NCBI GenBank assembly: GCA_018816865.1
Contig: JAHIUW010000032.1
Coordinates: 1 to 64,000, forward strand
Reading direction: 5' to 3'
DNA length: 64,000 nt
Source of the DNA: Pseudomonadota bacterium
GTDB lineage: Bacteria > Desulfobacterota > Desulfovibrionia > Desulfovibrionales > Desulfovibrionaceae
Each line of letters opens with the position of its first letter. Positions within the stretch are counted from its first letter, which is position 1. The position numbers and the translations under genes are program-made. The notes below the pieces were generated by a model. The model saw nothing but the letters and a program-made list of their open reading frames with translations, did no database searches and was not told the origin of the DNA. Of this stretch, positions 1-64,000 are shown in pieces.

Positions 1-20
1 CCTTCTTCCTCGTGGTCATG
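1..20 (-). CDS. possible start of a leftward gene (partial)
   Basis: An ATG on the minus strand at 20-18 is preceded by AGGAGAACGTC, a good ribosome binding site with normal spacing. The first codons read Met-Thr-Thr-Arg-Lys-Lys and run out of the window. Only six codons are visible, so no product can be named. The call rests only on the start signal. Confidence 0.35.
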
Positions 21-249
21 ACGTTCTCCTGTGTTGAGGTTCCGGTGAAGTTTTGCAACTCCAACCGTACCCCAGCCAAGGACGGCATGACCACTTTCAC
101 TTTTGTGGCCAACTGTCAGGTGATAACCATCTCACTACAAATTGTTTGCATCATTTCTTTCAAATCAATATCCCCTGACTCCACCCCTCGGGCAGAGGAT
201 TCTCAATGCGCCCTCCCCGGCTGTTCTTGCGCCATTACCGACAGCATTC

Positions 250-597
250 CTAGAAGGTGATCACTTCATAGCCCTGGTCCAGGTAACCACTGATGGAGGG
301 ATGTCCCTGCATCTCGCCAATGAAGGCAATGCCCTCGGCCTGCACAGCCTCGGCCACCTCCAGCTTGTGCGAGCAGGCCTTACAGGCCCCATCGATCACC
401 CCGGAATCCTTGAGTTTCAGATACAGGGCGTGGAACATATTTTCCTTCTTGGACAGTTCTGGAATCAGGGTCACGGACGCCCCCTCGAACACCAGACGCA
501 CGTCAAAGTCCTTGGCCTTCATGTCCAGGGCATTGAGCATGACATGCACAAAACACAACAGTTCACCGTTGAACGCAAACAACGCTATCTTCTGCAT
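250..597 (-). CDS. DsrE-family-like small cytoplasmic protein
   Basis: A protein of 115 residues with the alternating strand/helix layout of DsrE/DsrF-like proteins. It has an N-terminal hydrophobic strand, a central CKACSHK segment with two cysteines about two thirds along, and a C-terminal GYEVITF strand. Members of this superfamily bind or relay sulfur, or act as small soluble partners in sulfur metabolism. The exact role here is unknown. The start at 597 is supported by GAGGGAAAG just upstream. It stands alone. The 470 bases upstream hold repeat-like palindromes rather than a gene. Family recognition is from overall pattern, so moderate confidence. Confidence 0.6.
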   Translation of the reverse strand: MQKIALFAFNGELLCFVHVMLNALDMKAKDFDVRLVFEGASVTLIPELSKKENMFHALYLKLKDSGVIDGACKACSHKLEVAEAVQAEGIAFIGEMQGHPSISGYLDQGYEVITF

Positions 598-1069
598 AAC
601 TTTCCCTCAAATCTCGGAGCAAAATGCTCGGTTATGATTCAAACGCCGCCGCCCGCCCCGGTGCTTCCGGAGCGGGCGACTGGGTTTCCATTCTTCATCA
701 CAAGAACCGTAAAACAATTCTCTCTCCTTGGTGCATCATTGGCTCGGCCCGACGATCGTCGAGGCGCCGTCAAATGCAAGACGCAAGGGGCCGGGGGAAT
801 CGACGCCTATTGGGACATACGCGAGATGCTGCTTGTTTCGCAGGACACCTAAGACCTCAGGTCTTGTCAGCTCGAACACTCGTTATTCATTCAATCACCG
901 ACGCAGAGAAGCAAACCAAAGGGCTTCCCCTCTCTCACCGTGGCAGCGATTGTTCAGGAGTTGCCGGATGCGAGGCGCAAGAAACAAGCAGGATCGAAGC
1001 GTATCTGAACATACGTGAGATACTGTTTGTTTCGCGGCAACGACCCAGATGGCGGCTCATGGACAATCG
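598..1069. other. gene-free stretch with palindromic elements
   Basis: No convincing gene on either strand. The stretch holds one complete nested palindrome (945-1071), a partial copy (about 770-845), and a separate short palindrome AAGACCT-C-AGGTCTT at 850-864. The short reading frames here are low-complexity and interrupted. Confidence 0.6.
770..845. repeat. partial copy of the 3'-end nested palindrome
   Basis: Shares the right half of the complete element at 945-1071: GACATACGCGAGATGCTGCTT, read in two parts at 813-833, followed by a TTTCGC end. The left hairpin arm is not complementary to the right one, so it cannot fold as the other copies do. Its right arm CTGCTTGTTTC (829-839) is the exact complement of the left arm GAAACAAGCAG (981-991) of the neighbouring copy. 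Confidence 0.55.
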
Positions 1070-1071
1070 CT
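945..1071 (-). repeat. nested palindromic element at the 3' end of korB
   Basis: Outer arms AGCGATTGTTCA (945-956) and TGGACAATCGCT (1060-1071) pair with one mismatch. Next come GTTGCCG (960-966) and CGGCAAC (1035-1041). An inner hairpin has arms GAAACAAGCAG (981-991) and CTGTTTGTTTC (1023-1033), and an innermost GCGTAT/ATACGT pair. The right outer arm overlaps the korB stop codon. As transcribed leftward, it would form a long structured 3' end on the korAB message. Related copies lie at 15760-15868 and 25012-25138. Confidence 0.75.
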
Positions 1072-1921
1072 AAGCGAATTTTTCGAGCACCCGATCCAGC
1101 GCATCGAAGTCCGTACCCGCCAGGGCCAACGGCCCCTTGGCCAATTGCGGAATGAACGTCTCGTAAGGAGGCCGCTCGTCCTTGTAGATCTGGCCCAGGG
1201 GGATCTCATCGCCGTACTTGTCGGCGGTCAGGATGGCCGTGGCCCAGTCGCTGGGGTCGTAGTCGTCGGGCAGCTTCACGCAGCGGTCCTTGTACCAGGC
1301 ATAGGTGTTGACCTTGTTGAAGGACACGCACGGCTGCAGGATGTCCACCAGGGCGAAGCCCTTATGACGCATGGCCAGTTCGATCATCTGGGCCAGGTGC
1401 TCGGTATCGCCGGCAAAGGCGCGCGCCACAAAGCTGCACTTCATGGCCACGGCCACGGCCACGGGGTTGAACGGGGTGGCGGCCACACCCAAGGGCTGGG
1501 TCTTGGTGATCTGGCCCGTCATGGTGGTCGGGCTGGCCTGGCCCTTGGTCAGTCCGTAGATCTGGTTGTTGTGGGCCAGCAGGGTCAGGTCAACGTTACG
1601 CCGCACGGCGGCCAGGAAATGGTTCCCGCCCTCGCCGTAGGAACAACCGTCACCCGAGGAGACCAGCACCGGCAGCCCCGTGTTGGACAGGCGGATGGCC
1701 TGGGCCACGGGCAAGGAGCGCCCATGCAAGCCATTGAACATATTACAGTTGATATAGTGCGGGGCCTTGGCGGCCTGACCGATGCCGGACACGTACACAA
1801 ACTGGTGCGGGGCGATCTGTTGCGCGGCCAGGGCCTGACGCACGGCCTGCATGATGCCGAAATTTCCGCATCCGGGACACCACGAGGTCGTGAATTCGCC
1901 GTAGTCTTCGATCTTGACCAT
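1070..1921 (-). CDS. korB: 2-oxoacid (2-oxoglutarate):ferredoxin oxidoreductase, beta subunit
   Basis: The thiamine-diphosphate-binding subunit of a ferredoxin-dependent 2-oxoacid oxidoreductase, which oxidatively decarboxylates 2-oxoglutarate (or a similar 2-oxoacid) to the acyl-CoA in the cytoplasm. A CPGCG motif lies at residues 15-19. The TPP/Mg signature is GDGC at 90-93 with the NNQIYGLTKGQ segment at 118-128. The 283-residue length fits the family. It lies 9 bases downstream of korA, and the two form one leftward operon. No separate ferredoxin-like delta subunit or gamma gene is next to it. Substrate preference is inferred from overall resemblance to KorB rather than PorB. Confidence 0.9.
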   Translation of the reverse strand: MVKIEDYGEFTTSWCPGCGNFGIMQAVRQALAAQQIAPHQFVYVSGIGQAAKAPHYINCNMFNGLHGRSLPVAQAIRLSNTGLPVLVSSGDGCSYGEGGNHFLAAVRRNVDLTLLAHNNQIYGLTKGQASPTTMTGQITKTQPLGVAATPFNPVAVAVAMKCSFVARAFAGDTEHLAQMIELAMRHKGFALVDILQPCVSFNKVNTYAWYKDRCVKLPDDYDPSDWATAILTADKYGDEIPLGQIYKDERPPYETFIPQLAKGPLALAGTDFDALDRVLEKFA

Positions 1922-1930
1922 GAGAATCTC

Positions 1931-3631
1931 CTATGCCTCGATCGCGCCCGACTTGTGTAGCGCGGCAACGATGTATTCGGGAGTGAAGGGGCGTCCGTCG
2001 AACTTGAGCACGAGTTCGTCGTAGCGCGCCCCGGCCAGCTTCAGCAACGCGGCGAACTGGCCGGTGCCGTTACCTTCCACCACCACGACCTTCTTTGCGG
2101 AGTCCAGGACGGCGGCGAACTGATCCAGCTTCAGCGGCCAGACCTGCGAGAAATGCAGCGACGCGGCCTTGACCCCATCGGCCCGCAGGTCCCAGGTGGC
2201 CTCTTCGGCAGCCCCCCTGGTGGAACCCCAGGAGACCAGCAGCACATCCGGTTTGTCCGGGCCCTCAAAGGAAGGGGCGACAACGTCCTCCCACAACCCG
2301 CAGCCCTTGCGCAGGCGCTTCTGCTTCTGCTCGATGCGCAGTTCGATGTCTTCGGTGATATGTCCGCTGGGTGTATGCTCGTGCGAGTCGCCCACCACCA
2401 GGGTCTCGGAAAAGCCGGGCACGACACGCGGAGAAACGCCGCTGTCCGTCACGGCGTAACGCTCGTACGGCCCCTCCCCCGTCCAGTCCTTGAGCGGCGA
2501 GATCGGCGCAGGCAAGGCACGGGGTTCAAAGGGCTCCACGGACCGGAACGAGTCCGCCAGGAACTGGTCCGAGAGGACAAAGACAGGACTCTGGTAGCGT
2601 TCGGCCTGATCAAAGGCACGGTGTGCCAAGCGGAAGGCCTCCTCCACGGTGCCCGGGGCGAAGATGGCCCGGGGGAACTCGCCGTGCCCCGCATAGAGCA
2701 CCAGGTTCAGGTCCGCCTGCTCGGTGCGGGTGGGCAGGCCCGTGGCCGGGCCGGGACGCATGGCCACCACGCAGACCAATGGCGTTTCGGCCACGGCAGC
2801 CAGGCTCACGCCCTCGGTCATCAGCGCAAATCCACCGCCCGAGGTCGGCACCAGGGACCGCGCCCCGGCATACGAGGCCCCGATGGTCATATTCATGGCC
2901 GCAATCTCGTCCTCGGCCTGCTCCACCACCACCCCCAACTCTCGGCCATGGGTGATCAGGTTCTGGGCCACCGAGGTGGCCGGGGTCATGGGATAGAACG
3001 AGCAAAACTTCACTCCAGCGGCCAAGGCTCCCATGGCGATGGCCTCGTTGCCGCCCATCATCAGCCGCTTGACCGGGTTGGACACGGGTTCCAGGGGCTC
3101 GATCACCCTGTTCTGGGTCTTGACCCAGGCGTAGGCCGCGTCCAGCACCTCGTGGTTCTGCTTGACCAGGGCCTCGCCCTTCTTGGCGAAGGTCTCGCCC
3201 AGCAGCTTGGCGGGCACATCCCGATGCAGCCCCAGCACGGAGGTCAGCACGCCCAACGCGGCCACGTTCTGAAAAATCGGTTTGGGCGCGATGGCATTGA
3301 AGGGGATCGCCAGCCCGGGACGGCCTTTGGCGTCAAGGGTCTCGTCGCAGAGCACCAGTCCGCCCTCGCCCAGTTCATCCAGGTGCAGGTCCACGCTCTC
3401 CTGATTCAGCGCCACCAGGAAATCCATGGACTCGCGCGGGGCGCGGATGTCATCCACACTGGCGCGGATGATATAGGTATTGTGCCCACCCCGGACCCGG
3501 GACATGTAGTCCTGGCGAACGACGACATGGTAGCCGCTTCGGATCAGGGCCTTGGTGAGCAATTGCCCCACCGTGGCCAGCCCCTGGCCCGCCGCGCCGC
3601 CGATCATGATGTTCACACTCTTCTCCGGCAT
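1931..3631 (-). CDS. korA: 2-oxoacid (2-oxoglutarate):ferredoxin oxidoreductase, fused gamma-alpha subunit
   Basis: Residues 1 to about 185 form the gamma domain, with GGAAGQGLATVGQLL near the N-terminus and the YMSRVRGGHNT segment. The rest is the alpha domain, beginning near GGNEAIAMGALAAGVKF. This fused order is typical of KorA in anaerobes. With KorB it transfers electrons from 2-oxoacid oxidation to ferredoxin and supplies or consumes succinyl-CoA in an incomplete TCA cycle. The 566-residue length is normal. korB follows after 9 bases. An inverted repeat GGGCGAAT (3654-3661)/ATTCGCCC (3697-3704) lies in the gap between the ferritin gene and korA. Confidence 0.9.
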   Translation of the reverse strand: MPEKSVNIMIGGAAGQGLATVGQLLTKALIRSGYHVVVRQDYMSRVRGGHNTYIIRASVDDIRAPRESMDFLVALNQESVDLHLDELGEGGLVLCDETLDAKGRPGLAIPFNAIAPKPIFQNVAALGVLTSVLGLHRDVPAKLLGETFAKKGEALVKQNHEVLDAAYAWVKTQNRVIEPLEPVSNPVKRLMMGGNEAIAMGALAAGVKFCSFYPMTPATSVAQNLITHGRELGVVVEQAEDEIAAMNMTIGASYAGARSLVPTSGGGFALMTEGVSLAAVAETPLVCVVAMRPGPATGLPTRTEQADLNLVLYAGHGEFPRAIFAPGTVEEAFRLAHRAFDQAERYQSPVFVLSDQFLADSFRSVEPFEPRALPAPISPLKDWTGEGPYERYAVTDSGVSPRVVPGFSETLVVGDSHEHTPSGHITEDIELRIEQKQKRLRKGCGLWEDVVAPSFEGPDKPDVLLVSWGSTRGAAEEATWDLRADGVKAASLHFSQVWPLKLDQFAAVLDSAKKVVVVEGNGTGQFAALLKLAGARYDELVLKFDGRPFTPEYIVAALHKSGAIEA

Positions 3632-3757
3632 GCGCTCTCCTCTTCACCGCTCTGGGCGAATCGCTCTCTCGCTCTCGCAATGGTCACACGGGGCAGATTC
3701 GCCCCGGCAGAAAGACAAGGGCCACGCTCCGCACAAGAGCATAGCCCGGCATGAAAC

Positions 3758-4267
3758 TTATTGAGCCACGGGCGGAGTGAAGATCCGCAGGGCCATTTCC
3801 TTGTCCAGCATGTACATACCCGCCCCATCCTTGGACACGAGCTTCAGCTTGTTCAGGACCTCGCCCACGCCATCTTCTTCTTCCACCTGCTCTGCCACGA
3901 ACCATTGCAGAAAAATGCAGGCCGCATGGTCTTTTTCCTGTTGGGCCAGGGTCATCAGATCATTGACGCGGGCCGTGACATGCTGCTCATGCTTGAGAGT
4001 GTGCTCGACAACTGCCAGGGCTGACTTCCACTGAAAATCAGGCTTGTCGATGGCCTGCAGCTCGACCTTGCCGCCGCGCTCAAGCACGTAGTCATAGAAC
4101 TTCATGGCGTGCGTCAGTTCTTCCTGGCCTTGCAGGCGCATCCAATGCGCAAATCCGGGCAGCCCCTCGTTGGCGCACCAGGCGGACATGGAAAGATAGA
4201 GATATCCAGAGTACATTTCCCATTTGATCTGCTCGTTGATGGCCTGTTCCATTTTCTTGTTCAGCAT
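3758..4267 (-). CDS. ftnA: non-haem ferritin
   Basis: An iron-storage ferritin of 169 residues that oxidises Fe(II) and stores it as a mineral inside a 24-subunit shell. Ferroxidase residues are in their usual places: Glu17, Tyr24, Glu50 and His53, with further acidic residues in the QVEEED region near 127-132. The start is backed by GGAGGAATAG upstream. In sulfate reducers ferritins also protect against oxygen and peroxide. It is a single-gene unit by spacing, 126 bases from korA. A short palindrome at 4297-4314 lies in its leader. Confidence 0.9.
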   Translation of the reverse strand: MLNKKMEQAINEQIKWEMYSGYLYLSMSAWCANEGLPGFAHWMRLQGQEELTHAMKFYDYVLERGGKVELQAIDKPDFQWKSALAVVEHTLKHEQHVTARVNDLMTLAQQEKDHAACIFLQWFVAEQVEEEDGVGEVLNKLKLVSKDGAGMYMLDKEMALRIFTPPVAQ

Positions 4268-4296
4268 CTATTCCTCCAATGCGTGATTTTCATGTC

Positions 4297-4314
4297 GGGC
4301 GAAGGATTTCGCCC
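4297..4314 (-). promoter_or_regulatory. perfect hairpin in the ferritin leader
   Basis: GGGCGAA-GGAT-TTCGCCC gives a 7-bp perfect stem with a 4-base loop about 30 bases upstream of the ferritin start. No known iron-box pattern was recognised. It could affect translation or be incidental. Confidence 0.35.
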
Positions 4315-4578
4315 CAAGGCATCCTGCCCGCGGTCTCCCTGAAATGGAAAGCCTGCGAAAGCAAAGGATTTTTGACTATCTTCAGATTTACATTTCAACG
4401 CACATTTCGCAAGAATTAATCCATGTTTTCGCGTCACCCAAAGGCCTTCAAACGGCTCCACGCTTGTGAAGACTTTCCCGCAGCTTGCCCTTCTATTTTG
4501 AATCGGGCATAGAGGTGTACCCGGCTGAGAATCAGTCGGTGCAGCCTATCCGCCAACGCCTTCATCAGGGGAGAACAG

Positions 4579-4794
4579 ATGCTCAATTCGCCCGTAGGAT
4601 TCGGTACTCCACGTCAAGCCGAGACCCAAATCTTCTGCAAGAAATGCCAAGGTTCCCTGCGCATCATCCGTTCCTGCCGGGAAGTCACCGTGTTCTGCAA
4701 CAAGTGCGGCAGCCGTTTCCGCCTGGAAGAATACATCGCCTTCATCGACGACATCGAAGATTTCATGGGCAATGTCCCCTGCGACAGAATCTAG
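4579..4794 (+). CDS. small dual-CxxC zinc-ribbon-like protein
   Basis: A protein of 71 residues with two CxxC knuckles: CKKC near residue 20 and CNKC near residue 40. An extra cysteine sits between them in IIRSC, and there is an acidic C-terminal tail. The layout resembles the small dual-CxxC (seleno)protein type of Desulfovibrio-like bacteria, here with cysteines only. AGGGGAGAACAG precedes the ATG. The partner and metal are unknown; zinc binding is an inference from the spacing. It is transcribed away from ferritin. A sequencing or database comparison would settle the family. Confidence 0.65.
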   Translation: MLNSPVGFGTPRQAETQIFCKKCQGSLRIIRSCREVTVFCNKCGSRFRLEEYIAFIDDIEDFMGNVPCDRI

Positions 4795-4926
4795 CCCCGT
4801 CCGATCCCCATCGCCGCTTGGGCGGCACCCTTCCAACGCTTCCCGCCCGCATCAAAAGACAGCGCTCCCAGAGGCCCCTCTTGACGCCCCTGAACGATCC
4901 TGCGTCGGCCTGAGCGTAGTGACGCC

Positions 4927-5679
4927 CTATGTCCCGTTCAACGACCAGTCATACTCCAGGAACAGAATCCTGGGCTTGGCCCCCAAGCTCCGCAGGTCTT
5001 CCGCCAGCGCACCCGTGGCGTAGCGGGCCACATACCCGGCCACGTCCCCGAAATCATCCCCGTACCACTTGAAGATGCGTGAGAGCAGAAGCTCCCCGTC
5101 CCGCACGGTCACGTTGCGCCCATCATTGATGAACAAGGCGGCACGCTCGTTGAGCTGGGCCTCCAGCCGCAAGCCATCAAAGGGTTCAGGCATCAGCGGC
5201 GGGCAGCTTTTGGAAGCGCAGTTGATGGCGAAATGCACCCTGGGGTCCTTGAACTCCGGAATCAGGATATCCTTCTCCACATTGTCCAGATGCAACGGCT
5301 CTTGTCCGGCGATAGTGATGAATCGGCGCTTCCAGGGACTTGAAAGAAAGCCCCCGATATCGTTGATGCTCGATATCCCCGGGTAATCCGTGAGAATCAG
5401 CTTCAGGGTGAAGGCGTTGTAGACGTTGATCCAGAAGGCGAAGCGTGCGTTGTGCGACAGGGTCTGCGGGTCCGTGGCCCGCAGGACGTCCAGATAGGCG
5501 TCCAGTTCGGCCTCGCGGAGTTTCAGCCCCTGATAGTCCACCTCGCCCCCGGACCCCACGTATGCAGCCAAAAGGCCCTTGTAGATGTCGCTATCCACCC
5601 CGTCATCGGCCCAAATCGTTCCCGCCCCGGTTCCCCAGGCAAGAAGCGCCAACGCGACAATGATCAATCCTTTGCGCAT
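4927..5679 (-). CDS. DUF547 domain protein with signal peptide
   Basis: A 250-residue protein that starts with a typical Sec signal peptide (basic N-terminus, hydrophobic stretch ending around GTIWADD), so it is likely periplasmic. The body matches the DUF547 pattern: FWINVYNAFTLKLI near the first third, HFAINCASKSCPPL in the middle, and FLEYDWSLN at the end. DUF547 proteins are widespread and have no assigned reaction. It is divergent from the FlgO-like cassette and separated from it by 175 bases that must hold promoters for both directions. Confidence 0.85.
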   Translation of the reverse strand: MRKGLIIVALALLAWGTGAGTIWADDGVDSDIYKGLLAAYVGSGGEVDYQGLKLREAELDAYLDVLRATDPQTLSHNARFAFWINVYNAFTLKLILTDYPGISSINDIGGFLSSPWKRRFITIAGQEPLHLDNVEKDILIPEFKDPRVHFAINCASKSCPPLMPEPFDGLRLEAQLNERAALFINDGRNVTVRDGELLLSRIFKWYGDDFGDVAGYVARYATGALAEDLRSLGAKPRILFLEYDWSLNGT

Positions 5680-5773
5680 GATTCACTCCTTTCGCTCGAA
5701 CCTTTCTTTTAGTGGAAAATCGACGTCCAGGGAACAGGACACTTTTTTTCCGCGCCAGAAATCTTCTGCCGTA

Positions 5774-5801
5774 TAAAGGAATAGTCGCGAACGTCCGATA
5801 G
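5774..5801 (+). promoter_or_regulatory. sigma-28-like promoter of the FlgO cassette
   Basis: TAAA at 5774-5777, then 16 bases, then TCCGATAG at 5794-5801. The classical sigma-28 (FliA) pattern is TAAA-N15-GCCGATAA. The same 16-base spacing is seen in the flgM-operon promoter at 29530-29557, which supports both. It lies 53 bases upstream of the first start codon. Confidence 0.6.
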
Positions 5802-5854
5802 GAACGTCAGGATAGCAGAAGCAACGCGCGCCGCGCGAACCCATTGGAGAGAGA

Positions 5855-6733
5855 ATGCATATCGCGAAAGCGTTTCCGGCGGTTCTGGCCGTCATCCTGT
5901 TGCTGGCCATGCCCGCCCTGGCGGCAGATGACACACCCAGCGACTCGACCGCCCGCAAACTGGCCCAACTGAACGCCAAGGCCGCCGGTCAGCAGGGACC
6001 GTTCGACCCGGGGGCGGGCGTCAAGGCCCTTGAAAGCGGCACGATCGACGTGGATGGTCGCTCCTACGGCCTGCACAGCAACGGTCAGGTCCACGCCGGA
6101 ACCATCCTGCCCGATGGCCGCGGCGATTACGTCTGGGTCGGCTCGGACAAGCCCATCCCCATGCCCAGCGATGAACACGCCGGTGGCCGCGAGATGCGTC
6201 TCAAGGTCCGCGAGATGGCCGCCCAGTTGTTCGAGAAGCTCGGAACCAACGGTTTGCAGGGCGGCGTGGCCATGCCCGCCTCGTTCGTGAACCAGGACAA
6301 CTTTGAAAGCTCATCCTCCTTCGGCCGCTACATCGCCGAGCAGCTGTTCTACGAGCTGAACCAGTTGGGCATCCCCGTACGCGAATACCGCACCCTGCCG
6401 CGCATCATGACCCGCCCCGAGGACGGTGAATTCGCCCTGACCCGCAGTATGGAGGAACAGGCCCCCGTGCCCACCTCCGGGCTGGTGCTGACCGGGACCT
6501 ACTATTTCGACAAGCACAACGTGTTCGTCAATGCCCGCCTCTACCGTCCCCTGGACGGCATGGTGTTGCGCACCGCGAACCTGGTCTTTGCCCAGACTCC
6601 GGTCACCTTGACCATGCTCTCGCGCGGGACCGGCATCCGCCTGCAACAGGCCGAGACCGAGCTCAAGTCCTTCGCTAAGCTGAAGGACGAAGCCAGCCTG
6701 GAGTTCATGCTCCAACAGGAAGACCTGCACTAG
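5855..6733 (+). CDS. FlgO-family outer-membrane-type protein (1)
   Basis: A 292-residue protein with a Sec signal peptide ending near PALAADD. The second half carries the FlgO-like domain: GRYIAEQLFYELNQLGIPV near residue 155, FALTRSM, LTGTYYF, and VNARLYRPLDGMVLRTA. In Vibrio, FlgO is an outer-membrane protein of the flagellar H-ring; in deltaproteobacteria similar proteins are annotated only by domain. The first half (about 110 residues) is not recognised. It is the first gene of a three-gene rightward cassette with a lipoprotein and a second FlgO-like protein. A sigma-28-like promoter upstream supports a flagellar role. Confidence 0.8.
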   Translation: MHIAKAFPAVLAVILLLAMPALAADDTPSDSTARKLAQLNAKAAGQQGPFDPGAGVKALESGTIDVDGRSYGLHSNGQVHAGTILPDGRGDYVWVGSDKPIPMPSDEHAGGREMRLKVREMAAQLFEKLGTNGLQGGVAMPASFVNQDNFESSSSFGRYIAEQLFYELNQLGIPVREYRTLPRIMTRPEDGEFALTRSMEEQAPVPTSGLVLTGTYYFDKHNVFVNARLYRPLDGMVLRTANLVFAQTPVTLTMLSRGTGIRLQQAETELKSFAKLKDEASLEFMLQQEDLH

Positions 6734-6749
6734 CAGGAAGGATGACTCC

Positions 6750-7031
6750 ATGAACATCAAGGGATTTCTGCTGACATTGACCATCGCCACCCTGCTCTCC
6801 GGCTGCTCGCTGCCCTGGGCCGAGCCGGTGCAGGGCGCCCACGCCCTGCCCTACCACGAGAACAGTGTGAACAGCCTTGCCCTGGGCCGCCATTACCAGG
6901 CTCAGGGACGCTTCGAACTGGCGCGCGAGACGTTCATGAACGGGTTGGCCACCGCCCGCGACGAGGACATGCGCCGGCGGCTGGCCCTGGAAATCGAATC
7001 CACGGACAGGCTGATCCTCAGCCAACGATAG
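6750..7031 (+). CDS. small lipoprotein with a TPR-like helical repeat
   Basis: A 93-residue protein with a lipobox LLSGC (Cys19), so it is a predicted lipoprotein. The mature part contains NSLALGRHYQAQGRFELAR, which has the helix pattern of one tetratricopeptide unit, followed by a second helix pair. It sits 16 bases after the first FlgO-like gene and 10 bases before the second, so it is almost certainly co-transcribed. A link to an outer-membrane flagellar ring is inferred from position only. Confidence 0.7.
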   Translation: MNIKGFLLTLTIATLLSGCSLPWAEPVQGAHALPYHENSVNSLALGRHYQAQGRFELARETFMNGLATARDEDMRRRLALEIESTDRLILSQR

Positions 7032-7041
7032 GAAGGACCAC

Positions 7042-7761
7042 ATGAGAAAGGCACTGTTGATCATCACCCTCCTGGCCTCGCTGCTCTGTGCCGTACCGGC
7101 CCTGGCGGGCACCGTCAGCATCCCCGGCGCTGCCAAGGCCGCGGCCATGCAACTGGACGCCCAGTTGTCCGAGCGCCTGCAACTGCTGGAAGGCCCGGCC
7201 AAGGGCACCACGTTGATCCTGTCCACCCCCGTGAGCCTTGAGAACATGGAGGAAAGCTCGCCCCTGGCGCGCCTGCTGGCCGAGGAACTGGCCATGTGGT
7301 TCGTGCAGAGTGGTTACCGCGTGCAGGAGATACGCAAGACCAAGAGCCTGCTCCTGGAGCCTGGACTGGGCGAATTGTCCCTGTCGCGCGACGTGCGATT
7401 GGTGGATTCGCGCCATCTGAAGAGCGCCGTAATCCTGACCGGCACTTACTCCCAGACCGAGCGCAATGTGCGCTTCAACCTACGTTTGCTGCATGCCCCC
7501 ACGGGCGAGGTGCTGGCCATGGCCTCCGAGACCATCCGCATCACCAGCGAGACCTCCCAACTGCTGGACGAGTCGTCCCGCGCCCGTTCCCGGCGCATCC
7601 AACCTTCTGTGAGCACCAACCTCAGGCAGGTGAGCATGAACAATACCGACGCCCCGCCCACCGACTGGAACTCCTGGAAGCTGCCGGGTTTCACGGATCT
7701 GCATACCCTGACCAAGCCCGTGCGCGAAGACGCGCCCAACGTCATCGACCTGACCTACTAA
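7042..7761 (+). CDS. FlgO-family outer-membrane-type protein (2)
   Basis: A 239-residue protein with a signal peptide ending at PALAGT. It has the same domain order as the protein at 5855-6733: LARLLAEELAMWFVQSGY, LGELSLSRDVR, VILTGTYSQ, and FNLRLLHAPTGEVLAMAS. It is thus a paralogue carrying little besides the FlgO-like domain. The C-terminal 60 residues are Ser/Arg/Asn-rich and unrecognised. It is the last gene of the cassette; a terminator hairpin follows at 7796-7827. Confidence 0.78.
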   Translation: MRKALLIITLLASLLCAVPALAGTVSIPGAAKAAAMQLDAQLSERLQLLEGPAKGTTLILSTPVSLENMEESSPLARLLAEELAMWFVQSGYRVQEIRKTKSLLLEPGLGELSLSRDVRLVDSRHLKSAVILTGTYSQTERNVRFNLRLLHAPTGEVLAMASETIRITSETSQLLDESSRARSRRIQPSVSTNLRQVSMNNTDAPPTDWNSWKLPGFTDLHTLTKPVREDAPNVIDLTY

Positions 7762-7795
7762 CGGCCCTTCACACCGCCTCACACGGATATCGATC

Positions 7796-7827
7796 AGCCC
7801 GGAACTCTGGAAGAGTCCCGGGCTTTT
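7796..7827 (+). terminator. intrinsic terminator of the FlgO cassette
   Basis: AGCCCGGAACTC (7796-7807) pairs with GAGTCCCGGGCT (7813-7824), one mismatch, followed by TTTT. It lies 35 bases after the last stop. A second T-less hairpin AGGACTCGG/CCGAGTCCT follows at 7842-7865. Confidence 0.8.
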
Positions 7828-7920
7828 CCATGCCCTGGGCCAGGACTCGGAATCCGCCGAGTCCTCTGAATGCCCCAAGACACCGATCCGGTTCAACTTC
7901 GGGACCAAACCGATCCAATT

Positions 7921-8062
7921 ATGCACACGGTTTGTCGCATTATGCCCAAAAACAGCGTAACCTTCCGAACGGCCTGCGATCTGGTCCTCAAGGGGCGCGC
8001 ACAGCCCAACGGCTACACCGAGCCCATCCTCCACGCCCGCAGATAAGAGGCCAAAGCCAGAC
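7921..8062 (+). pseudogene. remnant resembling the C-terminus of malate synthase G
   Basis: The frame from ATG 7921 reads a 41-residue peptide ending [14 protein letters not shown] and stops at TAA 8044. Translation past that stop continues Glu-Ala-Lys-Ala-Arg-Gln-Arg, as expected for the charged tail. The block from [10 protein letters not shown] to [11 protein letters not shown] closely resembles the last residues of glyoxylate-cycle malate synthase G as I remember that family. The other 700 or so residues are absent: the sequence upstream contains only terminators. No ribosome binding site is evident at the ATG. It is called a decayed fragment; confidence is limited because it rests on one short motif. 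Confidence 0.5.
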
Positions 8063-8086
8063 AGAGATAATCCCCCGGTTCCTGCG

Positions 8087-8174
8087 AAAAAAGATAAGGC
8101 CCGAAGTCTTGCACTCCGGGCCTTATCGTTTGCCCCAAAATATCCCCCGAAGCCGTGCCAGCTCCGGGGGATAT
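8087..8174 (-). terminator. tandem terminators after lon
   Basis: Reading leftward, the first hairpin is ATATCCCCCGA (8140-8150) with TCCGGGGGATAT (8163-8174), followed by TTTTG. The second is GATAAGGCCCGAAGT (8093-8107) with ACTCCGGGCCTTATC (8113-8127), followed by TTTTTT at 8087-8092. Together they form a double intrinsic terminator about 70-160 bases after the lon stop; the second may also work rightward. Confidence 0.75.
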
Positions 8175-8243
8175 TAATTCTGATAGTCTTTCAGGAGGCC
8201 GTGAGGAGAATTGACGTTTCGCGCCAAGTTCTCCGAGGGGCCT

Positions 8244-10718
8244 CTAATGGGTCTGTTCAATGACCTCGTCGGTCTTCATCAGCGAGGCCGAAATGGGGCA
8301 GGCATCGCCGCCCCGGCCAGTGAAGATCGACTCCGGACCGGCGCAGACCAGGGCATGGGACAGGACCTCGTCCATGTTCTCCACCAGGATGATCTCCAAA
8401 TCCTTCAGGATAGCCGCGGGCACATCCTTAAGATCCTTGGCATTTTCCTTGGGGATCAGCACGGTCTTGATCAGCCCTCGATGAGCGGCCAAGAGCTTCT
8501 CGCGCAGGCCGCCGATGGGCAGCACACGCCCGCGCAGGGTGATCTCGCCGGTCATGGCCAGCTCGTTGTTCACCGGAATGTTCAACAGGGCCGAGGCCAA
8601 CGTGGTCCCCAGGGTGATGCCTGCGGACGGGCCGTCCTTGGGAATTGCGCCCTCGGGCACATGCACGTGGATGTCGATTTCCTTGTAGAACTCGCGCTTC
8701 AAGCCGAACAGGTCCGAACGGGAACGGATGTAGGACAGTGCCGCCTTGACGGATTCCTGCATCACGTCGCCCAGCTTGCCGGTGATCTCGATCTTGCCGG
8801 TGCCGGGCATCAGCGCGGTTTCCACCAGCAGCAATTCGCCGCCCAGCTGGGTGTAGGCCAGACCAGTGGTCACGCCAACCTGCGGGGCGTCTTCCTTGGA
8901 GCCGTGGCTGTGCTTATGCACACCCAACAGATTCGGAAGCTGCTGCTTGGTAATCTTCAGGGCCTGATCAAGGTTACCTTCCTCCACCAGCTTCATGGTG
9001 GTCTTGCGGGCCACGGCGGCAACCTCGCGCTCCAGGTTACGCACACCAGCCTCGCGGGTGTAGTGGCGAATGATCTCCAGCAGTGCGTTGTCCGAAAAGG
9101 CCAGATTCTCGGGCTTCAAGCCATGCGTCTCGATCTGCTTGGGCACCAGGAAGCGCTTGGCGATCTGCATCTTCTCCATCTCCAGGTAACCGGGCAGCTG
9201 GATGATCTCCATGCGGTCCTGCAAGGGCAGGGGGATGGAATGCAGGCTATTGGCCGTGGTGATGAAGAAGATCTTGGACAGGTCATAATCCATGTCCAAA
9301 TAATGGTCGTTGAAAGTATTGTTCTGTTCGGGATCAAGCACTTCCAGCAGGGCCGCAGAGGGGTCGCCCCTGAAGTCCATGCTCATCTTGTCCACTTCAT
9401 CCAGGCAAAACACAGGGTTGTTGTGCTTCACGCGCTTCAGGGCCTGGATGATCTTACCCGGCAGTGCGCCCACGTAGGTCCGGCGGTGGCCGCGAATCTC
9501 GGCCTCATCGCGCACACCGCCCAGGGACAGGCGCACGAATTCGCGCCCCGTAGCCCGGGCCACGGACTTGGAGAGGGAGGTCTTGCCAACTCCGGGAGGG
9601 CCCACCAGACAAAGGATGGGGCCCTTCATGGTCTCCACCAGACTCTGGACAGCCAGATACTCCAGGATGCGCTTCTTGGGCTTGTCCAGGCCGAAGTGAT
9701 CCTCTTCCAGGATGGCGCGGGCCTCCGCGACATTCAGAGTGGTTTCCTGGCACACGTCCCAGGGCAGGTCCAGAATCCAGTCCACGTAGTTGCGGACCAC
9801 AGTGTATTCGGCCGAGGACGGGGGAATCTGCTTGAGCTTCTTGATCTCACGCAGGGTCTTTTCCCGGTTTTCCTCGGGCATGACCTTTTCGGACAGCCGC
9901 TTTTCAAGCTCCAGGACATCCTGATTCGGGTCATCCTCGCGGCCCATCTCCTTGTTGATGGCTTTGAGCTGCTCGTTGAGATAATATTCCTTCTGATTGG
10001 TCTCCATCTGGTCTTTGACGCGGGTCTTGATCTTCTTTTCCAGATTGGCAATCTCGATCTCGCCCTGGAGCAACGCGAAGGTCTCCTCCAGACGCTTATT
10101 GGGATCGGCTTCTTCCAGAAGGGTCTGCTTCTTGACGTAATCCACCTTCAGATGAGGCATGATGGCGTCCGCCAAGCGTCCCGGGCTGGTCAGGGAGGTG
10201 ATGGCCACGATGGTCTCGCTGGCCAGCTTCTTGTTGGTTTTGCCATACTCCTCAAGGGAGTCATGGGTGGCACGGACCAGGGCCTCTCCTCCGGCGGTGT
10301 CCTGCACGACCTCGGGGATGCGCTCCACCACGGCCATGGGGAAGACCTCATTCTCCAGATCGCTCTCCAGGACATCAAAGCCGCTCGCGGGCGACCAGGT
10401 AGCCCGGTACAGCCCCTCGAAGAGCACCTTGATGGTGCCGTCGGGCAGACGGAGGAGTTGCAGAATCTTGCTGACGGTCCCCACCTCATAGAGATCCTCC
10501 GGCGCAGGGCGCTCCTGCTCGGGCGTGCGCTGGGCCACCAGGAAGATCTTCTTGTTATGCTCGCCAAGGGCGGTCTCGATGGCTTTGACCGAGGCCGCCC
10601 GGCCCACGAACAGGGGCACGATGGACCTCGGGAACATCACCACCTCACGCAGGGACATCAGCGGAAGGCGGACGTCGGCGGAGCGGGGATCGTTGTCTAC
10701 TGTCAGAAAATTGGTCAT
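8244..10718 (-). CDS. lon: ATP-dependent protease Lon (endopeptidase La)
   Basis: A full-length 824-residue Lon. It has an N-terminal substrate-binding domain ([12 protein letters not shown] near residue 20), an AAA+ module with Walker [10 protein letters not shown] near residue 370, and a C-terminal Ser-Lys protease domain with PKDGPSAG (Ser698) and Lys741. It degrades misfolded and some regulatory proteins in the cytoplasm. It sits 138 bases downstream of clpX, separated by a strong hairpin, so it probably has its own promoter. The tail of about 40 residues after the protease core ([12 protein letters not shown] onward) is lineage-variable. Confidence 0.97.
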
Positions 10719-10742
10719 GAACTCCTCCGGGATATGATTCAG

Positions 10743-10780
10743 CCAAACGCCCCCCGGTCAGGGGGCCGGGGGGCGTTTGG
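10743..10780. terminator. GC-rich hairpin between clpX and lon
   Basis: CCAAACGCCCCCCGG and CCGGGGGGCGTTTGG flank a short loop, giving a 14-15-bp stem. There is no T-run, only AATTC on one side. The position between the clpX stop and the lon start suggests it limits read-through. Confidence 0.6.
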
Positions 10781-10856
10781 TTGAATTCTAACTAACTCCG
10801 GGACGCGGATTGTCAACGGCCCGGTACGAAACCGGGCCGGGGATGAACCACAGACT

Positions 10857-12107
<1,251 letters not shown>

Positions 12108-12114
12108 GTACTAG

Positions 12115-12723
12115 TTACTCCTTACCTGCTGCTTGCAGGTCCTTCCGGGAGACGAGGACGTTGTCGATCAGGCCGTATTTCTTGGCCTCCTCGACGTCCA
12201 TGAAGTAATCACGATCGGTGTCGTGCTCGATCTTCTTGAGCTTCTGACCTGTGTGATGGGCCAAAATTTGATTCAACCCCTTGCGCATGCGCAGGATTTC
12301 CTTGGCGTGGATCTCGATGTCCGTGGCCTGACCCTGCGTTCCACCCAGGGGCTGATGGATAAGAATCCTGGCATTAGGTAATGCAAATCTCATTCCGGGC
12401 GCCCCGGCGGCAAGCAGCAAGGCGCCCATGCTGGCGGCCTGACCGATGCACACGGTGGACACAGGGGCCGAAATGTATTGCATGGTGTCATAGATGGCCA
12501 ACCCAGCCGTCACGACGCCACCAGGGGAGTTGATGTAAAGATTGATAGTTTTTTCAGGGTTTTCGGATTCCAGAAACAGAAGCTGCGCGCAAATCAGGCT
12601 AGCCACGTGGTCATCCACCGGGGTGCCGAGCAGAACGATTCTGTCCTTCAACAAACGGGAATAGATGTCGTAGGCACGCTCGGAACGGCCGCTGGATTCG
12701 ACAACAATGGGAATGGTTGCCAT
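12115..12723 (-). CDS. clpP: ATP-dependent Clp protease proteolytic subunit ClpP
   Basis: A serine peptidase of 202 residues that forms the tetradecameric chamber used by ClpX. The catalytic triad is Ser98 (GQAASMG), His123 (ILIHQP) and Asp172 (TDRDYFM). The start chosen is the ATG at 12723, giving [10 protein letters not shown] and preceded by GAGGGAG. The open frame continues 39 codons further upstream, but that stretch has no conserved sequence and no better start signal. It lies in the order tig-clpP-clpX, 190 bases after tig and past a terminator. Confidence 0.96.
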
Positions 12724-12862
12724 GTGCACTTTTCTCCCTCTTTCTTGGATATTCGGATGTGGCGTCGATTCGCCAGGGCAAACTATAGCCATCGAGTTGA
12801 CACGCGTCCACCCTCGAAATGCAAGAAAAAACAGCAACACTGCCGGGCACTGCGCCCTGGCT

Positions 12863-12900
12863 AAAAAAAAAGGGCGAAGACCAACCGGCCTTCGCCCTTT
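12863..12900 (-). terminator. intrinsic terminator after tig
   Basis: AAAGGGCGAAG (12869-12879) pairs perfectly with CTTCGCCCTTT (12890-12900). Read leftward, the stem is followed by a run of eight T. It ends tig transcription 14 bases after the stop and separates tig from clpP. Confidence 0.92.
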
Positions 12901-12913
12901 GGAATTCGACTAA

Positions 12914-14395
12914 CTAGACCGTGGGCTTGATGGCGAAGCCACCCTCGACCTCAACGATCTCACCTTCGGTCTCCAGCGCATTCAGACGGGTCTTGGCGGC
13001 AGCTTCGGTCTTGAAGGGCGTACCGCCCTTGGTCATGACCAGACCATCGTCAGACTTGTCCTCGGTCTTCTTGGCCGGGGCCTTGCCCTTGGTCAGGCCG
13101 CTGAACTGGGGCTCCACCTCGGTGATCTTGGCGCGGGCGTAAACGAGCTCCACGGCCTTGTCACAGAGCATGCGGTCCTTCAGGGCGAACATCAGGTTGT
13201 TGTCCTCGTAGAAGCGTTTCACGGCCTCGGGATCCTGCTGGGAGCGAATGGCTTCCTGCTGGATATGCTGCTCCACTTCATCGCGGGAAACCTCCAGACC
13301 TTCGCTGGCGGCAATGGCCAACAGCAACAGCTGGGTGCGAACAGTGGTCTCGGCCGGAGCACGATGATCCTCACGGATTTCCTCGGGGGTCTTGCCCAGG
13401 GATTCAAGGCGCCTGCCCTGCTGCTCTACGCGCTGGGCAAACTCCTGGACCATGCGGTTGATGTGTTCCTCAACCATGGCGGGAGGCAGCGGGAAGTCCA
13501 TCTTCTCCAGCAGGGAATCCATCATGTTCTTCTGGGCTGCGGCCTTGACCAGATTCTTGCGGGACTCCATGTAGGAATTTTCAATGGCCTCACGCAGCTG
13601 TTCCACATCGCGGAATCCACCGGCCTTCAGAGCAAAGTCGTTGTCGATCTCGGGCAGGATCTGCTTCTTGATCTCATGCAGCACAACCCGCATGGTCACG
13701 GTCTTTCCTGCGAAATCCTTGTTGATGAAGTCCTCGGGGAAAGAGACCTCGCCCTCGCCCTTTTCGCCGGCCTTCAACTTGGTGATGATGCCTTCAAAAT
13801 CCGCCAAAGACTGGCCTTCACCGAGCACCATGCGGAAGTTGCTGGCCTTGATTTCGTCAATGGCCTTGCCGTCATCCCAAGCGTTGAAGGTGATGATGAC
13901 GATGTCGCCAGCGGCAGCGGTGCGGTCCTCTTCGACCTTGACCTCTTCGGCCAGATTCGTGCGGATGCGATCCACCACGGAGTCAACCTCGGCGGGATCA
14001 ATGGCAGGCTTTTCCTGCTCAACCTCGAGATTGTCGTACGCGGGCAATTTGATCTCGGGAGCGACCTCGAAGCCCACGGAATAGACGAACTCCTCGTCGC
14101 GAACCAGCACCTCGGCATCCACGTCCAGGCGGGACAGGGGCACGAGTTTCAACTCACCCAGGATCTCGTTGATCTGGTAGTTGATCAGGTCGGTGGTGGC
14201 TTCCTCGTAGATCTGGTGTTTGAAGCGGGCCTCAACCATCTTGGTCGGGACCTTGCCCTTGCGAAAGCCCTTGAAATCCGCTGTGGTCTTATAGATGGCG
14301 ATGGTAGCGCTGATGGCCGCGTTCACTTCTTCCACAGGGATGGTCACGTTCACCTTGCGCTCAACGGGAGAAATTTCGTCGACTGTATATTCCAT
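12914..14395 (-). CDS. tig: trigger factor (ribosome-associated chaperone and peptidyl-prolyl isomerase)
   Basis: Binds nascent chains at the ribosome exit. The N-terminal ribosome-binding domain carries the GFRKGKVP signature near residue 45. The FKBP-like isomerase domain spans about 155-240, and the C-terminal chaperone domain reaches about 432. The start at ATG 14395 is fixed by AAGGAGGAG upstream; the open frame runs 12 codons further. At 493 residues it is about 60 longer than usual. Residues 436-493 form an added segment: a Lys/Ala/Glu linker, then VMTKGGTPFKTEAAAKTRLN and EIVEVEGGFAIK. That segment looks like a small folded unit and is not part of the standard family. Confidence 0.95.
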   Translation of the reverse strand: MEYTVDEISPVERKVNVTIPVEEVNAAISATIAIYKTTADFKGFRKGKVPTKMVEARFKHQIYEEATTDLINYQINEILGELKLVPLSRLDVDAEVLVRDEEFVYSVGFEVAPEIKLPAYDNLEVEQEKPAIDPAEVDSVVDRIRTNLAEEVKVEEDRTAAAGDIVIITFNAWDDGKAIDEIKASNFRMVLGEGQSLADFEGIITKLKAGEKGEGEVSFPEDFINKDFAGKTVTMRVVLHEIKKQILPEIDNDFALKAGGFRDVEQLREAIENSYMESRKNLVKAAAQKNMMDSLLEKMDFPLPPAMVEEHINRMVQEFAQRVEQQGRRLESLGKTPEEIREDHRAPAETTVRTQLLLLAIAASEGLEVSRDEVEQHIQQEAIRSQQDPEAVKRFYEDNNLMFALKDRMLCDKAVELVYARAKITEVEPQFSGLTKGKAPAKKTEDKSDDGLVMTKGGTPFKTEAAAKTRLNALETEGEIVEVEGGFAIKPTV

Positions 14396-14492
14396 GGATG
14401 AGCTCCTCCTTGGCCTGTACGGCGTTGCCATTTTTTACTACATGCGGCAGGCGCGGGCCGTCCTGAAACGATCCGCGCCGCCAACGAAAATT

Positions 14493-14543
14493 TGGTGCGA
14501 GAGGGGAGAATCAAACTCCCACGGTTACCCGCAAAATCCTCAA
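14493..14543 (-). tRNA. truncated 3' half of a tRNA (probable old attachment-site remnant)
   Basis: Read leftward, this gives part of an anticodon loop (TTGAGGATTTTG), a class II variable arm CGG-GTAA-CCG, a T arm GGGAG-TTTGATT-CTCCC, an acceptor strand CTCTCGC, then A and CCA. No 5' half is present upstream, so it cannot make a tRNA. The long variable arm and GAG in the loop suggest a former tRNA-Leu (or tRNA-Ser). The usual C of the T loop is a T, consistent with decay. Breaks at an anticodon loop are typical of integrase crossover sites. Confidence 0.6.
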
Positions 14544-14568
14544 TCTATTCACACTATCTTGCACTGCG

Positions 14569-14655
14569 TGGTGGCTGGGGAGGGACTCGAACCCTCAAGC
14601 CACAGTGGGCACTGGTTCCTAAGACCAGCGTGTCTACCAATTCCACCACCCAGCC
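14569..14655 (-). tRNA. tRNA-Leu (anticodon TAG)
   Basis: A complete 87-base class II tRNA with encoded CCA. The acceptor stem is GGCTGGG/CCCAGCC, the D arm carries GGTAGAC, and the anticodon arm is CTGGT-CTTAGGA-ACCAG with anticodon TAG. It has a long variable arm and a T arm GAGGG-TTCGAGT-CCCTC. It reads CUA-type leucine codons. It lies between thiD and tig, 25 bases upstream of the broken tRNA piece. Confidence 0.95.
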
Positions 14656-14766
14656 ACTGTCGCAAAGGGAGTGACCTACGCGCGGGCAGCTCTGGTGTCA
14701 ATCCCGCCCGCCGGTAGAGACCTCATTTCGACATTCGTGTCAAGCCCTCTTGCGGATCAAGGAGAC

Positions 14767-15648
14767 TCAGGCACACTGCCCTGCCATCAGTTCCGCCAGA
14801 CGGGCCAAGACCCCACCCGCGACGCCACCGCGCAGGGCCTGCTGCAAAGGAGCGCTATGATTCACCGGACCACACCCCCTGCCCGGCGCAAACCCCGTGC
14901 GCAGGGCCAAGTTCAGATACTCCTGCGCCAGGGCGATGGACTCGCCCAGAGACAAGCCATGGCCCAGGCCCGTGGCAATCGCCGCCGACAAGGTGCAGCC
15001 CGTGCCGTGGGTATTCTCGGTCCGAACCCGGGGCTGTTCCAGCACTCGGGGCTCTTGATCCGGCACGAACAGCCAGTCGGCCATCCTGCCTTGGCCCAAC
15101 TCGCTTTCATCAAAATGCCCACCCTTGATGAGCACGGCCCCGGCCCCCATGCCGTGCAGCCTGGCGGCCGCCTCGCGCAGGTCGCCTTCACCGCTGATCT
15201 TGATCCCGGTCAGGAGTTCGGCCTCGGGGCGGTTGGGGGTCAACAGGTCCGCCAGGGGCAACATCCGCTCGCGCAGGGCCTGAACCGCGTCCTCCTGCAT
15301 CAGGCGATGCCCGCTCTGGCTGACGCACACGGGGTCCACCACCAGGGGGAATTTCTTGCCCACCAGCCTTTCGGCCAGGGCCTCGATGATGGACGCCGAA
15401 AAAAGCATGCCCGTCTTGGCGGCGGCCACCTCGAAATCCTCAAGCACGGTGGTCAGCTGCAAGGCCGCGAACGCAGCGGGGGGAGCCTCGATGCCCGTGA
15501 CCCCCATGGAGTTCTGGGCGGTCAGCGCCGTGATCACGGATAATCCGTACCCGCCGAGCATGGCGACGGTCTTCAGGTCGGCCTGGATACCGGCGCCACC
15601 GCCGGAGTCCGAGCCCGCGATGGTCAATATGGAAGGAGGATTGGGCAT
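14767..15648 (-). CDS. thiD: bifunctional hydroxymethylpyrimidine kinase / phosphomethylpyrimidine kinase
   Basis: Phosphorylates HMP twice to HMP-PP for thiamine biosynthesis. The N-terminal [21 protein letters not shown] is the family signature (given here in overlapping parts: [10 protein letters not shown] at about residues 9-18). The C-terminal anion-hole motif [11 protein letters not shown] appears near residue 230. The start is the ATG at 15648, preceded by GTGGAGGCTCTC; an in-frame GTG four codons upstream overlaps that site and is unlikely. The length of 293 is slightly longer than the usual 265. It stands alone between tRNA-Leu and recD2; no other thi genes are nearby. Confidence 0.93.
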
Positions 15649-15759
15649 GAGAGCCTCCACTTCAAAAGAGTACAGTCCTCAGAAATACAATAAAAACAAA
15701 ATATCCAAGAACTCCAGCCTGACAGGCCGGTCAAAACCCTAGCTGTTCCACTCCCAGAA

Positions 15760-15868
15760 AGGCCGTTCAGAAACCACGCTGAGTAGGCGCAAGAGCCATT
15801 CAAAACCGAAGGATATTAGAACTGAAGGGCTCACAGCAACACCCTCAGCGCGGGAATATGGACGGCCT
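15760..15868 (-). repeat. nested palindromic element at the 3' end of recD2
   Basis: Outer arms AGGCCGTTCA (15760-15769) and TGGACGGCCT (15859-15868), then CGCTGAG (15777-15783)/CTCAGCG (15844-15850), then an inner hairpin GAGCCATTCA (15793-15802)/TGAAGGGCTC (15823-15832). The loop keeps the CGAAG motif and ends in GCAAC. Order and positions match the copies at 945-1071 and 25012-25138, but the arm sequences differ. It lies 3 bases from the recD2 stop codon. Confidence 0.65.
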
Positions 15869-15870
15869 CG

Positions 15871-18132
15871 CTAGCGGTTCACGGCTTCCTGCAGCCGATA
15901 GCGCAAATGCGTATACCGCTTGCGGCTGTCCTTGCGGCCCAGGCCGATGTTCATGGCCCGGGGCTGGCCGATCATCACGGCCAGACGCTTGGCGCGCGTC
16001 AGCCCCGTGTAGATCAAGTTCCGCTCAAGCATCACATAGTGCTGCGTGACCACGGGCATGACCACCGCCGGATACTCGCTGCCCTGGGACTTATGCACGC
16101 TGATGGCATAGGCCGGAGCCAGCTCGTCCAGTTCAAAGGACTCGTAGGTGACCATGCGCCCTTCGAAATTGACCAGCACCTCGCCTTGATCCGGGTCCAC
16201 GGTCTCGATCCAGCCCAGGTCGCCGTTGAAGACATCCTTGTCGTAGTCGTTCTTGAGCTGCAGGACGCGGTCGCCCACGCGGTAGATGGTGTTGCCGCGC
16301 TTCACTTCCCGGCCATGCGGGTTGATGCGTTCCTGAAGCAGTGCATTCAGGACCTGGGTGCCCAGCTCGCCCTTGTGGATCGGGGTCAGGACCTGGATGT
16401 CCCGCTTGGGGTCCAGGCCGTAGGCCGCAGGGATACGCTCAGTCACCAGCTCCAGGATGTAGCGCTGGATATCGAGGGCCTCCTGACGGTGTATCCAGAA
16501 AAAATCGTGTTCAGGCCCTGGGGGCTCGGGGTTCTCGGGCAACTGACCATTGTTGATGCGGTGGGCGTTGGTCACGATGAGACTCTCTTGGGCCTGACGG
16601 TAGATGCGCGTCAGCACCGCGCTGGGCACGGCCTGGGAATCGATGACGTCGGCCAGGATATTGCCCGGCCCCACGCTGGGCAACTGGTTCACATCGCCGA
16701 TGAGGATCAGTCGGCAGGTCAGGGGCAGTGAGCGCAACAGCGCCAGAAACAGCGAGACGTCCAGCATGCTGGCCTCGTCCACCACCACGGCGTCAGCCTT
16801 CAGCTTGTCGTCCTCGTTCTTGGCAAATCCGCCGTCGGGCGAATACTGCAACAGCCGATGCAGGGTGGAGGCGGGAAAGCCCGTGGCCTCGGCCATGCGC
16901 TTGGCCGCACGACCCGTGGGCGCGGCAAGCTTGATCCTGAACTTCATCTCGTCCAGGCACTGGACCATGATACGCGTGATGGTGGTCTTGCCCGTGCCCG
17001 GGCCGCCGGTGATCACGAAGACCTTGTTTTCGCACCCCCCCAGCACGGCCTCACGCTGCTCGCCGGAAAGCTCGATCTTGTCCGAGGCCTCCAGACGGGG
17101 CATGACCGTATGGATCTTCTTGATGTCCAGGGGCGTGGGATGCTCAATGAGATGATACAGGCGCGAGGCGATCTCTGTTTCCTGACGGTAGTATTGCATC
17201 AGGTAGACCGCACGCTCGATGCCCTGAGCCGAGAGGTCCTCCACCATGACCTTCTTGCGCACGGAAAGGTCACCCACGGCGGCCTCCACCTGCACGGGGC
17301 CGATGGCCACGTACTCGTCGCAAGCCCAGTCCTCCTCGTCCGGAGGGAACTCCATCTCGACGGAATTGAAATCGCCGTTGCCGGTCTGCCCGCCCGCCAG
17401 CAGACCCAGAACACCGGGCACCAGCTTCTCAAAGGGCAGAAACACATGGCCCTTGTCCGTGGCCATCTTCAAGGCGTAGAGCACCGCCGCCTCAACGCGT
17501 TGGGGGGCGTCCGTGGCAAAGCCCAGCTTGAGGGCCATGTTGTCCGCCGTGCGAAACGCGATGCCTCGGATCTCGTAGGCCAGCTCGTAGGGGTTGTCCT
17601 TGAGCTTGTCCACCGCACTATTGCCGTAGCGCTGGTAGATGCGGGCGGCATGGGTAGGCGAAACCTCATGGGACTGCAGAAACAGCATCAGGTTGCGCAC
17701 CTCGTGCTGCGAATCCCAGGATTCCTTGATCTTGGCCAGGGTCTTGCGACCCACCCCCTCAACGGCCAGCAGCCGTTCGGGGTCGCTGTCCAGAATCTCC
17801 AGGACCTCGGTGCCGAAGGCCTCCACCAGACGTCCCGCCATGACTTTGCCCACGCCCTTGATCAGACCCGAGGCCAGATAGCGGTTGATGCCGTTCTCGG
17901 TGGCGGGCATCATCTGCTGGCAGACGTGCACCTCGAACTGGCGGCCGAACTTGGGGTGTTCCTTCCAGCAGCCGGACAGCTCCACCATCTCTCCGGGATG
18001 CACCTCGGGCATGACCCCGACCACGGTCACGGAACCGTGCCCGCCCTCGGCCTGAACGCGCGCCACGGTCCAACCGTTGGATGGATTGTGGAAGGTGATG
18101 TTTCTTACTTCAGCCTTGAGCGTTTCGCTCAT
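15871..18132 (-). CDS. recD2: ATP-dependent DNA helicase RecD2 (RecD/TraA type)
   Basis: A 753-residue superfamily 1B helicase with 5'-3' polarity, acting in DNA repair or recombination without RecB/RecC. It has an N-terminal OB-like region, helix-hairpin-helix repeats near residues 95-200, Walker A GGPGTGKTT near residue 375, DEASMLD further on, and the C-terminal VHKSQGSEY motif near residue 690. Length and order match RecD2 rather than the shorter RecD of the RecBCD complex. The start has MSETLKAEVRNI, the family's usual beginning. It lies downstream of the recR terminator, so it has its own promoter. Confidence 0.93.
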   Translation of the reverse strand: MSETLKAEVRNITFHNPSNGWTVARVQAEGGHGSVTVVGVMPEVHPGEMVELSGCWKEHPKFGRQFEVHVCQQMMPATENGINRYLASGLIKGVGKVMAGRLVEAFGTEVLEILDSDPERLLAVEGVGRKTLAKIKESWDSQHEVRNLMLFLQSHEVSPTHAARIYQRYGNSAVDKLKDNPYELAYEIRGIAFRTADNMALKLGFATDAPQRVEAAVLYALKMATDKGHVFLPFEKLVPGVLGLLAGGQTGNGDFNSVEMEFPPDEEDWACDEYVAIGPVQVEAAVGDLSVRKKVMVEDLSAQGIERAVYLMQYYRQETEIASRLYHLIEHPTPLDIKKIHTVMPRLEASDKIELSGEQREAVLGGCENKVFVITGGPGTGKTTITRIMVQCLDEMKFRIKLAAPTGRAAKRMAEATGFPASTLHRLLQYSPDGGFAKNEDDKLKADAVVVDEASMLDVSLFLALLRSLPLTCRLILIGDVNQLPSVGPGNILADVIDSQAVPSAVLTRIYRQAQESLIVTNAHRINNGQLPENPEPPGPEHDFFWIHRQEALDIQRYILELVTERIPAAYGLDPKRDIQVLTPIHKGELGTQVLNALLQERINPHGREVKRGNTIYRVGDRVLQLKNDYDKDVFNGDLGWIETVDPDQGEVLVNFEGRMVTYESFELDELAPAYAISVHKSQGSEYPAVVMPVVTQHYVMLERNLIYTGLTRAKRLAVMIGQPRAMNIGLGRKDSRKRYTHLRYRLQEAVNR

Positions 18133-18151
18133 CTACCCCTCGTAGGATTAC

Positions 18152-18185
18152 AAAAATGCCGGGGGCGCATAGCCACGCCCCCGGC
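18152..18185 (-). terminator. intrinsic terminator of the dnaX-ybaB-recR operon
   Basis: GCCGGGGGCG (18158-18167) and CGCCCCCGGC (18176-18185) are perfect complements with an 8-base loop. Leftward the stem runs into ATTTTTG (T-run at 18152-18156). It separates recR from recD2. Confidence 0.9.
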
Positions 18186-18322
18186 CTTGAATGTCTCTTT
18201 ACTGTTCACCAACCGTGTTCCGCCCACAATTTGAAGCACACCTCAGGCGTAAGTTCTTTGTAAGTTCGAAGACTCACTAACAAATCACTTAACACAGCAA
18301 TCATGCGTTTTTCAGCAGCTTG

Positions 18323-18931
18323 TCAGAGGTCCTGGCGGTATTGCAAGGACTGACGCAAAGTCTCGCGATCGATGTACTTGACCTCCGTCCCCAGGGGGAT
18401 GCCCTGGGCCAGACGACTGATCTTGACCCCGGAGAAGCGGCGTTCCACCAGGTCCTTGATGAACGAGGCCGTGGCCTCGGCCTCTAGGGTGGTGCCCAGC
18501 GCCAGGATGATCTCGCCCACCTTGCCCTCCTCCAGACGACGCACCAGCCGGTCCACCTCCAGATTGCCCGAGGAGACGTTGGCCAGAGGTTCCAGCAGGC
18601 CGCCCAGGACCATGAACTTGCCCTTGTAGAAGCCCCCATCCTCGATGGCCAGCAGGCTGTCCCACTCGGCCACCACCATCAACTGCGAGTCATCGCGCCC
18701 CGGGTTGGCGCAGATGCAGCAGGGGTTGCAGTCGGACAGACTGGCGCAGCGTTCACAGAAGAAGAGCTTCTCGCGCAGGTCCAGGATACTCTGCCCCAGA
18801 ACCTGAGCGCGGGGCTTGGGCCACTTGAGCAGTTCCAAAGCAACGCGCAGGGCGCTCTTGGGTCCCAGACCAGGCAGCTTGGACAGTTGGTCCACCACCA
18901 CCCGCAGGGCTTCAGGGAGCTGTTCCTGCAT
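18323..18931 (-). CDS. recR: recombination mediator RecR
   Basis: With RecO/RecF it helps load RecA at gaps. The 202-residue protein has an N-terminal helix-hairpin-helix (LSKLPGLGPKSA near 17-28), a four-cysteine zinc motif (CERC and CNPCCIC near 59-73) and a TOPRIM domain starting near 80 (LMVVAE, LGGLLEPL). It is the last gene of the conserved dnaX-ybaB-recR unit, with ybaB only 8 bases upstream. Confidence 0.96.
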   Translation of the reverse strand: MQEQLPEALRVVVDQLSKLPGLGPKSALRVALELLKWPKPRAQVLGQSILDLREKLFFCERCASLSDCNPCCICANPGRDDSQLMVVAEWDSLLAIEDGGFYKGKFMVLGGLLEPLANVSSGNLEVDRLVRRLEEGKVGEIILALGTTLEAEATASFIKDLVERRFSGVKISRLAQGIPLGTEVKYIDRETLRQSLQYRQDL

Positions 18932-18939
18932 GCGATGGC

Positions 18940-19251
18940 CTAGAAAAGCCCCGGAATATTGATGCCGCCGGTCAGACCCTTCATCTCGGACTCGGCGAAG
19001 TCCTTGCCCTTTTTCACGGCCTCGTTGACGGCGGCCAGAATCAGGTCTTGGAGCATTTCCACGTCCTCGGGGTCCACCACGGAAGGATCGATCGTCACGG
19101 ACTTGATCACGCCGTTGCAGGTGGACTGCACGGTGACCATGCCGCCGCCGCTGGAGGCCTCGACGACCCTGTCTTCCATCTCTTCCTGGAGTTTCTGCAT
19201 CTTCCGCTGCATCATCTGGGCCTGGCGGACCATATCATTCATGCCACGCAT
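18940..19251 (-). CDS. ybaB: nucleoid-associated protein YbaB/EbfC
   Basis: A 103-residue dimeric DNA-binding protein. It has the typical start MRGMNDMVRQAQMMQRKMQ and an N-terminal helix, then the strand-rich core TVQSTCNGVIKSVTIDPSVV. The GLTGGINIPGLF tail is also standard. It is placed between dnaX and recR as in many bacteria, so translation is likely coupled. Its function is broad DNA binding and regulation; specific targets cannot be inferred. Confidence 0.94.
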   Translation of the reverse strand: MRGMNDMVRQAQMMQRKMQKLQEEMEDRVVEASSGGGMVTVQSTCNGVIKSVTIDPSVVDPEDVEMLQDLILAAVNEAVKKGKDFAESEMKGLTGGINIPGLF

Positions 19252-19299
19252 ATCTGTCTCCTTGTCTGGGCTGTCGTTTCAGGGTGCCAAGGCACCATC

Positions 19300-21126
19300 C
19301 TAATCCTCGTTCACGGGGCGCACATCCACAATGCGCGCGTCGAAACCTTCCATCACGGCTTCCACCAGGGGATGCCGGGTGGCGTCCTTGTGCAGCTGCT
19401 TGTGATTGATCTGCTTCTTGTCCTGGGCCGTGCACTCAACCTCCACGCCCGGACCGAAAAATTCCTGGGCCAATCGGATCAGGGTCTGAAAGGCCTCACC
19501 GCGCTTGATCTGCTCCATCTGCGTCCGGCTGGAGCACTCCAGAACGAGCTTGCCGTCCTCAATGACCGCCGACACCTGTTGCAGACCGTTGATGCCCTGG
19601 CCTGTGCTGTCCTGCACGGCTTGGGCATAGGCCAGAAAACCGGCCCAGGTCTTGGGACCATCGGGCAGGGGGACACCGTGGTCCGGGCCTGGGTCGTCCT
19701 CCGCGGGGGCAGAATCGGAATCCTGCCCGCCGGAGTCCGCGTCCGCATCAAATTCGGGCGCGGGGGCCCAAGGCGGTGTCGCGGCGACCGGTCGCGCTGC
19801 GGGGGCTGAAGCGGGTGCAGCGGAAACGGATGTCGAACGCCTGGGCGGGGTCTGTTCAGCAGAATCCTGCCAGGGAGGGGGCGAGGACTGCGACGGCGTG
19901 GGAGGCTTGGGGGCGACGGAAGAGGCTTGCGGCTCGGGCTGCCGGGCCTGGGGCGCGGCATCGCCCTGAGCAGCGGGGGCCGCCGAAACAGCCGGGGCCT
20001 GCCCGGTGGAGGCAATGGTCTCCAAAGGCATCAGCCTGGGCAGATAGGCCAGGTTGAGCAGCAACAATTCCAGGGCCAGGGCCGGCTCCACACTGGACTT
20101 GACCCGTTGCTGCCCTTCCAGGGTCAGCTGCCAGCAGGCATGGATATGCGCCAAGCTGAACTTCGCGGCCCACTGTCGCCACTGGTCGGCCTCTTCGCCG
20201 GGCACGTCCAGCACGTCCATGGCCCTTTCACCGGCCTGGGCCAGCAGAAACATATTGCGCCAGCACTCGGTCAGCTCGCGCAGGAAGAACCCCAGGTCCA
20301 GCCCCTGGTCCAGGACCTCGCGCAGGATCACCGAGACCCCCACACAGTCCTGGCCATGCAAGGCCTGCAGCAGACGGAACATGATCTCGCGCCCGGCCAG
20401 CCCGAGGACTTGGCGCACATCCGAGGCGGTCAGGGATTCGCCGCCCAACGCCAACACCTGGCCCATGAGCGACATGGCGTCACGCACGCTGCCGGCGCCG
20501 CGCCGGGCGATGAGTTGCACCGCGTCGGCGTCGAAAGGCAGGGATTCCTTTTCCAGGATGCCGGAAAGGTGTTCCTCCAGCCCCTTCTGGGTCAGGCGCT
20601 GGAAGGTATAGTGCTGGCAACGGGAAATGATGGTGGCCGGGAACTTGTGCGGTTCCGTGGTGGCCATGATGAAGGTCGCGTGCGCCGGTGGCTCCTCCAG
20701 GGTCTTCAACAGGGCGTTGAACGCGCCCTTGGAGAGCATGTGCGCCTCGTCAATGATGAAGACCTTGTAGCGACAGTCGATGGGCGCAAAGCCCACGTCT
20801 TCCTTCAGGGAACGGACATTGTCCACGCCGGTGTGCGACGCACCGTCAATCTCGGCCACGTCCACGGCGGCTCCGGCCTGGATCTGGCGGCAATGGCTGC
20901 ACTGGTTACAGGGCTCGGCCGCCGGGCCGTTCTCACAGTTGATGGCCTTGGCGAAGATGCGGGCGATGGTGGTCTTGCCCACGCCTCTGGTGCCGGAAAA
21001 GAGATAGGCGGGCGCCACTGTATCGGTCTGGGCAGCCCGAGACAGGATGGCCTTGATCATCTCCTGCCCGGCAACCTCGGAGAAGAGCTGCGGGCGATAC
21101 TTGTGGGTCAGGTGCGACTGGCTCAT
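19300..21126 (-). CDS. dnaX: DNA polymerase III subunits gamma/tau
   Basis: Clamp-loader ATPase of the replisome. Walker A GTRGVGKT is at 45-52, zinc-binding Cys64, Cys73, Cys76 and Cys79 follow, and DEAHML is near 127. The AAA+ core ends near residue 365. A long Pro/Ala/Ser-rich linker (about 375-480) leads to a C-terminal tau-like domain. I see no obvious slippery A-run for programmed frameshifting to make gamma. At 608 residues it is normal for tau. A large hairpin lies just upstream of the start. Confidence 0.95.
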   Translation of the reverse strand: MSQSHLTHKYRPQLFSEVAGQEMIKAILSRAAQTDTVAPAYLFSGTRGVGKTTIARIFAKAINCENGPAAEPCNQCSHCRQIQAGAAVDVAEIDGASHTGVDNVRSLKEDVGFAPIDCRYKVFIIDEAHMLSKGAFNALLKTLEEPPAHATFIMATTEPHKFPATIISRCQHYTFQRLTQKGLEEHLSGILEKESLPFDADAVQLIARRGAGSVRDAMSLMGQVLALGGESLTASDVRQVLGLAGREIMFRLLQALHGQDCVGVSVILREVLDQGLDLGFFLRELTECWRNMFLLAQAGERAMDVLDVPGEEADQWRQWAAKFSLAHIHACWQLTLEGQQRVKSSVEPALALELLLLNLAYLPRLMPLETIASTGQAPAVSAAPAAQGDAAPQARQPEPQASSVAPKPPTPSQSSPPPWQDSAEQTPPRRSTSVSAAPASAPAARPVAATPPWAPAPEFDADADSGGQDSDSAPAEDDPGPDHGVPLPDGPKTWAGFLAYAQAVQDSTGQGINGLQQVSAVIEDGKLVLECSSRTQMEQIKRGEAFQTLIRLAQEFFGPGVEVECTAQDKKQINHKQLHKDATRHPLVEAVMEGFDARIVDVRPVNED

Positions 21127-21139
21127 GGCGTCCCGGAAT

Positions 21140-21173
21140 CCTCGCCGCGCCGGATGGAACCGGCACGGCGAGG
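21140..21173 (-). promoter_or_regulatory. long hairpin directly upstream of the dnaX start
   Basis: CCTCGCCG (21140-21147) pairs with CGGCGAGG (21166-21173), with an inner stem GCCGG/CCGGC. It ends 14 bases before the dnaX ATG, and the GAGG of the only plausible ribosome binding site lies inside the stem arm nearest the start. It lacks a T-run, so a translational role or a Rho-independent terminator for ilvE are both possible. Confidence 0.5.
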
Positions 21174-21207
21174 CCTTGTTTATAACAAATCAGGCCAGGT
21201 GTCCGGT

Positions 21208-22131
21208 CTAGACCGAGTACTTATCAAGCCAGGAATCGTACTTGGGATTCTCGCCCTTGACGACCTTGAAGTATTCCTTCTGCAGGAGCTTGGCTACGGG
21301 ACCGGCCTTGCCCTCGCCGATCTCGCGGCGGTCGAGCTCGCGGATGGGAGTCACTTCGGCGGCGGTGCCGCAGAAGAAGGCCTCGTCGGAGGTGTAGAGC
21401 TCGTCGCGGGTAAAGCGCTGCTCAATGACCTCGAAGCCCAGGTCTTTGGCGAGGGTGATCAGGCTGTTGCGGGTCAGGCCGTCCAGGATGCTGGTCAGCG
21501 GCGTGGTCTTGATCTTGCCATTGCGCACGATGAAGATGTTCTCGCCGGTGGCCTCGGACACGTAGCCCGCGGTATCCAGCATCAAGGCCTCGTGATAGCC
21601 GTCGGCCACGGCCTCGCGCTTGGCGAGGATGGAGTTGACGTAGTTGCCCACGGTCTTGGCCTTGGTCATCATCACGTTGACGTGATGGCGGGTGAAGGTG
21701 GAGGTCTTCACGCGGATGCCCTTTTCCAGGGCATCTTCGCCCAGATAAGCGCCCCAGGGCCAGGTGGCGATGATGGTTCGGATGGGGTTGTCGCCGGGGT
21801 GTACGCCCATCACGCCGTCGCCGATGAAGGACAGCGGACGGATGTAGCCCTCGGCCAGCTTGTTGACCTTCAGGGTCTCAAGGGTGGCGTCGTAGAGATC
21901 CTGAACCGTAAAGGGAATCTTCATCTCCATGATCTTGGCGGAGTTGAAAAGCCTCTGGATATGCTCGCGCAGGCGGAACACGGCGGACCCGCCCGAGGCC
22001 AGCTTGTAGGACCGGATGCCTTCGAACACGCCGCACCCGTAGTGCAGGGTATGGGTCAGGACATGAACGTTGGCCTCGTCCCAGGGAACGAGCTTGCCGT
22101 CGAACCAGATTTTTTCAGCTTTCTGGACCAT
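21208..22131 (-). CDS. ilvE: branched-chain amino acid aminotransferase
   Basis: PLP-dependent fold-type IV aminotransferase that makes valine, leucine and isoleucine from their 2-oxoacids. The 307-residue protein shows [10 protein letters not shown] near residue 35, the [13 protein letters not shown] segment carrying the PLP lysine near 160, and the C-terminal [14 protein letters not shown] block that defines IlvE over DAAT/ADCL relatives. It is a single gene between der and dnaX. A hairpin separates it from dnaX. Confidence 0.93.
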
Positions 22132-22280
22132 GGGGACTCCCTCTTTGCTACTGATTTACGCATCCTGCCGCGCGGACACAAAAGGCCACGGGATCAAGGC
22201 TGGCGGGCAGCCATGAATGCCGCAGGAGCGTAAGAGAAACCAGCGGGGAGGTCAAGAAAAGTCGGCGCCTGGTCCGGGCG

Positions 22281-23627
22281 CTACTTCTTCAACATCTTCT
22301 TGTGCGTGCCCTTGAAGCGAATCAGGATCGGGGCCATGGTCAGGCCCACGAGCTTGCGCACCTGGCCCTCCATATAGCGGGCGTACGACGGCAGGATGAG
22401 CTTGGAGTCGTTGACGAAGAAGACAAAGGTCGGCGGCATGGTGTCGGCCTGGGTCATGTAGTAGAACTTGGCACGGCGGCGCTTGATCAGCGGCGGCTGG
22501 TGCCTGTCGATGACGGCCTGCATGATGCGGTTCAACTGGCCGGTGCCCACGCGCAGGGAACATTCCGCAAAGAGCTTCTCGGCCAGGGGCAAGATCGCGC
22601 CCAGCCCGGCCTTGGTCACGGCGCTGGTGTAGACCACGGGCGCGTGCTTGACGATGGCCAGTTCCTTATTGAAATGCTCTTTCAGTTCCGTGAGCGTTTC
22701 CTTGTCCGTGATCAGATCGGACTTGTTCACGGCAACGATGAACGGCGTCTTCTCCTTGTCCAGGAAGTGGATCAAGCGCTGATCCTGATGCGACAGGGCC
22801 TGGGTGCCATCCAGCACCAGGATGGCCACCTGCGCCTTCTGGGAAGACTTCAGGGCCTTCATGATGGAGAAATGCTCCAGGTCCTCGGTGATCCTGGTGC
22901 GGCGGCGCACCCCGGCGGTGTCCACAAAGGTGTATTTCTTGCCCTGGCGATCAAAGGTCACGTCCACACTGTCGCGAGTGGTTCCTGCCTGGTCGGAGAC
23001 GATCATGCGGTGTTCGCCCAGCATGGCGTTGATCAGCGAGGACTTGCCCGCATTGGGGCGACCCAGCATGGCGATGCGCAGGCCCTGCTTGTCCTCTTCG
23101 ACATCGTCCTCTGTGCTCTCGATGCCGTTCTCGTCCAGAAACTGCTCGACGCGATCCATCATCTCGTTCACGCCGTAGCCATGAGACGCGGACACACTGA
23201 GCATTTCCATGCCCAGGGCATGGAACTCGGCGGTCAGGCCTTCCTGCTCAAAGCCGTCCACCTTGTTGACCACGATCATCGTCGGCAGTCCCGAGGCGCG
23301 CAGGTCACGGGCAACGCGCTCGTCAACGGGCATCAGGCCCTCGCGGCCATCCACCACCAGCAGCACGGCCTGGGCCGCGCCGATGGCCTCTTTGGCCTGC
23401 TCCATGATCTCGCGCTCGAAATCGCCATCGCCATCGGGAACCATGCCGCCGGTGTCCACCAGCCCATAGGGCCGGCCCTCGTTCGTGGGGCGCACCACGG
23501 CGTACATCCGGTCGCGGGTCACGCCGGGCTGGTCGTGGGTGATGGCCTGGTTGCGGCGAATCATCCGGTTGAAGAGCGTGGACTTCCCCACGTTAGGGCG
23601 TCCGATGAGAGCGATGGTGGCAAGCAT
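22281..23627 (-). CDS. der: ribosome biogenesis GTPase Der (EngA)
   Basis: A protein with two tandem GTPase domains followed by a KH-like domain, needed for 50S subunit assembly. G1 motifs are GRPNVGKS (residues 9-16) and GRPNAGKS (about 187). Both domains also show DTGG/DTAG and NKVD/NKSD motifs. An acidic linker (ESTEDDVEEDK) joins them. The 448-residue length is standard and the C-terminus is basic (KGTHKKMLKK). Confidence 0.96.
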   Translation of the reverse strand: MLATIALIGRPNVGKSTLFNRMIRRNQAITHDQPGVTRDRMYAVVRPTNEGRPYGLVDTGGMVPDGDGDFEREIMEQAKEAIGAAQAVLLVVDGREGLMPVDERVARDLRASGLPTMIVVNKVDGFEQEGLTAEFHALGMEMLSVSASHGYGVNEMMDRVEQFLDENGIESTEDDVEEDKQGLRIAMLGRPNAGKSSLINAMLGEHRMIVSDQAGTTRDSVDVTFDRQGKKYTFVDTAGVRRRTRITEDLEHFSIMKALKSSQKAQVAILVLDGTQALSHQDQRLIHFLDKEKTPFIVAVNKSDLITDKETLTELKEHFNKELAIVKHAPVVYTSAVTKAGLGAILPLAEKLFAECSLRVGTGQLNRIMQAVIDRHQPPLIKRRRAKFYYMTQADTMPPTFVFFVNDSKLILPSYARYMEGQVRKLVGLTMAPILIRFKGTHKKMLKK

Positions 23628-23776
23628 GATGGTTCCGTTGTACTGGATTTTCAGGAAATTTGGAATACGAAAGCGTGGACCGGCCTCGGAACATTAACCT
23701 GACCGGGCAGAGTACCTATACGCTATCAACATATTGCGCAAGCAAAATGCAGCACGAATCGCCGGGGCTGACGGCG

Positions 23777-24829
23777 CTACTTTCCGGCCCTCTCAAACGC
23801 TGCGGGAATGGACAGAGAATACGGCGGCTCCAGAATACCCTCTTCAGTAATGATGCCCGCGATCAATGCATTGGGGGTCGGGTCAAAGGCCAAGTTATAG
23901 ACCTCCACGCCATCGGGCACGATCTGGGTCTGGCCCACATGGGTCACCTCGCGCGGGGTGCGGTCCTCGATGGGGATGTCGTCGCCCGTGGGGGTCTCGC
24001 GGTCGATGGTGGACAGCGGGGCCGCCACATAGAACGGGATTCCGAAATACTTGGCCAGGATGGCCACGCCCATGGTGCCGATCTTGTTGGCCGCGTCGCC
24101 GTTGGCCGCGATGCGATCCGCGCCGACCACGACCTTGTCCACCAGCCCCTTCTTCATCAGCAGGGCGCAGGCGTTGTCACAGGCCACCTTGACCGGGATG
24201 CCGTCTTTCATCAGCTCCCAGGAGGTCAGCCGCGCGCCCTGCAGGAAAGGCCGGGTCTCGTTGGCGATGACTTTGATCTTCTTCTTGCCGGCGTCCCAGG
24301 CACCCCGGATCACGCCCAACGCCGTGCCGTAGTCGCTGGTGGCCAGGGCCCCTGCGTTGCAGTGGGTCATCACGGTGTCGCCGTCGTCGATGACCGCCCC
24401 GCCGATCTTGCCCAGTTGGCGGCAGAAACGCTTGTCCTCGTCGTGGATTTCCTTGGCCAAGGCCAGCCACAGGGCACGCAGGCCTGCGTTGTCCAGCTCG
24501 GGCTGCCCGTCCCAGGCGGCGCGCATGCGGCGCACGCCCCAGCGCAGGTTCACGGCCGTGGGCCGGGCGTCCTCCAACTTCACGAGCAGCTCATCCAGCT
24601 TCTGCTTCCAGCCCTGGCCCGCGGCGGCGGCTTCCTTGGCGGCCAGATAACAGCCGTAGGCCGCGGTCACGCCAATGGCCGGAGCCCCGCGAATGACCAT
24701 CACCTGGAGCGCAAAGATGGTGCTGTCCGTATCCGTGCAGGCAAACCACTCCTCACGGGTGGGCAGAAAACGCTGATCCAAAAGATCAAGACAGTCATCT
24801 TTATCGTTCCAAACCATGTGCCAATCCAT
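23777..24829 (-). CDS. mtnA: S-methyl-5-thioribose-1-phosphate isomerase
   Basis: Converts methylthioribose-1-phosphate to methylthioribulose-1-phosphate in methionine salvage. Active-site Cys157 ([10 protein letters not shown]) and Asp238 ([11 protein letters not shown]) are present, with NKIGT after. Length 350 is normal. The related eIF2B-alpha/ribose-1,5-bisphosphate isomerase family differs in these motifs. The start is supported by AAGGAG upstream. No other mtn genes are nearby, so it may serve a partial or anaerobic methylthioadenosine salvage route. Confidence 0.93.
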
Positions 24830-24859
24830 CGACTCGCTCCTTGTGGTGATTCTGAAAGA

Positions 24860-24875
24860 GGGGCCATATGGCCCC
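24860..24875 (-). promoter_or_regulatory. perfect palindrome in the mtnA leader
   Basis: GGGGCCATATGGCCCC is fully self-complementary. Followed leftward by TCTTTC, it could be a weak terminator for gatB transcripts or an operator for mtnA. Confidence 0.4.
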
Positions 24876-25011
24876 TTCTGGATTTCAATATTCGATCACC
24901 GTGGCAATTCCATGGCACGGATCAATTTTTGTTGAGGCCTTTGCAGCACTAGCGGTTTTGGCCACTGCAACTGACAAGGTCACCACTCCTCTTCCAGGCC
25001 GTCGCAACACC

Positions 25012-25138
25012 AGCGGGCTGTTCAGTTTGTGCCGGATGCGAGGCGCAAGCGTGATTCGAGATCGAAGCGTATATAGACATACGCGAGAGTTCGAATCACG
25101 CGCGGCAACAAAGTAGACGGTGCGAAATGACAGCCCGC
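25012..25138 (-). repeat. nested palindromic element at the 3' end of gatB
   Basis: Outer arms AGCGGGCTGTTCA (25012-25024) and TGACAGCCCGC (25128-25138). Inside lie the conserved block GCCGGATGCGAGGCGCAAG (25031-25049), then hairpin arms CGTGATTCGA (25050-25059) and TCGAATCACG (25091-25100), perfectly complementary, and the innermost GCGTAT/ATACGC. It ends with CGCGGCAAC. It lies 1 base from the gatB stop codon. The conserved blocks are shared with 945-1071, but the arms are different sequences. Confidence 0.8.
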
Positions 25139-25139
25139 C

Positions 25140-26573
25140 CTAGCCGAGCTTCTTGTTAAGAAGCTCGTTAACCAACTGCGGATTGGCCTGGCCCTTGGTC
25201 TTGCGCATGATCTGGCCTACGAAAAAGCCCATCAGCTGCTTCTTGCCGCCCCTGAAGGCCTCGACCTCGGAGGGGTTCGCGGCGATGACCTCGTCCACGG
25301 CGGCTTCCAGGGCACCCGTGTCGGAGATCTGCGCCAGGCCCTTGTCCTTGACGTAGGCCTCGGGATCACCACCCTGCCCGAATAATTCCTTGAACACGGT
25401 CTGACCAACCTTCTGGTTGATCTGACCTTCGTCCACGATCCTGACCAGCGTGCCGAAGTCCCTGGGCGTCAGGCCGCAATCCGCCAGGGTCACGCCCGTG
25501 TCGTTCAGGATGCGCAGCATGTCGCTCATGATCCAGTTGGAGACCTTCTTTGGGTTGTCGAAGGCCCCTACCGCCGCCTCGTAGTATTCGGCCAGGGCTC
25601 GATCGGAGGTCAAGACCTCGGCGTCGTACTCGGGCAACCCGTACTGGGTGATAAACCGGGCGCGCTTGGCCTCGGGCAGTTCGGGCAGGGAGGCGGCGAT
25701 GCCGTCCACCCAGGACTGCTCCAGCACCAGGGGCACCAAGTCCGGGTCCGGGAAATAGCGGTAGTCGTGGGCCTCTTCCTTGCCGCGCATGGCGTGGGTC
25801 GTGCCTGCATCGGCATCGAACAGCCGGGTCTGCTGCACCACGACCTCGCCGTCGTCCAGCAGATCCTCCTGACGCTCGATCTCGTAGGCGATGGCCAGAC
25901 GCACGTTGCGGAACGAGTTCATGTTCTTCAACTCGGCCCGGGTGCCCAGCTCCTTCTGGCCCACGGGCCGAATGGAGATGTTGGCGTCGCAACGGAAGGA
26001 GCCCTCGTCCATGTTGCCGTCGCAGATGCCCAGGTACAGCAGGATGGCGTGCAGCTTGCGCAGGTAGGCCTCGGCCTCCTCGGGACTGCTCATGTCCGGC
26101 TCGCTGACGATCTCGATGAGCGGAGTGCTGGCGCGGTTCAGATCCACGAAGCTGACGTTCTCGGCCTGGGAATGGATGGACTTGCCGGCGTCGGCCTCCA
26201 TGTGGATGCGCGTGATGCCGACGGTCTTCTGACCACCCTTCTCGGTCTCGATGTCGATCTTGCCATGTTCCGCAATGGGCAGCTCGAACTGCGAGATCTG
26301 GTAGCCCATGGGCAGATCGGGATAGAAATAATTCTTGCGCGCGAACACGTTGGTCAGGTTCACGGTGCAGCCCGTGGCCAAGGCCATGCGCGTGGCGTAC
26401 TCCACGGCCCGTTCGTTGATCACGGGCAACGCCCCAGGCATGCCGGAGCACACGGGGCAAACATTGGAGTTGGGCTCTTTGCCGAACTCGGTGGAGCAGG
26501 AGCAGAACAGCTTGGACTTGGTCTTCAGCTGGGCATGAACCTCAAGGCCGATGACGGCTTCGTACTGGGACAT
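25140..26573 (-). CDS. gatB: aspartyl/glutamyl-tRNA(Asn/Gln) amidotransferase subunit B
   Basis: With GatA and GatC it converts Glu-tRNA(Gln) or Asp-tRNA(Asn) to the amidated form. The 477-residue protein has the start [18 protein letters not shown], zinc-binding cysteines (CSCS and CPVCSG), [16 protein letters not shown] near 150, the [18 protein letters not shown] block, and the C-terminal YqeY-like tail domain. gatA and gatC are not adjacent in this window. Translation start is supported by GAGGGTGATTCC. Confidence 0.96.
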
Positions 26574-26662
26574 GGAATCACCCTCGAACGAATGTTATAA
26601 ACCTTATTGCAGACCGCTCACAAAGGGCCGCAGACCTTTTGAAACGACCCATTCAGCGTGCG

Positions 26663-27301
26663 CTATTTCCTGTTGCCGTACAGCGACGGATTCAGACTGG
26701 GGTCGTTGTACATCTTGAACTGATAATAGACCTTTGGCCGCTTGGTCCCTGCGGCGTATTCCCGCAGCAACTCCGAAACGCCCTGGGCCAGATCATCGCG
26801 CTGTTCCTCGAGCACCGCCAGCTTGACCCGGCAGGAATCCAGATGCCCGCGGTCAACGTCGTCACGCTCGGTCTGCTCACGCATGTGGAAGATCTTCAGC
26901 GCGATGATGGACAGCCGATCCAGAGCCATGCCCACGGTCTCGGTATTGTGACACGCGGGCGCATCGGCAGGGATGAGCGGCGATACCAACGGCACGAGGC
27001 AAGCGTCCACCTTCTCGATCAGATCGTTGCGGCGCTGGTTCAGGCCGTCGATGCGGCGCTTGCAGTCGGCAATGGTCTCGGGGCCGACATCCACGCGCCG
27101 GGCCTCGTCCTCCACATGCCAAAGCCGGTAATTGGCCTGATGTTCACAGGCGGCCAGGGCGATCATGACCTCCAAGTCGGCGGCGGGAGTGGGCTCGGGC
27201 AAATCACCCGGATCCCCCAGATGCCAGGCGTCCACCTGACGACCCTGCTCTGCGATGATCTGGGAAACGGCCTTGAGTATCTCGGCCAAAATCGTGGTCA
27301 T
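26663..27301 (-). CDS. DUF4254 domain protein
   Basis: A 212-residue protein, mainly helical. The DUF4254 pattern is visible: NYRLWHVEDEARR near residue 57 and NTETVGMALDRLSIIALKIFHM (in two parts) near 115-140, followed by a long charged helix. No enzymatic function is established. In related genomes the family sits near LPS or cell-envelope genes; here it follows mltA by 4 bases, so a cell-envelope link is plausible but only inferred. It is the last gene of a nadK-mltA-DUF4254 unit. Confidence 0.85.
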   Translation of the reverse strand: MTTILAEILKAVSQIIAEQGRQVDAWHLGDPGDLPEPTPAADLEVMIALAACEHQANYRLWHVEDEARRVDVGPETIADCKRRIDGLNQRRNDLIEKVDACLVPLVSPLIPADAPACHNTETVGMALDRLSIIALKIFHMREQTERDDVDRGHLDSCRVKLAVLEEQRDDLAQGVSELLREYAAGTKRPKVYYQFKMYNDPSLNPSLYGNRK

Positions 27302-27305
27302 GTGC

Positions 27306-28502
27306 TCAATTCTCCTCGCGGATCAGTAACAGATGGACGTTTGCGCGGGTCTTGATGTGCCCGGCGAAATACTCGACGTCATCACCACTGCCGCAGTAGT
27401 AATCGATGCGTGTGCCCTGGATGGCCCCGCCGGCATCCTGGGCCAGGCCGATGCCCGAGACCGGACGGCCAAGGCTGCCGAAGGACTCAGGCGGCATCAG
27501 GGCCGTAAAGGCCAGCACCGAGCCGAGTGGCAGGAACTTCGGGTCTGTAGCCATGCTGACCCGCGGCGTCAACAACTTGCCCATGGAGCCGAAGGGTCCC
27601 TTGTCCCCCAGATGGAAAAAGACATAGCTCGGGTTGGTGGACAACAAGTCCTTCACATCCTCGGGATGCGCGGCCAGAAATTCGCGGATGACCTTCATGC
27701 TCATGCCTTCCATGGGCAGCAGCCCCCGATCCGCCAGCACACGCCCCAGGCTGACGTACTTGTGCCCGTTCTTGCCGGCGTACAGGGCATAACGAGTGCT
27801 GCCGTCGGGATACCGGAGCAGTCCGGAGCCCTGGATGTGCAGGAAGAAGACGTCCGTCAGATCGCGCACCCAGGCGAGTTCCAACCCCCTGCCTTTCAGG
27901 GCCCCCTCGAAATCAATGGCCTTGCGCCCATGATAGGGGACGGCCTTGCCGTCCTCGATACGGTAAACAAGCTTATCTCCATCCCAGCGGTGATGGAACG
28001 CGCCCAGATTCAGCACCTGCATGTCATCGGGAATGGCATACAGGGGATACTTGAACTCCTCGCTGGGCACGGGGCTGGCATCCAGATACGGGGCGTAATA
28101 GCCGGTCATGAGCGGGTCTTCAGGCCCAACCCTGAACCACTCAAAGCGCTGCGCCAGCAGTTCGGGATGCTTGTCCAATTGGGGCAAAAGGCGCAACAGT
28201 TCCTCAATGGTCGCTCTCAGCCTGTCCCAGGTGACGAGCACCCCGTCCTGATTCACGGCGGTGCCGTCCACGGGACGCGCGGCCACATACGCCAAACTGC
28301 GTTCAAGCCCCGTTCGTAGTTCCTCCCACGAGGCCAGATTCTGAGACCGCGGGTCCAGCAAACGCGCCTGGGTCTGGGCCGAGGAATCGGAAATCGGTGT
28401 CAGAGGCCGGGAAATCTTGCTCTGACAGCCTATCAGCAACAGGATCAGGGACACGGCAGCCAACAGCACAGCCAATCGTCGCAAGCTCTGCATCTTCATC
28501 AT
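27306..28502 (-). CDS. mltA: membrane-bound lytic murein transglycosylase A
   Basis: Cleaves peptidoglycan glycan strands to 1,6-anhydro muropeptides at the outer membrane. With the start at 28502 the protein begins MMKMQSLRR and has a lipobox LLIGC (Cys26), giving a lipoprotein of 398 residues; the open frame continues 64 codons upstream without a signal peptide. MltA features include PLMTGYYAPYLDAS near residue 135, VFFLHIQGSGLLRYPDGS, and the 3D domain with DAGGAIQGTRIDYYCG near the end. It lies downstream of nadK with 58 bases between. Confidence 0.93.
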   Translation of the reverse strand: MMKMQSLRRLAVLLAAVSLILLLIGCQSKISRPLTPISDSSAQTQARLLDPRSQNLASWEELRTGLERSLAYVAARPVDGTAVNQDGVLVTWDRLRATIEELLRLLPQLDKHPELLAQRFEWFRVGPEDPLMTGYYAPYLDASPVPSEEFKYPLYAIPDDMQVLNLGAFHHRWDGDKLVYRIEDGKAVPYHGRKAIDFEGALKGRGLELAWVRDLTDVFFLHIQGSGLLRYPDGSTRYALYAGKNGHKYVSLGRVLADRGLLPMEGMSMKVIREFLAAHPEDVKDLLSTNPSYVFFHLGDKGPFGSMGKLLTPRVSMATDPKFLPLGSVLAFTALMPPESFGSLGRPVSGIGLAQDAGGAIQGTRIDYYCGSGDDVEYFAGHIKTRANVHLLLIREEN

Positions 28503-28560
28503 GTGGCCGTTCCTAATAGTGGTTGATGGCGAGACAATATCACTGAGACCCGGAAAAAAG

Positions 28561-29409
28561 CTATTCGATGACGCCCTTGGCCCGCAGCCGGGAGACATAG
28601 GCCGAACGTTCGGGCTCCAGCAGTCTGAGTCCCGTCTCGGCACGCACGATGCGCACCACGTCATCCTTGTGCAGGGGAAAACAGGTCTGCCCATCCACGG
28701 TCAGATAGACCTCGGAATGGGGCTCCTCAACACGCACGGTGAACTCCGAACTGCCGGGCAGGACCATGGGCTTGAAGTTGTGCAGGAACGGACAGATGGG
28801 GGTTACGGAAAACACTTCCAACTCGGGATGCACGATGGGTCCGCCAGAAGAGATGGAATAGGCCGTGGAGCCCGTGGGGGTGGCAATCACCAGGCCATCG
28901 GCCCGCATGCTGCCCAGGGGTTCGCCGTCCTGCTCAAGCCCCAGGCGGATGAGCCGCGCCAGGCTGCCCCGGTTGAGAACCACGTCGTTGATGGCCAGCC
29001 CGCCGTGGACCACCGCCTCACCCCGCTGTACCTCGTAGCGCAACACCAGACGTTCGGAATAACGGCAGCACCTGGCCAAAACCCTTTCCAGAAAACCCCG
29101 CCAATCGCTGGGGCTCAGTTCCGTCAAAAAACCCAAGCGCCCCATGTTCAGGCCCAGCATGGGCGCCCGCCCAGCCACCTGCCGGGCCACAGCGATCATG
29201 GTGCCGTCGCCGCCCAGAACCAGCACCAGGTCGCAGCCCTCCACGGGCAGCACCTCGGCAGTATCGGTTCCATCGTGTTCGGCGGACAAGGCACACACGC
29301 CTCTGCCCTCCAGCCAGAGCCGGATTTCCTCAACCAGGGCAGGAGCATCGGGGTGTCCGGCCCGGGAAACGATCAAAACGCGTTGCAATTTCTCGGTCAT
29401 AGTGAACAT
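28561..29409 (-). CDS. nadK: NAD kinase
   Basis: Phosphorylates NAD to NADP. The 282-residue protein shows LVLGGDGTMIAVAR near residue 65, LGLNMGRLGFLTE near 90, and SGGPIVHPELEVFSVTPICP in the C-terminal beta-sandwich. Two starts are possible, at 29409 and 29400 (MTEKLQRV); spacing from TCTAGAG favours the latter slightly. It is the first gene of the nadK-mltA-DUF4254 unit and divergent from the flgM operon. Confidence 0.94.
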   Translation of the reverse strand: MFTMTEKLQRVLIVSRAGHPDAPALVEEIRLWLEGRGVCALSAEHDGTDTAEVLPVEGCDLVLVLGGDGTMIAVARQVAGRAPMLGLNMGRLGFLTELSPSDWRGFLERVLARCCRYSERLVLRYEVQRGEAVVHGGLAINDVVLNRGSLARLIRLGLEQDGEPLGSMRADGLVIATPTGSTAYSISSGGPIVHPELEVFSVTPICPFLHNFKPMVLPGSSEFTVRVEEPHSEVYLTVDGQTCFPLHKDDVVRIVRAETGLRLLEPERSAYVSRLRAKGVIE

Positions 29410-29529
29410 TCTCTAGACCATCCAGCCTCGGGATTCAAGGCTCATGGCGGAGGTCGAAAATCATTTGCTGCAATAACAGGGAGTTGCCTATTGAATCATG
29501 AAAAAATATTATTTTTCACATGAAAACCC

Positions 29530-29557
29530 TAAAGTTCCGGCAAGCAGCAACCGATAA
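29530..29557 (+). promoter_or_regulatory. sigma-28-like promoter of the flgM operon
   Basis: TAAAGTTC at 29530-29537 and ACCGATAA at 29550-29557, with 16 bases between TAAA and the -10. This is close to the FliA consensus TAAAGTTT-N11-GCCGATAA, one base longer. The start codon lies about 20 bases downstream. Confidence 0.75.
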
Positions 29558-29578
29558 GCTACGTAAGAGGGAACTATC

Positions 29579-29998
29579 GTGTCAGCAGCTCATTCCTACG
29601 ACGCCCGCAGAATGCTCAAAACCTATGGCAGGCAGCTGACAAGCGCCCGTCGTCTGGCACGATTCAAACAGTCCCTCGCCGCGGCGGGAGCCGAGGAAGA
29701 GGTCACCATTTCGCGTCTTGCCAAGCGCAGGATGCTGGTAGAACAGGTGGCCAGAGAGATTGTGGAAAATCTCATCGTCTCGGGAAGCGAGAATGAGGTG
29801 GTCCAGGCAATTCTGCAAGAACTGGATGGCGAGTTTGGGGAAACTTTCCGCTTTCAGTATCCGCCCGCCGAGGTGGACCTGCAGATATTCCGACTCGTCG
29901 GAGATGCCCAGATGGAAGTAATCGCCCCTGAAAAACAAAATGTGTTCAACCGCCTCTGGGAACTCACCCTGGAAAAGGTCAACGACACGATGCTTTAG
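29579..29998 (+). CDS. FlgM-associated protein of the DVU0524 type
   Basis: A 139-residue protein with a GTG start preceded by AGAGGGAAC. It is basic at the N-terminus (RRMLKTYGRQLTSARRLARFK), helical, and ends in NRLWELTLEKVNDTML. Genes of this type stand directly before flgM in Desulfovibrio-like genomes and are named after DVU0524. The role is unknown; a link to flagellar late-gene control is inferred from position and the sigma-28-like promoter. flgM follows after 23 bases. Confidence 0.8.
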   Translation: MSAAHSYDARRMLKTYGRQLTSARRLARFKQSLAAAGAEEEVTISRLAKRRMLVEQVAREIVENLIVSGSENEVVQAILQELDGEFGETFRFQYPPAEVDLQIFRLVGDAQMEVIAPEKQNVFNRLWELTLEKVNDTML

Positions 29999-30021
29999 GG
30001 ACGGTACAAGGGGAGACGGCT

Positions 30022-30321
30022 ATGGAAATCAATGGATTAATCAACGGGATCAAGGGCTACGACCGGGTCGACAAGACCACTTCGTCTGCCAAGAAGGGCA
30101 AGGGATCCACATCCCAGGCTTCTCTGCAAGGCGATTCGGTCCAGGTCTCCAGCGAGGCCCGACTGGTCGCTGGCGCGATGTCCGAAGCGCAGAGCGCACC
30201 GGACATCCGCCAACAAAAGGTCGATGAATTGAAGGCCCTCGTTCAGTCGGGCGAATACGTGCCCGACCTCAGAAAGACTGCGGCCAAGATCGTGGAAGAG
30301 GACCTGGAACTGCTTATTTAG
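30022..30321 (+). CDS. flgM: anti-sigma-28 factor FlgM
   Basis: Binds and blocks sigma-28 until the hook is finished and FlgM is exported. The 99-residue protein has the flexible Ser/Lys-rich N-terminal half expected for an exported disordered protein. The conserved C-terminal half carries [10 protein letters not shown], then [26 protein letters not shown] supports the start. Its last 8 bases overlap the end of fliW on the other strand, so late transcripts of the two operons would be antisense at their ends. Confidence 0.93.
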
Positions 30322-30847
30322 CAGCCATGGTCTCGGCTTCCGAATCTGCACCAACACTGCCGGTGTCCTGAATGTCATTCAGGTCCTCGGCAGTTTCTTT
30401 TTGTCTGTCACTCACCAGAAACCGCGCAGGATACTTGGTATCCACCTGCGGCACCTGCAGCCCCACCCGCGAGGTGGAGTTGACGATGATCGGCCCCATG
30501 AGATTCAAGGCCGTTTCCTCGGGTTTGCCGGGAGGAATGGTCACCGTCACCAAAACCGCAATCTGGCGAATGTCTTCCAGTTTCAGAATTTTCTGCTCCG
30601 CCGAACCGACCTTAACATTATAGTCAGGCAGGAACGTATACGGATCAGCCACCATCAGCCCAAGATCGGGACGAGTCATGCTCTGCAAGATCAGGAAAGG
30701 TGAATCTTCCTTGAGCTGCAGCAGGGTAAACTCCTTGCAATCCTCAAAGCCGATGAGACCCCGGGGAAAACGAATCACCCGGTTCATATCTACGGCCAGG
30801 CTGCCCAATCGGGTCGTTACTGTGCGCTCTACTTCTCTTTGTGCCAT
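30314..30847 (-). CDS. fliW: flagellar assembly factor FliW
   Basis: Binds CsrA and flagellin in a partner switch that couples flagellin level to its translation. The 177-residue protein has [19 protein letters not shown] near residue 25, SPFLILQSM, and [12 protein letters not shown]. The C-terminal 25 residues are an acidic tail ([13 protein letters not shown]) longer than usual. It overlaps csrA by 19 bases, so translation is coupled, and ends within flgM on the opposite strand. Confidence 0.94.
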
Positions 30848-31062
30848 AACTGCGTCGCCGCCAGGAGATCCTGGTCTGTAAGTTGAAGGGCTAGTTTGTT
30901 TTGTTCCTGAACTCGCAGATACACCTCTTCGCGATACACGGGCATATCGTCGGGCACTTCCAGCCCGACCTTGATTTGCTTGCCCTGCACGCTGAGGACC
31001 GTCAATTTGATGTCGTCGCCGAGATAGATGCTCTCCCCGGGACGGCGGGTAAGAATAAGCAT
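30829..31062 (-). CDS. csrA: carbon storage regulator CsrA
   Basis: A 77-residue RNA-binding dimer that blocks translation by binding GGA-containing leaders. The start [18 protein letters not shown] is standard. [19 protein letters not shown] carries the conserved RNA-binding residues. It precedes fliW with a 19-base overlap and follows flgL by 77 bases, placing the CsrA-FliW switch at the end of the flagellar hook operon. Confidence 0.96.
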
Positions 31063-31139
31063 ATCAACCCGTTGGTTGTCGTTCCTTCGCCCAGCCTTCC
31101 TAGCCGGACGAATCCATGCGGCCCCAGGCCGCTTCCCCG

Positions 31140-32675
31140 CTAGATGAAGTTGACCAAACTCATACGCATCACCATGGATGAGGACCGCAGCACGGTCTCG
31201 TACACCACCTGCTGATTGGCGAGGTTGGTCATCAGTTCGGTCACGTCGGCGTCCTCAACGGACGAAAGGCGTTCCTTCTCGTTGTCGCGCATGGTGTCCA
31301 GGATGCCGCTGGCCACCTGCAGCCTGTTTTCGGCTGCGCCGACACGAGCCGCGTAGTTCATGATGCGCTCGGAAATGGGCGTCAATTCCGCAAGCGCTTC
31401 CTGACAGCCTCCCTGGTTATTGGTTTCCATGAAACCGATCAGCCTGCCCACGGTGTCGAACATGTTCTGGTCAGCCGGAACGCCAGGAGCCAAGGTCAAG
31501 CCCGATGAACTCGGATCCTGATAGATTCCGCCGAAGATATCCTTTCCGACGTTGTTCACGATGATGTTCTCACCGGGGGAAATTTCCATTCGCACATCAG
31601 CCGTGCGCGGCCTGATGATCCACTGATCCCCGGCTGACAGGGTATTGCCCGAACCGGAGTCATACAGGGTCAGAGTCCCTCCGGGCACGACCAGACTCAG
31701 CTCCGTGGCACTGCCCGACCCGTTCGTGGTCTGCCCCTCGACCCAGGTGGACCCACCGTCTGTGCTGTAGGAGTATTCCACGGGATCGCTGTCCAGCGCA
31801 GCGTCGGAGTCGATACGCACGGTGACGTTCTTGGTGAAGATGCCCGAGGCGGCGTTAGACAGCAGGGACGGCCCGAAGGTGTCCACGCTGATGGCGTCGT
31901 TGTCGTCACCCTTGTAGCGAGCCGTGGGTCGGACCCACATCCAGGTGCCGTTGTTCTCGTCACCCGCCACATCGGGATCATACGCCGTGACCGTGGTGCC
32001 CGCTTCCAGGGTCAGCTGCACACCGCCGAGGATCAGGGTCTTGTCACCCGCCACGGCCGGGACGGTGCCCGCCGTGAAGGTCGTGCCGCCATCGCTGGAA
32101 TACTCATAATCCAGGGCATCCGTGCCCACGACTCCCGCCGTGGTGAAGCGCACAAGCACCGTCTTGTTGCTGTCGCCGGTGATGGAGAAGGTGGTCCCGT
32201 CCGTGGCGCCGTCGTTGTCCGTCAGCCACAAGGCATTCTCGTAGGCCTGCTCGCCGGTATTGTGCCCGGAAAAGATATACTGCTGCTCGTACTTGGAGTT
32301 GGCCAGAACAACCAGCTCCTCGTTCAACTGGCGAACCTCGTAGCTGGCCTGCTCGCGGTTGTTGCCGCTCATGGTGCCGGTGGCAGCCTGTTCCGCCAGG
32401 ACCCTGATCCGGGTCAGAATCTCGTTGGTGCGGGTCAGGGTGCTGTCGGCAAATCCCAGCCAGCCGGTGGCTGTATTGATGTTTTCCGCGTACTGGTCGA
32501 GGGCGGCAATGGTCTCGCGATGGTCCAGGATGCGGGCCATGCCCACGGGATTGTCCGAAGGACGATTGATGTCCTTCTGGGTCGACGCCTTGATGTTCAG
32601 TTCCATGAGTTCCGACAGGGCGTCGTTCATGTTCCCGATAAAAAAGGTGAACCTGGTCTGTGTGGATATCCGCAT
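31140..32675 (-). CDS. flgL: flagellar hook-associated protein 3 (FlgL)
   Basis: Hook-filament junction protein. The helical ends follow the flagellin-like pattern ([12 protein letters not shown] and [16 protein letters not shown] at the start, [20 protein letters not shown] near the end). At 511 residues it is longer than the usual 300-420. The extra length is two repeats of a beta-rich module, about residues 170-252 and 282-360. Both carry a SxDGGxT(W/F) motif and the second an [11 protein letters not shown] end. A related module occurs once in FlgK. It starts 12 bases after flgK. Confidence 0.93.
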
Positions 32676-32687
32676 GGATGTTCCCCG

Positions 32688-34808
32688 CTAATTCTTTATG
32701 CTCAAAAGGACCTGCATCATCTTGTCAGCCGTAGTCACCAGCTTCGAGGCCGCAGTGTAGGAATGCTGAAACTTCAGGAGATTGGCCATCTCCTCATCGA
32801 GGTTCACGCCTGCGGTCTCCTGCTGTCTGGTGTTCAGGTCGTCGGCCAGGGTCTTGTTGAATTCCAGATTGAACTTGGCTGAGGAGGTATCGGCGCCGAT
32901 ACCCGCAACCAAACCGGAGTAGTAGGCCCCGAGGGTCTGGTTCACGGGTCTTTCGGAGTTGACGTTGATGGTCACCACCTTGTCCTTCAATTGGGCGATG
33001 CTCAAGGCCGTGGTATTGTCGCCGGAATTGATCTCTCCTGTACCGTTGGCGTGTCCGCTGGCGATGAAATCGAGGTCCGAACGGACCAAGGTGGTCATTT
33101 CCATGCTGGCCGCATCCTTGCCCTCGAAGAACGTATTCACGCCGAGAGCCGCGGCCAGTCCTGCGGTATCGGTGCCGAATCCGAACTCGTACCCATCATT
33201 GGCATCGATCCGCACCCGGTTGTTGACGATGTCCGCGGTCACGAAGGTGCCCCAGGTATTGTTGATGGCGTCGACCACGTCGTCCATGGAGTGCACCGAG
33301 GCGTCGAAGTTGGCATTGCCCCCGAAATTCAGAGAACCGAAGGACGCACCCGACGCCAGCTCACCGCTGGCCTTGTCATAGAAAAACAGCGTCATGTTGC
33401 CGTCTTGCAGCTTGTCGAAGAAATCCAGGCCGGAGCCGTTGCTGCCCAGAGCGGCGGAGGTGGAGTCCACGGTGTAGGTGCCGGTGACGGAGTCGAACTT
33501 CTGCAGGCCCATGCCCTGGCTCTGCAAACGATTGACCTCCCAGATCAAGGACTTGGAAAAGCCATCCAGCTTGTCCAGATAGCGCCCCACATGCTGGTCC
33601 CTGAACTGGAAATACCCGGCCAGGGCTCCGCCGGTCAGGCGCTGCTCGTTGTCTGCGCCATTGGCGAAGACCTGTGTGGTGATGTTTTCCTTGGAGGAGG
33701 TCGTGCGATACCAGTACAGCGCCTTCTTGGGCACCACGGTAAACTTGTCGCCCACCTCAAGGTCACCGCTGGGCGTCCCGCCGGAATCGGTGGCGGAGCC
33801 AAACCAGATGGTCAAGTCACCCACGGTGGTCTTGCCATCCTCGGGCCGGGCCGCGACATGCGTTTCGTTGCCGTCATCATCGGTCAGCCAAGTCTTGCCC
33901 CCATCCAGGGAGACCCGCATCATGGCGGCGCTGCCCGCGTTGGAGACCTGGCCGCTGCCGATGACCTCAAAGGTGTACTCGAAGTCGTCGGAACCGGAAA
34001 AATAGATATCGCCGTCGAAATTCGAAGTGGCGGTCAAGGCCTTCATGGATTGGGCATTCTCAAAGCCCAGCGAGAAGGTCACGGTGCCGTCCACAAGGGT
34101 CTGTCCGGCCTTGGTCCAGACCGTGAACTCGCCGCCGCCATTGTCCACGTAGTCGATGCCGATCTTCTCGGACAACTCCCGCACCAACAGCGCCCGCTTG
34201 TCCTTCAACTCGTTGGCGTTGTTCTGTCCCGGCACGTCGTGGGACTGGATCTGCAGGTTCAAATCCGCGATATCATCCAGGATGCCGTTGACCTCATCCA
34301 CTTCCTGGGCAATGAACTCGTTGATCTGATCCTGCTGGCTGCGCAGGTCCTGCCGCACGGTATGCAAGGTGGACAACAGGTTCTGCGTATTGCCGGACAA
34401 GGCCTCACGCGCAGCGATCAGCGCCGGGTTGTTGGCCATTGACTGCCAGTCCCCCCAGAACTGGGACAGAGCCTCATTCATTCCTGCAACCTGGCTTTCG
34501 TTGAACAGGCTGTCCACGGCACGCAGGTTCTGGTAGGTGGCATCCCAACGGAACTGTTGGGCGTTCTTGTCGACGAACTGTTCCTCGACGAAATCATTGA
34601 AATAGCGAAAAACCTCAACGGTCTTGACCCCGGTGCCCAACTGACCGGGATTGAAATCGATGGAATGTGCCTCTTCAAGGCGCACGGCCTGGCGCGCATA
34701 GCCAGGGGTGTTGACGTTGGCAATGTTATTGCCCGTCACCTCGATGGAGGCCTGGCTCGCAAACAGCGCGCCCTTGCCGATATCGAGAAGGGTCGTCAGA
34801 CCGGACAT
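32688..34808 (-). CDS. flgK: flagellar hook-associated protein 1 (FlgK)
   Basis: First hook-filament junction protein. The N-terminus has the rod/hook-type motif ASIEVTGNNIANVNTPGYARQ (split: SIEVTGNNIANVNTPGY). The C-terminus ends NLLKFQHSYTAASKLVTTADKMMQVLL. At 706 residues it is long for the family. A beta-rich module at about 272-362 with RVSLDGGKTW and LEVGDKFTVVP resembles the repeats in FlgL. Its start overlaps the last base of flgN, so translation is likely coupled. Confidence 0.95.
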   Translation of the reverse strand: MSGLTTLLDIGKGALFASQASIEVTGNNIANVNTPGYARQAVRLEEAHSIDFNPGQLGTGVKTVEVFRYFNDFVEEQFVDKNAQQFRWDATYQNLRAVDSLFNESQVAGMNEALSQFWGDWQSMANNPALIAAREALSGNTQNLLSTLHTVRQDLRSQQDQINEFIAQEVDEVNGILDDIADLNLQIQSHDVPGQNNANELKDKRALLVRELSEKIGIDYVDNGGGEFTVWTKAGQTLVDGTVTFSLGFENAQSMKALTATSNFDGDIYFSGSDDFEYTFEVIGSGQVSNAGSAAMMRVSLDGGKTWLTDDDGNETHVAARPEDGKTTVGDLTIWFGSATDSGGTPSGDLEVGDKFTVVPKKALYWYRTTSSKENITTQVFANGADNEQRLTGGALAGYFQFRDQHVGRYLDKLDGFSKSLIWEVNRLQSQGMGLQKFDSVTGTYTVDSTSAALGSNGSGLDFFDKLQDGNMTLFFYDKASGELASGASFGSLNFGGNANFDASVHSMDDVVDAINNTWGTFVTADIVNNRVRIDANDGYEFGFGTDTAGLAAALGVNTFFEGKDAASMEMTTLVRSDLDFIASGHANGTGEINSGDNTTALSIAQLKDKVVTINVNSERPVNQTLGAYYSGLVAGIGADTSSAKFNLEFNKTLADDLNTRQQETAGVNLDEEMANLLKFQHSYTAASKLVTTADKMMQVLLSIKN

Positions 34809-35287
34809 TAAGATCTCCCTCTAAAAAGGGCTGCCTCGGGGCGATGATTCTGGTAGCGACCGTTCTTGGCGTAGGTATCCTTGTTCTTGGGCTGAATCTG
34901 CTTGTGGATGAAATCCAGCATATTCTTGCTCTGCTCGGCCAGGGCGAATGCCATGCGGGAATTCTTTTCCGCCAGGATCGCGCACTTCTGTTCCAGGGTG
35001 TCCACAAACAGCAGAAACGCCTCAAAACCTTGTGCATCGTCGACATCCAAGGTCGGAATCAAATCCCTGAGCGACGTGGCCTCCGGGGCCACCGTGGACA
35101 CCATGCCCTTGAGTTCGAGCCGTTCGCCAGCCAATTGCTTGATCAACTCCTGGATGGAAAACTCGCAGCCGGTCACAGCCTTGGGATCCCGACCAGTCAA
35201 GTGGGTAAATTCTTCCTCAAGCAGCGAGCTCAACAGCAAGAGCCCCTTTTCCTGGCGATGGAGATTGGCCTTGATTCTCTCCAGCAT
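34808..35287 (-). CDS. flgN: FlgN-like flagellar export chaperone
   Basis: A 159-residue all-helical protein with the heptad-like pattern of FlgN, which keeps FlgK and FlgL soluble before export. Position directly upstream of flgK and 13 bases after flgJ supports this. Sequence identity of the family is low, so the call rests on length, helical composition and context. Confidence 0.82.
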   Translation of the reverse strand: MLERIKANLHRQEKGLLLLSSLLEEEFTHLTGRDPKAVTGCEFSIQELIKQLAGERLELKGMVSTVAPEATSLRDLIPTLDVDDAQGFEAFLLFVDTLEQKCAILAEKNSRMAFALAEQSKNMLDFIHKQIQPKNKDTYAKNGRYQNHRPEAALFRGRS

Positions 35288-35300
35288 TTGTCGACCCCAC

Positions 35301-36449
35301 TCAGTTATTGTTTGACCCCGAAGCTACGGCCTGCACACGTTCCCGGACAACTCCCGGGTTCCAGGCCTGCTCACCCTTTCTGATTTCGAAATACAGTCTG
35401 GGCTCACCTTCTTTTCCGGTCTCCTTCAACTCTGCAATTTTGCTGCCAGCCTTCACCTGATCGCCATGGGAGACCAGGCTCTTGCCCACCTGGCCATAGA
35501 CCGTGCGCCATCCGTCGGGATGTTCGAGAACGATGGTCTGGCCCTGGTCACCCCGTTCGCCGGAGAAGACAACCGTGCCATCCCATCCAGCCTGGACCGC
35601 ATCGCCCTGGGTCCCGGCGATCTCAACACCCGAGCGCCAGACGCGCTCGCCCGACGCCTTATCGGTCTGCCAGCCAAAACCGCTGACGATCTCACCCTGC
35701 ACGGGCCAAGTCAGTTCACTGAGCATCCGGGTTTGGATCACGCCTTGTTGCGCGCCAAACACCGCAGCGGCACGGGCGTCGCCCATCTCGATGCGCGCGG
35801 CGAGATTCATGGCGCGGTTCATGATTTCCGGCGGGCTTGAAGCCGCGGCGCGGATCGTGGGATCGGTGTCAGCCAGGGGATTGAAGTCGGGTTCCAGGCT
35901 CGTCTGGTCTGTTTCAGCGGGCCCAAGCCGGCGGGCCGACATGTTCTGCAGCACCAGTCCTGCCTGCTGCAAGGCAATGGCTCGTTGCGTCTCCTCCGGG
36001 GACCTGATTTCAGTCTCCTGCTTCAGGGGCAGCCCCTTCTCAGGCTCACCCTCAGCCCCGGCCGCAGGGGTCGGGATGCTCCGGGTGCGAGCCCCACTCG
36101 CCTTGGCGGCCAGCTGGTCCTTGAGTTCGTCGTAGAGCATCTCTCCCAGCCCGATGCCTCCGGCCTCGGTCATCTTGAGCGACAGTTCGCGGTCGAACAT
36201 CGAGAGGTAGGCGTCCTCCTCGCGACTGTGCAGGTAGCCCTCCTTGGGCACATTCTTGCGCATCTCCTGCCACAGCTTGCCGACGAAGATGGCTTCGAAG
36301 CCCTGAGTCGCCTTGCGCAGTTTGGCGTCATCGCCTTCCGCGGCCTTGAGGCTATTGCGCACCTCATCCATGGCCAGCTTTTGCCGCACCTCGGACGGGG
36401 TACCGCCGGTCACCATGGGGGACCCGGTATCAAGCTTGGAAGGGATCAT
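35301..36449 (-). CDS. flgJ: FlgJ-type rod scaffold fused to a degenerate LytM (M23) domain
   Basis: Residues 25-115 form the FlgJ N-terminal rod-binding domain (KATQGFEAIFVGKLWQEMR, EDAYLSMFDRELS), which caps the growing rod. In place of the C-terminal glucosaminidase of enteric FlgJ it carries a LytM/M23 fold at about 245-365 (PVQGEIVSGFGW to RLYFEIRKG). Neither zinc motif is intact: the HxG...D site reads RSGVE (Arg272, Glu276), and the HxH site reads RLY (Arg351, Tyr353). It therefore probably cannot cut peptidoglycan itself. Known dead LytM proteins (EnvC, NlpD) activate amidases; a similar role here is inference. 382 residues; no signal peptide. Confidence 0.85.
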   Translation of the reverse strand: MIPSKLDTGSPMVTGGTPSEVRQKLAMDEVRNSLKAAEGDDAKLRKATQGFEAIFVGKLWQEMRKNVPKEGYLHSREEDAYLSMFDRELSLKMTEAGGIGLGEMLYDELKDQLAAKASGARTRSIPTPAAGAEGEPEKGLPLKQETEIRSPEETQRAIALQQAGLVLQNMSARRLGPAETDQTSLEPDFNPLADTDPTIRAAASSPPEIMNRAMNLAARIEMGDARAAAVFGAQQGVIQTRMLSELTWPVQGEIVSGFGWQTDKASGERVWRSGVEIAGTQGDAVQAGWDGTVVFSGERGDQGQTIVLEHPDGWRTVYGQVGKSLVSHGDQVKAGSKIAELKETGKEGEPRLYFEIRKGEQAWNPGVVRERVQAVASGSNNN

Positions 36450-37598
36450 TTACATGACCTCCAGATCCGCGTGCAGGGCACCTGCGGTCTTCAGCGTCTT
36501 CAGGATCGAAATCAGATCCCGGGGAGTGGCACCGATGGTATTCAGACCATCGATAAGCTCTTGCAGGGTCGCACCCTCCATCATCACCAGACGCTTGTTG
36601 TCTTCCTGAACGCCAATCTCGGTCGTGGGGGTGGCCACGGTCTCGCCCGCACCGAACGGAGCGGGCTGCGACACGTCGGCCCCTTCCCGAATCACGATCT
36701 GCAGATTGCCGTGAGCCACAGCCACCTTGGACAGGCGCACATTACGCCCGAGCACCACGGTGCCGGTCTTCTCATCCACGACCACCTTGGCCTTGGCATC
36801 CGGGCTGATCTCGAGATTTTCCAGAGACGCCATCAGCGGCACGAGATTGCCCCTGAATTCCTGGGGCACCCTGAGCCGCACGTTGGAAACATCGTCGGCC
36901 TTGGCGTATTCCTGACCCAGGGTCTCATTGATAATGTTCACCACACTCATGGTGGTGGAGAAATCAGCCACATTCATCTGCAGCGTGAGTTCATCCTGGC
37001 TGTTGTATTTGAACGGAACCCCTCGCTCCACGGTGGCGCCGTTGGGCACACTGCCCACTGTGGTGATGTTCTTCTGGGCGGATGCGGCGGCGCCCTGCAC
37101 GGAGACACCACCCAGGGCCAGGGCGCCCTGAGCCAGGGCGTAGACGTTGCCGTCCACACCGCGCAGGGGCGTGAGCAGCAGGATGCCACCCAACAGGCTC
37201 TGGGCATTGCCCAGTGAAGACACGGTGACATCCAGCCGCGAACCCGGCTTGGACGAAACCGGCATGCGCGCGGTGACCATGACGGCCGCCACGTTCTTGG
37301 GCTTTAGCTGGGCCTGATCCACAGCCACTCCCAAACGATCGAGCATACTAACCATGGACTGGATGGTGAACTGCGAGCCGCTGCTCTTGTCGCCGGTACC
37401 GGAAAGACCCACCACCAGGCCGTAGCCCACCAGGGAGTTGTTGCGCACCCCGCCGAAACTGGCGAGGTCCTTCAGGCGAACGGCATCAGCCGGCACGGGA
37501 CACAGCAGCCCCGCCAGCAGGACAGCCACTGCCACCAGCACAAAGGCACGAAGCCGCTGCGGCGTTTGCGTTGATTTCTTCATGGATGCGGTCTTCAT
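36450..37598 (-). CDS. flgI: flagellar P-ring protein FlgI
   Basis: Periplasmic protein forming the P-ring bushing in the peptidoglycan layer. Start at ATG 37598 with AGGAG upstream; a longer frame adds 9 codons without support. A signal peptide runs to about [14 protein letters not shown]. Family motifs include [19 protein letters not shown] and the C-terminal EVM end with [19 protein letters not shown]. Length 382 is standard. It abuts flgJ and follows flgH by 10 bases. The presence of P- and L-rings confirms a Gram-negative envelope. Confidence 0.96.
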
Positions 37599-37608
37599 GC
37601 GCGGTCTC

Positions 37609-38316
37609 CTAGAACGGCCAGACATTTTCCAGAATCCTGGTCAGCCAGCCCGGACGCTGCTTGTCGGCAATCACGCCCTGGCCGTAGTACTCGATCTTGG
37701 AGTCGGCCAGATAGGTCGAAGCGATGGTGTTTTGCGGACTGATGTCCTTGGCCCTGGCCAACCCCCGAACAACGAGAATCTGAGTCTCGTTGTTGACCTT
37801 GATCTCGCGAGCGCCCTCGATCTGAAACAAACCACCAGGGAGCACGCGCACGACCCGCGCAGCCAAGGTGGCGGACACGGTGGACTCGCGATTGGTCTCG
37901 CCGTCACCCTCGAAGGCACTGGTGGCGCTGGACTGGATCATCGGGGTGGCCCCCACGGCTCCGACCAGACCCGCGGACTGCCCCAGAGGGATCAAGGCGG
38001 CCTCCTGCTTGCCAAACCAATTGCTGATGCCGAAGTTCATGCTGGACTTGCGGTCGGCGGTGGTGTCCGCCTTATGCTTGCCCTTGGAGGACTCGATGAT
38101 GTTGACCATCACCACGTCGCCCACGTTGCGGGCGCGGTTATCGCCGAACAGATAGTTGGCCTCGCCCGGATCATACAAGGATCCGGGATTTTCCTGCGGC
38201 GGAGGGGCTTCCGCCACGGGCAGGGTCAGCACGGGCGCAGGCGCCGAAGTGCGTGCGGCCGTCTGGCATCCGGTCAGGGCCAGAATGCAGATCATCGCCA
38301 GCATCCATATCTTCAT
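37609..38316 (-). CDS. flgH: flagellar L-ring protein FlgH
   Basis: Outer-membrane lipoprotein ring around the rod. Start at ATG 38316, spaced 7 bases from AAGGAG; a TTG two codons upstream is less likely. Lipobox ALTGC (Cys17). The core contains [24 protein letters not shown] (in part), then [26 protein letters not shown] (in part). 235 residues, standard. Confidence 0.96.
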
Positions 38317-38341
38317 GATCAATCTCCTTCACCGTAGCCGG

Positions 38342-39331
38342 TCAACGGACCAGCACGGTGCGTGCGTCGCTTATTTCAGCCGCAATTTCACGCTTGCTGG
38401 AAAGATTCTCCACCATAATGCGCTGTCCGAGCTTACCGTCTTCCAGGGCCTTTGCACTGGCAGTCAGCCGCACATAACGGCCCAGAAAAACCAGCGTCAC
38501 GAGGTCGCCCCGGCTGATCAGAGGCACATCCTCAAGGTTGTCCTGATACAAAACCTCGCCGCCGCCCACGGCGCGCTGTACGCGTTGCCCGAAGCTGCGG
38601 CCGTCCCATGGCTCACCCCGCAGATACGCGGCGTTCTTGCGCTTGAAGCCCACTGCGTCGGGAGTCAGGCGTTCCCGGGCATTGATAGGTCGGTCGGCAC
38701 AGGGAACGTTCAGCCACTGGTCCATGAACACCCCCCCCGTGTAGCGACGCTGGACATTGGACCCCGCGTCGATCTCGGTCAGGTGCAGGGACAGTCGGCC
38801 GGGCTTGAAGCTTCCGGCCACGGAGACCTCGACGCTGCTCTGGACATCACTCAAGAAAATCTGCCTGGGCAATCGGAAGTCACGCAGGTTCACTTCCCCG
38901 CCAAGGCTTGAAATCCTGCCCGTCAGTGCTTCGACGACCAAGCGTTCCAGATCGGGACCCTCGATGACCCTGCCGCCCCGCTGAATGACGAGATGGTCGC
39001 CAATCACACACAGCTCGGCCAGGTCCCCAAGATAATAGCGCAGCATTTCGGCCAATTTGTCGCTGGTGATGGTCTGCTGCTTTCCCGTCTCTTCAGGTGC
39101 CTGCCACAACTCGATGACCGCCAGGCTTGCCCACTGCTGCTGGGGCAGGTCGCCCACGGGCCGGGCGATCTCGCCCAAGGTCACCCGAGGGCCCTGAGCC
39201 ACGGCAGCGGATCCCAGCGCCAAACGCCAGGATGCCTGCACCGTCGCTGCCAGGGCCACCCCGGCAGCCAGCACGGCGAGGCATGCGAAAACCGCGAAGA
39301 GGGTCTTCAGTCGCCGATATTGACTACGCAT
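38342..39331 (-). CDS. flgA: flagellar basal body P-ring formation protein FlgA
   Basis: Periplasmic chaperone for P-ring assembly. A hydrophobic N-terminal segment (LFAVFACLAVLAAGVALA) acts as signal peptide. The C-terminal SAF-like/FlgA domain spans about 200-325 (RRYTGGVFMDQWLNVPCADRP, then DVPLISRGDLVTLVFLGRYVRLTASAKALEDGKLGQRIMVENL, each in part). At 329 residues it has a longer N-terminal region than the enteric protein. It lies between flgG and flgH as in related genomes. Confidence 0.92.
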   Translation of the reverse strand: MRSQYRRLKTLFAVFACLAVLAAGVALAATVQASWRLALGSAAVAQGPRVTLGEIARPVGDLPQQQWASLAVIELWQAPEETGKQQTITSDKLAEMLRYYLGDLAELCVIGDHLVIQRGGRVIEGPDLERLVVEALTGRISSLGGEVNLRDFRLPRQIFLSDVQSSVEVSVAGSFKPGRLSLHLTEIDAGSNVQRRYTGGVFMDQWLNVPCADRPINARERLTPDAVGFKRKNAAYLRGEPWDGRSFGQRVQRAVGGGEVLYQDNLEDVPLISRGDLVTLVFLGRYVRLTASAKALEDGKLGQRIMVENLSSKREIAAEISDARTVLVR

Positions 39332-39354
39332 GATTCATTCCCGCCCTGCAAAAC

Positions 39355-40137
39355 CTATCGCTTGATCTGGTTTGCGGTTTGCAGCATCTGGTCCGAGGTG
39401 GTCACGGCCTTGGAGTTCACTTCGTAGGCCCGCTGGGCCACGATCATCTGGACCATCTCATCCACGATCTCCACGTTGGACATCTCCAGGAATCCCTGGG
39501 CGATGGTGCCCACCTGATTCTCTCCGGGCGTGCCCTCGGTGGCCGCGCCCGAGGCCTCGGTCGCGGAATACAGGTTCTTGCCCATGGCGTTGAGGCCCGC
39601 ATTGTTGATGAAGGTGTAGAGCGGAATGTCTGTGGCTGCCAATTCCGTACCCGCACTATCCAGGGCAGAGATGTGGCCGTTTTCCGTCACCACGATATTC
39701 TTGGTATCCGTGGGCACGGTGAATTCCGGCTGAAGGACATACCCGTTAGCAGTCACCACCCGGCCCTCGTTGTCCAGCTTGAAGGCCCCGGCGCGGGTGT
39801 AAGCCAGCTCGCCGTTGACCTCCACCTGGAAGAAGCCTTCACCCTCGACGACCATATCCAAGGCATTGCCCGTGTTCTCAAAGTCGCCCTGGGTGAAGAA
39901 CTTGTGCACCGTCGTGGGCTTGACGCCCATGCCGACCTGCATGCCCGTGGGGATCAGGTTTCCGGCCTCCGTGGGGGAGCCCGCGATCTTCATGTTCTGA
40001 TACATGAGGTCCTCGAACTCGGCCCGGCTCTTCTTGAACCCGATGGTGTTCACGTTGGCCAGGTTGTTGGAAATAACGTCGATATTGAGCTGCTGGGCGA
40101 CCATTCCCGTCGCGGCAGTCCACAAGGATCGCATCAT
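39355..40137 (-). CDS. flgG: flagellar distal rod protein FlgG
   Basis: 260-residue distal rod subunit. N-terminal motif NIDVISNNLANVNTIGFKKSR and C-terminal ENQVGTIAQGFLEMSNVEIV followed by VNSKAVTTSDQMLQTANQIKR (each in part) are diagnostic. The length is the canonical 260. It lies 16 bases after flgF. RBS AGGAGGAAT is clear. Confidence 0.97.
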   Translation of the reverse strand: MMRSLWTAATGMVAQQLNIDVISNNLANVNTIGFKKSRAEFEDLMYQNMKIAGSPTEAGNLIPTGMQVGMGVKPTTVHKFFTQGDFENTGNALDMVVEGEGFFQVEVNGELAYTRAGAFKLDNEGRVVTANGYVLQPEFTVPTDTKNIVVTENGHISALDSAGTELAATDIPLYTFINNAGLNAMGKNLYSATEASGAATEGTPGENQVGTIAQGFLEMSNVEIVDEMVQMIVAQRAYEVNSKAVTTSDQMLQTANQIKR

Positions 40138-40153
40138 GGCTGATTCCTCCTAA

Positions 40154-40936
40154 CTACTGATTCGAGCCAACCTTGCTGATGGCTTTGAGGTCGGTCTCGC
40201 CGGTGGTGCTGATGACCTTCTGATAGGCCTCGAAGGCCCGCTGGGTCTCGATCATATTGACCATCTCGGTCACGACCTCCACATTGGGGGCCTCAAGAAA
40301 ACCTTGGGCAATGCTCCCGTCCACCACGGGTCGTTCAATCACCGAGCCTTCGGCAACAGGCTCGTAATAATTCTTCCCGAACTTCTGCAGTCCATCGAGA
40401 TTGTCCATTCCCACAAACTGCAGGGTATCAATGACATTGCCGTCGGCGCTGATGTTACCCAACCCGTCAATGCTGATCCGGCTGTTGGGCGGAAGCTCGA
40501 TAGGCCCACCTTCGCCCAGCACGGCGTTGCCCGAGCCGTCTACCAACTGCCCTTCGGCCGTGCTGCTGAAGGCTCCATTGCGGGTGAAATAATCCTGCCC
40601 GTCACGAGTTCGGACCTTGAAAAACCCCTCGCCGGAAATGGCGACATCCAGGTCGCCGCCCGTCTGTTTCAGGCTGCCCTGGGTGAACTCGATCTTGGAC
40701 ACCGCAATGCGCGGCTTGGCGTAATAATCCGGCGCTGGAAACATCGACTTGGAGCGCAGATTCATCATGGGCTCGCGGATCGTGTCATGGGCATAGCTCT
40801 CAAACACGTCCTTGAACGCCTGACGATCACGCTTGTAGCCGGTGGTGTTCACGTTCGCCAAATTGTTGGCGATGATGTTCATGCGATGTTCCTGGGTCAT
40901 GGCCCCGAACATGGCGGAATACATGCTTTGTTGCAT
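40154..40936 (-). CDS. flgF: flagellar proximal rod protein FlgF
   Basis: 260-residue rod subunit with MNIIANNLANVNTTGYKRDR near residue 20 and AQGFLEAPNVEVVTEMVNMIETQRAFEAYQKVI (in part) at the end. It differs from the downstream FlgG by its middle region and a shorter TTSD-like C-terminus. It is the first gene of the leftward hook/basal body operon. A sigma-54-like promoter lies about 40 bases upstream. Confidence 0.95.
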   Translation of the reverse strand: MQQSMYSAMFGAMTQEHRMNIIANNLANVNTTGYKRDRQAFKDVFESYAHDTIREPMMNLRSKSMFPAPDYYAKPRIAVSKIEFTQGSLKQTGGDLDVAISGEGFFKVRTRDGQDYFTRNGAFSSTAEGQLVDGSGNAVLGEGGPIELPPNSRISIDGLGNISADGNVIDTLQFVGMDNLDGLQKFGKNYYEPVAEGSVIERPVVDGSIAQGFLEAPNVEVVTEMVNMIETQRAFEAYQKVISTTGETDLKAISKVGSNQ

Positions 40937-40976
40937 GGGTTAGCCCTCCGTGGAGTTTTATTCCTGCAACCTTCCA

Positions 40977-40993
40977 AGCAAGTTCCGCGCCAA
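40977..40993 (-). promoter_or_regulatory. sigma-54-like promoter of the flgF operon
   Basis: Read leftward: TTGGCGCG-GAAC-TTGCT. It fits the -24/-12 pattern TGGCACG-N4-TTGC[AT] with a single change (A to G), and both invariant GG and GC are at correct spacing. It lies about 40 bases from the flgF start. RpoN control with a FleQ-like activator is common for this class of flagellar genes. Confidence 0.8.
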
Positions 40994-41152
40994 GCCACAG
41001 CCGCCCTGTTGTGCAGCCGGAAAGATCAATCAAAACTCAATTATATCTGATAGTTAATGTTTCATGGCGAGCGATTGTCCCTCAAGATGACCGCGGCTGC
41101 CCAACACGGGATGACGAAAGACTGGCGCCCGACCACACCCTTCCAAGGCCAT

Positions 41153-41181
41153 AAAAAAACCGGAGGGGTGCGGCTCCGGTT
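41153..41181 (-). terminator. intrinsic terminator after the solute-binding protein gene
   Basis: AACCGGAG (41158-41165) with CTCCGGTT (41174-41181); leftward the stem runs into seven T residues. It lies 26 bases after the stop of the gene at 41207. Confidence 0.88.
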
Positions 41182-41206
41182 CATACTCTTGGATCACATG
41201 GAATTG

Positions 41207-41983
41207 TCAGGGGAGTCCGTACCTACGGGCGATACGCGTGACGCTGCCGTCAAGCTTCATGGATTGCAAAACCATGCTGAAATCCCAGGCAAAAGCTTTG
41301 CTCACGGTGGTCCTGGAAAAAGCCAGATAGGTAGGAGAGGAACCCAGGGCGAAATCCAGCCCCGTCCCGGTTCCAGGAACGATATCGATCTCCTTGGAAA
41401 GGCCCATCCGCTTCAACAAAAAGAGAATGGGGACCCGAACGCCCAAGAGCATGTCGATCCTGCCCGCTGCAAGCATCTTGATGCCTGTTTCCTCCTCGAA
41501 TACTTCATGGACTGACTTGAAGCGTCCGTCCTTGATCGCCTGGTCCATAAGCGTGCCATAGTAATACCCCCGCCCCACTCCCAGGTGATAGTCAGATGCA
41601 TTTCCCAGCCCCTCGTCCAGCGTGAGCCGCCTGTCCGCCCGCTTGAAGGCGAAGATCTCTTCAAGATAGATGTTCTCTTGGGGGTAATGAAGGTAGGTCG
41701 CGCGTTCCGGATTGAAGCCCGCATCGAGGATGGCGTCCGCCTTGCCGCTACGGACCATCTCCAGAGCCCGCTTCCAGGGCACGAACTCCACCCTGGCCTC
41801 GTGTCCCATGCGCCTCAGGGCCTCCAGCGCAATCTCGACATTCAGCCCCCTCGGTTGCCCCTCGTCGTCCGGGTACTCCAGGGGAGGACTGTCCAGCGTG
41901 ACCAAGCTGAATGTCCGGGCATGCGCCGCGAGGGGCAATAAAAGAAAAAAGGCAAGGCCCCAGACCACCATCCATCTACGCAC
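41207..41983 (-). CDS. periplasmic solute-binding protein (amino-acid type, SBP family 3)
   Basis: A 258-residue protein with a clear Sec signal peptide (LAFFLLLPLAAHA). The fold pattern of family 3 binding proteins follows: FSLVTLDSPPLEYPDDEGQP, GLNVEIALEALRRMG, VRSGKADAILDAGFNPER, and a C-terminal AFSRTTVSKAFAWDFS region. Related proteins bind polar amino acids or act as sensors. No permease or ATPase genes are adjacent, so the ligand and partner are unknown. It is a stand-alone gene divergent from tRNA-Gly. Confidence 0.8.
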   Translation of the reverse strand: MRRWMVVWGLAFFLLLPLAAHARTFSLVTLDSPPLEYPDDEGQPRGLNVEIALEALRRMGHEARVEFVPWKRALEMVRSGKADAILDAGFNPERATYLHYPQENIYLEEIFAFKRADRRLTLDEGLGNASDYHLGVGRGYYYGTLMDQAIKDGRFKSVHEVFEEETGIKMLAAGRIDMLLGVRVPILFLLKRMGLSKEIDIVPGTGTGLDFALGSSPTYLAFSRTTVSKAFAWDFSMVLQSMKLDGSVTRIARRYGLP

Positions 41984-42135
41984 GGCACCCCCCCAGAAGA
42001 ATCGGCCAAGTTCAGGGCATTATCGCCCATATTAAAGATGATATTGATTCCTCTGGCCCACGTCAAACACCCTTCTCGGGCTCCGAATTCCCCGAAATAC
42101 ATGCAAGGGTCACGAACTTTCCTGGCCCCCGGGAC

Positions 42136-42163
42136 TTGACATGCCCGTGATTTTTGATATTCA
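42136..42163 (+). promoter_or_regulatory. sigma-70-like promoter upstream of tRNA-Gly
   Basis: TTGACA (42136-42141), 16 bases, TATTCA (42158-42163). It lies 38 bases before the tRNA. Transcription may continue into rimP past the terminator at 42311. Confidence 0.6.
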
Positions 42164-42201
42164 CCTCTTCCCCGCCATCGTGTCGGGATTGTGTTTTGGC
42201 G

Positions 42202-42276
<75 letters not shown>

Positions 42277-42310
42277 ACAACTTCAACCCTCTCGTTTTCT
42301 AACAGATACG

Positions 42311-42340
42311 AGTGGACCCTGTGGTCCACTTTTTTATTTT
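42311..42340 (+). terminator. terminator between tRNA-Gly and rimP
   Basis: AGTGGACC (42311-42318) pairs with GGTCCACT (42323-42330), then TTTTTTATTTT. It is only 14 bases before the rimP ATG, so it may also act as an attenuator of the rimP-nusA-infB operon. Confidence 0.85.
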
Positions 42341-42353
42341 CTGGCGGTGAGTT

Positions 42354-42848
42354 ATGATCGCATCAAAGATGATTCAAGATTTGACCGAACTGGTCGCCCC
42401 CATGGCCGAGGCCATGGGCCTCTCCCTGTGGGGCATCGAGTTCTCCGGTGACGACGGACACCCCGTGCTGCGCATCTATGTGGACAAGGAAGGCGGCGTG
42501 GTTGTGGGCCAGTGCGTGACCCTGTCGCGGGACATCTCCGTGATTCTCGATGCCGAAGACCTCGTCCCCGGCCGATTCAACCTCGAAGTGTCCTCCCCTG
42601 GGCTGGACAGGCCGTTCTTCACCCTGGACCAGATGCGGGGCTACGAGGGACAGCACTTGAAGGTCAGGCTGAATGAGCCTTTTGAAGGCTCCAGAAATTT
42701 CATAGGCACACTGAAGTCCGTGGGCGACACGCAATTCTCCATCATTCTTGAAGATGGTGGCGACGAGCTGACCTTCGACTTCAGTGAAGTGAATAAAATA
42801 CGGATTCGTTACCAGTTTCCCGTCAAGAACAAGGGAAAGAAAGCATAA
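42354..42848 (+). CDS. rimP: ribosome maturation factor RimP
   Basis: Needed for 30S subunit maturation. 164 residues with MGLSLWGIEFSGDDGHPVLRIYVDKEGGV (in part), ALSRD-like VTLSRDISVILD, and FNLEVSSPGLDRPF, the family signature, near residue 75. It is the first gene of the rimP-nusA-rnpM-infB-DUF503-rbfA-nrnA-truB operon. The terminator-like hairpin directly upstream could regulate it. Confidence 0.94.
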   Translation: MIASKMIQDLTELVAPMAEAMGLSLWGIEFSGDDGHPVLRIYVDKEGGVVVGQCVTLSRDISVILDAEDLVPGRFNLEVSSPGLDRPFFTLDQMRGYEGQHLKVRLNEPFEGSRNFIGTLKSVGDTQFSIILEDGGDELTFDFSEVNKIRIRYQFPVKNKGKKA

Positions 42849-42902
42849 ACCGTCGATCCCCGGTCAAGGCCGGGTGCTTCGGAAGCTTCTGGAGGATTTT
42901 CC

Positions 42903-44264
42903 ATGAGCATGGAACTGAGAAAGGCCATCGATCAGATCAGCAAGGACAAAGGCATCGACCGCGACTTGCTTGTAGATACGCTTGAGGAGGCGGTCCGCAC
43001 CTCCGTCATGCGCAAGTTCGGGGACGAAATCGACATCGAGGTCTCCTTCAACGAGGAAGACGGCGAGATCGAAGTCTACCAGTTCAAGGCTGTGGTCGAA
43101 GAGGTTGAGGACGAATCCACCGAGATCACCCTCGAAGATGCCCAAAAGCACGATCCAGGTGCGCAGATGGACGACGAACTCGGCTTCCGCCTGAAGGTGG
43201 AGGACCTGGGCCGCATCGCTGCCCAGTCCGCCAAGCAGGTCATCATCCAGCGCATGCGCGACGCCGAGCAGGAAATCATCTATGAGGAATACAAAGACCG
43301 CATGGGTGAAATCGTCAGTGGCATCATCCAGCGCCGCGACAAGATGGGCTGGATCATCAACCTGGGTCGCACCGAGGCCATCCTTCCCAAGGAAGAGCAG
43401 ATTCCCCGTGAGCGCTACAAGCGCGGCGACCGCATTCAGGCGTTGCTGATCGACGTCCGTCGCGAAGGCCGTGGCCCGCAGGTCATCGTCTCCCGTTCGC
43501 ATCCTGATTACATGATCGTCCTGTTCAAGCGTGAAGTTCCCGAGGTGGACGACAACACCGTGAGCATCATCGGCGTCGCCCGCGACCCGGGCAGCCGAGC
43601 CAAGGTGGCAGTCACCTCCCATGACCGCGACGTGGATCCCGTGGGCGCCTGCGTAGGCATCCGCGGCTCCCGCATCCAGAACGTGGTTCAGGAACTGCGC
43701 GGCGAACGCATCGACATCGTTGTCTGGAGCCCGGACGTGGCCACCTACGCGGTCAACGCCCTGTCTCCGGCCATCATCACGCGCATCACCGTGGATGAAG
43801 AAGAGAAGATGCTGGAAGTGGTTGTCCCCGACGACCAACTGACCCTGGCCATTGGCCGCAAGGGTCAGAATGTCAAACTGGCCTCCAAGCTTCTGGATTG
43901 GAAGATCGATATTTTCACCGAAAGCCGCTACGGCGAACTCCACGCAGAGCTCCAGTCTCTGGAGCAGATCGCCAGTGTAGCCGAAATCCCCGTGGAAAAG
44001 TTCATCGTTGCAGGCTACGATTCCATGGAAAAACTCGTCACCGCCAGCGACGAGCAGCTCCAGGAAATCGAATCCATCACCGAGGACAAAGTCGGGGATA
44101 TCCGCTCTGCCATCAACCTGCTGAACTCGTTCCATTCCCAGGCCGCTGCTCATGAGCAGCAGGAGGACTCGGAGGACGAGACGGACGCCATGGGCTCCGA
44201 CGAAGCTTTGGATGAGATGGAGACGGACGTCGAGCAGACCAAAGCGTCTGGCGACGAAGACTAA
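42903..44264 (+). CDS. nusA: transcription termination/antitermination factor NusA
   Basis: 453 residues: N-terminal polymerase-binding domain ([21 protein letters not shown]), S1 domain near 135-200 ([18 protein letters not shown]), two KH domains ([21 protein letters not shown] and [17 protein letters not shown], each about 20 residues). The C-terminal helix-hairpin-helix-like part is followed by a strongly acidic tail ([20 protein letters not shown]). The start has GGAGG upstream. Confidence 0.96.
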
Positions 44265-44297
44265 TCCGCGGCAGGGCCCTTTGGGCACTGCTGTCAA

Positions 44298-44552
44298 ATG
44301 AAGAGACAAAACGGACCAGACATGCACGACGGCCAAACCAAACATGTCCCGGTTCGGATGTGCGTCATCTGCCGCAGAAGATTCCCCAAGCGGGAGTTGA
44401 CGCGATACATCTGCCCCGCAGGAGCCAAGGGCCCTATCCAGGACGAGTCACAGACTCTACCCGGACGAGGAGCCTACCTGTGCTCAGACGAGGCATGCGA
44501 AGAAAGATTGAGTAAATACAAGGGCTGGCAAAGGGCGCCAAGGGGTAAATAA
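44298..44552 (+). CDS. rnpM: YlxR/RnpM family RNA-binding protein
   Basis: 84 residues with the family signature [20 protein letters not shown] near residue 20 and [16 protein letters not shown] at about 60-75. YlxR in Gram-positives binds RNase P RNA and modulates it. Its gene sits between nusA and infB in most bacteria, as here. The TAA stop shares bases with the infB ATG (TAATG), suggesting translational coupling. An in-frame ATG nine codons in is an alternative start. Confidence 0.92.
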
Positions 44553-47500
44553 TGACGGATAAGCTTCGGGTTAAAGACATCTCAGTAGAACTTGGAATCA
44601 GCAACAAGGAACTCATCCAGGCATGTCGCGAATTGGACATCCCTGTGAAGAGTCACATGAGCACCTTGGAAGATGAGGAGGCCAGTGCCATCCGTGGCCA
44701 TGTGCAGACGGTGGTCACCTCCACCGAAGTAGTGACCAAGGAAGTCCTGCCAGGTGCCGTGGTTCGCCGCCGTCGCAAGACGGTCAGCACCCCCATGGAC
44801 AAGGCCCCCGTCAAGGCGAAACCCGTCGTCATCCCCGAGCCCGAACAGGAGCCAGCCGAGGCCGCGGCCAAAGCTCCGCAAAAGGTCACTGAGGAGGCCC
44901 TGCCCGAGGCCCCCAAGACGGAAAAGCCCGCTGCCAGAACCAAAGCCAAGAGGCCCGAAGCTCCCTCTGCCCGCATCGTAAAGCCCGTGGCTCCCGTCGT
45001 GCCTGAAGAAGCCCCCGCTGCTCCCGAAGCTCCCGAAGCTCCTATCGAGCCTGTCATGGAGACCTCCAAGACCGAGAGCGAAGCCATCCGTCCTGAACAA
45101 GAGGCGACCGCTGAAGCCACGCCTGAGCAAGGCGCAGCCGCTCCCGCCGCTGCGAAGCCCCAGGCCGCAGAGCAGGACGCCAAGGCCGATGCCGGCGAAG
45201 AGACCAAGAAGAAGAAAAAGAAAAAGGAACCCGTGGCCCCCAAGGTCAAAATTATTTCTCGTCCTGATCCGGCGCTGGTCCAGGAACGCCGTGCAGCCGC
45301 CGCTGCCCCCCGGCCCAGCGGCCCCGGTGGACGCCCCGGTGGTTATGCCGGTCGTCCTGAAGGCCCTGGTGGTCGCCCCAGCGGTCCTGGTGGCCCCGGT
45401 GGCTATGCCGGTCGCCCCAGCGGTCCCGGTGGCCCTGGCGGCTATGCCGGTCGTCCCAGCGGTCCCGGAGGACCCGGAGGTCCTGGAGGTCCTGGCGGAC
45501 GTCCCAGCGGTCCTGGCGGTCCTGGCGGCTATGCCGGTCGCCCCAGCGGTCCCGGTGGCCCGGGAGGTCCCGGCGGACGTCCCGGTGGCCCTGGCGGTCC
45601 AGGTGGACGCCCCGATGCCCCCGGCGGTCGCCCGACAGGTGACGCCGCCCCCGGTTCGGCGGAGGGCGATGGCCGTCGCCGTCGCAAAAAGGACAAGCGC
45701 GTTGTGGACTTTACCAAGCGCGATAACGAGAGCCGCTTTGAGATGCAGGGCCGTGGTGGCAAGAAGGGCAAAAGAGGCAAGAGAGGCGGCCCCGAGCCGC
45801 AGTCCACGACTCAGCCCATCAAGGCCGCCAAGCGCAAGGTCAGGATCGACGAAGCCATTCGCGTGGCAGACCTGGCGAAACAGTTGGGCGTAAAGGCACA
45901 GTTGCTCATCAAGGCCCTGTTCGGCATGGGCATGATGGCGACCATCAACCAGTCTTTGGATTATGATACCTCCGTGCTCCTGGCCTCGGATTTCGGATAC
46001 GAAGTCGAGAAGGTCGGTTTCTCCGAGGACGATTACATCGTGCCCAAGGAGCAGGACGCACCCGAGACGCTGCTCAGCCGTGCACCGGTCGTGACCATCA
46101 TGGGTCATGTCGACCACGGCAAGACTTCCCTGCTGGATGCCATCCGTGAGTCCAAGATCACCTCGGGCGAGGCGGGCGGCATCACGCAGCACATCGGCGC
46201 TTATGACGTGACCACTCCGCGCGGCAAGATCGTGTTCCTGGATACCCCCGGTCACGAGGCGTTCACCGCCATGCGTGCCCGTGGAGCCAAGGTCACCGAC
46301 CTTGTCATCCTGGTTGTCGCCGCCGACGACGGCGTCATGGACCAGACCCGGGAAGCCATCAGCCACGCCAAGGCCGCAGGCGTGCCCATCATCGTGGCCG
46401 TGAACAAGATCGACAAGGAAGGGGCCGACCCCGAGCGCGTCATGCGCGAGCTTGCCGACCACAATCTGGTGACCGAGGACTGGGGCGGAGACACGATCTT
46501 CTGCAACGTGTCCGCCAAGACCGGCGAGAACCTGGACACCCTGCTCGAACTGGTGCTCCTGCAAGCCGAAGTCCTGGAACTCAAGGCCAACCCGGACAAG
46601 CCCGCCGTGGGACACATCGTGGAAGCCCGCCTGGACAAGGGTCGTGGCCCTGTGGCCACCGTGCTCATCGAGAGTGGCACCCTGAACCAGGGTGACTGTT
46701 TCGTCTGCGGCGTCCAGAGCGGCAAGGTCCGAGCCATCCAAAGCGACCAGGGACGCAAGCTCAAGAACGCCGGACCTGCCACCCCCGTTGAAGTCCAAGG
46801 CTTTGAGGGTTTGCCCCAGGCCGGTGACGAGTTCGTCTGCGTTGAGGACGAAAAAGTCGCCCGCCGCATCGCTCAGAACCGTGCCCTGAAGCAGCGCGAG
46901 CGCCAGCTGGCCAGCGAGACCAAGGTCACCCTGGAGAGCTTCCTGGCTTCCAGTCCGGACAGTGAAGTCCGGGCCCTGAACCTGCTCACCAAGTCGGATG
47001 TGCAGGGTTCTCAGGAGGCCATTGGCGACGCCCTGAACAAGCTCTCCACGGCCGCCGTCAAGGTGAACATCCTGCACTCCGGCGCAGGTGCCATCACCGA
47101 GTCGGACATCCTGCTGGCCGCCGCGTCCAACGCCATCATCATCGGCTTCAACGTGCGCCCCACCGCCAAGATCAAGGAGATCGCCGAGCAGGAGCACGTG
47201 GAAATCCGTTTCTACGACATCATCTACAAGCTGGTGAGCGAGATCAAGGATGCCATGGCAGGCATGCTGGCCCCGATCATCACTGAGCAGTACCTTGGTC
47301 AGGCGGAAGTCCGCGACAGCTTCAGCGTCCCCAAGGTCGGCACCATCGCAGGTTGTTATGTGGTCGATGGTCAGCTGACCAGAAACGCCAAGGTCCGTTT
47401 ACTGCGCGAAGGTGTGGTCATCTACACCGGAACCCTGACTTCCCTGAAGCGCTTCAAAGACGACGCCAAGGAAGTCAACAAGGGCTACGAGTGCGGAGTC

Positions 47501-47584
47501 GGACTGGAACGCTTCAACGACATCAAGGTCGGCGACGTCATCGAGGCCTTCACGCAAGTGGAGTCCGCCGCCACCCTGGACTAA
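44552..47584 (+). CDS. infB: translation initiation factor IF-2
   Basis: A GTPase that places initiator tRNA on the 30S subunit. 1010 residues. The N-terminal domain starts [20 protein letters not shown] Pro/Ala/Glu-rich linker is followed by a Gly-Pro-rich tract (about residues 250-370) built from short [12 protein letters not shown]-like repeats. Next come the second IF2-N domain, the G domain with GHVDHGKTS near 516, and domains II-IV. The core is standard; the Gly-Pro tract is the unusual part. It overlaps rnpM by 1 base. Confidence 0.97.
45300..45650 (+). repeat. in-frame Gly-Pro-Arg repeat tract inside infB
   Basis: About 350 bases of near-repeats encoding variants of [15 protein letters not shown] and [12 protein letters not shown], with at least four [12 protein letters not shown]-type units. 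Repeat length varies by multiples of three. It is prone to expansion and contraction; copies in other strains would be expected to differ in number. Confidence 0.85.
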
Positions 47585-47647
47585 CCGAATTCAGCCATCC
47601 GGCGGAGGACAGATGATTCTGCCCTCCGCCGGAACGGGTGATGAACG

Positions 47648-47959
47648 ATGATACTGGGTCTGCTCAGGCTTGATTTCCGGCTGCATGGCAACCGCTCCCT
47701 GAAAGGGAAACGGCAGATTGCCAATAGCCTGAAGCAGAAACTCAGGAACAAGTTCAATGTGGCAGTGAGTGAGATCGAGGCCCAGGACAGCCTGGACAGA
47801 TTGATCCTTGGGGTTGTCACGGTGTCCCGTGAATCACGCAGGGTGGAGAGCCAACTCGAAAAAGCCTTGGGTCATGCCCTGGCTTCCACCAGTGAAGAAC
47901 TCGTCGATTCCAGTGTGGAGATATTCAGCTCCGGCGATGCCGGCGAAAATTTTTTGTAG
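47648..47959 (+). CDS. DUF503 domain protein
   Basis: 103 residues beginning MILGLLRLDFRLHGNRSLKGKR, the DUF503 hallmark, then FNVAVSEIEAQDSLDRLILGVV. Often found between infB and rbfA (YlxP in Bacillus) as here, suggesting an accessory role in ribosome assembly or translation; no activity is established. Confidence 0.9.
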   Translation: MILGLLRLDFRLHGNRSLKGKRQIANSLKQKLRNKFNVAVSEIEAQDSLDRLILGVVTVSRESRRVESQLEKALGHALASTSEELVDSSVEIFSSGDAGENFL

Positions 47960-47968
47960 AGAAAGATT

Positions 47969-48307
47969 ATGCAAACTTCCGGATCACGCAGAGCCCACAA
48001 GTTGGGCGACCAAATCATGCGCATCACAGCGCAACTCCTGGCCACTGAAGTCGATGATCATCGCTTGGCCATGGTCTCCATCACCGGTGTGCGCATGAAC
48101 AAGGACGTCTCCATTGCCGAGGTCCTGTATTCGGTGCCCCTGGGTTCGGACCCCGCCGAAATCGAGGCCGCATTCAAAAAGTCCACGGGCTTCTTCCGCT
48201 CCCAGGTGGGACGCCAGTTGAAAAGCAGGCACGTCCCCAAGATCATCTTCAAGCGCGACGACTTTCTCGAGGAAATGGTCTATGGTCAGCCCGATCAAGG
48301 CGATTAG
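47969..48307 (+). CDS. rbfA: 30S ribosome-binding factor RbfA
   Basis: 112 residues, KH-like. Starts QTSGSRRAHKLGDQIMRITAQLL (in part); LAMVSITGVRMNKDVSIAEVLYS and FFRSQVGRQLKSRHVPKIIFKRDD are diagnostic (each in part). Needed for 16S 5' end maturation and cold adaptation. Its 3' end overlaps nrnA by 26 bases. Confidence 0.95.
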   Translation: MQTSGSRRAHKLGDQIMRITAQLLATEVDDHRLAMVSITGVRMNKDVSIAEVLYSVPLGSDPAEIEAAFKKSTGFFRSQVGRQLKSRHVPKIIFKRDDFLEEMVYGQPDQGD

Positions 48308-49265
48308 CCGTTGTCTGAAGAGCGGTGAGTCCTTCCTGATCGCTTCCCACAGCAGCCCTGATGGCGACGCCATCGGCTCCAGTGCCGCCTTGGGCCATCT
48401 CCTTCAGGCACTGGGCAAGCGCGTGGTGCTGTACAACGAATCCCGTCTTCCCAAACCCTTTTCCTGGGTCCCCCTGCCCTGCCCCCTGGTGCAGAGCATC
48501 CCTGACGAGGATTTCGACTGGATCATCTCCCTGGACTGTGGCGACAAGCCGCGCATGGGAGAAGTCCTGGCCCAGCGCTTCGGCATCAAGGGCACCATCA
48601 ATATCGACCACCACCTGGGCAACCCCGAATTCGCCGAGATCAACTGGGTGGAAACCGAGTATGCCGCCGCCGGTGAGATGATCGCCGAACTGGCCGACGA
48701 ACTGGGCATCCCGTTGAGTGGCGACCTGGGCGTGTGCGTCTATCTGGCCATCGTCACGGACACGGGGTCCTTCAGCTTCGGCAATACCAGCCCCCGGACC
48801 CTGGAACTGGCGGCGGAGATTCTGCGCCAAGGGCTCGATCCCTCGCTGTTCGTATCCAACCTCCAGAACCAGTGGACACTGAGCCGCATGAAGCTCTGGT
48901 CACGCGTCTTCGCCGCGGCCGAACTGCACTGCGGCGGGCAGGTGGGGGTGATCCACCTCACCCAGGAGATGTTCAAGGAAACGGGAACCAGCAGCGAGGA
49001 CACCGACGGACTCGTGAATTTCATCGGCCGCATCAAAGGCGTCAAAGCCGCCTTGCTGCTGCGCGAGGACACCCCGAACCTGACCAAGATCAGCCTGCGC
49101 TCCACCGGCGACATCAACGTCCAGGCCATCGCCGCCGAGCTCGGTGGCGGAGGCCACAAAAACGCCTCGGGCTGCACTGTCAACGCCCCGATTCGTGAAG
49201 CCGAACAGGTTGTCCTTGAAGTTGCCGCCCGCCTGCTGAGCTGCCCCAGGAACACGCATGGGTAG
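48282..49265 (+). CDS. nrnA: DHH/DHHA1 phosphoesterase, NrnA-type (oligoribonuclease / pAp phosphatase)
   Basis: 327 residues. DHH family motifs: SHSSPDGDAIGSSAALG (Asp27, Asp29), LDCGDKPRMG, INIDHHLGN near 107, and the DHHA1 end GGGGHKNASGC. NrnA degrades short oligoribonucleotides and pAp. It is placed in the infB-truB operon in many bacteria. It overlaps rbfA by 26 bases and truB by 8 bases, so expression is tightly coupled. Confidence 0.92.
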   Translation: MVSPIKAISRCLKSGESFLIASHSSPDGDAIGSSAALGHLLQALGKRVVLYNESRLPKPFSWVPLPCPLVQSIPDEDFDWIISLDCGDKPRMGEVLAQRFGIKGTINIDHHLGNPEFAEINWVETEYAAAGEMIAELADELGIPLSGDLGVCVYLAIVTDTGSFSFGNTSPRTLELAAEILRQGLDPSLFVSNLQNQWTLSRMKLWSRVFAAAELHCGGQVGVIHLTQEMFKETGTSSEDTDGLVNFIGRIKGVKAALLLREDTPNLTKISLRSTGDINVQAIAAELGGGGHKNASGCTVNAPIREAEQVVLEVAARLLSCPRNTHG

Positions 49266-50184
49266 AAGCCGCAAACGCAGCGCCAACCAGCTGGACGGTC
49301 TGCTGATCCTGAACAAGCCCGAAGGTCCTACCTCCGCAGGTTGCTTGACAATGATCAAGCGAGGCTTACAACAGGGCAAGATCGGACATGCCGGGACCCT
49401 GGACCCCATGGCCACGGGTGTACTGCTGGTCCTTCTGGGTCACGGCACCAAGCTGGCCCCCTATCTCACCGAAGGACGCAAAACCTACAGCGGTGAGTTG
49501 GAGTTGGGAACAAGCACCATATCCTACGACCGCCAGGGCGAAATCGTCGAACAAAAGCCGTTTGACCATGTGACCCCTGAGGATGTAAGCAAAGACATAC
49601 TTTCCTGGATGGAACTGACCACCCAGGAGGTTCCGCCTGTGTCTGCGGCCAAGCATCAGGGCCAGCCCCTGTATGCGTTGGTGCGCGCCGGGCAAGAAGT
49701 GCCCGTAAAGGTCAAGGGCATTGAAATATTTCACGCGGAGATCCTGGAAACAGAGCTTCCGCGTGTGCGCTTCCGGGCAACGGTGAGCGCCGGCACTTAC
49801 ATACGGTCCCTGGTCCACAGCTTGGGGATTCGACTGGGGTGCGGCGCCATGCTCACTGCTTTGACCCGGGAGCACTGCCATCCCTTCGGGCTCGAACATG
49901 CCTGCGACCTGGAAACGGTCCTGGCCGAGCCCGAGCGGTTTCCCGAACGGGTGATCCCCCTGGTGGACGCCCTGCCTCATTGGCCCAAGGTGGTCGTCAG
50001 CGCCGAGCAGGCGGATCAGGTTCGAAACGGAACCTGGCTGCCCGTAACGCAGACCCCCCTGGCCGGGGCATCGGGAGACATGGCCATGCTCACTGACCCC
50101 GACAGGACGCCACTGGCGCTTGTCGAGGCCAAAGAGCAGGAGGACGGCAGCGTGTCATGGTCCATACTGAGGGGCCTCTGGTAG
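49258..50184 (+). CDS. truB: tRNA pseudouridine(55) synthase TruB
   Basis: Makes pseudouridine 55 in the T loop. 308 residues with GLLILNKPEGPTSAGC near residue 14, catalytic Asp49 in GHAGTLDPMATG, and SAGTYIRSLVHSLG near 180. A C-terminal PUA-like part follows. It starts within the end of nrnA. Confidence 0.96.
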   Translation: MGRSRKRSANQLDGLLILNKPEGPTSAGCLTMIKRGLQQGKIGHAGTLDPMATGVLLVLLGHGTKLAPYLTEGRKTYSGELELGTSTISYDRQGEIVEQKPFDHVTPEDVSKDILSWMELTTQEVPPVSAAKHQGQPLYALVRAGQEVPVKVKGIEIFHAEILETELPRVRFRATVSAGTYIRSLVHSLGIRLGCGAMLTALTREHCHPFGLEHACDLETVLAEPERFPERVIPLVDALPHWPKVVVSAEQADQVRNGTWLPVTQTPLAGASGDMAMLTDPDRTPLALVEAKEQEDGSVSWSILRGLW

Positions 50185-50235
50185 AGGTCTCCGCGCCCAT
50201 GTTGGGCGCAATGCATTTAAACGGAGGATATCGCT

Positions 50236-50505
50236 GTGGTTATGACTGCTCAAGATAAGGCCAAGGTCATTGAAGAGTACAAGCAATGCGAAGGGGACAC
50301 CGGCTCCCCCGAGGTGCAGGTTGCGTTGTTGACGCACCGCATCAACGACTTGGCTGATCACTTCAAGGCCCACAAGAAGGACCACCATTCCCGTACGGGT
50401 CTGCTGAAGCTGGTCGGCCAGCGCCGCAAACTGCTGAACTACCTCACGCGCAAAGACGTCCAGCGCTACCGCGATCTCATCGCCCGCCTGGGTCTGCGCA
50501 AGTAA
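50236..50505 (+). CDS. rpsO: 30S ribosomal protein S15
   Basis: 89 residues: [21 protein letters not shown], then [26 protein letters not shown] and the [13 protein letters not shown] end (each in part). The GTG at 50236 is spaced 8 bases from GGAGG and is preferred to the ATG two codons later. pnp follows after a terminator, the classic rpsO-pnp arrangement. Confidence 0.97.
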
Positions 50506-50517
50506 CGCAGCTTCGAC

Positions 50518-50550
50518 AGGGGCCGCTCCAACACCGGAGCGGCCCCTCTC
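50518..50550 (+). terminator. terminator between rpsO and pnp
   Basis: AGGGGCCGCTCC (50518-50529) is the exact complement of GGAGCGGCCCCT (50536-50547), a 12-bp stem followed by the pyrimidine stretch CTCC. Partial read-through into pnp is likely. Confidence 0.8.
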
Positions 50551-50670
50551 CCCGGAAGGATCACAGCTGTGAGGTTGCGATGATGGGACGTCCCCAGGAC
50601 GTTTTATCATCTCAACTTTACAGTGCGTCCCTTCCGGGGGAGACGCGGCAGCATGCCGCGACAAACTCTC
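50550..50670 (+). promoter_or_regulatory. structured pnp leader
   Basis: CCCCGGAAGG (50550-50559) pairs perfectly with CCTTCCGGGG (50630-50639). The bases between contain a hairpin around ACGTCC/GGACGT with outer TGAT/ATCA. A further hairpin CGGCA-GCA-TGCCG follows downstream. In E. coli the pnp leader hairpin is cut by RNase III in autoregulation; the layout here is compatible, but this is inferred. Confidence 0.6.
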
Positions 50671-50689
50671 TAAAACGAGGACGTGAGTT

Positions 50690-52909
50690 ATGAAACTCGA
50701 ATTCAACCCCACCCGCCTGACCACACAGATCGGCGGCCATGAAATCATCATGGAGACCGGCAAGCTGGCCAAGCAGGCGCACGGCGCCATTTGGGTCCAG
50801 TGCGGCGGCACCGTGGTGCTCGTCACCGCAGTGACCCAGGTCCTGCCCGAAGACAAGGGCTTCTTCCCGCTGACCGTCGAATACAAGGAACTGGCCTACG
50901 CCGCCGGCCGCATTCCCGGAAGCTTCTTCCGCCGCGAAATCGGCCGTCCTTCCGACCGCGAAGTGCTGGTCTGCCGCCTGATCGACCGTCCCCACCGGCC
51001 CCTGTTCCCCGAAGGATTCCGCGACGAAGTGCAGATCATCGCCCAGGTGCACTCCGCCGACGACCAGATCAACCCCGACGTGCTGGCCATCTGCGGCGCT
51101 TCCGCTGCCCTGCACATCTCCAAGATCCCCTTCATGGGTCCCATCGCCGGTGCCCGCATCGGTTACCTGAACAAGGCCTTTGTGTTCAACCCCACCTACG
51201 AGCAGACAGCCGCCAGTGATTTGAACATCATCGTGGCCGGCACCAAGGACGCCGTATGCATGGTCGAGGGCGAGGCCAAGTTCTTGCCCGAGTCCCTGAT
51301 CGCCGACGCCATCGAATGGGGTCACCAGCAGATCCAGCCCCTGCTGGTCATGCAGGAAGAACTGCGTGCCAAGCTCGGCCAGGCCAAGATCGAAGTCACC
51401 ACCCCGGTTGAGGACGTTGAACTCAAGGCCGCCGTGGAAGAAATCGCCACCGCCAAGCTCAGGGAAGCGCTGTACATCCCCACAAAGATGGAGCGCTATG
51501 CCGCCAAGGACGCCATCAAGGCTGAAGTCAAGGCTGCCCTGTCCGAGAAGTACGCCGATGAGCCCGCCCGCCTGAAGGCCATTGGTGGCGTCCTCAAGGA
51601 CATCACCAAGAAGATCGTGCGCGGCAGGATCAAGGACGAGAAGTTCCGTATCGACGGACGCGACCTGACCACCATCCGGCCCATCGGCATCGAGCTCGGC
51701 CTCTTGCCCCGCACCCACGGTTCGGCCCTGTTCGCCCGTGGCGAAACCCAGGCCGTGGTCACCACCACCCTGGGCTCCACCCGCGATGAGCAGCGCACCG
51801 ACTCCCTGATCGGCGACGACATCAAGCGCTTCATGCTGCATTACAACTTCCCTCCCTACTGCGTGGGCGAAGCCAAGTTCATGCGCGGCCCCAGCCGCCG
51901 CGACATCGGTCACGGCACCCTGGCCCTGCGCGCCATCCAGGCTATCCTGCCCGCACAGGAAGAATTCCCCTTCACCCTGCGCGTGGTCTCCGAGGTCATG
52001 GAATCCAACGGTTCCTCCTCCATGGCCACCGTCTGCGGTGCGTCCCTGGCTCTGATGGATGCGGGCGTTCCCGTGACCCACGCCATCGCCGGTGTGGCCA
52101 TGGGCCTGATCAAGGAAGGCGACGAATACCTGGTGCTCAGCGACATCCTCGGTGACGAGGACGCCCTGGGCGATATGGACTTCAAGGTCGCCGGTTCCAG
52201 TGAAGGCGTGACCGCCATCCAGATGGACATCAAGATCGCCGGCATCCCGTCGGACGTGCTGCGCAAGGCCCTGGCCCAGGCCAAGGAAGGACGCAACCAC
52301 ATCCTGACCCAGATGAACGAGATCATTGCCGAGTCCCGTCCTCAGCTGTCCCGGCATGCCCCGCAGCTGGAGATCGTTATGGTCAACCCGGAGAAGATCC
52401 GCTCCGTCATCGGACCCGGCGGCAAGAACATCAAGGCCATCACCGCGGCCACCGCGGCCTCCATCGACATCGAGGACGACGGCCGCATCTTCATCTTCGC
52501 CCCCAACGTAGAGTCCATGGCCATGGCCAAGGAAATGGTGCTTTACCACGACCAGACCGCCGAAGTGGGCAAGGACTACGAAGGCCGCGTGACCAAGGTC
52601 ATCGACTGCGGTGCCGTGGTTGAGATCCTGCCCGGCCTGGACGGACTGGTACACATCTCCCAGCTGTCCGACGAGCGGGTCGAGAACGTCTCCGACGTCG
52701 TCAAGCTGGGTGACACCTGCACGGTCAAGGTGCTTGAGGTCGAGGCCAGTGGCCGCGTCCGCCTGTCCCGCAAGGCAGTGCTGATGGAAGCCCGTGGCGA
52801 GACCATCGACTTGGCCACCTTTGACAAGCGTCCCTCCGGCCCCCGTGGTGGTGGCGGACGCGACCGTGACCGCGGCGGACGCGGCGGCGACCGTGGCGGC
52901 AGACGCTAG
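50690..52909 (+). CDS. pnp: polyribonucleotide nucleotidyltransferase (PNPase)
   Basis: 3'-5' phosphorolytic exoribonuclease of the degradosome. 739 residues: two RNase PH domains (FFRREIGRPSDREVL in the first; RTHGSALFARGETQAV and AGVAMGLIKEGDEYLVLSDILGDEDALGDMDFK in the second, in part), KH domain near 555-615 (VIGPGGKNIKAI), S1 domain near 620-690 (GLDGLVHISQLSDERV). The C-terminus has an RGG-like tail (GGGGRDRDRGGRGGDRGGRR, residues 720-739) that is not universal. Confidence 0.97.
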   Translation: MKLEFNPTRLTTQIGGHEIIMETGKLAKQAHGAIWVQCGGTVVLVTAVTQVLPEDKGFFPLTVEYKELAYAAGRIPGSFFRREIGRPSDREVLVCRLIDRPHRPLFPEGFRDEVQIIAQVHSADDQINPDVLAICGASAALHISKIPFMGPIAGARIGYLNKAFVFNPTYEQTAASDLNIIVAGTKDAVCMVEGEAKFLPESLIADAIEWGHQQIQPLLVMQEELRAKLGQAKIEVTTPVEDVELKAAVEEIATAKLREALYIPTKMERYAAKDAIKAEVKAALSEKYADEPARLKAIGGVLKDITKKIVRGRIKDEKFRIDGRDLTTIRPIGIELGLLPRTHGSALFARGETQAVVTTTLGSTRDEQRTDSLIGDDIKRFMLHYNFPPYCVGEAKFMRGPSRRDIGHGTLALRAIQAILPAQEEFPFTLRVVSEVMESNGSSSMATVCGASLALMDAGVPVTHAIAGVAMGLIKEGDEYLVLSDILGDEDALGDMDFKVAGSSEGVTAIQMDIKIAGIPSDVLRKALAQAKEGRNHILTQMNEIIAESRPQLSRHAPQLEIVMVNPEKIRSVIGPGGKNIKAITAATAASIDIEDDGRIFIFAPNVESMAMAKEMVLYHDQTAEVGKDYEGRVTKVIDCGAVVEILPGLDGLVHISQLSDERVENVSDVVKLGDTCTVKVLEVEASGRVRLSRKAVLMEARGETIDLATFDKRPSGPRGGGGRDRDRGGRGGDRGGRR

Positions 52910-52934
52910 ACTGACCGCTCACTAGATCACATCA

Positions 52935-52972
52935 AGGCCGGAAACGTGAACTCGTTTCCGGCCTCTTCCTTT
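52935..52972 (+). terminator. terminator after pnp
   Basis: AGGCCGGAAACG (52935-52946) and CGTTTCCGGCCT (52953-52964), 12-bp perfect stem, followed by CTTCCTTTG. It closes the rightward operon. Confidence 0.88.
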
Positions 52973-52983
52973 GCCGCAAGCCC

Positions 52984-53013
52984 AAAAAAAGCGGCGGTGC
53001 CTTGCACCGCCGC
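52984..53013 (-). terminator. terminator after the glycine-zipper lipoprotein gene
   Basis: GCGGCGGTGC (52991-53000) and GCACCGCCGC (53004-53013); leftward the stem is followed by seven T. It faces the pnp terminator, as expected for convergent genes. Confidence 0.88.
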
Positions 53014-53043
53014 CATCAGAAACGCACTTGTCCAGGAAGTGAG

Positions 53044-53793
53044 CTATTTCTTCTCGGGCTTGGCCACGTCCGAGGCATCGATGGTGTAGCTCTGGATCTG
53101 GCCGTCCACGCGCACCACCAGCTTGATCACGTCGACTCCGACCTTGGCCGGAAAATAGACATAGCCGACCTTGGTATAGTCGCCGGGCACGGGCTCGTTG
53201 TTCCAGCCGTAGTCGCCGAGTTCCTTGCGCACCGCATACTTCAAATCGCGCTCGGAACTGGAGTACGTTCCTGCGGCACCACCGAGGACCGCGCCCCCGG
53301 CCGCACCGATGGCCGCACCCTTCCAGATATTGTCACCGCCACCGATGGTACCGATGAGCGCTCCCAGGCCTGCGCCGAGGAAGGCCCCCAACGCACCAGT
53401 CCGGGCCGCGTTGGACGTCGTCACGGAAAAGGTTTCCGAGGCGAAGACCAGGGCCGAGGCCTCGTCCAGGGTGTAGGGCAAATACTCGCCGTCGCTGCCC
53501 ACTCCCCGGACTTCCTCCACCTGGACCACGGGGGTTTGCAGGCTCTTGTTCTTGAAGACCAGGAAGATCGGCTCAAGCCCGGCCTGAGTGTAATCCATGC
53601 CCTGGCCGAAATGCTCATAGTGCACGGCCCCGATATCCCAACGCGGGGTCTGCACGGCTCCAGAGACCGTCGAGGGATCGATGACCTTGCGCGGTTGGGG
53701 CAGCGGTTTTGTTGCGGCGCACCCCAAAGACAGCACAAGCATTGTATTGATCAGGACGATTGAACACCATTGCATCAAGCGCTGGGAAAACAT
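53044..53793 (-). CDS. lipoprotein with glycine-zipper segment
   Basis: 249 residues. Lipobox LSLGC (Cys25). In the middle there is a glycine-rich stretch (GALGAFLGAGLGALIGTIGG and GAAIGAAGGAVLGGAAG) typical of glycine-zipper outer-membrane proteins. The N-terminal half has no recognised domain; the C-terminal half has VGYVYFPAKVGVDVIKLVVRV. Function unknown; an envelope location is predicted. It lies 19 bases from the amrB end but may be a separate unit. Confidence 0.75.
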   Translation of the reverse strand: MFSQRLMQWCSIVLINTMLVLSLGCAATKPLPQPRKVIDPSTVSGAVQTPRWDIGAVHYEHFGQGMDYTQAGLEPIFLVFKNKSLQTPVVQVEEVRGVGSDGEYLPYTLDEASALVFASETFSVTTSNAARTGALGAFLGAGLGALIGTIGGGDNIWKGAAIGAAGGAVLGGAAGTYSSSERDLKYAVRKELGDYGWNNEPVPGDYTKVGYVYFPAKVGVDVIKLVVRVDGQIQSYTIDASDVAKPEKK

Positions 53794-53812
53794 GATCGCC
53801 TCCTTTATTCCA

Positions 53813-54622
53813 TCAACTCACCAGGACGCCGGCATAGCCAACGACCTGGTTGAAATCTCCGCTTACTTCGCCAGAATTGGTGTATTGCACAAGCTCGGCC
53901 CGAGACGCGCCCAGAGTCTTGGCCACCATCAGGCCAACGGTCATGGGCAGCACTCCACACATGCTGATCCGCCTGTCCCGCACCTCGCGCAACAGACGCT
54001 CGGGGTCCAGGTCCAGGGCGGCCTGCAAAGCAATTTCATCCAGTTCCCTGGCGTGCTCGGCGCTCACGAAATGACTCATGTCCGAACTGACCACCAGAGA
54101 GACGGGACTGGGGTGCGCCCTGAGAACCGTGGCCATCCCTTCGGCCACCTCCCGCAGCACGTCCAGGCTGCGCTCGGCCACGGCGATGGGCACAAGCCTG
54201 GAGGCGGGATTCAGGACCGCCAGGAACGGGACCAGCACTTCCAGGGAATGCTCCAGTTCATGAGCGGCATGGTCCGCCTTCAGAGCCGGTACGCCCTCCA
54301 GCAGTTCCCGGGCCAAGCCCGTATCCACCGCCAGCCCGCCTCCGGGATAGAACCACTTCCCCCCGGGCCAGACGGCCAGGGGCAGACCTCTGCCCGTATG
54401 ATTGGGGCCGAGCAGCAGCGCCGTGGGCGCGAGGTTGGCCGCTCCGAGGGTCCTGCCGGCCACCGCTCCGGAAAAAACATAGCCCGCATGCGGGGCCATG
54501 GCCAACAGCGTCGGCCGTTCCTGGGGCGCGTTCGCCAGTGCCAGATAGCCTTTGACCTCGGCGTCCAGTTCGATCCTGTCCGCCGTATAGAAACGTCCGG
54601 CGACCACGGGTTGTCTGTCCAT
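53813..54622 (-). CDS. amrB: AmmeMemoRadiSam system protein B (MEMO1 family)
   Basis: 269 residues from ATG 54622 (MDRQPVVAGRFY), which has GAGGAGG upstream; the open frame extends 80 codons further, without family resemblance. MEMO signatures: APHAGYVFSG, LLGPNHTGRG, HAAHELEHSLEVLVPFL (in part), SSDMSHF. The family often travels with an AMMECR1 domain protein and a radical SAM enzyme, neither of which is in this window. Biochemical role unsettled; redox or dioxygenase-like chemistry has been proposed for relatives. Confidence 0.9.
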   Translation of the reverse strand: MDRQPVVAGRFYTADRIELDAEVKGYLALANAPQERPTLLAMAPHAGYVFSGAVAGRTLGAANLAPTALLLGPNHTGRGLPLAVWPGGKWFYPGGGLAVDTGLARELLEGVPALKADHAAHELEHSLEVLVPFLAVLNPASRLVPIAVAERSLDVLREVAEGMATVLRAHPSPVSLVVSSDMSHFVSAEHARELDEIALQAALDLDPERLLREVRDRRISMCGVLPMTVGLMVAKTLGASRAELVQYTNSGEVSGDFNQVVGYAGVLVS

Positions 54623-54729
54623 GCCGTCCTCCTCGCTGGGTGCGGACCTGGCTAGCAGTATACGTCCGCCCGCGGTTCCGGGAAAGTAAATTTTGGTTAA
54701 AATGGCTGTGCTGGAACGAAAGGCCGGGA

Positions 54730-57700
54730 CTAGAGCCCAGTCTGGGGCACATACTCGCGGGTGGCCTGATTCAGGGATTCCATCTGCAGGTCGGACGCGG
54801 CCATGCGGCCGTAGATGTTCCCGGACTCCTTCTCCGCAAGAAGCGTCAGCAACTCGCGCCACTTGGCCGTGTTGCCGCCCTTGCGATGCAGCCCGGCGAT
54901 GCGATAATGCAGCGCGGGCAGTCCCTGATCGCCCTCACCCAGCATCTTTTCATAGTCATCGGCAAACTTGATGGCTTCTCGATAGCGCCCCGAGCGCTCC
55001 GTGACGTCGATAAGAATATTCAGGCACTCCAGGACTTTGGGCTTGTCCTTGCCATCGGTCACGAGGATTTCGTAGGCCTCCCCCGCGTAATCATAGGCCT
55101 GGCGCAACTGCTTGTTGTCCAGAGCGTCCCGCGCCAGGAAGAAAATGGCGTAGGCCCGTTGCCGGTCATCAAGTTCACGGTCATTGCCCAGAGCTTCCCA
55201 CAGGGGGCGGCTCTCGTCGAAGCGTCCCAGATTCTCCAAGGCCAAGGCCTTGGCATAATACAACTCGCGCTGATAGTCCTGGCCGATCTCCCAATCGGTG
55301 ACCCCCTCGCCCACATCCAGCACCCGCTCCCAGGCCTGGTTGTCCACGAAAATCGACAGGGCCAGGCTCATGGCCATTTCGGAATACTTGGGCACCTGCT
55401 CTTCGTTCATGAAGGGCAGCAGCATCTCCAAGGCCGTACTCGGGCGGTTGCGCTTCCAGAAGGACAAGGCCAGGGCCAACTTGGCCGAGGGATCAAGCTC
55501 ACGGCCCTTTTCGCGGATGAACTCGTAGTCCTCCCAAAGGCTTACGATCTTGGAAAAATTCTCATCCTGCACCAGCTGGTCCACGATGCGGCTGAAGGCC
55601 TTGACGCCCACGCTGCGAGCGCGATCCCTGAGTTCGCTCTGGGGGAATTTGGTCTCGAAATCCATGACCGCGGCCATGGCCTCCACCTGTTTGTTGTTCC
55701 AGAGCTGCCACATGGCCATCTTGAGCTGGGCCAGCGGGGCCAACGGGCTGTCGGGGTGTTCCTCGACGATCTGCGCGTAGATCTGTGCGGGCTTCAGGTT
55801 CAACGGTCGGTCGAAGATGGAGAACATCTGCTCCACGGTGGGTTCGTCGTAGACGCCCTCCTCCGCCAGACGCATCTTGGAGATGAGCCCGCCCTCGCGG
55901 TCCGGGAAGTCCGTCACGGCCTTCTCGTACAGTTCACGCGCGGCCGCATCACGCCCGGTCTTGACGTAGATGTCGCCAAGCTTGGCCAGGATGATGTCCG
56001 ATTCGTCGCCGTTGGGATCGATGTTGTAATAGGTCCAGTAATCGCCCTTGGCCTTTTCGAAGTCGTCCACGGCGAAGGCCGCGTCCCCCAAGAGGCGCAA
56101 GAACGGCGGGAACTCCACATAGAACCGGGGCCAGCGCTTTTCGATGTAGTCCACGATCTGGAAGGCCTGCTTGTCGTAACCCAGTTTGCGCAGGGAGCGC
56201 GCCAGCCCGAGGGAGGCCTCGCGTACGAACTTGCTGTCCGGGAAGACCTGGACCAGATACTGGAACTCATCGGCGGCCTTCTGAAAATCGCCGTTGCGAT
56301 AGTGATGATCGCCCCAGTAGTAGTAGGTCAGGGGCACGTTGGGGTCGCCCTTGTACTTTTCGCGCAGAATGCTGAAAAAGGCCTCGGCCTCCGGGATGTT
56401 GCCGACCTTCATGTTGATCACACCACGCCGCAACAGGGCGGCGGGCACCCGCCAGGATTCGAGATTGTAGTTGATGGCCGTTTCGTAGGCCCCGTTGATG
56501 GGATCGAAATTCTGTTCCAACTCGTCCTTGTGCTTGATGTAAAGGACATCGCCCTTCAGATAGAGGGCCTCCTCGCGCATTTCACCGGGCAGTTGACGCT
56601 GCCGGAGCAGGGTGTCCAGTTCATTCAGGGCGTCGTCGTACTTGCCGGCCCCCTGGGCTGCCTGTGCCGCAAACAGCACCTCTTCCAGGGCCTCCTTGCG
56701 GGCCTGTTCGGCGGCAGAGGGCGGTTGTTCACCCAGGGCAACGTCTTCGCCCTGACCTGCTTCTCCAGTACTCATCCCACCCGTCGGCACGGCAGCCGGT
56801 TCGGCGTCGGGCTGGGGCAGCGGAGCCTTTTGAGCGATGCTGGGTAGCGGTTGTCCGGATGGCGGAGCTGAGTCGGTCGCCCCGACAACTGGCGCAGTCT
56901 CGTCCCCGACCGTCATGCGCAGGCCATCTGCTGAGCCAGGAGCCGCAGCCATCTGGGGAGACACGGCCGCCCCCCTGAATCTTGATTTGGGCGCCGTCTC
57001 GTCCAGCAGGTTCTTGACCATGCGTTTGACGATCTCCTGCTGGCTGGGCTGGGGCGCGGTCACGGCCTTTTTGTCGGAATCGGTCTTGGGAGGCAGCAGG
57101 GGCTCGGCGTCCATGGCCGGGGTCTGCTCCGTCGGGGTGGGCGTGACGGGCGACTCGATCACGACCTCGAAATCTGCGGGCGGCTCCTCACCGGGACGCA
57201 CAACCCTCCCCCGGAACACGTGGGGCAGGCGGATCACCGTGCGCTTGCGAGGCGTCGGGGCAACCGCCGTCTGCGAGTTGACCTTCATGCGCGGCACGCT
57301 GGCCTGCGCCTCGGCAGCATTGATTTTTTCCGGGCTACCCGCCGTCTCTTTGCCCTGCTCGGGCGGGATCGCCGGTTCAGGCTGCACGGCTTCAGGAAGG
57401 GGTCGTTCCATACTGCCGGCTTCGGCCTTGGGCGGTTCAGGTCGGACGGCTGGGACCTGGAGTGCGTCCTGTCCCCGAGGCGTGACGTCCCCGATCTTGG
57501 CCGGAGCTGGGACCGGAGCCTTGGCCGGAGCCTTGGCCGGAGCTTTGGCTGGGGTCCGGGGCTTGGCGGTCTCCGTGGGCACAGCACCAGCAGGCGCAGC
57601 GGTCTTGCCCGTTGTCCTGGGCTTCCAGCGCGAGCCCAGTGGATCGCCAAAAACATCCACAACCACCTTGCCCTGCTCATCCAGGGTAAAGGTCACATAA

Positions 57701-58026
57701 CCAAAGGCTGGGGATTTGAGCTGAATCACCACCCCATCCCCCGTGGGACGAATAGCCGACACAAAACGCGTTCCAGCCAGGTCCGGGAGGTCTCCCGCCT
57801 TGCCTATGGAATCTTTCGGCACGCGCAGGGTCAGTTCGCGCTCGCCGGTCCGGGTCATGGAATACTTGGGGATTGTGTTGCCATCGAAGGTGAAGACGAG
57901 CCGTTCCATATCGGGATGGCGGCCAAAGCTATAGACCACTGCCCCCGCAGGAGCAGCCAGGACGAGTGCCAGAACACCCGTCACGAGCAAGAGGCAGGCA
58001 GACCTGCAGACATGATGCGAGCTCAC
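54730..58026 (-). CDS. large exported tetratricopeptide-repeat protein
   Basis: 1098 residues. A hydrophobic signal segment (LLLVTGVLALVLAAPAGA) is followed by a beta-rich region (about 30-130) resembling an AMIN-type domain. A Pro/Ala/Lys-rich linker with repeated KAPAK units follows (about 145-180), then low-complexity sequence to about 430. The rest is a long array of TPR-like helices. GTG at 58026 is the only start in range and has a weak ribosome binding site. Such proteins act as envelope scaffolds; motility is possible because it sits next to a FleQ-like regulator and a FlgC-like gene, but unproven. Confidence 0.75.
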   Translation of the reverse strand: MSSHHVCRSACLLLVTGVLALVLAAPAGAVVYSFGRHPDMERLVFTFDGNTIPKYSMTRTGERELTLRVPKDSIGKAGDLPDLAGTRFVSAIRPTGDGVVIQLKSPAFGYVTFTLDEQGKVVVDVFGDPLGSRWKPRTTGKTAAPAGAVPTETAKPRTPAKAPAKAPAKAPVPAPAKIGDVTPRGQDALQVPAVRPEPPKAEAGSMERPLPEAVQPEPAIPPEQGKETAGSPEKINAAEAQASVPRMKVNSQTAVAPTPRKRTVIRLPHVFRGRVVRPGEEPPADFEVVIESPVTPTPTEQTPAMDAEPLLPPKTDSDKKAVTAPQPSQQEIVKRMVKNLLDETAPKSRFRGAAVSPQMAAAPGSADGLRMTVGDETAPVVGATDSAPPSGQPLPSIAQKAPLPQPDAEPAAVPTGGMSTGEAGQGEDVALGEQPPSAAEQARKEALEEVLFAAQAAQGAGKYDDALNELDTLLRQRQLPGEMREEALYLKGDVLYIKHKDELEQNFDPINGAYETAINYNLESWRVPAALLRRGVINMKVGNIPEAEAFFSILREKYKGDPNVPLTYYYWGDHHYRNGDFQKAADEFQYLVQVFPDSKFVREASLGLARSLRKLGYDKQAFQIVDYIEKRWPRFYVEFPPFLRLLGDAAFAVDDFEKAKGDYWTYYNIDPNGDESDIILAKLGDIYVKTGRDAAARELYEKAVTDFPDREGGLISKMRLAEEGVYDEPTVEQMFSIFDRPLNLKPAQIYAQIVEEHPDSPLAPLAQLKMAMWQLWNNKQVEAMAAVMDFETKFPQSELRDRARSVGVKAFSRIVDQLVQDENFSKIVSLWEDYEFIREKGRELDPSAKLALALSFWKRNRPSTALEMLLPFMNEEQVPKYSEMAMSLALSIFVDNQAWERVLDVGEGVTDWEIGQDYQRELYYAKALALENLGRFDESRPLWEALGNDRELDDRQRAYAIFFLARDALDNKQLRQAYDYAGEAYEILVTDGKDKPKVLECLNILIDVTERSGRYREAIKFADDYEKMLGEGDQGLPALHYRIAGLHRKGGNTAKWRELLTLLAEKESGNIYGRMAASDLQMESLNQATREYVPQTGL

Positions 58027-58146
58027 GCCATATCACTTTGCAAGGAGCGTGCTAAATGCACGGCTTGCTTCGCTGCGTCGCCGACGCCGCTGCCAGACCC
58101 GATGCATGACGGCGGTTGCCCACGTCCCGATGACGCCGCGAAAACG

Positions 58147-59154
58147 TTATTTGATTCCCTTTTTCTTGAGCTTCTCTATCAACGTCGTGCGCTTGATGCC
58201 CAGAATCTCAGCGGCCTGGTTCTTCACGCCCTTGGCCGTCTCCAGGGCTTCCTTCAAGAGCCGATCCTCGATCTCATCCATGAAGACCTTCAAGTCCTCA
58301 CCCCGATCCTTCAAGTCCTGGATCTTGGGCCAGACGAACCCGGCCTGGACCACGAGAACCGGTTTTTTGAGCTTCTTGCCCAGGTTCCGCCAGATCTTTT
58401 CCGGCAAGTCCTCGGGCATGACCTGGTTGCCGTCGCAAAGGATGGACATGCGTTCCATGAAGTTCTCAAGCTCGCGCACGTTGCCGGGCCAGGTGTAGCG
58501 CAACAGCATCTCCCGGGCCTCTTCGCTCAGGGTCAGGGTCCCGCGGTCCTTGCCCGTGCAGAAACCCTCCATGAAATACTCGGCCAGCATCATGATGTCG
58601 TCCCCCCGGTCACGCAGCGGGGGCAGATGCATGGGAATCACGTTCAGGCGGTAAAACAAGTCCTCGCGAAAGAGCCCCTTTTCCACGTCTGTCTCCAGAT
58701 CGCGGTTGGTAGCGGCCACGACGCGCACATCCACCTTCTTGGTGACCGTGCCGCCCACGCGCTCGAACTCCTTCTCCTGCAGCACGCGCAGGATCTTGAC
58801 CTGAAGCGACAGGTCCAGTTCGCCGATTTCGTCCAGGAAGAGGGTGCCACCATCGGCCAATTCGAAACGGCCGGGGCGGGAGCGAATGGCGCTGGTAAAT
58901 GCGCCCTTTTCATGACCAAAGAGTTCTGATTCCAGAAGATCCCTGGGGATGGCGCCGCAGTTGATCGGCACAAACGGCTTGTCCGCTCGCTTGGAGTTGG
59001 CATGCAGCGCCCGCACCAAGAGTTCCTTGCCCGTACCGGACTCGCCCGTGACAAGCACCGTACTCTCGGTGGGGGCCACCTTGACGAGGACTTTAAAGAC
59101 CTCCAGCAGCACAGGGCTCCTGCCGATGATTCCCCTGGTATCGATGTCCATCAT
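58147..59154 (-). CDS. sigma-54-dependent activator, FleQ/FlgR-like, without N-terminal receiver
   Basis: About 335 residues from one of two adjacent ATGs (59154/59151) after AGGAGAG. The AAA+ domain starts almost at once: GRSPVLLEVFK, Walker A GESGTGKE (37-44), Walker B-like GTLFLDEIGELDL, R-finger region and a C-terminal Fis-type helix-turn-helix (AAEILGIKRTTLIEKLKKKG). No receiver or GAF domain. The sigma-54-contacting loop reads GAFTSA (84-89) rather than GAFTGA. FRSRPGRFELA after it is FleQ-like. It likely drives the sigma-54 flagellar promoters such as at 40977, an inference. Confidence 0.88.
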   Translation of the reverse strand: MMDIDTRGIIGRSPVLLEVFKVLVKVAPTESTVLVTGESGTGKELLVRALHANSKRADKPFVPINCGAIPRDLLESELFGHEKGAFTSAIRSRPGRFELADGGTLFLDEIGELDLSLQVKILRVLQEKEFERVGGTVTKKVDVRVVAATNRDLETDVEKGLFREDLFYRLNVIPMHLPPLRDRGDDIMMLAEYFMEGFCTGKDRGTLTLSEEAREMLLRYTWPGNVRELENFMERMSILCDGNQVMPEDLPEKIWRNLGKKLKKPVLVVQAGFVWPKIQDLKDRGEDLKVFMDEIEDRLLKEALETAKGVKNQAAEILGIKRTTLIEKLKKKGIK

Positions 59155-59219
59155 CTCTCCTGGTGCGCGGATCACTGGGGTCGTTCCCCCAGCCTATTAC
59201 ATAAGATGCATGTTCTAGC

Positions 59220-59243
59220 TGTCAATAATCTGACATATTGTCA
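59220..59243. promoter_or_regulatory. overlapping TGTCA/TGACA palindromes upstream of the FleQ-like gene
   Basis: TGTCA-ATAATC-TGACA (59220-59235) and TGACA-TAT-TGTCA (59231-59243) share a half-site. The half-sites overlap two TTGACA -35-like hexamers on the minus strand; the nearer one has TATGTA 16 bases on. The pattern resembles operators of CRP/FNR-type or repressor proteins and would place the regulator under its own control input. Confidence 0.5.
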
Positions 59244-59331
59244 AGAAATCTTCTAGATTATATTTTGCACTGTACTGTTCAGCAAGGGTACAAGGCAACG
59301 ATTAATACGCGCAACCTCTCGCTTTCAAACA

Positions 59332-59357
59332 AAAAACCGCGCCTGAGCGCGGTTTTT
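59332..59357. terminator. bidirectional terminator after the FlgC-like gene
   Basis: AAAAACCGCGC (59332-59342) and GCGCGGTTTTT (59347-59357) are perfect complements with a 4-base loop, giving T-runs on both strands. Confidence 0.92.
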
Positions 59358-59382
59358 CTGTGCTGATCATCGAAAATCAGGA

Positions 59383-59769
59383 TCAGACCATCTCATCCAT
59401 GAACTTGCCGATCATTTCTTCCTGGCTGCGGATCACCACGGCATTGGCCTCAAAGGCCCGCTGATTCATGATCATGTCCACGGTCTCGGTGACGATGTCC
59501 GTGCCCGAGGCCTCAACCATCACCGAGGTCTGCTCCATCAGGCCGGAACTCTCGTTCAGTTCGGGGCGCTGGGTCTCCACCAAGGGTGCCTGGACATCCA
59601 TCTCCCGGATCTCCTGCACGGCCACACCACCCGAGTCGGGACGTTCCTCGTAGGTCACACGCGAGGGATTGAACTCCTCGGTGTTCACGTTGGCAACGTT
59701 GTTTGCGGTCACGGCCATGCCCACGGAAAACGCGTTCAGGGCCGAAAGTGCCGTATCCATGGTGCTCAC
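59383..59769 (-). CDS. FlgC-like flagellar rod-type protein
   Basis: 128 residues. The N-terminus resembles rod and hook proteins (AVTANNVANVNTEEFNPSRV), and the C-terminus ends VDMIMNQRAFEANAVVIRSQEEM, the FlgC/FlgG-like pattern. It is shorter than FlgG and lacks flgB and fliE neighbours, so it is not the usual flgBC pair. It stands alone between folE2 and the FleQ-like regulator. It may be a second, specialised rod or cap subunit. Confidence 0.82.
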   Translation of the reverse strand: MSTMDTALSALNAFSVGMAVTANNVANVNTEEFNPSRVTYEERPDSGGVAVQEIREMDVQAPLVETQRPELNESSGLMEQTSVMVEASGTDIVTETVDMIMNQRAFEANAVVIRSQEEMIGKFMDEMV

Positions 59770-59828
59770 AATGGTCTGTCCCTCCCGCCGGTCTCCAGGT
59801 GAAATCCTGGCTTCCTAGCGGTATTGTC

Positions 59829-60611
59829 TCACAACTCGTAATCGCTTTCAATGCTGGCGTAGGCATTGTGATTATGGATGGATTCCTGACTTTCCACCTC
59901 CACCCGGAACCAATCCACCTGGGGATGGTCAGACAGGGCACGGGCCGCAGCGCGCACCACATCCTCCACGAACGCGGGGTTGGCAAAGGCGTTGTCGGTG
60001 ACGACCTTTTCATCCTCGCGCTTGAGCAACGCATACACCGGAGACGAGCCCGCAGCCTCGGCAATGGCGATCAGGTCCTCAATCCACAGGAATCCCGTGT
60101 GTCGGGTCAGAATTTTCACGATGGCGCGCTGGCTGTGGGCCCCGCCGTCGCAGATGGCCAACGAACAGGGACAGACCGTCATCACCGGCACGTCCACGCC
60201 CAGCCCCCAGGTCAGACGGCCTTCCTCCAGTTCACCGGTCAGGGTCACCTTGTAGTCCATGGTCCCCGGACTGCCGCTGGCAGGAGCCCGCTTGGTCAGA
60301 AAATAGGGAAACCGGAAACGGATATGTGCGCGGCGGGCCTCCAGCCTATCACACACGGATTGCAAGAGCGTCTTGAAGCTCACGTAATCCAAGGCCTCGG
60401 ACCAACCGCCCAGGGCCTCGATGAAGCGGCTCATGTGCGTGCCCTTGAAATGGGCGGGCAAAGCCACATACAGGTCCACCTCGGCCACGGTGTGGCGGAC
60501 CTCCTCCCTGTCGTCGCGGGTGCGCACCCGAACGGGGAGCGAGAGATTCGTAACTCCGACACGGTCGATGGGCAGTGCCACATCAGCCGGGCCGCTTTGA
60601 ACATCCTTCAT
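59829..60611 (-). CDS. folE2: GTP cyclohydrolase I type B (FolE2/MptA)
   Basis: First step of folate/pterin synthesis (GTP to dihydroneopterin triphosphate). 260 residues. Family motifs: [17 protein letters not shown] near 48-63 and [12 protein letters not shown] with Cys147, Cys149 and His159 (GAHSQRA). The fold is unrelated in sequence to FolE and uses various metals. The start has GAGGGAAAA. It lies 173 bases from nikR. Confidence 0.94.
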
Positions 60612-60784
60612 TTTTCCCTCATGATTGAATTCGTGAACAGACTACGCAGATAAGCCATGGCCTATGGATTGTCCCGGCCCCCTCACCAAGACGCAGGAGG
60701 CGACCAGGGCAGCGATTGCGCACCACAAAAACAGATTCGAAAGGCCTTTCACCCTCCCCAGGCACAAAGGGCAGCAGGGCAGCC

Positions 60785-61204
60785 CTAGGCCAGATCCTCT
60801 CCGGTGGTGGTCAGGGAGAGCGTACCATGCTTGACGCCCTTGGTGGAAATCAGTTTCTGACCCAGACGACGGACAGCATCGCCCTGGCCCTTCAGGACCA
60901 GCACTTCCAGACAGTTGTCATGGTCCAGATGGACATGCAGCGAGGACAGGATGACCTCATGCGTCTCGTGCTGCAACTCGGTCAGACGTTGCGCCAGTTG
61001 ACTCTGGTGGTGGTCATAGACCAAGGTCAGGGTCCCGGCGATTTCGCGGTCGGTATCCTCCCACTCTTTCTTGACCAGGGTATTGCGGATCAGGTCGCGG
61101 ATGGCCTCGGAACGGGTCTGATAACTTTGCTCCTCGCAGAGCAGGTCGAACTTGTCCAACAGGTCCGAATCCAGTGAGACGCCGAAACGAATGGTCTTGC
61201 CCAT
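60785..61204 (-). CDS. nikR: nickel-responsive regulator NikR
   Basis: 139 residues: N-terminal ribbon-helix-helix ([15 protein letters not shown]) and C-terminal ACT-like domain. The four nickel ligands His79, His90, His92 and Cys98 align with E. coli His76, His87, His89 and Cys95. It represses nickel uptake genes when nickel is plentiful; in Desulfovibrio-like bacteria nickel is needed for NiFe hydrogenases. No nickel transporter gene lies in this window. Confidence 0.95.
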
Positions 61205-61246
61205 GTCGATCCTCCGGGTGGGTAGTTGATAAAAAAACGCGACGCG

Positions 61247-61915
61247 TCAAGCGTCCCGTTGAATCTCCAGGATGTGCACGGTGACCGGATGGCCCTCGTA
61301 CGGGAAGTTTCTGGTCAGGGTCCTCTCGCAAGAAAACCCATGCTCACGCATCCAGCGGATGAAGGGCGGCCCAATGTTGCGACCGGGTTCCGCAATCCAG
61401 GCGACCCCTCCCGGGGCCAGGGCCACGTCGAGAAAGCGCCCCACCGGCTCGATAAATCGGGTTTCATACACGATGTCGCCACCCCAGATAACCTCGGCAC
61501 ACCCGGGACGCACAGCGGGCTCTCGCCAGTCCATCTGCAGCCACAGGGGTTGGGGCACGGCATTGGCCTCGGCATTGCCCACGGCAAACGTGAGCGGCGC
61601 CAATTCGTAATCAAAGGCGGCCACGCGCGCCCCGAGGCTCGCGCCCACAATGGCGGTCAACCCCAGGCCGCAGCCCATGTCCAGGCAGATGCGACCCCGG
61701 ATGCGCTCGGCGTGCTCACCCAGCCAGTCCGCCAGGGCTAGGCTGGAGGGCCACAACGCAGCCCAATAAGGCAAACGCTCATCGTCACCGAAATCATCCT
61801 CGCCAATGGCCTCCCACAGGGTTTCCATGTCGGCCGTCAGCTCAATGATCCAGCGCCTGCCACACGCCTCGGGCGTCAGCTGGTGCACGGCTTGACCGTG
61901 CGCCTCCATCGTCAT
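61247..61915 (-). CDS. class I SAM-dependent methyltransferase (protein-lysine type, methyltransferase-16-like)
   Basis: About 222 residues from the ATG at 61915, which has GGAGCGAGCGA upstream; the open frame continues 16 codons. SAM-binding motif CLDMGCGLGLTAIVG, then AFDYE, WREPAV and GGDIVYETRFIEPV. PYWAALWPSSLALADWL just before the SAM motif is typical of the lysine/METTL21-like group. Substrate unknown. It follows nikR on the same strand at 42 bases (nikR lies downstream). Confidence 0.82.
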   Translation of the reverse strand: MTMEAHGQAVHQLTPEACGRRWIIELTADMETLWEAIGEDDFGDDERLPYWAALWPSSLALADWLGEHAERIRGRICLDMGCGLGLTAIVGASLGARVAAFDYELAPLTFAVGNAEANAVPQPLWLQMDWREPAVRPGCAEVIWGGDIVYETRFIEPVGRFLDVALAPGGVAWIAEPGRNIGPPFIRWMREHGFSCERTLTRNFPYEGHPVTVHILEIQRDA

Positions 61916-61963
61916 TCGCTCGCTCCATCCCCAATTGCCATTAAAAATCAAAAAGAAGCGCAC

Positions 61964-62294
61964 CGAATTGACACACTCGACGCCCTCAAACTAGCGCTAA
62001 ACGTGCTACGCCGTCAACGGATAGCACGCGCGCGCAGCAAGAGGAAGACTTGAAATACAACTGCCAATAGACTGTATTCATGGGGGTTTTTGTGCAGAGC
62101 CCCTTGCCGGGTGCAGGCTCTCAGAATGCTTTGTGCAATGAGTCGCCACGTGCAAGGCCGATCAACAGAGAACACTGACCCTCGTTCCGGCTAATCTGGC
62201 GAGGGGTAGCCGTCAGGACCTGAGCCCAGTGACCGCTGCCCGTCTGCGGGCCTGTATCCGGAACGTTCGTCCCCTGCTTGCGCATGCGCCGCGG
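61964..62294. other. gene-free stretch before the methyltransferase
   Basis: About 330 bases without a convincing gene. It contains a hairpin AGAGCC/GGCTCT near 62096-62118. Near 62179-62212 two 6-bp complementary pairs interleave (CCCTCG/CGAGGG and CGGCTA/TAGCCG). No riboswitch or small-RNA family was recognised. Confidence 0.4.
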
Positions 62295-62930
62295 CTAGTT
62301 CTGATCGTTGTCCTGCTTTTCGCCAGGAAGCGGTACAGGAGAGACAAGGCCCTCGTTCCCGGACGGGGCTTCGGCTTGGGTGGCCGGTCCCACAAGCAAG
62401 GTCCCATCCTCGATCACAGGCCGGGCCGGGGCGTCGCCCCGCAGATCGCCGGCCTTCTTCCTGAGAGTCCGGGGGGTGGCCAACTCGTGCCACAGACGGG
62501 CCGACGCCTGGCGGCTGGCCACATCGGCAAAGGCCCGCCAAAGCACCACCAGCCCCACGGCGAACAGGATCGTATCGCGCACGGCGTAATGCAGCAGATT
62601 GCCCTTGGCCTGAGGGTCCACGCTGAAACAGCCGCAACCCACGTCCAGGCCACGCGAGATGTTGAACCAGAGTGCGCCCAGAAAGATCAGCAGCAGCACG
62701 GACAGAATGAAGGCGGCCCCGCGCACCAAACAGTTGGTGACCAGCGCCATCCCGCACACGACCTCCACCCAGGGCAGAATCATGGCCATGGGATTCACCA
62801 GCAGGTCGGGAACCATCTGATAATTATAAATGATTTGGGCGAAAGCGGCGGGATGCGCGATCTTGCCCACACCCGCGGCAATGAAGACCAATCCGAATCC
62901 GATGCGCAGCAAAGCTGTCAGCCAGTTCAT
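62295..62930 (-). CDS. MauE/DoxX-like integral membrane protein
   Basis: 211 residues from ATG 62930, which overlaps the rhodanese stop (ATGA). Four hydrophobic helices in about the first 150 residues, and a cysteine pair LDVGCGCFSVDP like the GCGCFG motif of MauE-type proteins. MauE helps disulfide or cofactor maturation in other bacteria. The C-terminal tail is polar and unrecognised. Together with the preceding membrane-anchored rhodanese it may form a sulfur- or disulfide-handling pair. Confidence 0.75.
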   Translation of the reverse strand: MNWLTALLRIGFGLVFIAAGVGKIAHPAAFAQIIYNYQMVPDLLVNPMAMILPWVEVVCGMALVTNCLVRGAAFILSVLLLIFLGALWFNISRGLDVGCGCFSVDPQAKGNLLHYAVRDTILFAVGLVVLWRAFADVASRQASARLWHELATPRTLRKKAGDLRGDAPARPVIEDGTLLVGPATQAEAPSGNEGLVSPVPLPGEKQDNDQN

Positions 62931-63424
62931 TGGACCACCACCTCCGATTCGCCTCCGGCCTCCACCCAAGCGGCCATGCCCCCGGCAAAGACCACCACAT
63001 CGGAATATTCCATGAAACCCAGGGCCAGCGCCAATTCCTGAGCCATGCCGCAGGTGATGGAACTGCAATAGACCACGTACTTGGCCTCCTTGCCGTAGGG
63101 TGCCAGCTTGGCCGAGATCTCGTCCTCGAACAGCCCCAGAGGGATGCTCAGCGCACCGGGGATATGCCCCACGCGAAAGTCCTCCACATGCCGGGAGTCA
63201 AGGAACACGGCCTCGCCAGCGGCATGCAGGCGCAGGGCCTCGGCCACGTCGATGTCCATGGCCATATCGACCCCGGAATCGGCGGGCACGGCTTCGATCC
63301 CCGTTTGCAGCCAGGTCATCCTATCTGGTCGCAATTCATTGACGGCCCAACCCAGGACCCCTGAGACAAGGACCAGGATGATGGCCTGATATAAAAAAAC
63401 ATAACGCGGCGTATACAGCCTCAT
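62927..63424 (-). CDS. membrane-anchored rhodanese-like sulfurtransferase
   Basis: 165 residues. One N-terminal transmembrane helix (about 10-28), then a single rhodanese domain with LDSRHVEDFRVGHIPGALSIP and the active-site loop VVYCSSITCG (Cys120, with a second Cys125). The active Cys lies outside the membrane, so it is periplasmic in orientation if the anchor is N-in. It overlaps the MauE-like gene by 4 bases. Confidence 0.85.
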   Translation of the reverse strand: MRLYTPRYVFLYQAIILVLVSGVLGWAVNELRPDRMTWLQTGIEAVPADSGVDMAMDIDVAEALRLHAAGEAVFLDSRHVEDFRVGHIPGALSIPLGLFEDEISAKLAPYGKEAKYVVYCSSITCGMAQELALALGFMEYSDVVVFAGGMAAWVEAGGESEVVVQ

Positions 63425-63542
63425 GGGGCAATCCTCAGCTGGTTGTTCGGTTCAGCATTTTTCTATACCCGGCCCCGTGCCCGAGCGCAAATTATTCGCA
63501 GACCCTATGGTAATGATTCCCAATAAATGATAACAGGGACCC

Positions 63543-64000
63543 ATGATGCTCATTAAACTGATCAACGGAATTCGGCAGATGCAGTCTCATTACGAGACCC
63601 TTCAGCCCGACGCGGCCAAGGAATACCTGGAAGCCCACGAGGAAGGCGACTTCACACTGCTCGATGTCCGCGAGGACTGGGAGTACGAGGAGTTCCGCAT
63701 CCCCGGCGCCAAGCACATTCCCCTGTCCCAGTTGGGGGACCGTGTAGGCGAAGTGCCCAAAGACAAACCCGTGCTGGCCTATTGCCGTGCGGGTGGGCGC
63801 AGTGCCGCGGCTTGCAGCCTGCTCAAGGGCCAGGAGCACTCCATCGTCTTCAACATCATGGGCGGCGTGGACGCCTGGCAAGGTGGCTCGGCCATTGGAC
63901 CGGCCACGGCTGGCCTGGCGGCCATTCCGGACAATGCCTCCATTGAGGACATCATTGCCGTGGCCTGCCGCATGGAGGTCAACCTCGGCAAGTTCTACGC
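63543..64000 (+). CDS. rhodanese domain protein with a ferritin-like segment (partial)
   Basis: 152 codons before the window edge. Start at ATG 63543 (second ATG adjacent) with AGGGA upstream. Rhodanese core: LLDVREDWEYEEFRIPGAKHIPL and the active-site loop AYCRAGGRSAAAC (Cys81). After the linker the sequence IIAVACRMEVNLGKFY begins a ferritin/rubrerythrin-like helix. Fusions of rhodanese with ferritin-like domains occur in anaerobes. The C-terminus lies outside the window. Confidence 0.8.
   Translation, partial: MMLIKLINGIRQMQSHYETLQPDAAKEYLEAHEEGDFTLLDVREDWEYEEFRIPGAKHIPLSQLGDRVGEVPKDKPVLAYCRAGGRSAAACSLLKGQEHSIVFNIMGGVDAWQGGSAIGPATAGLAAIPDNASIEDIIAVACRMEVNLGKFY

Follow-up and report, generated by a model that had tools for sequence, protein, structure and literature searches.

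We conclude that the LytM half of the FlgJ protein encoded in the window (the whole 64,000-nucleotide stretch of DNA that was analysed, from the genome of a sulfate-reducing bacterium of the Desulfovibrionaceae) is probably a functional, non-catalytic binding module, a reading to which we assign a probability of roughly 0.8. In our proposal this half would be a former M23 zinc endopeptidase: exported with FlgJ, presumably to the rod tip, it would no longer cut the wall, and its emptied cleft would dock and switch on a separate enzyme, most plausibly an AMIN-Amidase_3 amidase handled in the manner of EnvC, NlpD and DipM. It is known for few bacteria how the rod crosses the wall if FlgJ itself does not cut. 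The setting, a pseudo-protease in the rod scaffold with an active form in a sister species and held by selection, looks new within the literature searched, in which we recognised by title no description of a dead LytM domain within FlgJ. The features discussed are collected in Table 1.

Table 1. Positions in the window of flgJ, its parts and the neighbouring genes discussed
Feature	Positions	Strand	Basis or remark
flgJ, rod scaffold with degenerate M23/LytM domain	35301..36449	-	ATG start, 382 aa
Rod-binding domain, residues 61-107	36129..36269	-	Pfam PF10135
Linker, residues 116-244	35718..36104	-	highest dN/dS of the three FlgJ parts
M23/LytM domain without zinc site, residues 245-370	35340..35717	-	Pfam PF01551, model, structural alignment
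R272, replaces first zinc-ligand His	35634..35636	-	family alignment
E276, replaces second zinc-ligand Asp	35622..35624	-	family alignment
Q320, replaces catalytic His of YGH	35490..35492	-	family alignment
R351-L-Y353, replaces HxH zinc motif	35391..35399	-	family alignment
flgN	34808..35287	-	Pfam PF05130
flgI (P ring), immediately upstream of flgJ	36450..37625	-	Pfam PF02119
flgM, between the flgJ gene run and nadK-mltA	30022..30321	+	Pfam PF04316
mltA-type lytic transglycosylase ORF, probable real start near 28500	27306..28694	-	Pfam MltA PF03562 and 3D PF06725

FlgJ is identified as the rod scaffold by its Rod-binding match (47.9 bits against a cut-off of 25.1, and the only such match in the 3.64 Mb genome) together with its place between flgI and flgN in a flg run that reads, on the minus strand, flgF-flgG-flgA-flgH-flgI-flgJ-flgN-flgK-flgL-csrA-fliW (csrA was assigned from a reading of its translation). 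The Peptidase_M23 match covers residues 273-365 (82.9 bits, cut-off 28.7), and the linker before it is modelled with pLDDT below 50 at 121-148, 174-196 and 198-203. No signal peptide is apparent on inspection by eye; FlgJ leaves the cell through the flagellar export channel. The FlgJ of Enterobacterales shares the N-terminal rod-binding domain and the flg operon position but has a C-terminal glucosaminidase (PF01832) where the present protein has the dead M23 domain; PF01832 is absent from this FlgJ and from the genome at E up to 0.001. The NCBIfam equivalog for the dual-domain enteric protein, TIGR02541, gives 55.5 bits against a cut-off of 193 and matches residues 35-130 only. The Salmonella enzyme is described as a β-N-acetylglucosaminidase (PMC7705223, cited, like the other papers below, from excerpts of its text), a wording that differs from the muramidase of the original prediction.

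All five positions of the active-M23 signature (HxxxD, HxH and the catalytic His) are replaced within a domain whose M23 fold is recognised by Pfam, by the model and by structural alignment. The family alignment sets W-R272-S-G-V-E276 against W/F-H-x-G-x-D in intact relatives, and P-R351-L-Y353-F-E against P-H-L-H-F-E. That FlgJ carries an M23-like domain with its zinc motifs changed at Arg272/Glu276 and Arg351/Tyr353 had been predicted correctly, residues and numbering included; the four zinc-ligand changes stand, and the fifth change, that of the catalytic His, had been overlooked. The same five letters, REQRY, occur in the 80% identical FlgJ of G001, the sole other genome of the genus in the kinship lists, and a sequencing error is therefore very unlikely as their source. 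Zinc-dependent hydrolysis by an M23 enzyme is chemically implausible with these ligands replaced, and we regard the loss of zinc-dependent catalysis, as judged from the aligned residues, as near certain.

The domain descends from an active family. The comparison covers 147 FlgJ ORFs in retrieved loci (some genomes occur under two names, and contig ends truncate a few ORFs). An M23 domain is present in 82, by a model built from 15 of these, and absent from 65, with no M23 remnant in any of the 65 at E < 0.1 with either model. Once identical proteins are removed, 74 distinct fusions remain, of which 57 have an intact HDHHH site (a raw count of 58 includes one non-FlgJ paralog), two lack one ligand and 15 are dead; because they were drawn by similarity to the present FlgJ or to A1, these numbers are no census. 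Eleven of the intact fusions come from outside Desulfovibrionales (L122, L126-L129, L131, L135, L137-L139 and L149). The fusion is common in Desulfovibrionales and also found in other families of the phylum, and the idea that it is peculiar to this genome was rejected. These direct relatives share the architecture of the present protein and, in the majority, differ from it in having HDHHH for REQRY. The intact site, the commonest state among the fusions read, is presumably ancestral, and since most of them retain it, catalysis was lost secondarily in the present FlgJ; the original prediction, made without relatives, missed that most fusions stay intact. It has been proposed (PMC8517470) that delta-proteobacteria use two separate proteins rather than a dual-domain FlgJ, which is at odds with the fusions read here.

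The loss can be placed on a tree of FlgI, FlgK and FlgL (1563 columns, 13 genomes; FlgI is partial in G021, G015 and G604, the data for G019 and G604 contain no FlgL, and the branch of G604 is long), in which (G508,(G000,G001)), G000 being this genome, has support of 100/100 and (G506,G507) of 100/99. HDHHH is complete in the sister genome G508; provided that the five residues never revert, the loss of catalysis postdates the divergence of this genus from G508. G506 and G507 lack only the first His of HxH, and G027, which the FlgI tree puts in the same clade, has a FlgJ without M23. One clade spans intact, half-dead, dead and absent domains, and such variety among close relatives makes the question testable by domain swaps between sister species. 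The other dead lineages are placed elsewhere, namely G016, and G019 with G008, plus G017 and several Desulfovibrio sp. records (FlgI tree). The three concatenated proteins reject a single clade of the five dead genomes (p 2e-27) and a grouping of G000, G001 and G016 (p 1e-95). The M23 tree computed without the catalytic columns requires three changes; its AU test does not reject one clade of the 15 fully dead rows (p 0.54) and weakly rejects this genus with G016 (p 0.047). In the rod-domain tree (48 of the 74 rows) the G016 FlgJ is next to the group of this genus and G508 (92/95), and neither grouping is rejected (p 0.43 for all dead rows, 0.11 for the genus with G016). As far as these sequences go, a minimum of three losses follows from the FlgI/FlgK/FlgL trees if flgJ was not itself transferred, and a transfer of flgJ alone is a possible event that would reconcile the conflicting trees. 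This genus and G016 have R-E-R-Y in common at the zinc ligands; by the genetic code each of the four changes is a one-nucleotide step, and convergence on the same letters is therefore not very improbable. Derivation of the M23 half from the EnvC-like protein of this genome was considered and rejected, as the domain of that protein (L007) does not group with L008/L009 in the M23 tree, where it has a very long branch and an unsure placement.

The model of the LytM domain (pLDDT mostly 92-98, 79 at 341-350) has the fold of its family. Its top structural match is the hydrolase 9gy1 (Z 20.4), followed by the LytM domain of EnvC (4bh5: Z 18.9, rmsd 2.1, 125 residues aligned, 35% identity), DipM (7qrl, Z 18.9), ShyA (18.7) and the EnvC of the AmiB complex (8c0j, 18.5). 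Z hardly differs between active and dead LytM domains, and the fold thus identifies a LytM domain and not which kind; the comparison with EnvC and NlpD that had been suggested bears out an EnvC-like LytM fold and gives no distinction between a dead activator and an active enzyme. FlgJ does have the combination found in LytM activators, a LytM fold with the zinc ligands lost. In the alignment with the K-12 sequences Y353 corresponds to Tyr401 of EnvC, R351 to the Arg of the NlpD RLH and R357 to R405 of EnvC; R272 could match either W320 or K321 of EnvC, a one-residue ambiguity. K321 and R405 act in amidase activation (PMC10336132), and roles are described for W320, V324 and Y401 (PMC11627006). 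R357 is no signature of EnvC, however, since it is conserved in intact relatives as well. Like the present domain, the LytM domain of E. coli EnvC is dead, has Tyr for the last His and has, by our model, the same fold, but EnvC has a coiled coil where FlgJ has its rod-binding domain. NlpD of E. coli shares the Arg at the first His of HxH but retains the Asp and the catalytic His, neither of which is left in FlgJ. DipM of Caulobacter also has a dead LytM domain, whose groove docks several autolysins (PMC10336132), but it is not joined to a flagellar domain. The curated NCBIfam models for these activators all score FlgJ below their cut-offs (EnvC 69.1/270, NlpD 56.4/311, DipM 63.6/740, ActS 52.8/375 bits). 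This genome encodes a separate EnvC-like protein, in which R272 and Y353 are matched by Arg and Tyr; its gene is followed by those for a CtpA-type S41 protease and a Polysacc_deac_2 protein, an arrangement that recalls envC-yibQ of E. coli K-12 and suggests that division probably has its own adaptor.

By analogy with EnvC, NlpD and DipM, the FlgJ module may dock and activate an AMIN-Amidase_3 amidase, a step that we put forward tentatively, at somewhat less than even odds. In AmiB a regulatory helix moves upon EnvC binding (PMC11627006), and an AmiC helix has been modelled in the DipM groove (PMC10336132). The search for amidases that had been advised found two Amidase_3 proteins in the genome, L038 (AMIN + Amidase_3) and L039 (TPR + Amidase_3). 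The aligned length of the L038 model is 218 residues for AmiA, 200 for AmiC, 194 for AmiB and 209 for 3ne8, against 173-183 for the compact amidases 4rn7, 5emi, 7tj4, 1jwq and 7rag. Its helices 134-142 and 148-169 fall in the stretch to which this length difference was assigned, where confidence is lower (mean pLDDT 90.3, 58-74 over 111-150, helix 134-142 at 58-70 by block). Z does not separate the compact from the AmiA-like amidases (4rn7 29.8, AmiA 28.1). The pattern of aligned lengths is what one expects of a LytM-controlled amidase, with putative extra helices like those of AmiA/B/C. The amidase domain of L038 (L038:1489-2205) aligns with an insert of about 14 residues after GHGGRDPGA, which L213 (G506) shares, L214 (G027) being shorter; match lengths of 669-672 nt, where most AMIN-type matches span 627-630 nt, suggest such an insert in G001, G507 and G508. 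Amidase_3 occurs in all 30 genomes searched, with two copies in G000, G001 and G507, one in G508 and G506 and one each in the other six dead-FlgJ genomes (G016, G019, G008, G017, G586, G588); several intact ones have two or three. Among these 30 genomes (FlgJ state read for all except G501 and G505) amidase number does not rise across the dead-FlgJ lineages. Vibrio fischeri mutated in amiB fails to swim in soft agar (PMC3948606); the authors blame mainly cell chains, and because this morphological defect is held to be the main cause, the observation lends no support to a flagellar amidase.

We consider it unlikely, though worth weighing, that FlgJ recruits a lytic transglycosylase in place of an amidase. 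The LytM domain of DipM, which works with SdpA/SdpB, binds SdpA and AmiC and stimulates both (PMC10336132), and single-domain FlgJ is paired with flagellar transglycosylases: the B. burgdorferi protein binds an SLT enzyme, and with its LTase, as with SltF of R. sphaeroides, wall cutting is possibly outsourced (PMC8517470), as it may be here. The single-domain proteins have no hydrolase half, whereas the present FlgJ has one, inactive by its residues. Five SLT-family matches are found in the genome, none of them on the flgJ contig. An mltA gene lies after nadK on the same strand as flgJ and 6.6-6.8 kb away, and its product, a candidate alternative cell-wall cutter, looks like an outer-membrane lipoprotein by its LIGC motif. 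A co-transcribed muramidase, which the original prediction held would tell against it, is not seen in the gene layout, as flgM on the opposite strand separates mltA from flgJ. A 139-aa ORF adjoining flgM (29579-29998, plus strand) has no Pfam match. MltA has a match in 26 of the 30 genomes; in nine the match is on the flgJ contig, no more than about 10 kb from flgJ (draft contigs may hide more): G508, G476, G048 and G052 with intact FlgJ-M23, G506/G507 (half-dead), G000/G001 (dead) and G027 (no M23). As it is also linked to flgJ in relatives with an intact domain, mltA does not track the loss, and no hydrolase gene tracking catalytic loss was found by MltA linkage in the 30 genomes.

The case that the dead domain still has a function, as the binding-module reading demands, comes from selection. 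In the G000-G001 pair, the one genome pair on which the result rests and one with dS near or above 1, the M23 domain has a dN/dS of 0.062 (bootstrap 0.028-0.114), the rod domain one of 0.082 (0.031-0.168) and the linker one of 0.139 (0.062-0.236). Because both genomes carry REQRY, their divergence on the simplest reading postdates the loss. The ratio of dN in M23 to dN in the rod domain is 1.00 (0.48-2.49), inside the 0.45-1.95 range of the intact pairs listed (M23 identity 0.60-0.93 in the pairs listed for this ratio). These values support strong purifying selection on the dead domain in this genus, which is not decaying; the low dN/dS argues that it probably does something here. Constraint focused on the old active site was not found in this pair: 4 of 40 near positions differ against 13 of 82 others (p 0.28), near being within 6 residues of a catalytic residue, the five catalytic ones left out. 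A focus suggested by counting by eye was not upheld by this test. A fold (by model) and a constraint kept without catalysis would also suit a peptidoglycan-binding anchor, in which the emptied cleft still binds stem peptides and keeps the rod cap in place at the wall while an unrecruited enzyme makes the hole; substrate-binding residues could be conserved for anchoring alone, and other cutters are at hand in the SLT-family and MltA proteins. We nevertheless find this improbable, as the dead LytM domains whose roles are described in the literature consulted, EnvC and DipM, are protein activators (PMC10336132, PMC11627006).

Still less probable is a relic, in which another enzyme opens the wall, catalysis has gone and the domain is only now decaying. 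Elsewhere the data lean that way: in a second dead lineage M23 changes more quickly than the rod domain (dN ratio 1.3-6.0 in the 19 pairs listed, the interval exceeding 1 in 16; the pairs come from nine FlgJ, L046, L047, L058, L062, L063, L072 and L074-L076, share sequences and are non-independent, and L012, L026, L030 and L033 are absent from them), and the domain there seems to be loosening. This lineage, with L012, L030 and L033, comprises D. cuneatus and other Desulfovibrio records and has Asn/Lys for the first His and YGN/YSN for YGH. The many FlgJ without M23, that of G027 in the same clade included, likewise suit a relic, but the domain of this genus, with its low dN/dS and a dN ratio like that of intact pairs, does not. 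A purely structural role, the domain capping or spacing the rod with no ligand, would account for constraint spread across the domain and unfocused on the old active site but is very unlikely, as relatives manage with a low-complexity tail or a FlgJ of 174-200 aa.

Returning to the amidase, we regard its recruitment, by analogy, as a reasonable and leading, if unproven, mechanism. The original prediction, that the rod opens the wall by recruiting an amidase instead of cutting, is favoured by the loss of catalysis, the retention of the domain, the amidases in the genome and the lack of any glucosaminidase match there, and has against it that amidase number does not rise and that constraint is not focused on the site; none of the computed results, amidase counts, active-site constraint and fold match included, ties FlgJ to an amidase. 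If this reading is true, cell division and flagellar assembly would draw on one hydrolase, each by way of a dead-enzyme adaptor of the same kind, and a repeated conversion of enzyme to adaptor would be traceable within one gene. It is doubtful, but conceivable, that several Desulfovibrionaceae lineages separately turned a rod-tip protease into an EnvC-like docking module that calls a division amidase, this genus and G016 arriving at the same R-E-R-Y.

The FlgJ proteins without M23 have recurrent C-terminal sequences of their own. In many Desulfovibrio proteins (most of L089-L120, and L148) an Ala/Gln/Pro-rich tail replaces the M23 domain and ends in [IV]P[PT]L[TS]; this pattern, chosen after the tails had been seen, occurs in the last 60 residues of 26 of 35 long ORFs (at least 390 aa, some of them close relatives), whereas shuffled tails contain it in 0.024 of 35 on average. 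The peptide is possibly a docking peptide that replaced the M23 domain. By eye, two further end peptides recur, one resembling LEEALRVVRMD in L027, L070, L071, L078, L079 and L082 and the other GRR(F/L)A.IG in L031, L083, L085, L086, L092, L130 and L132.
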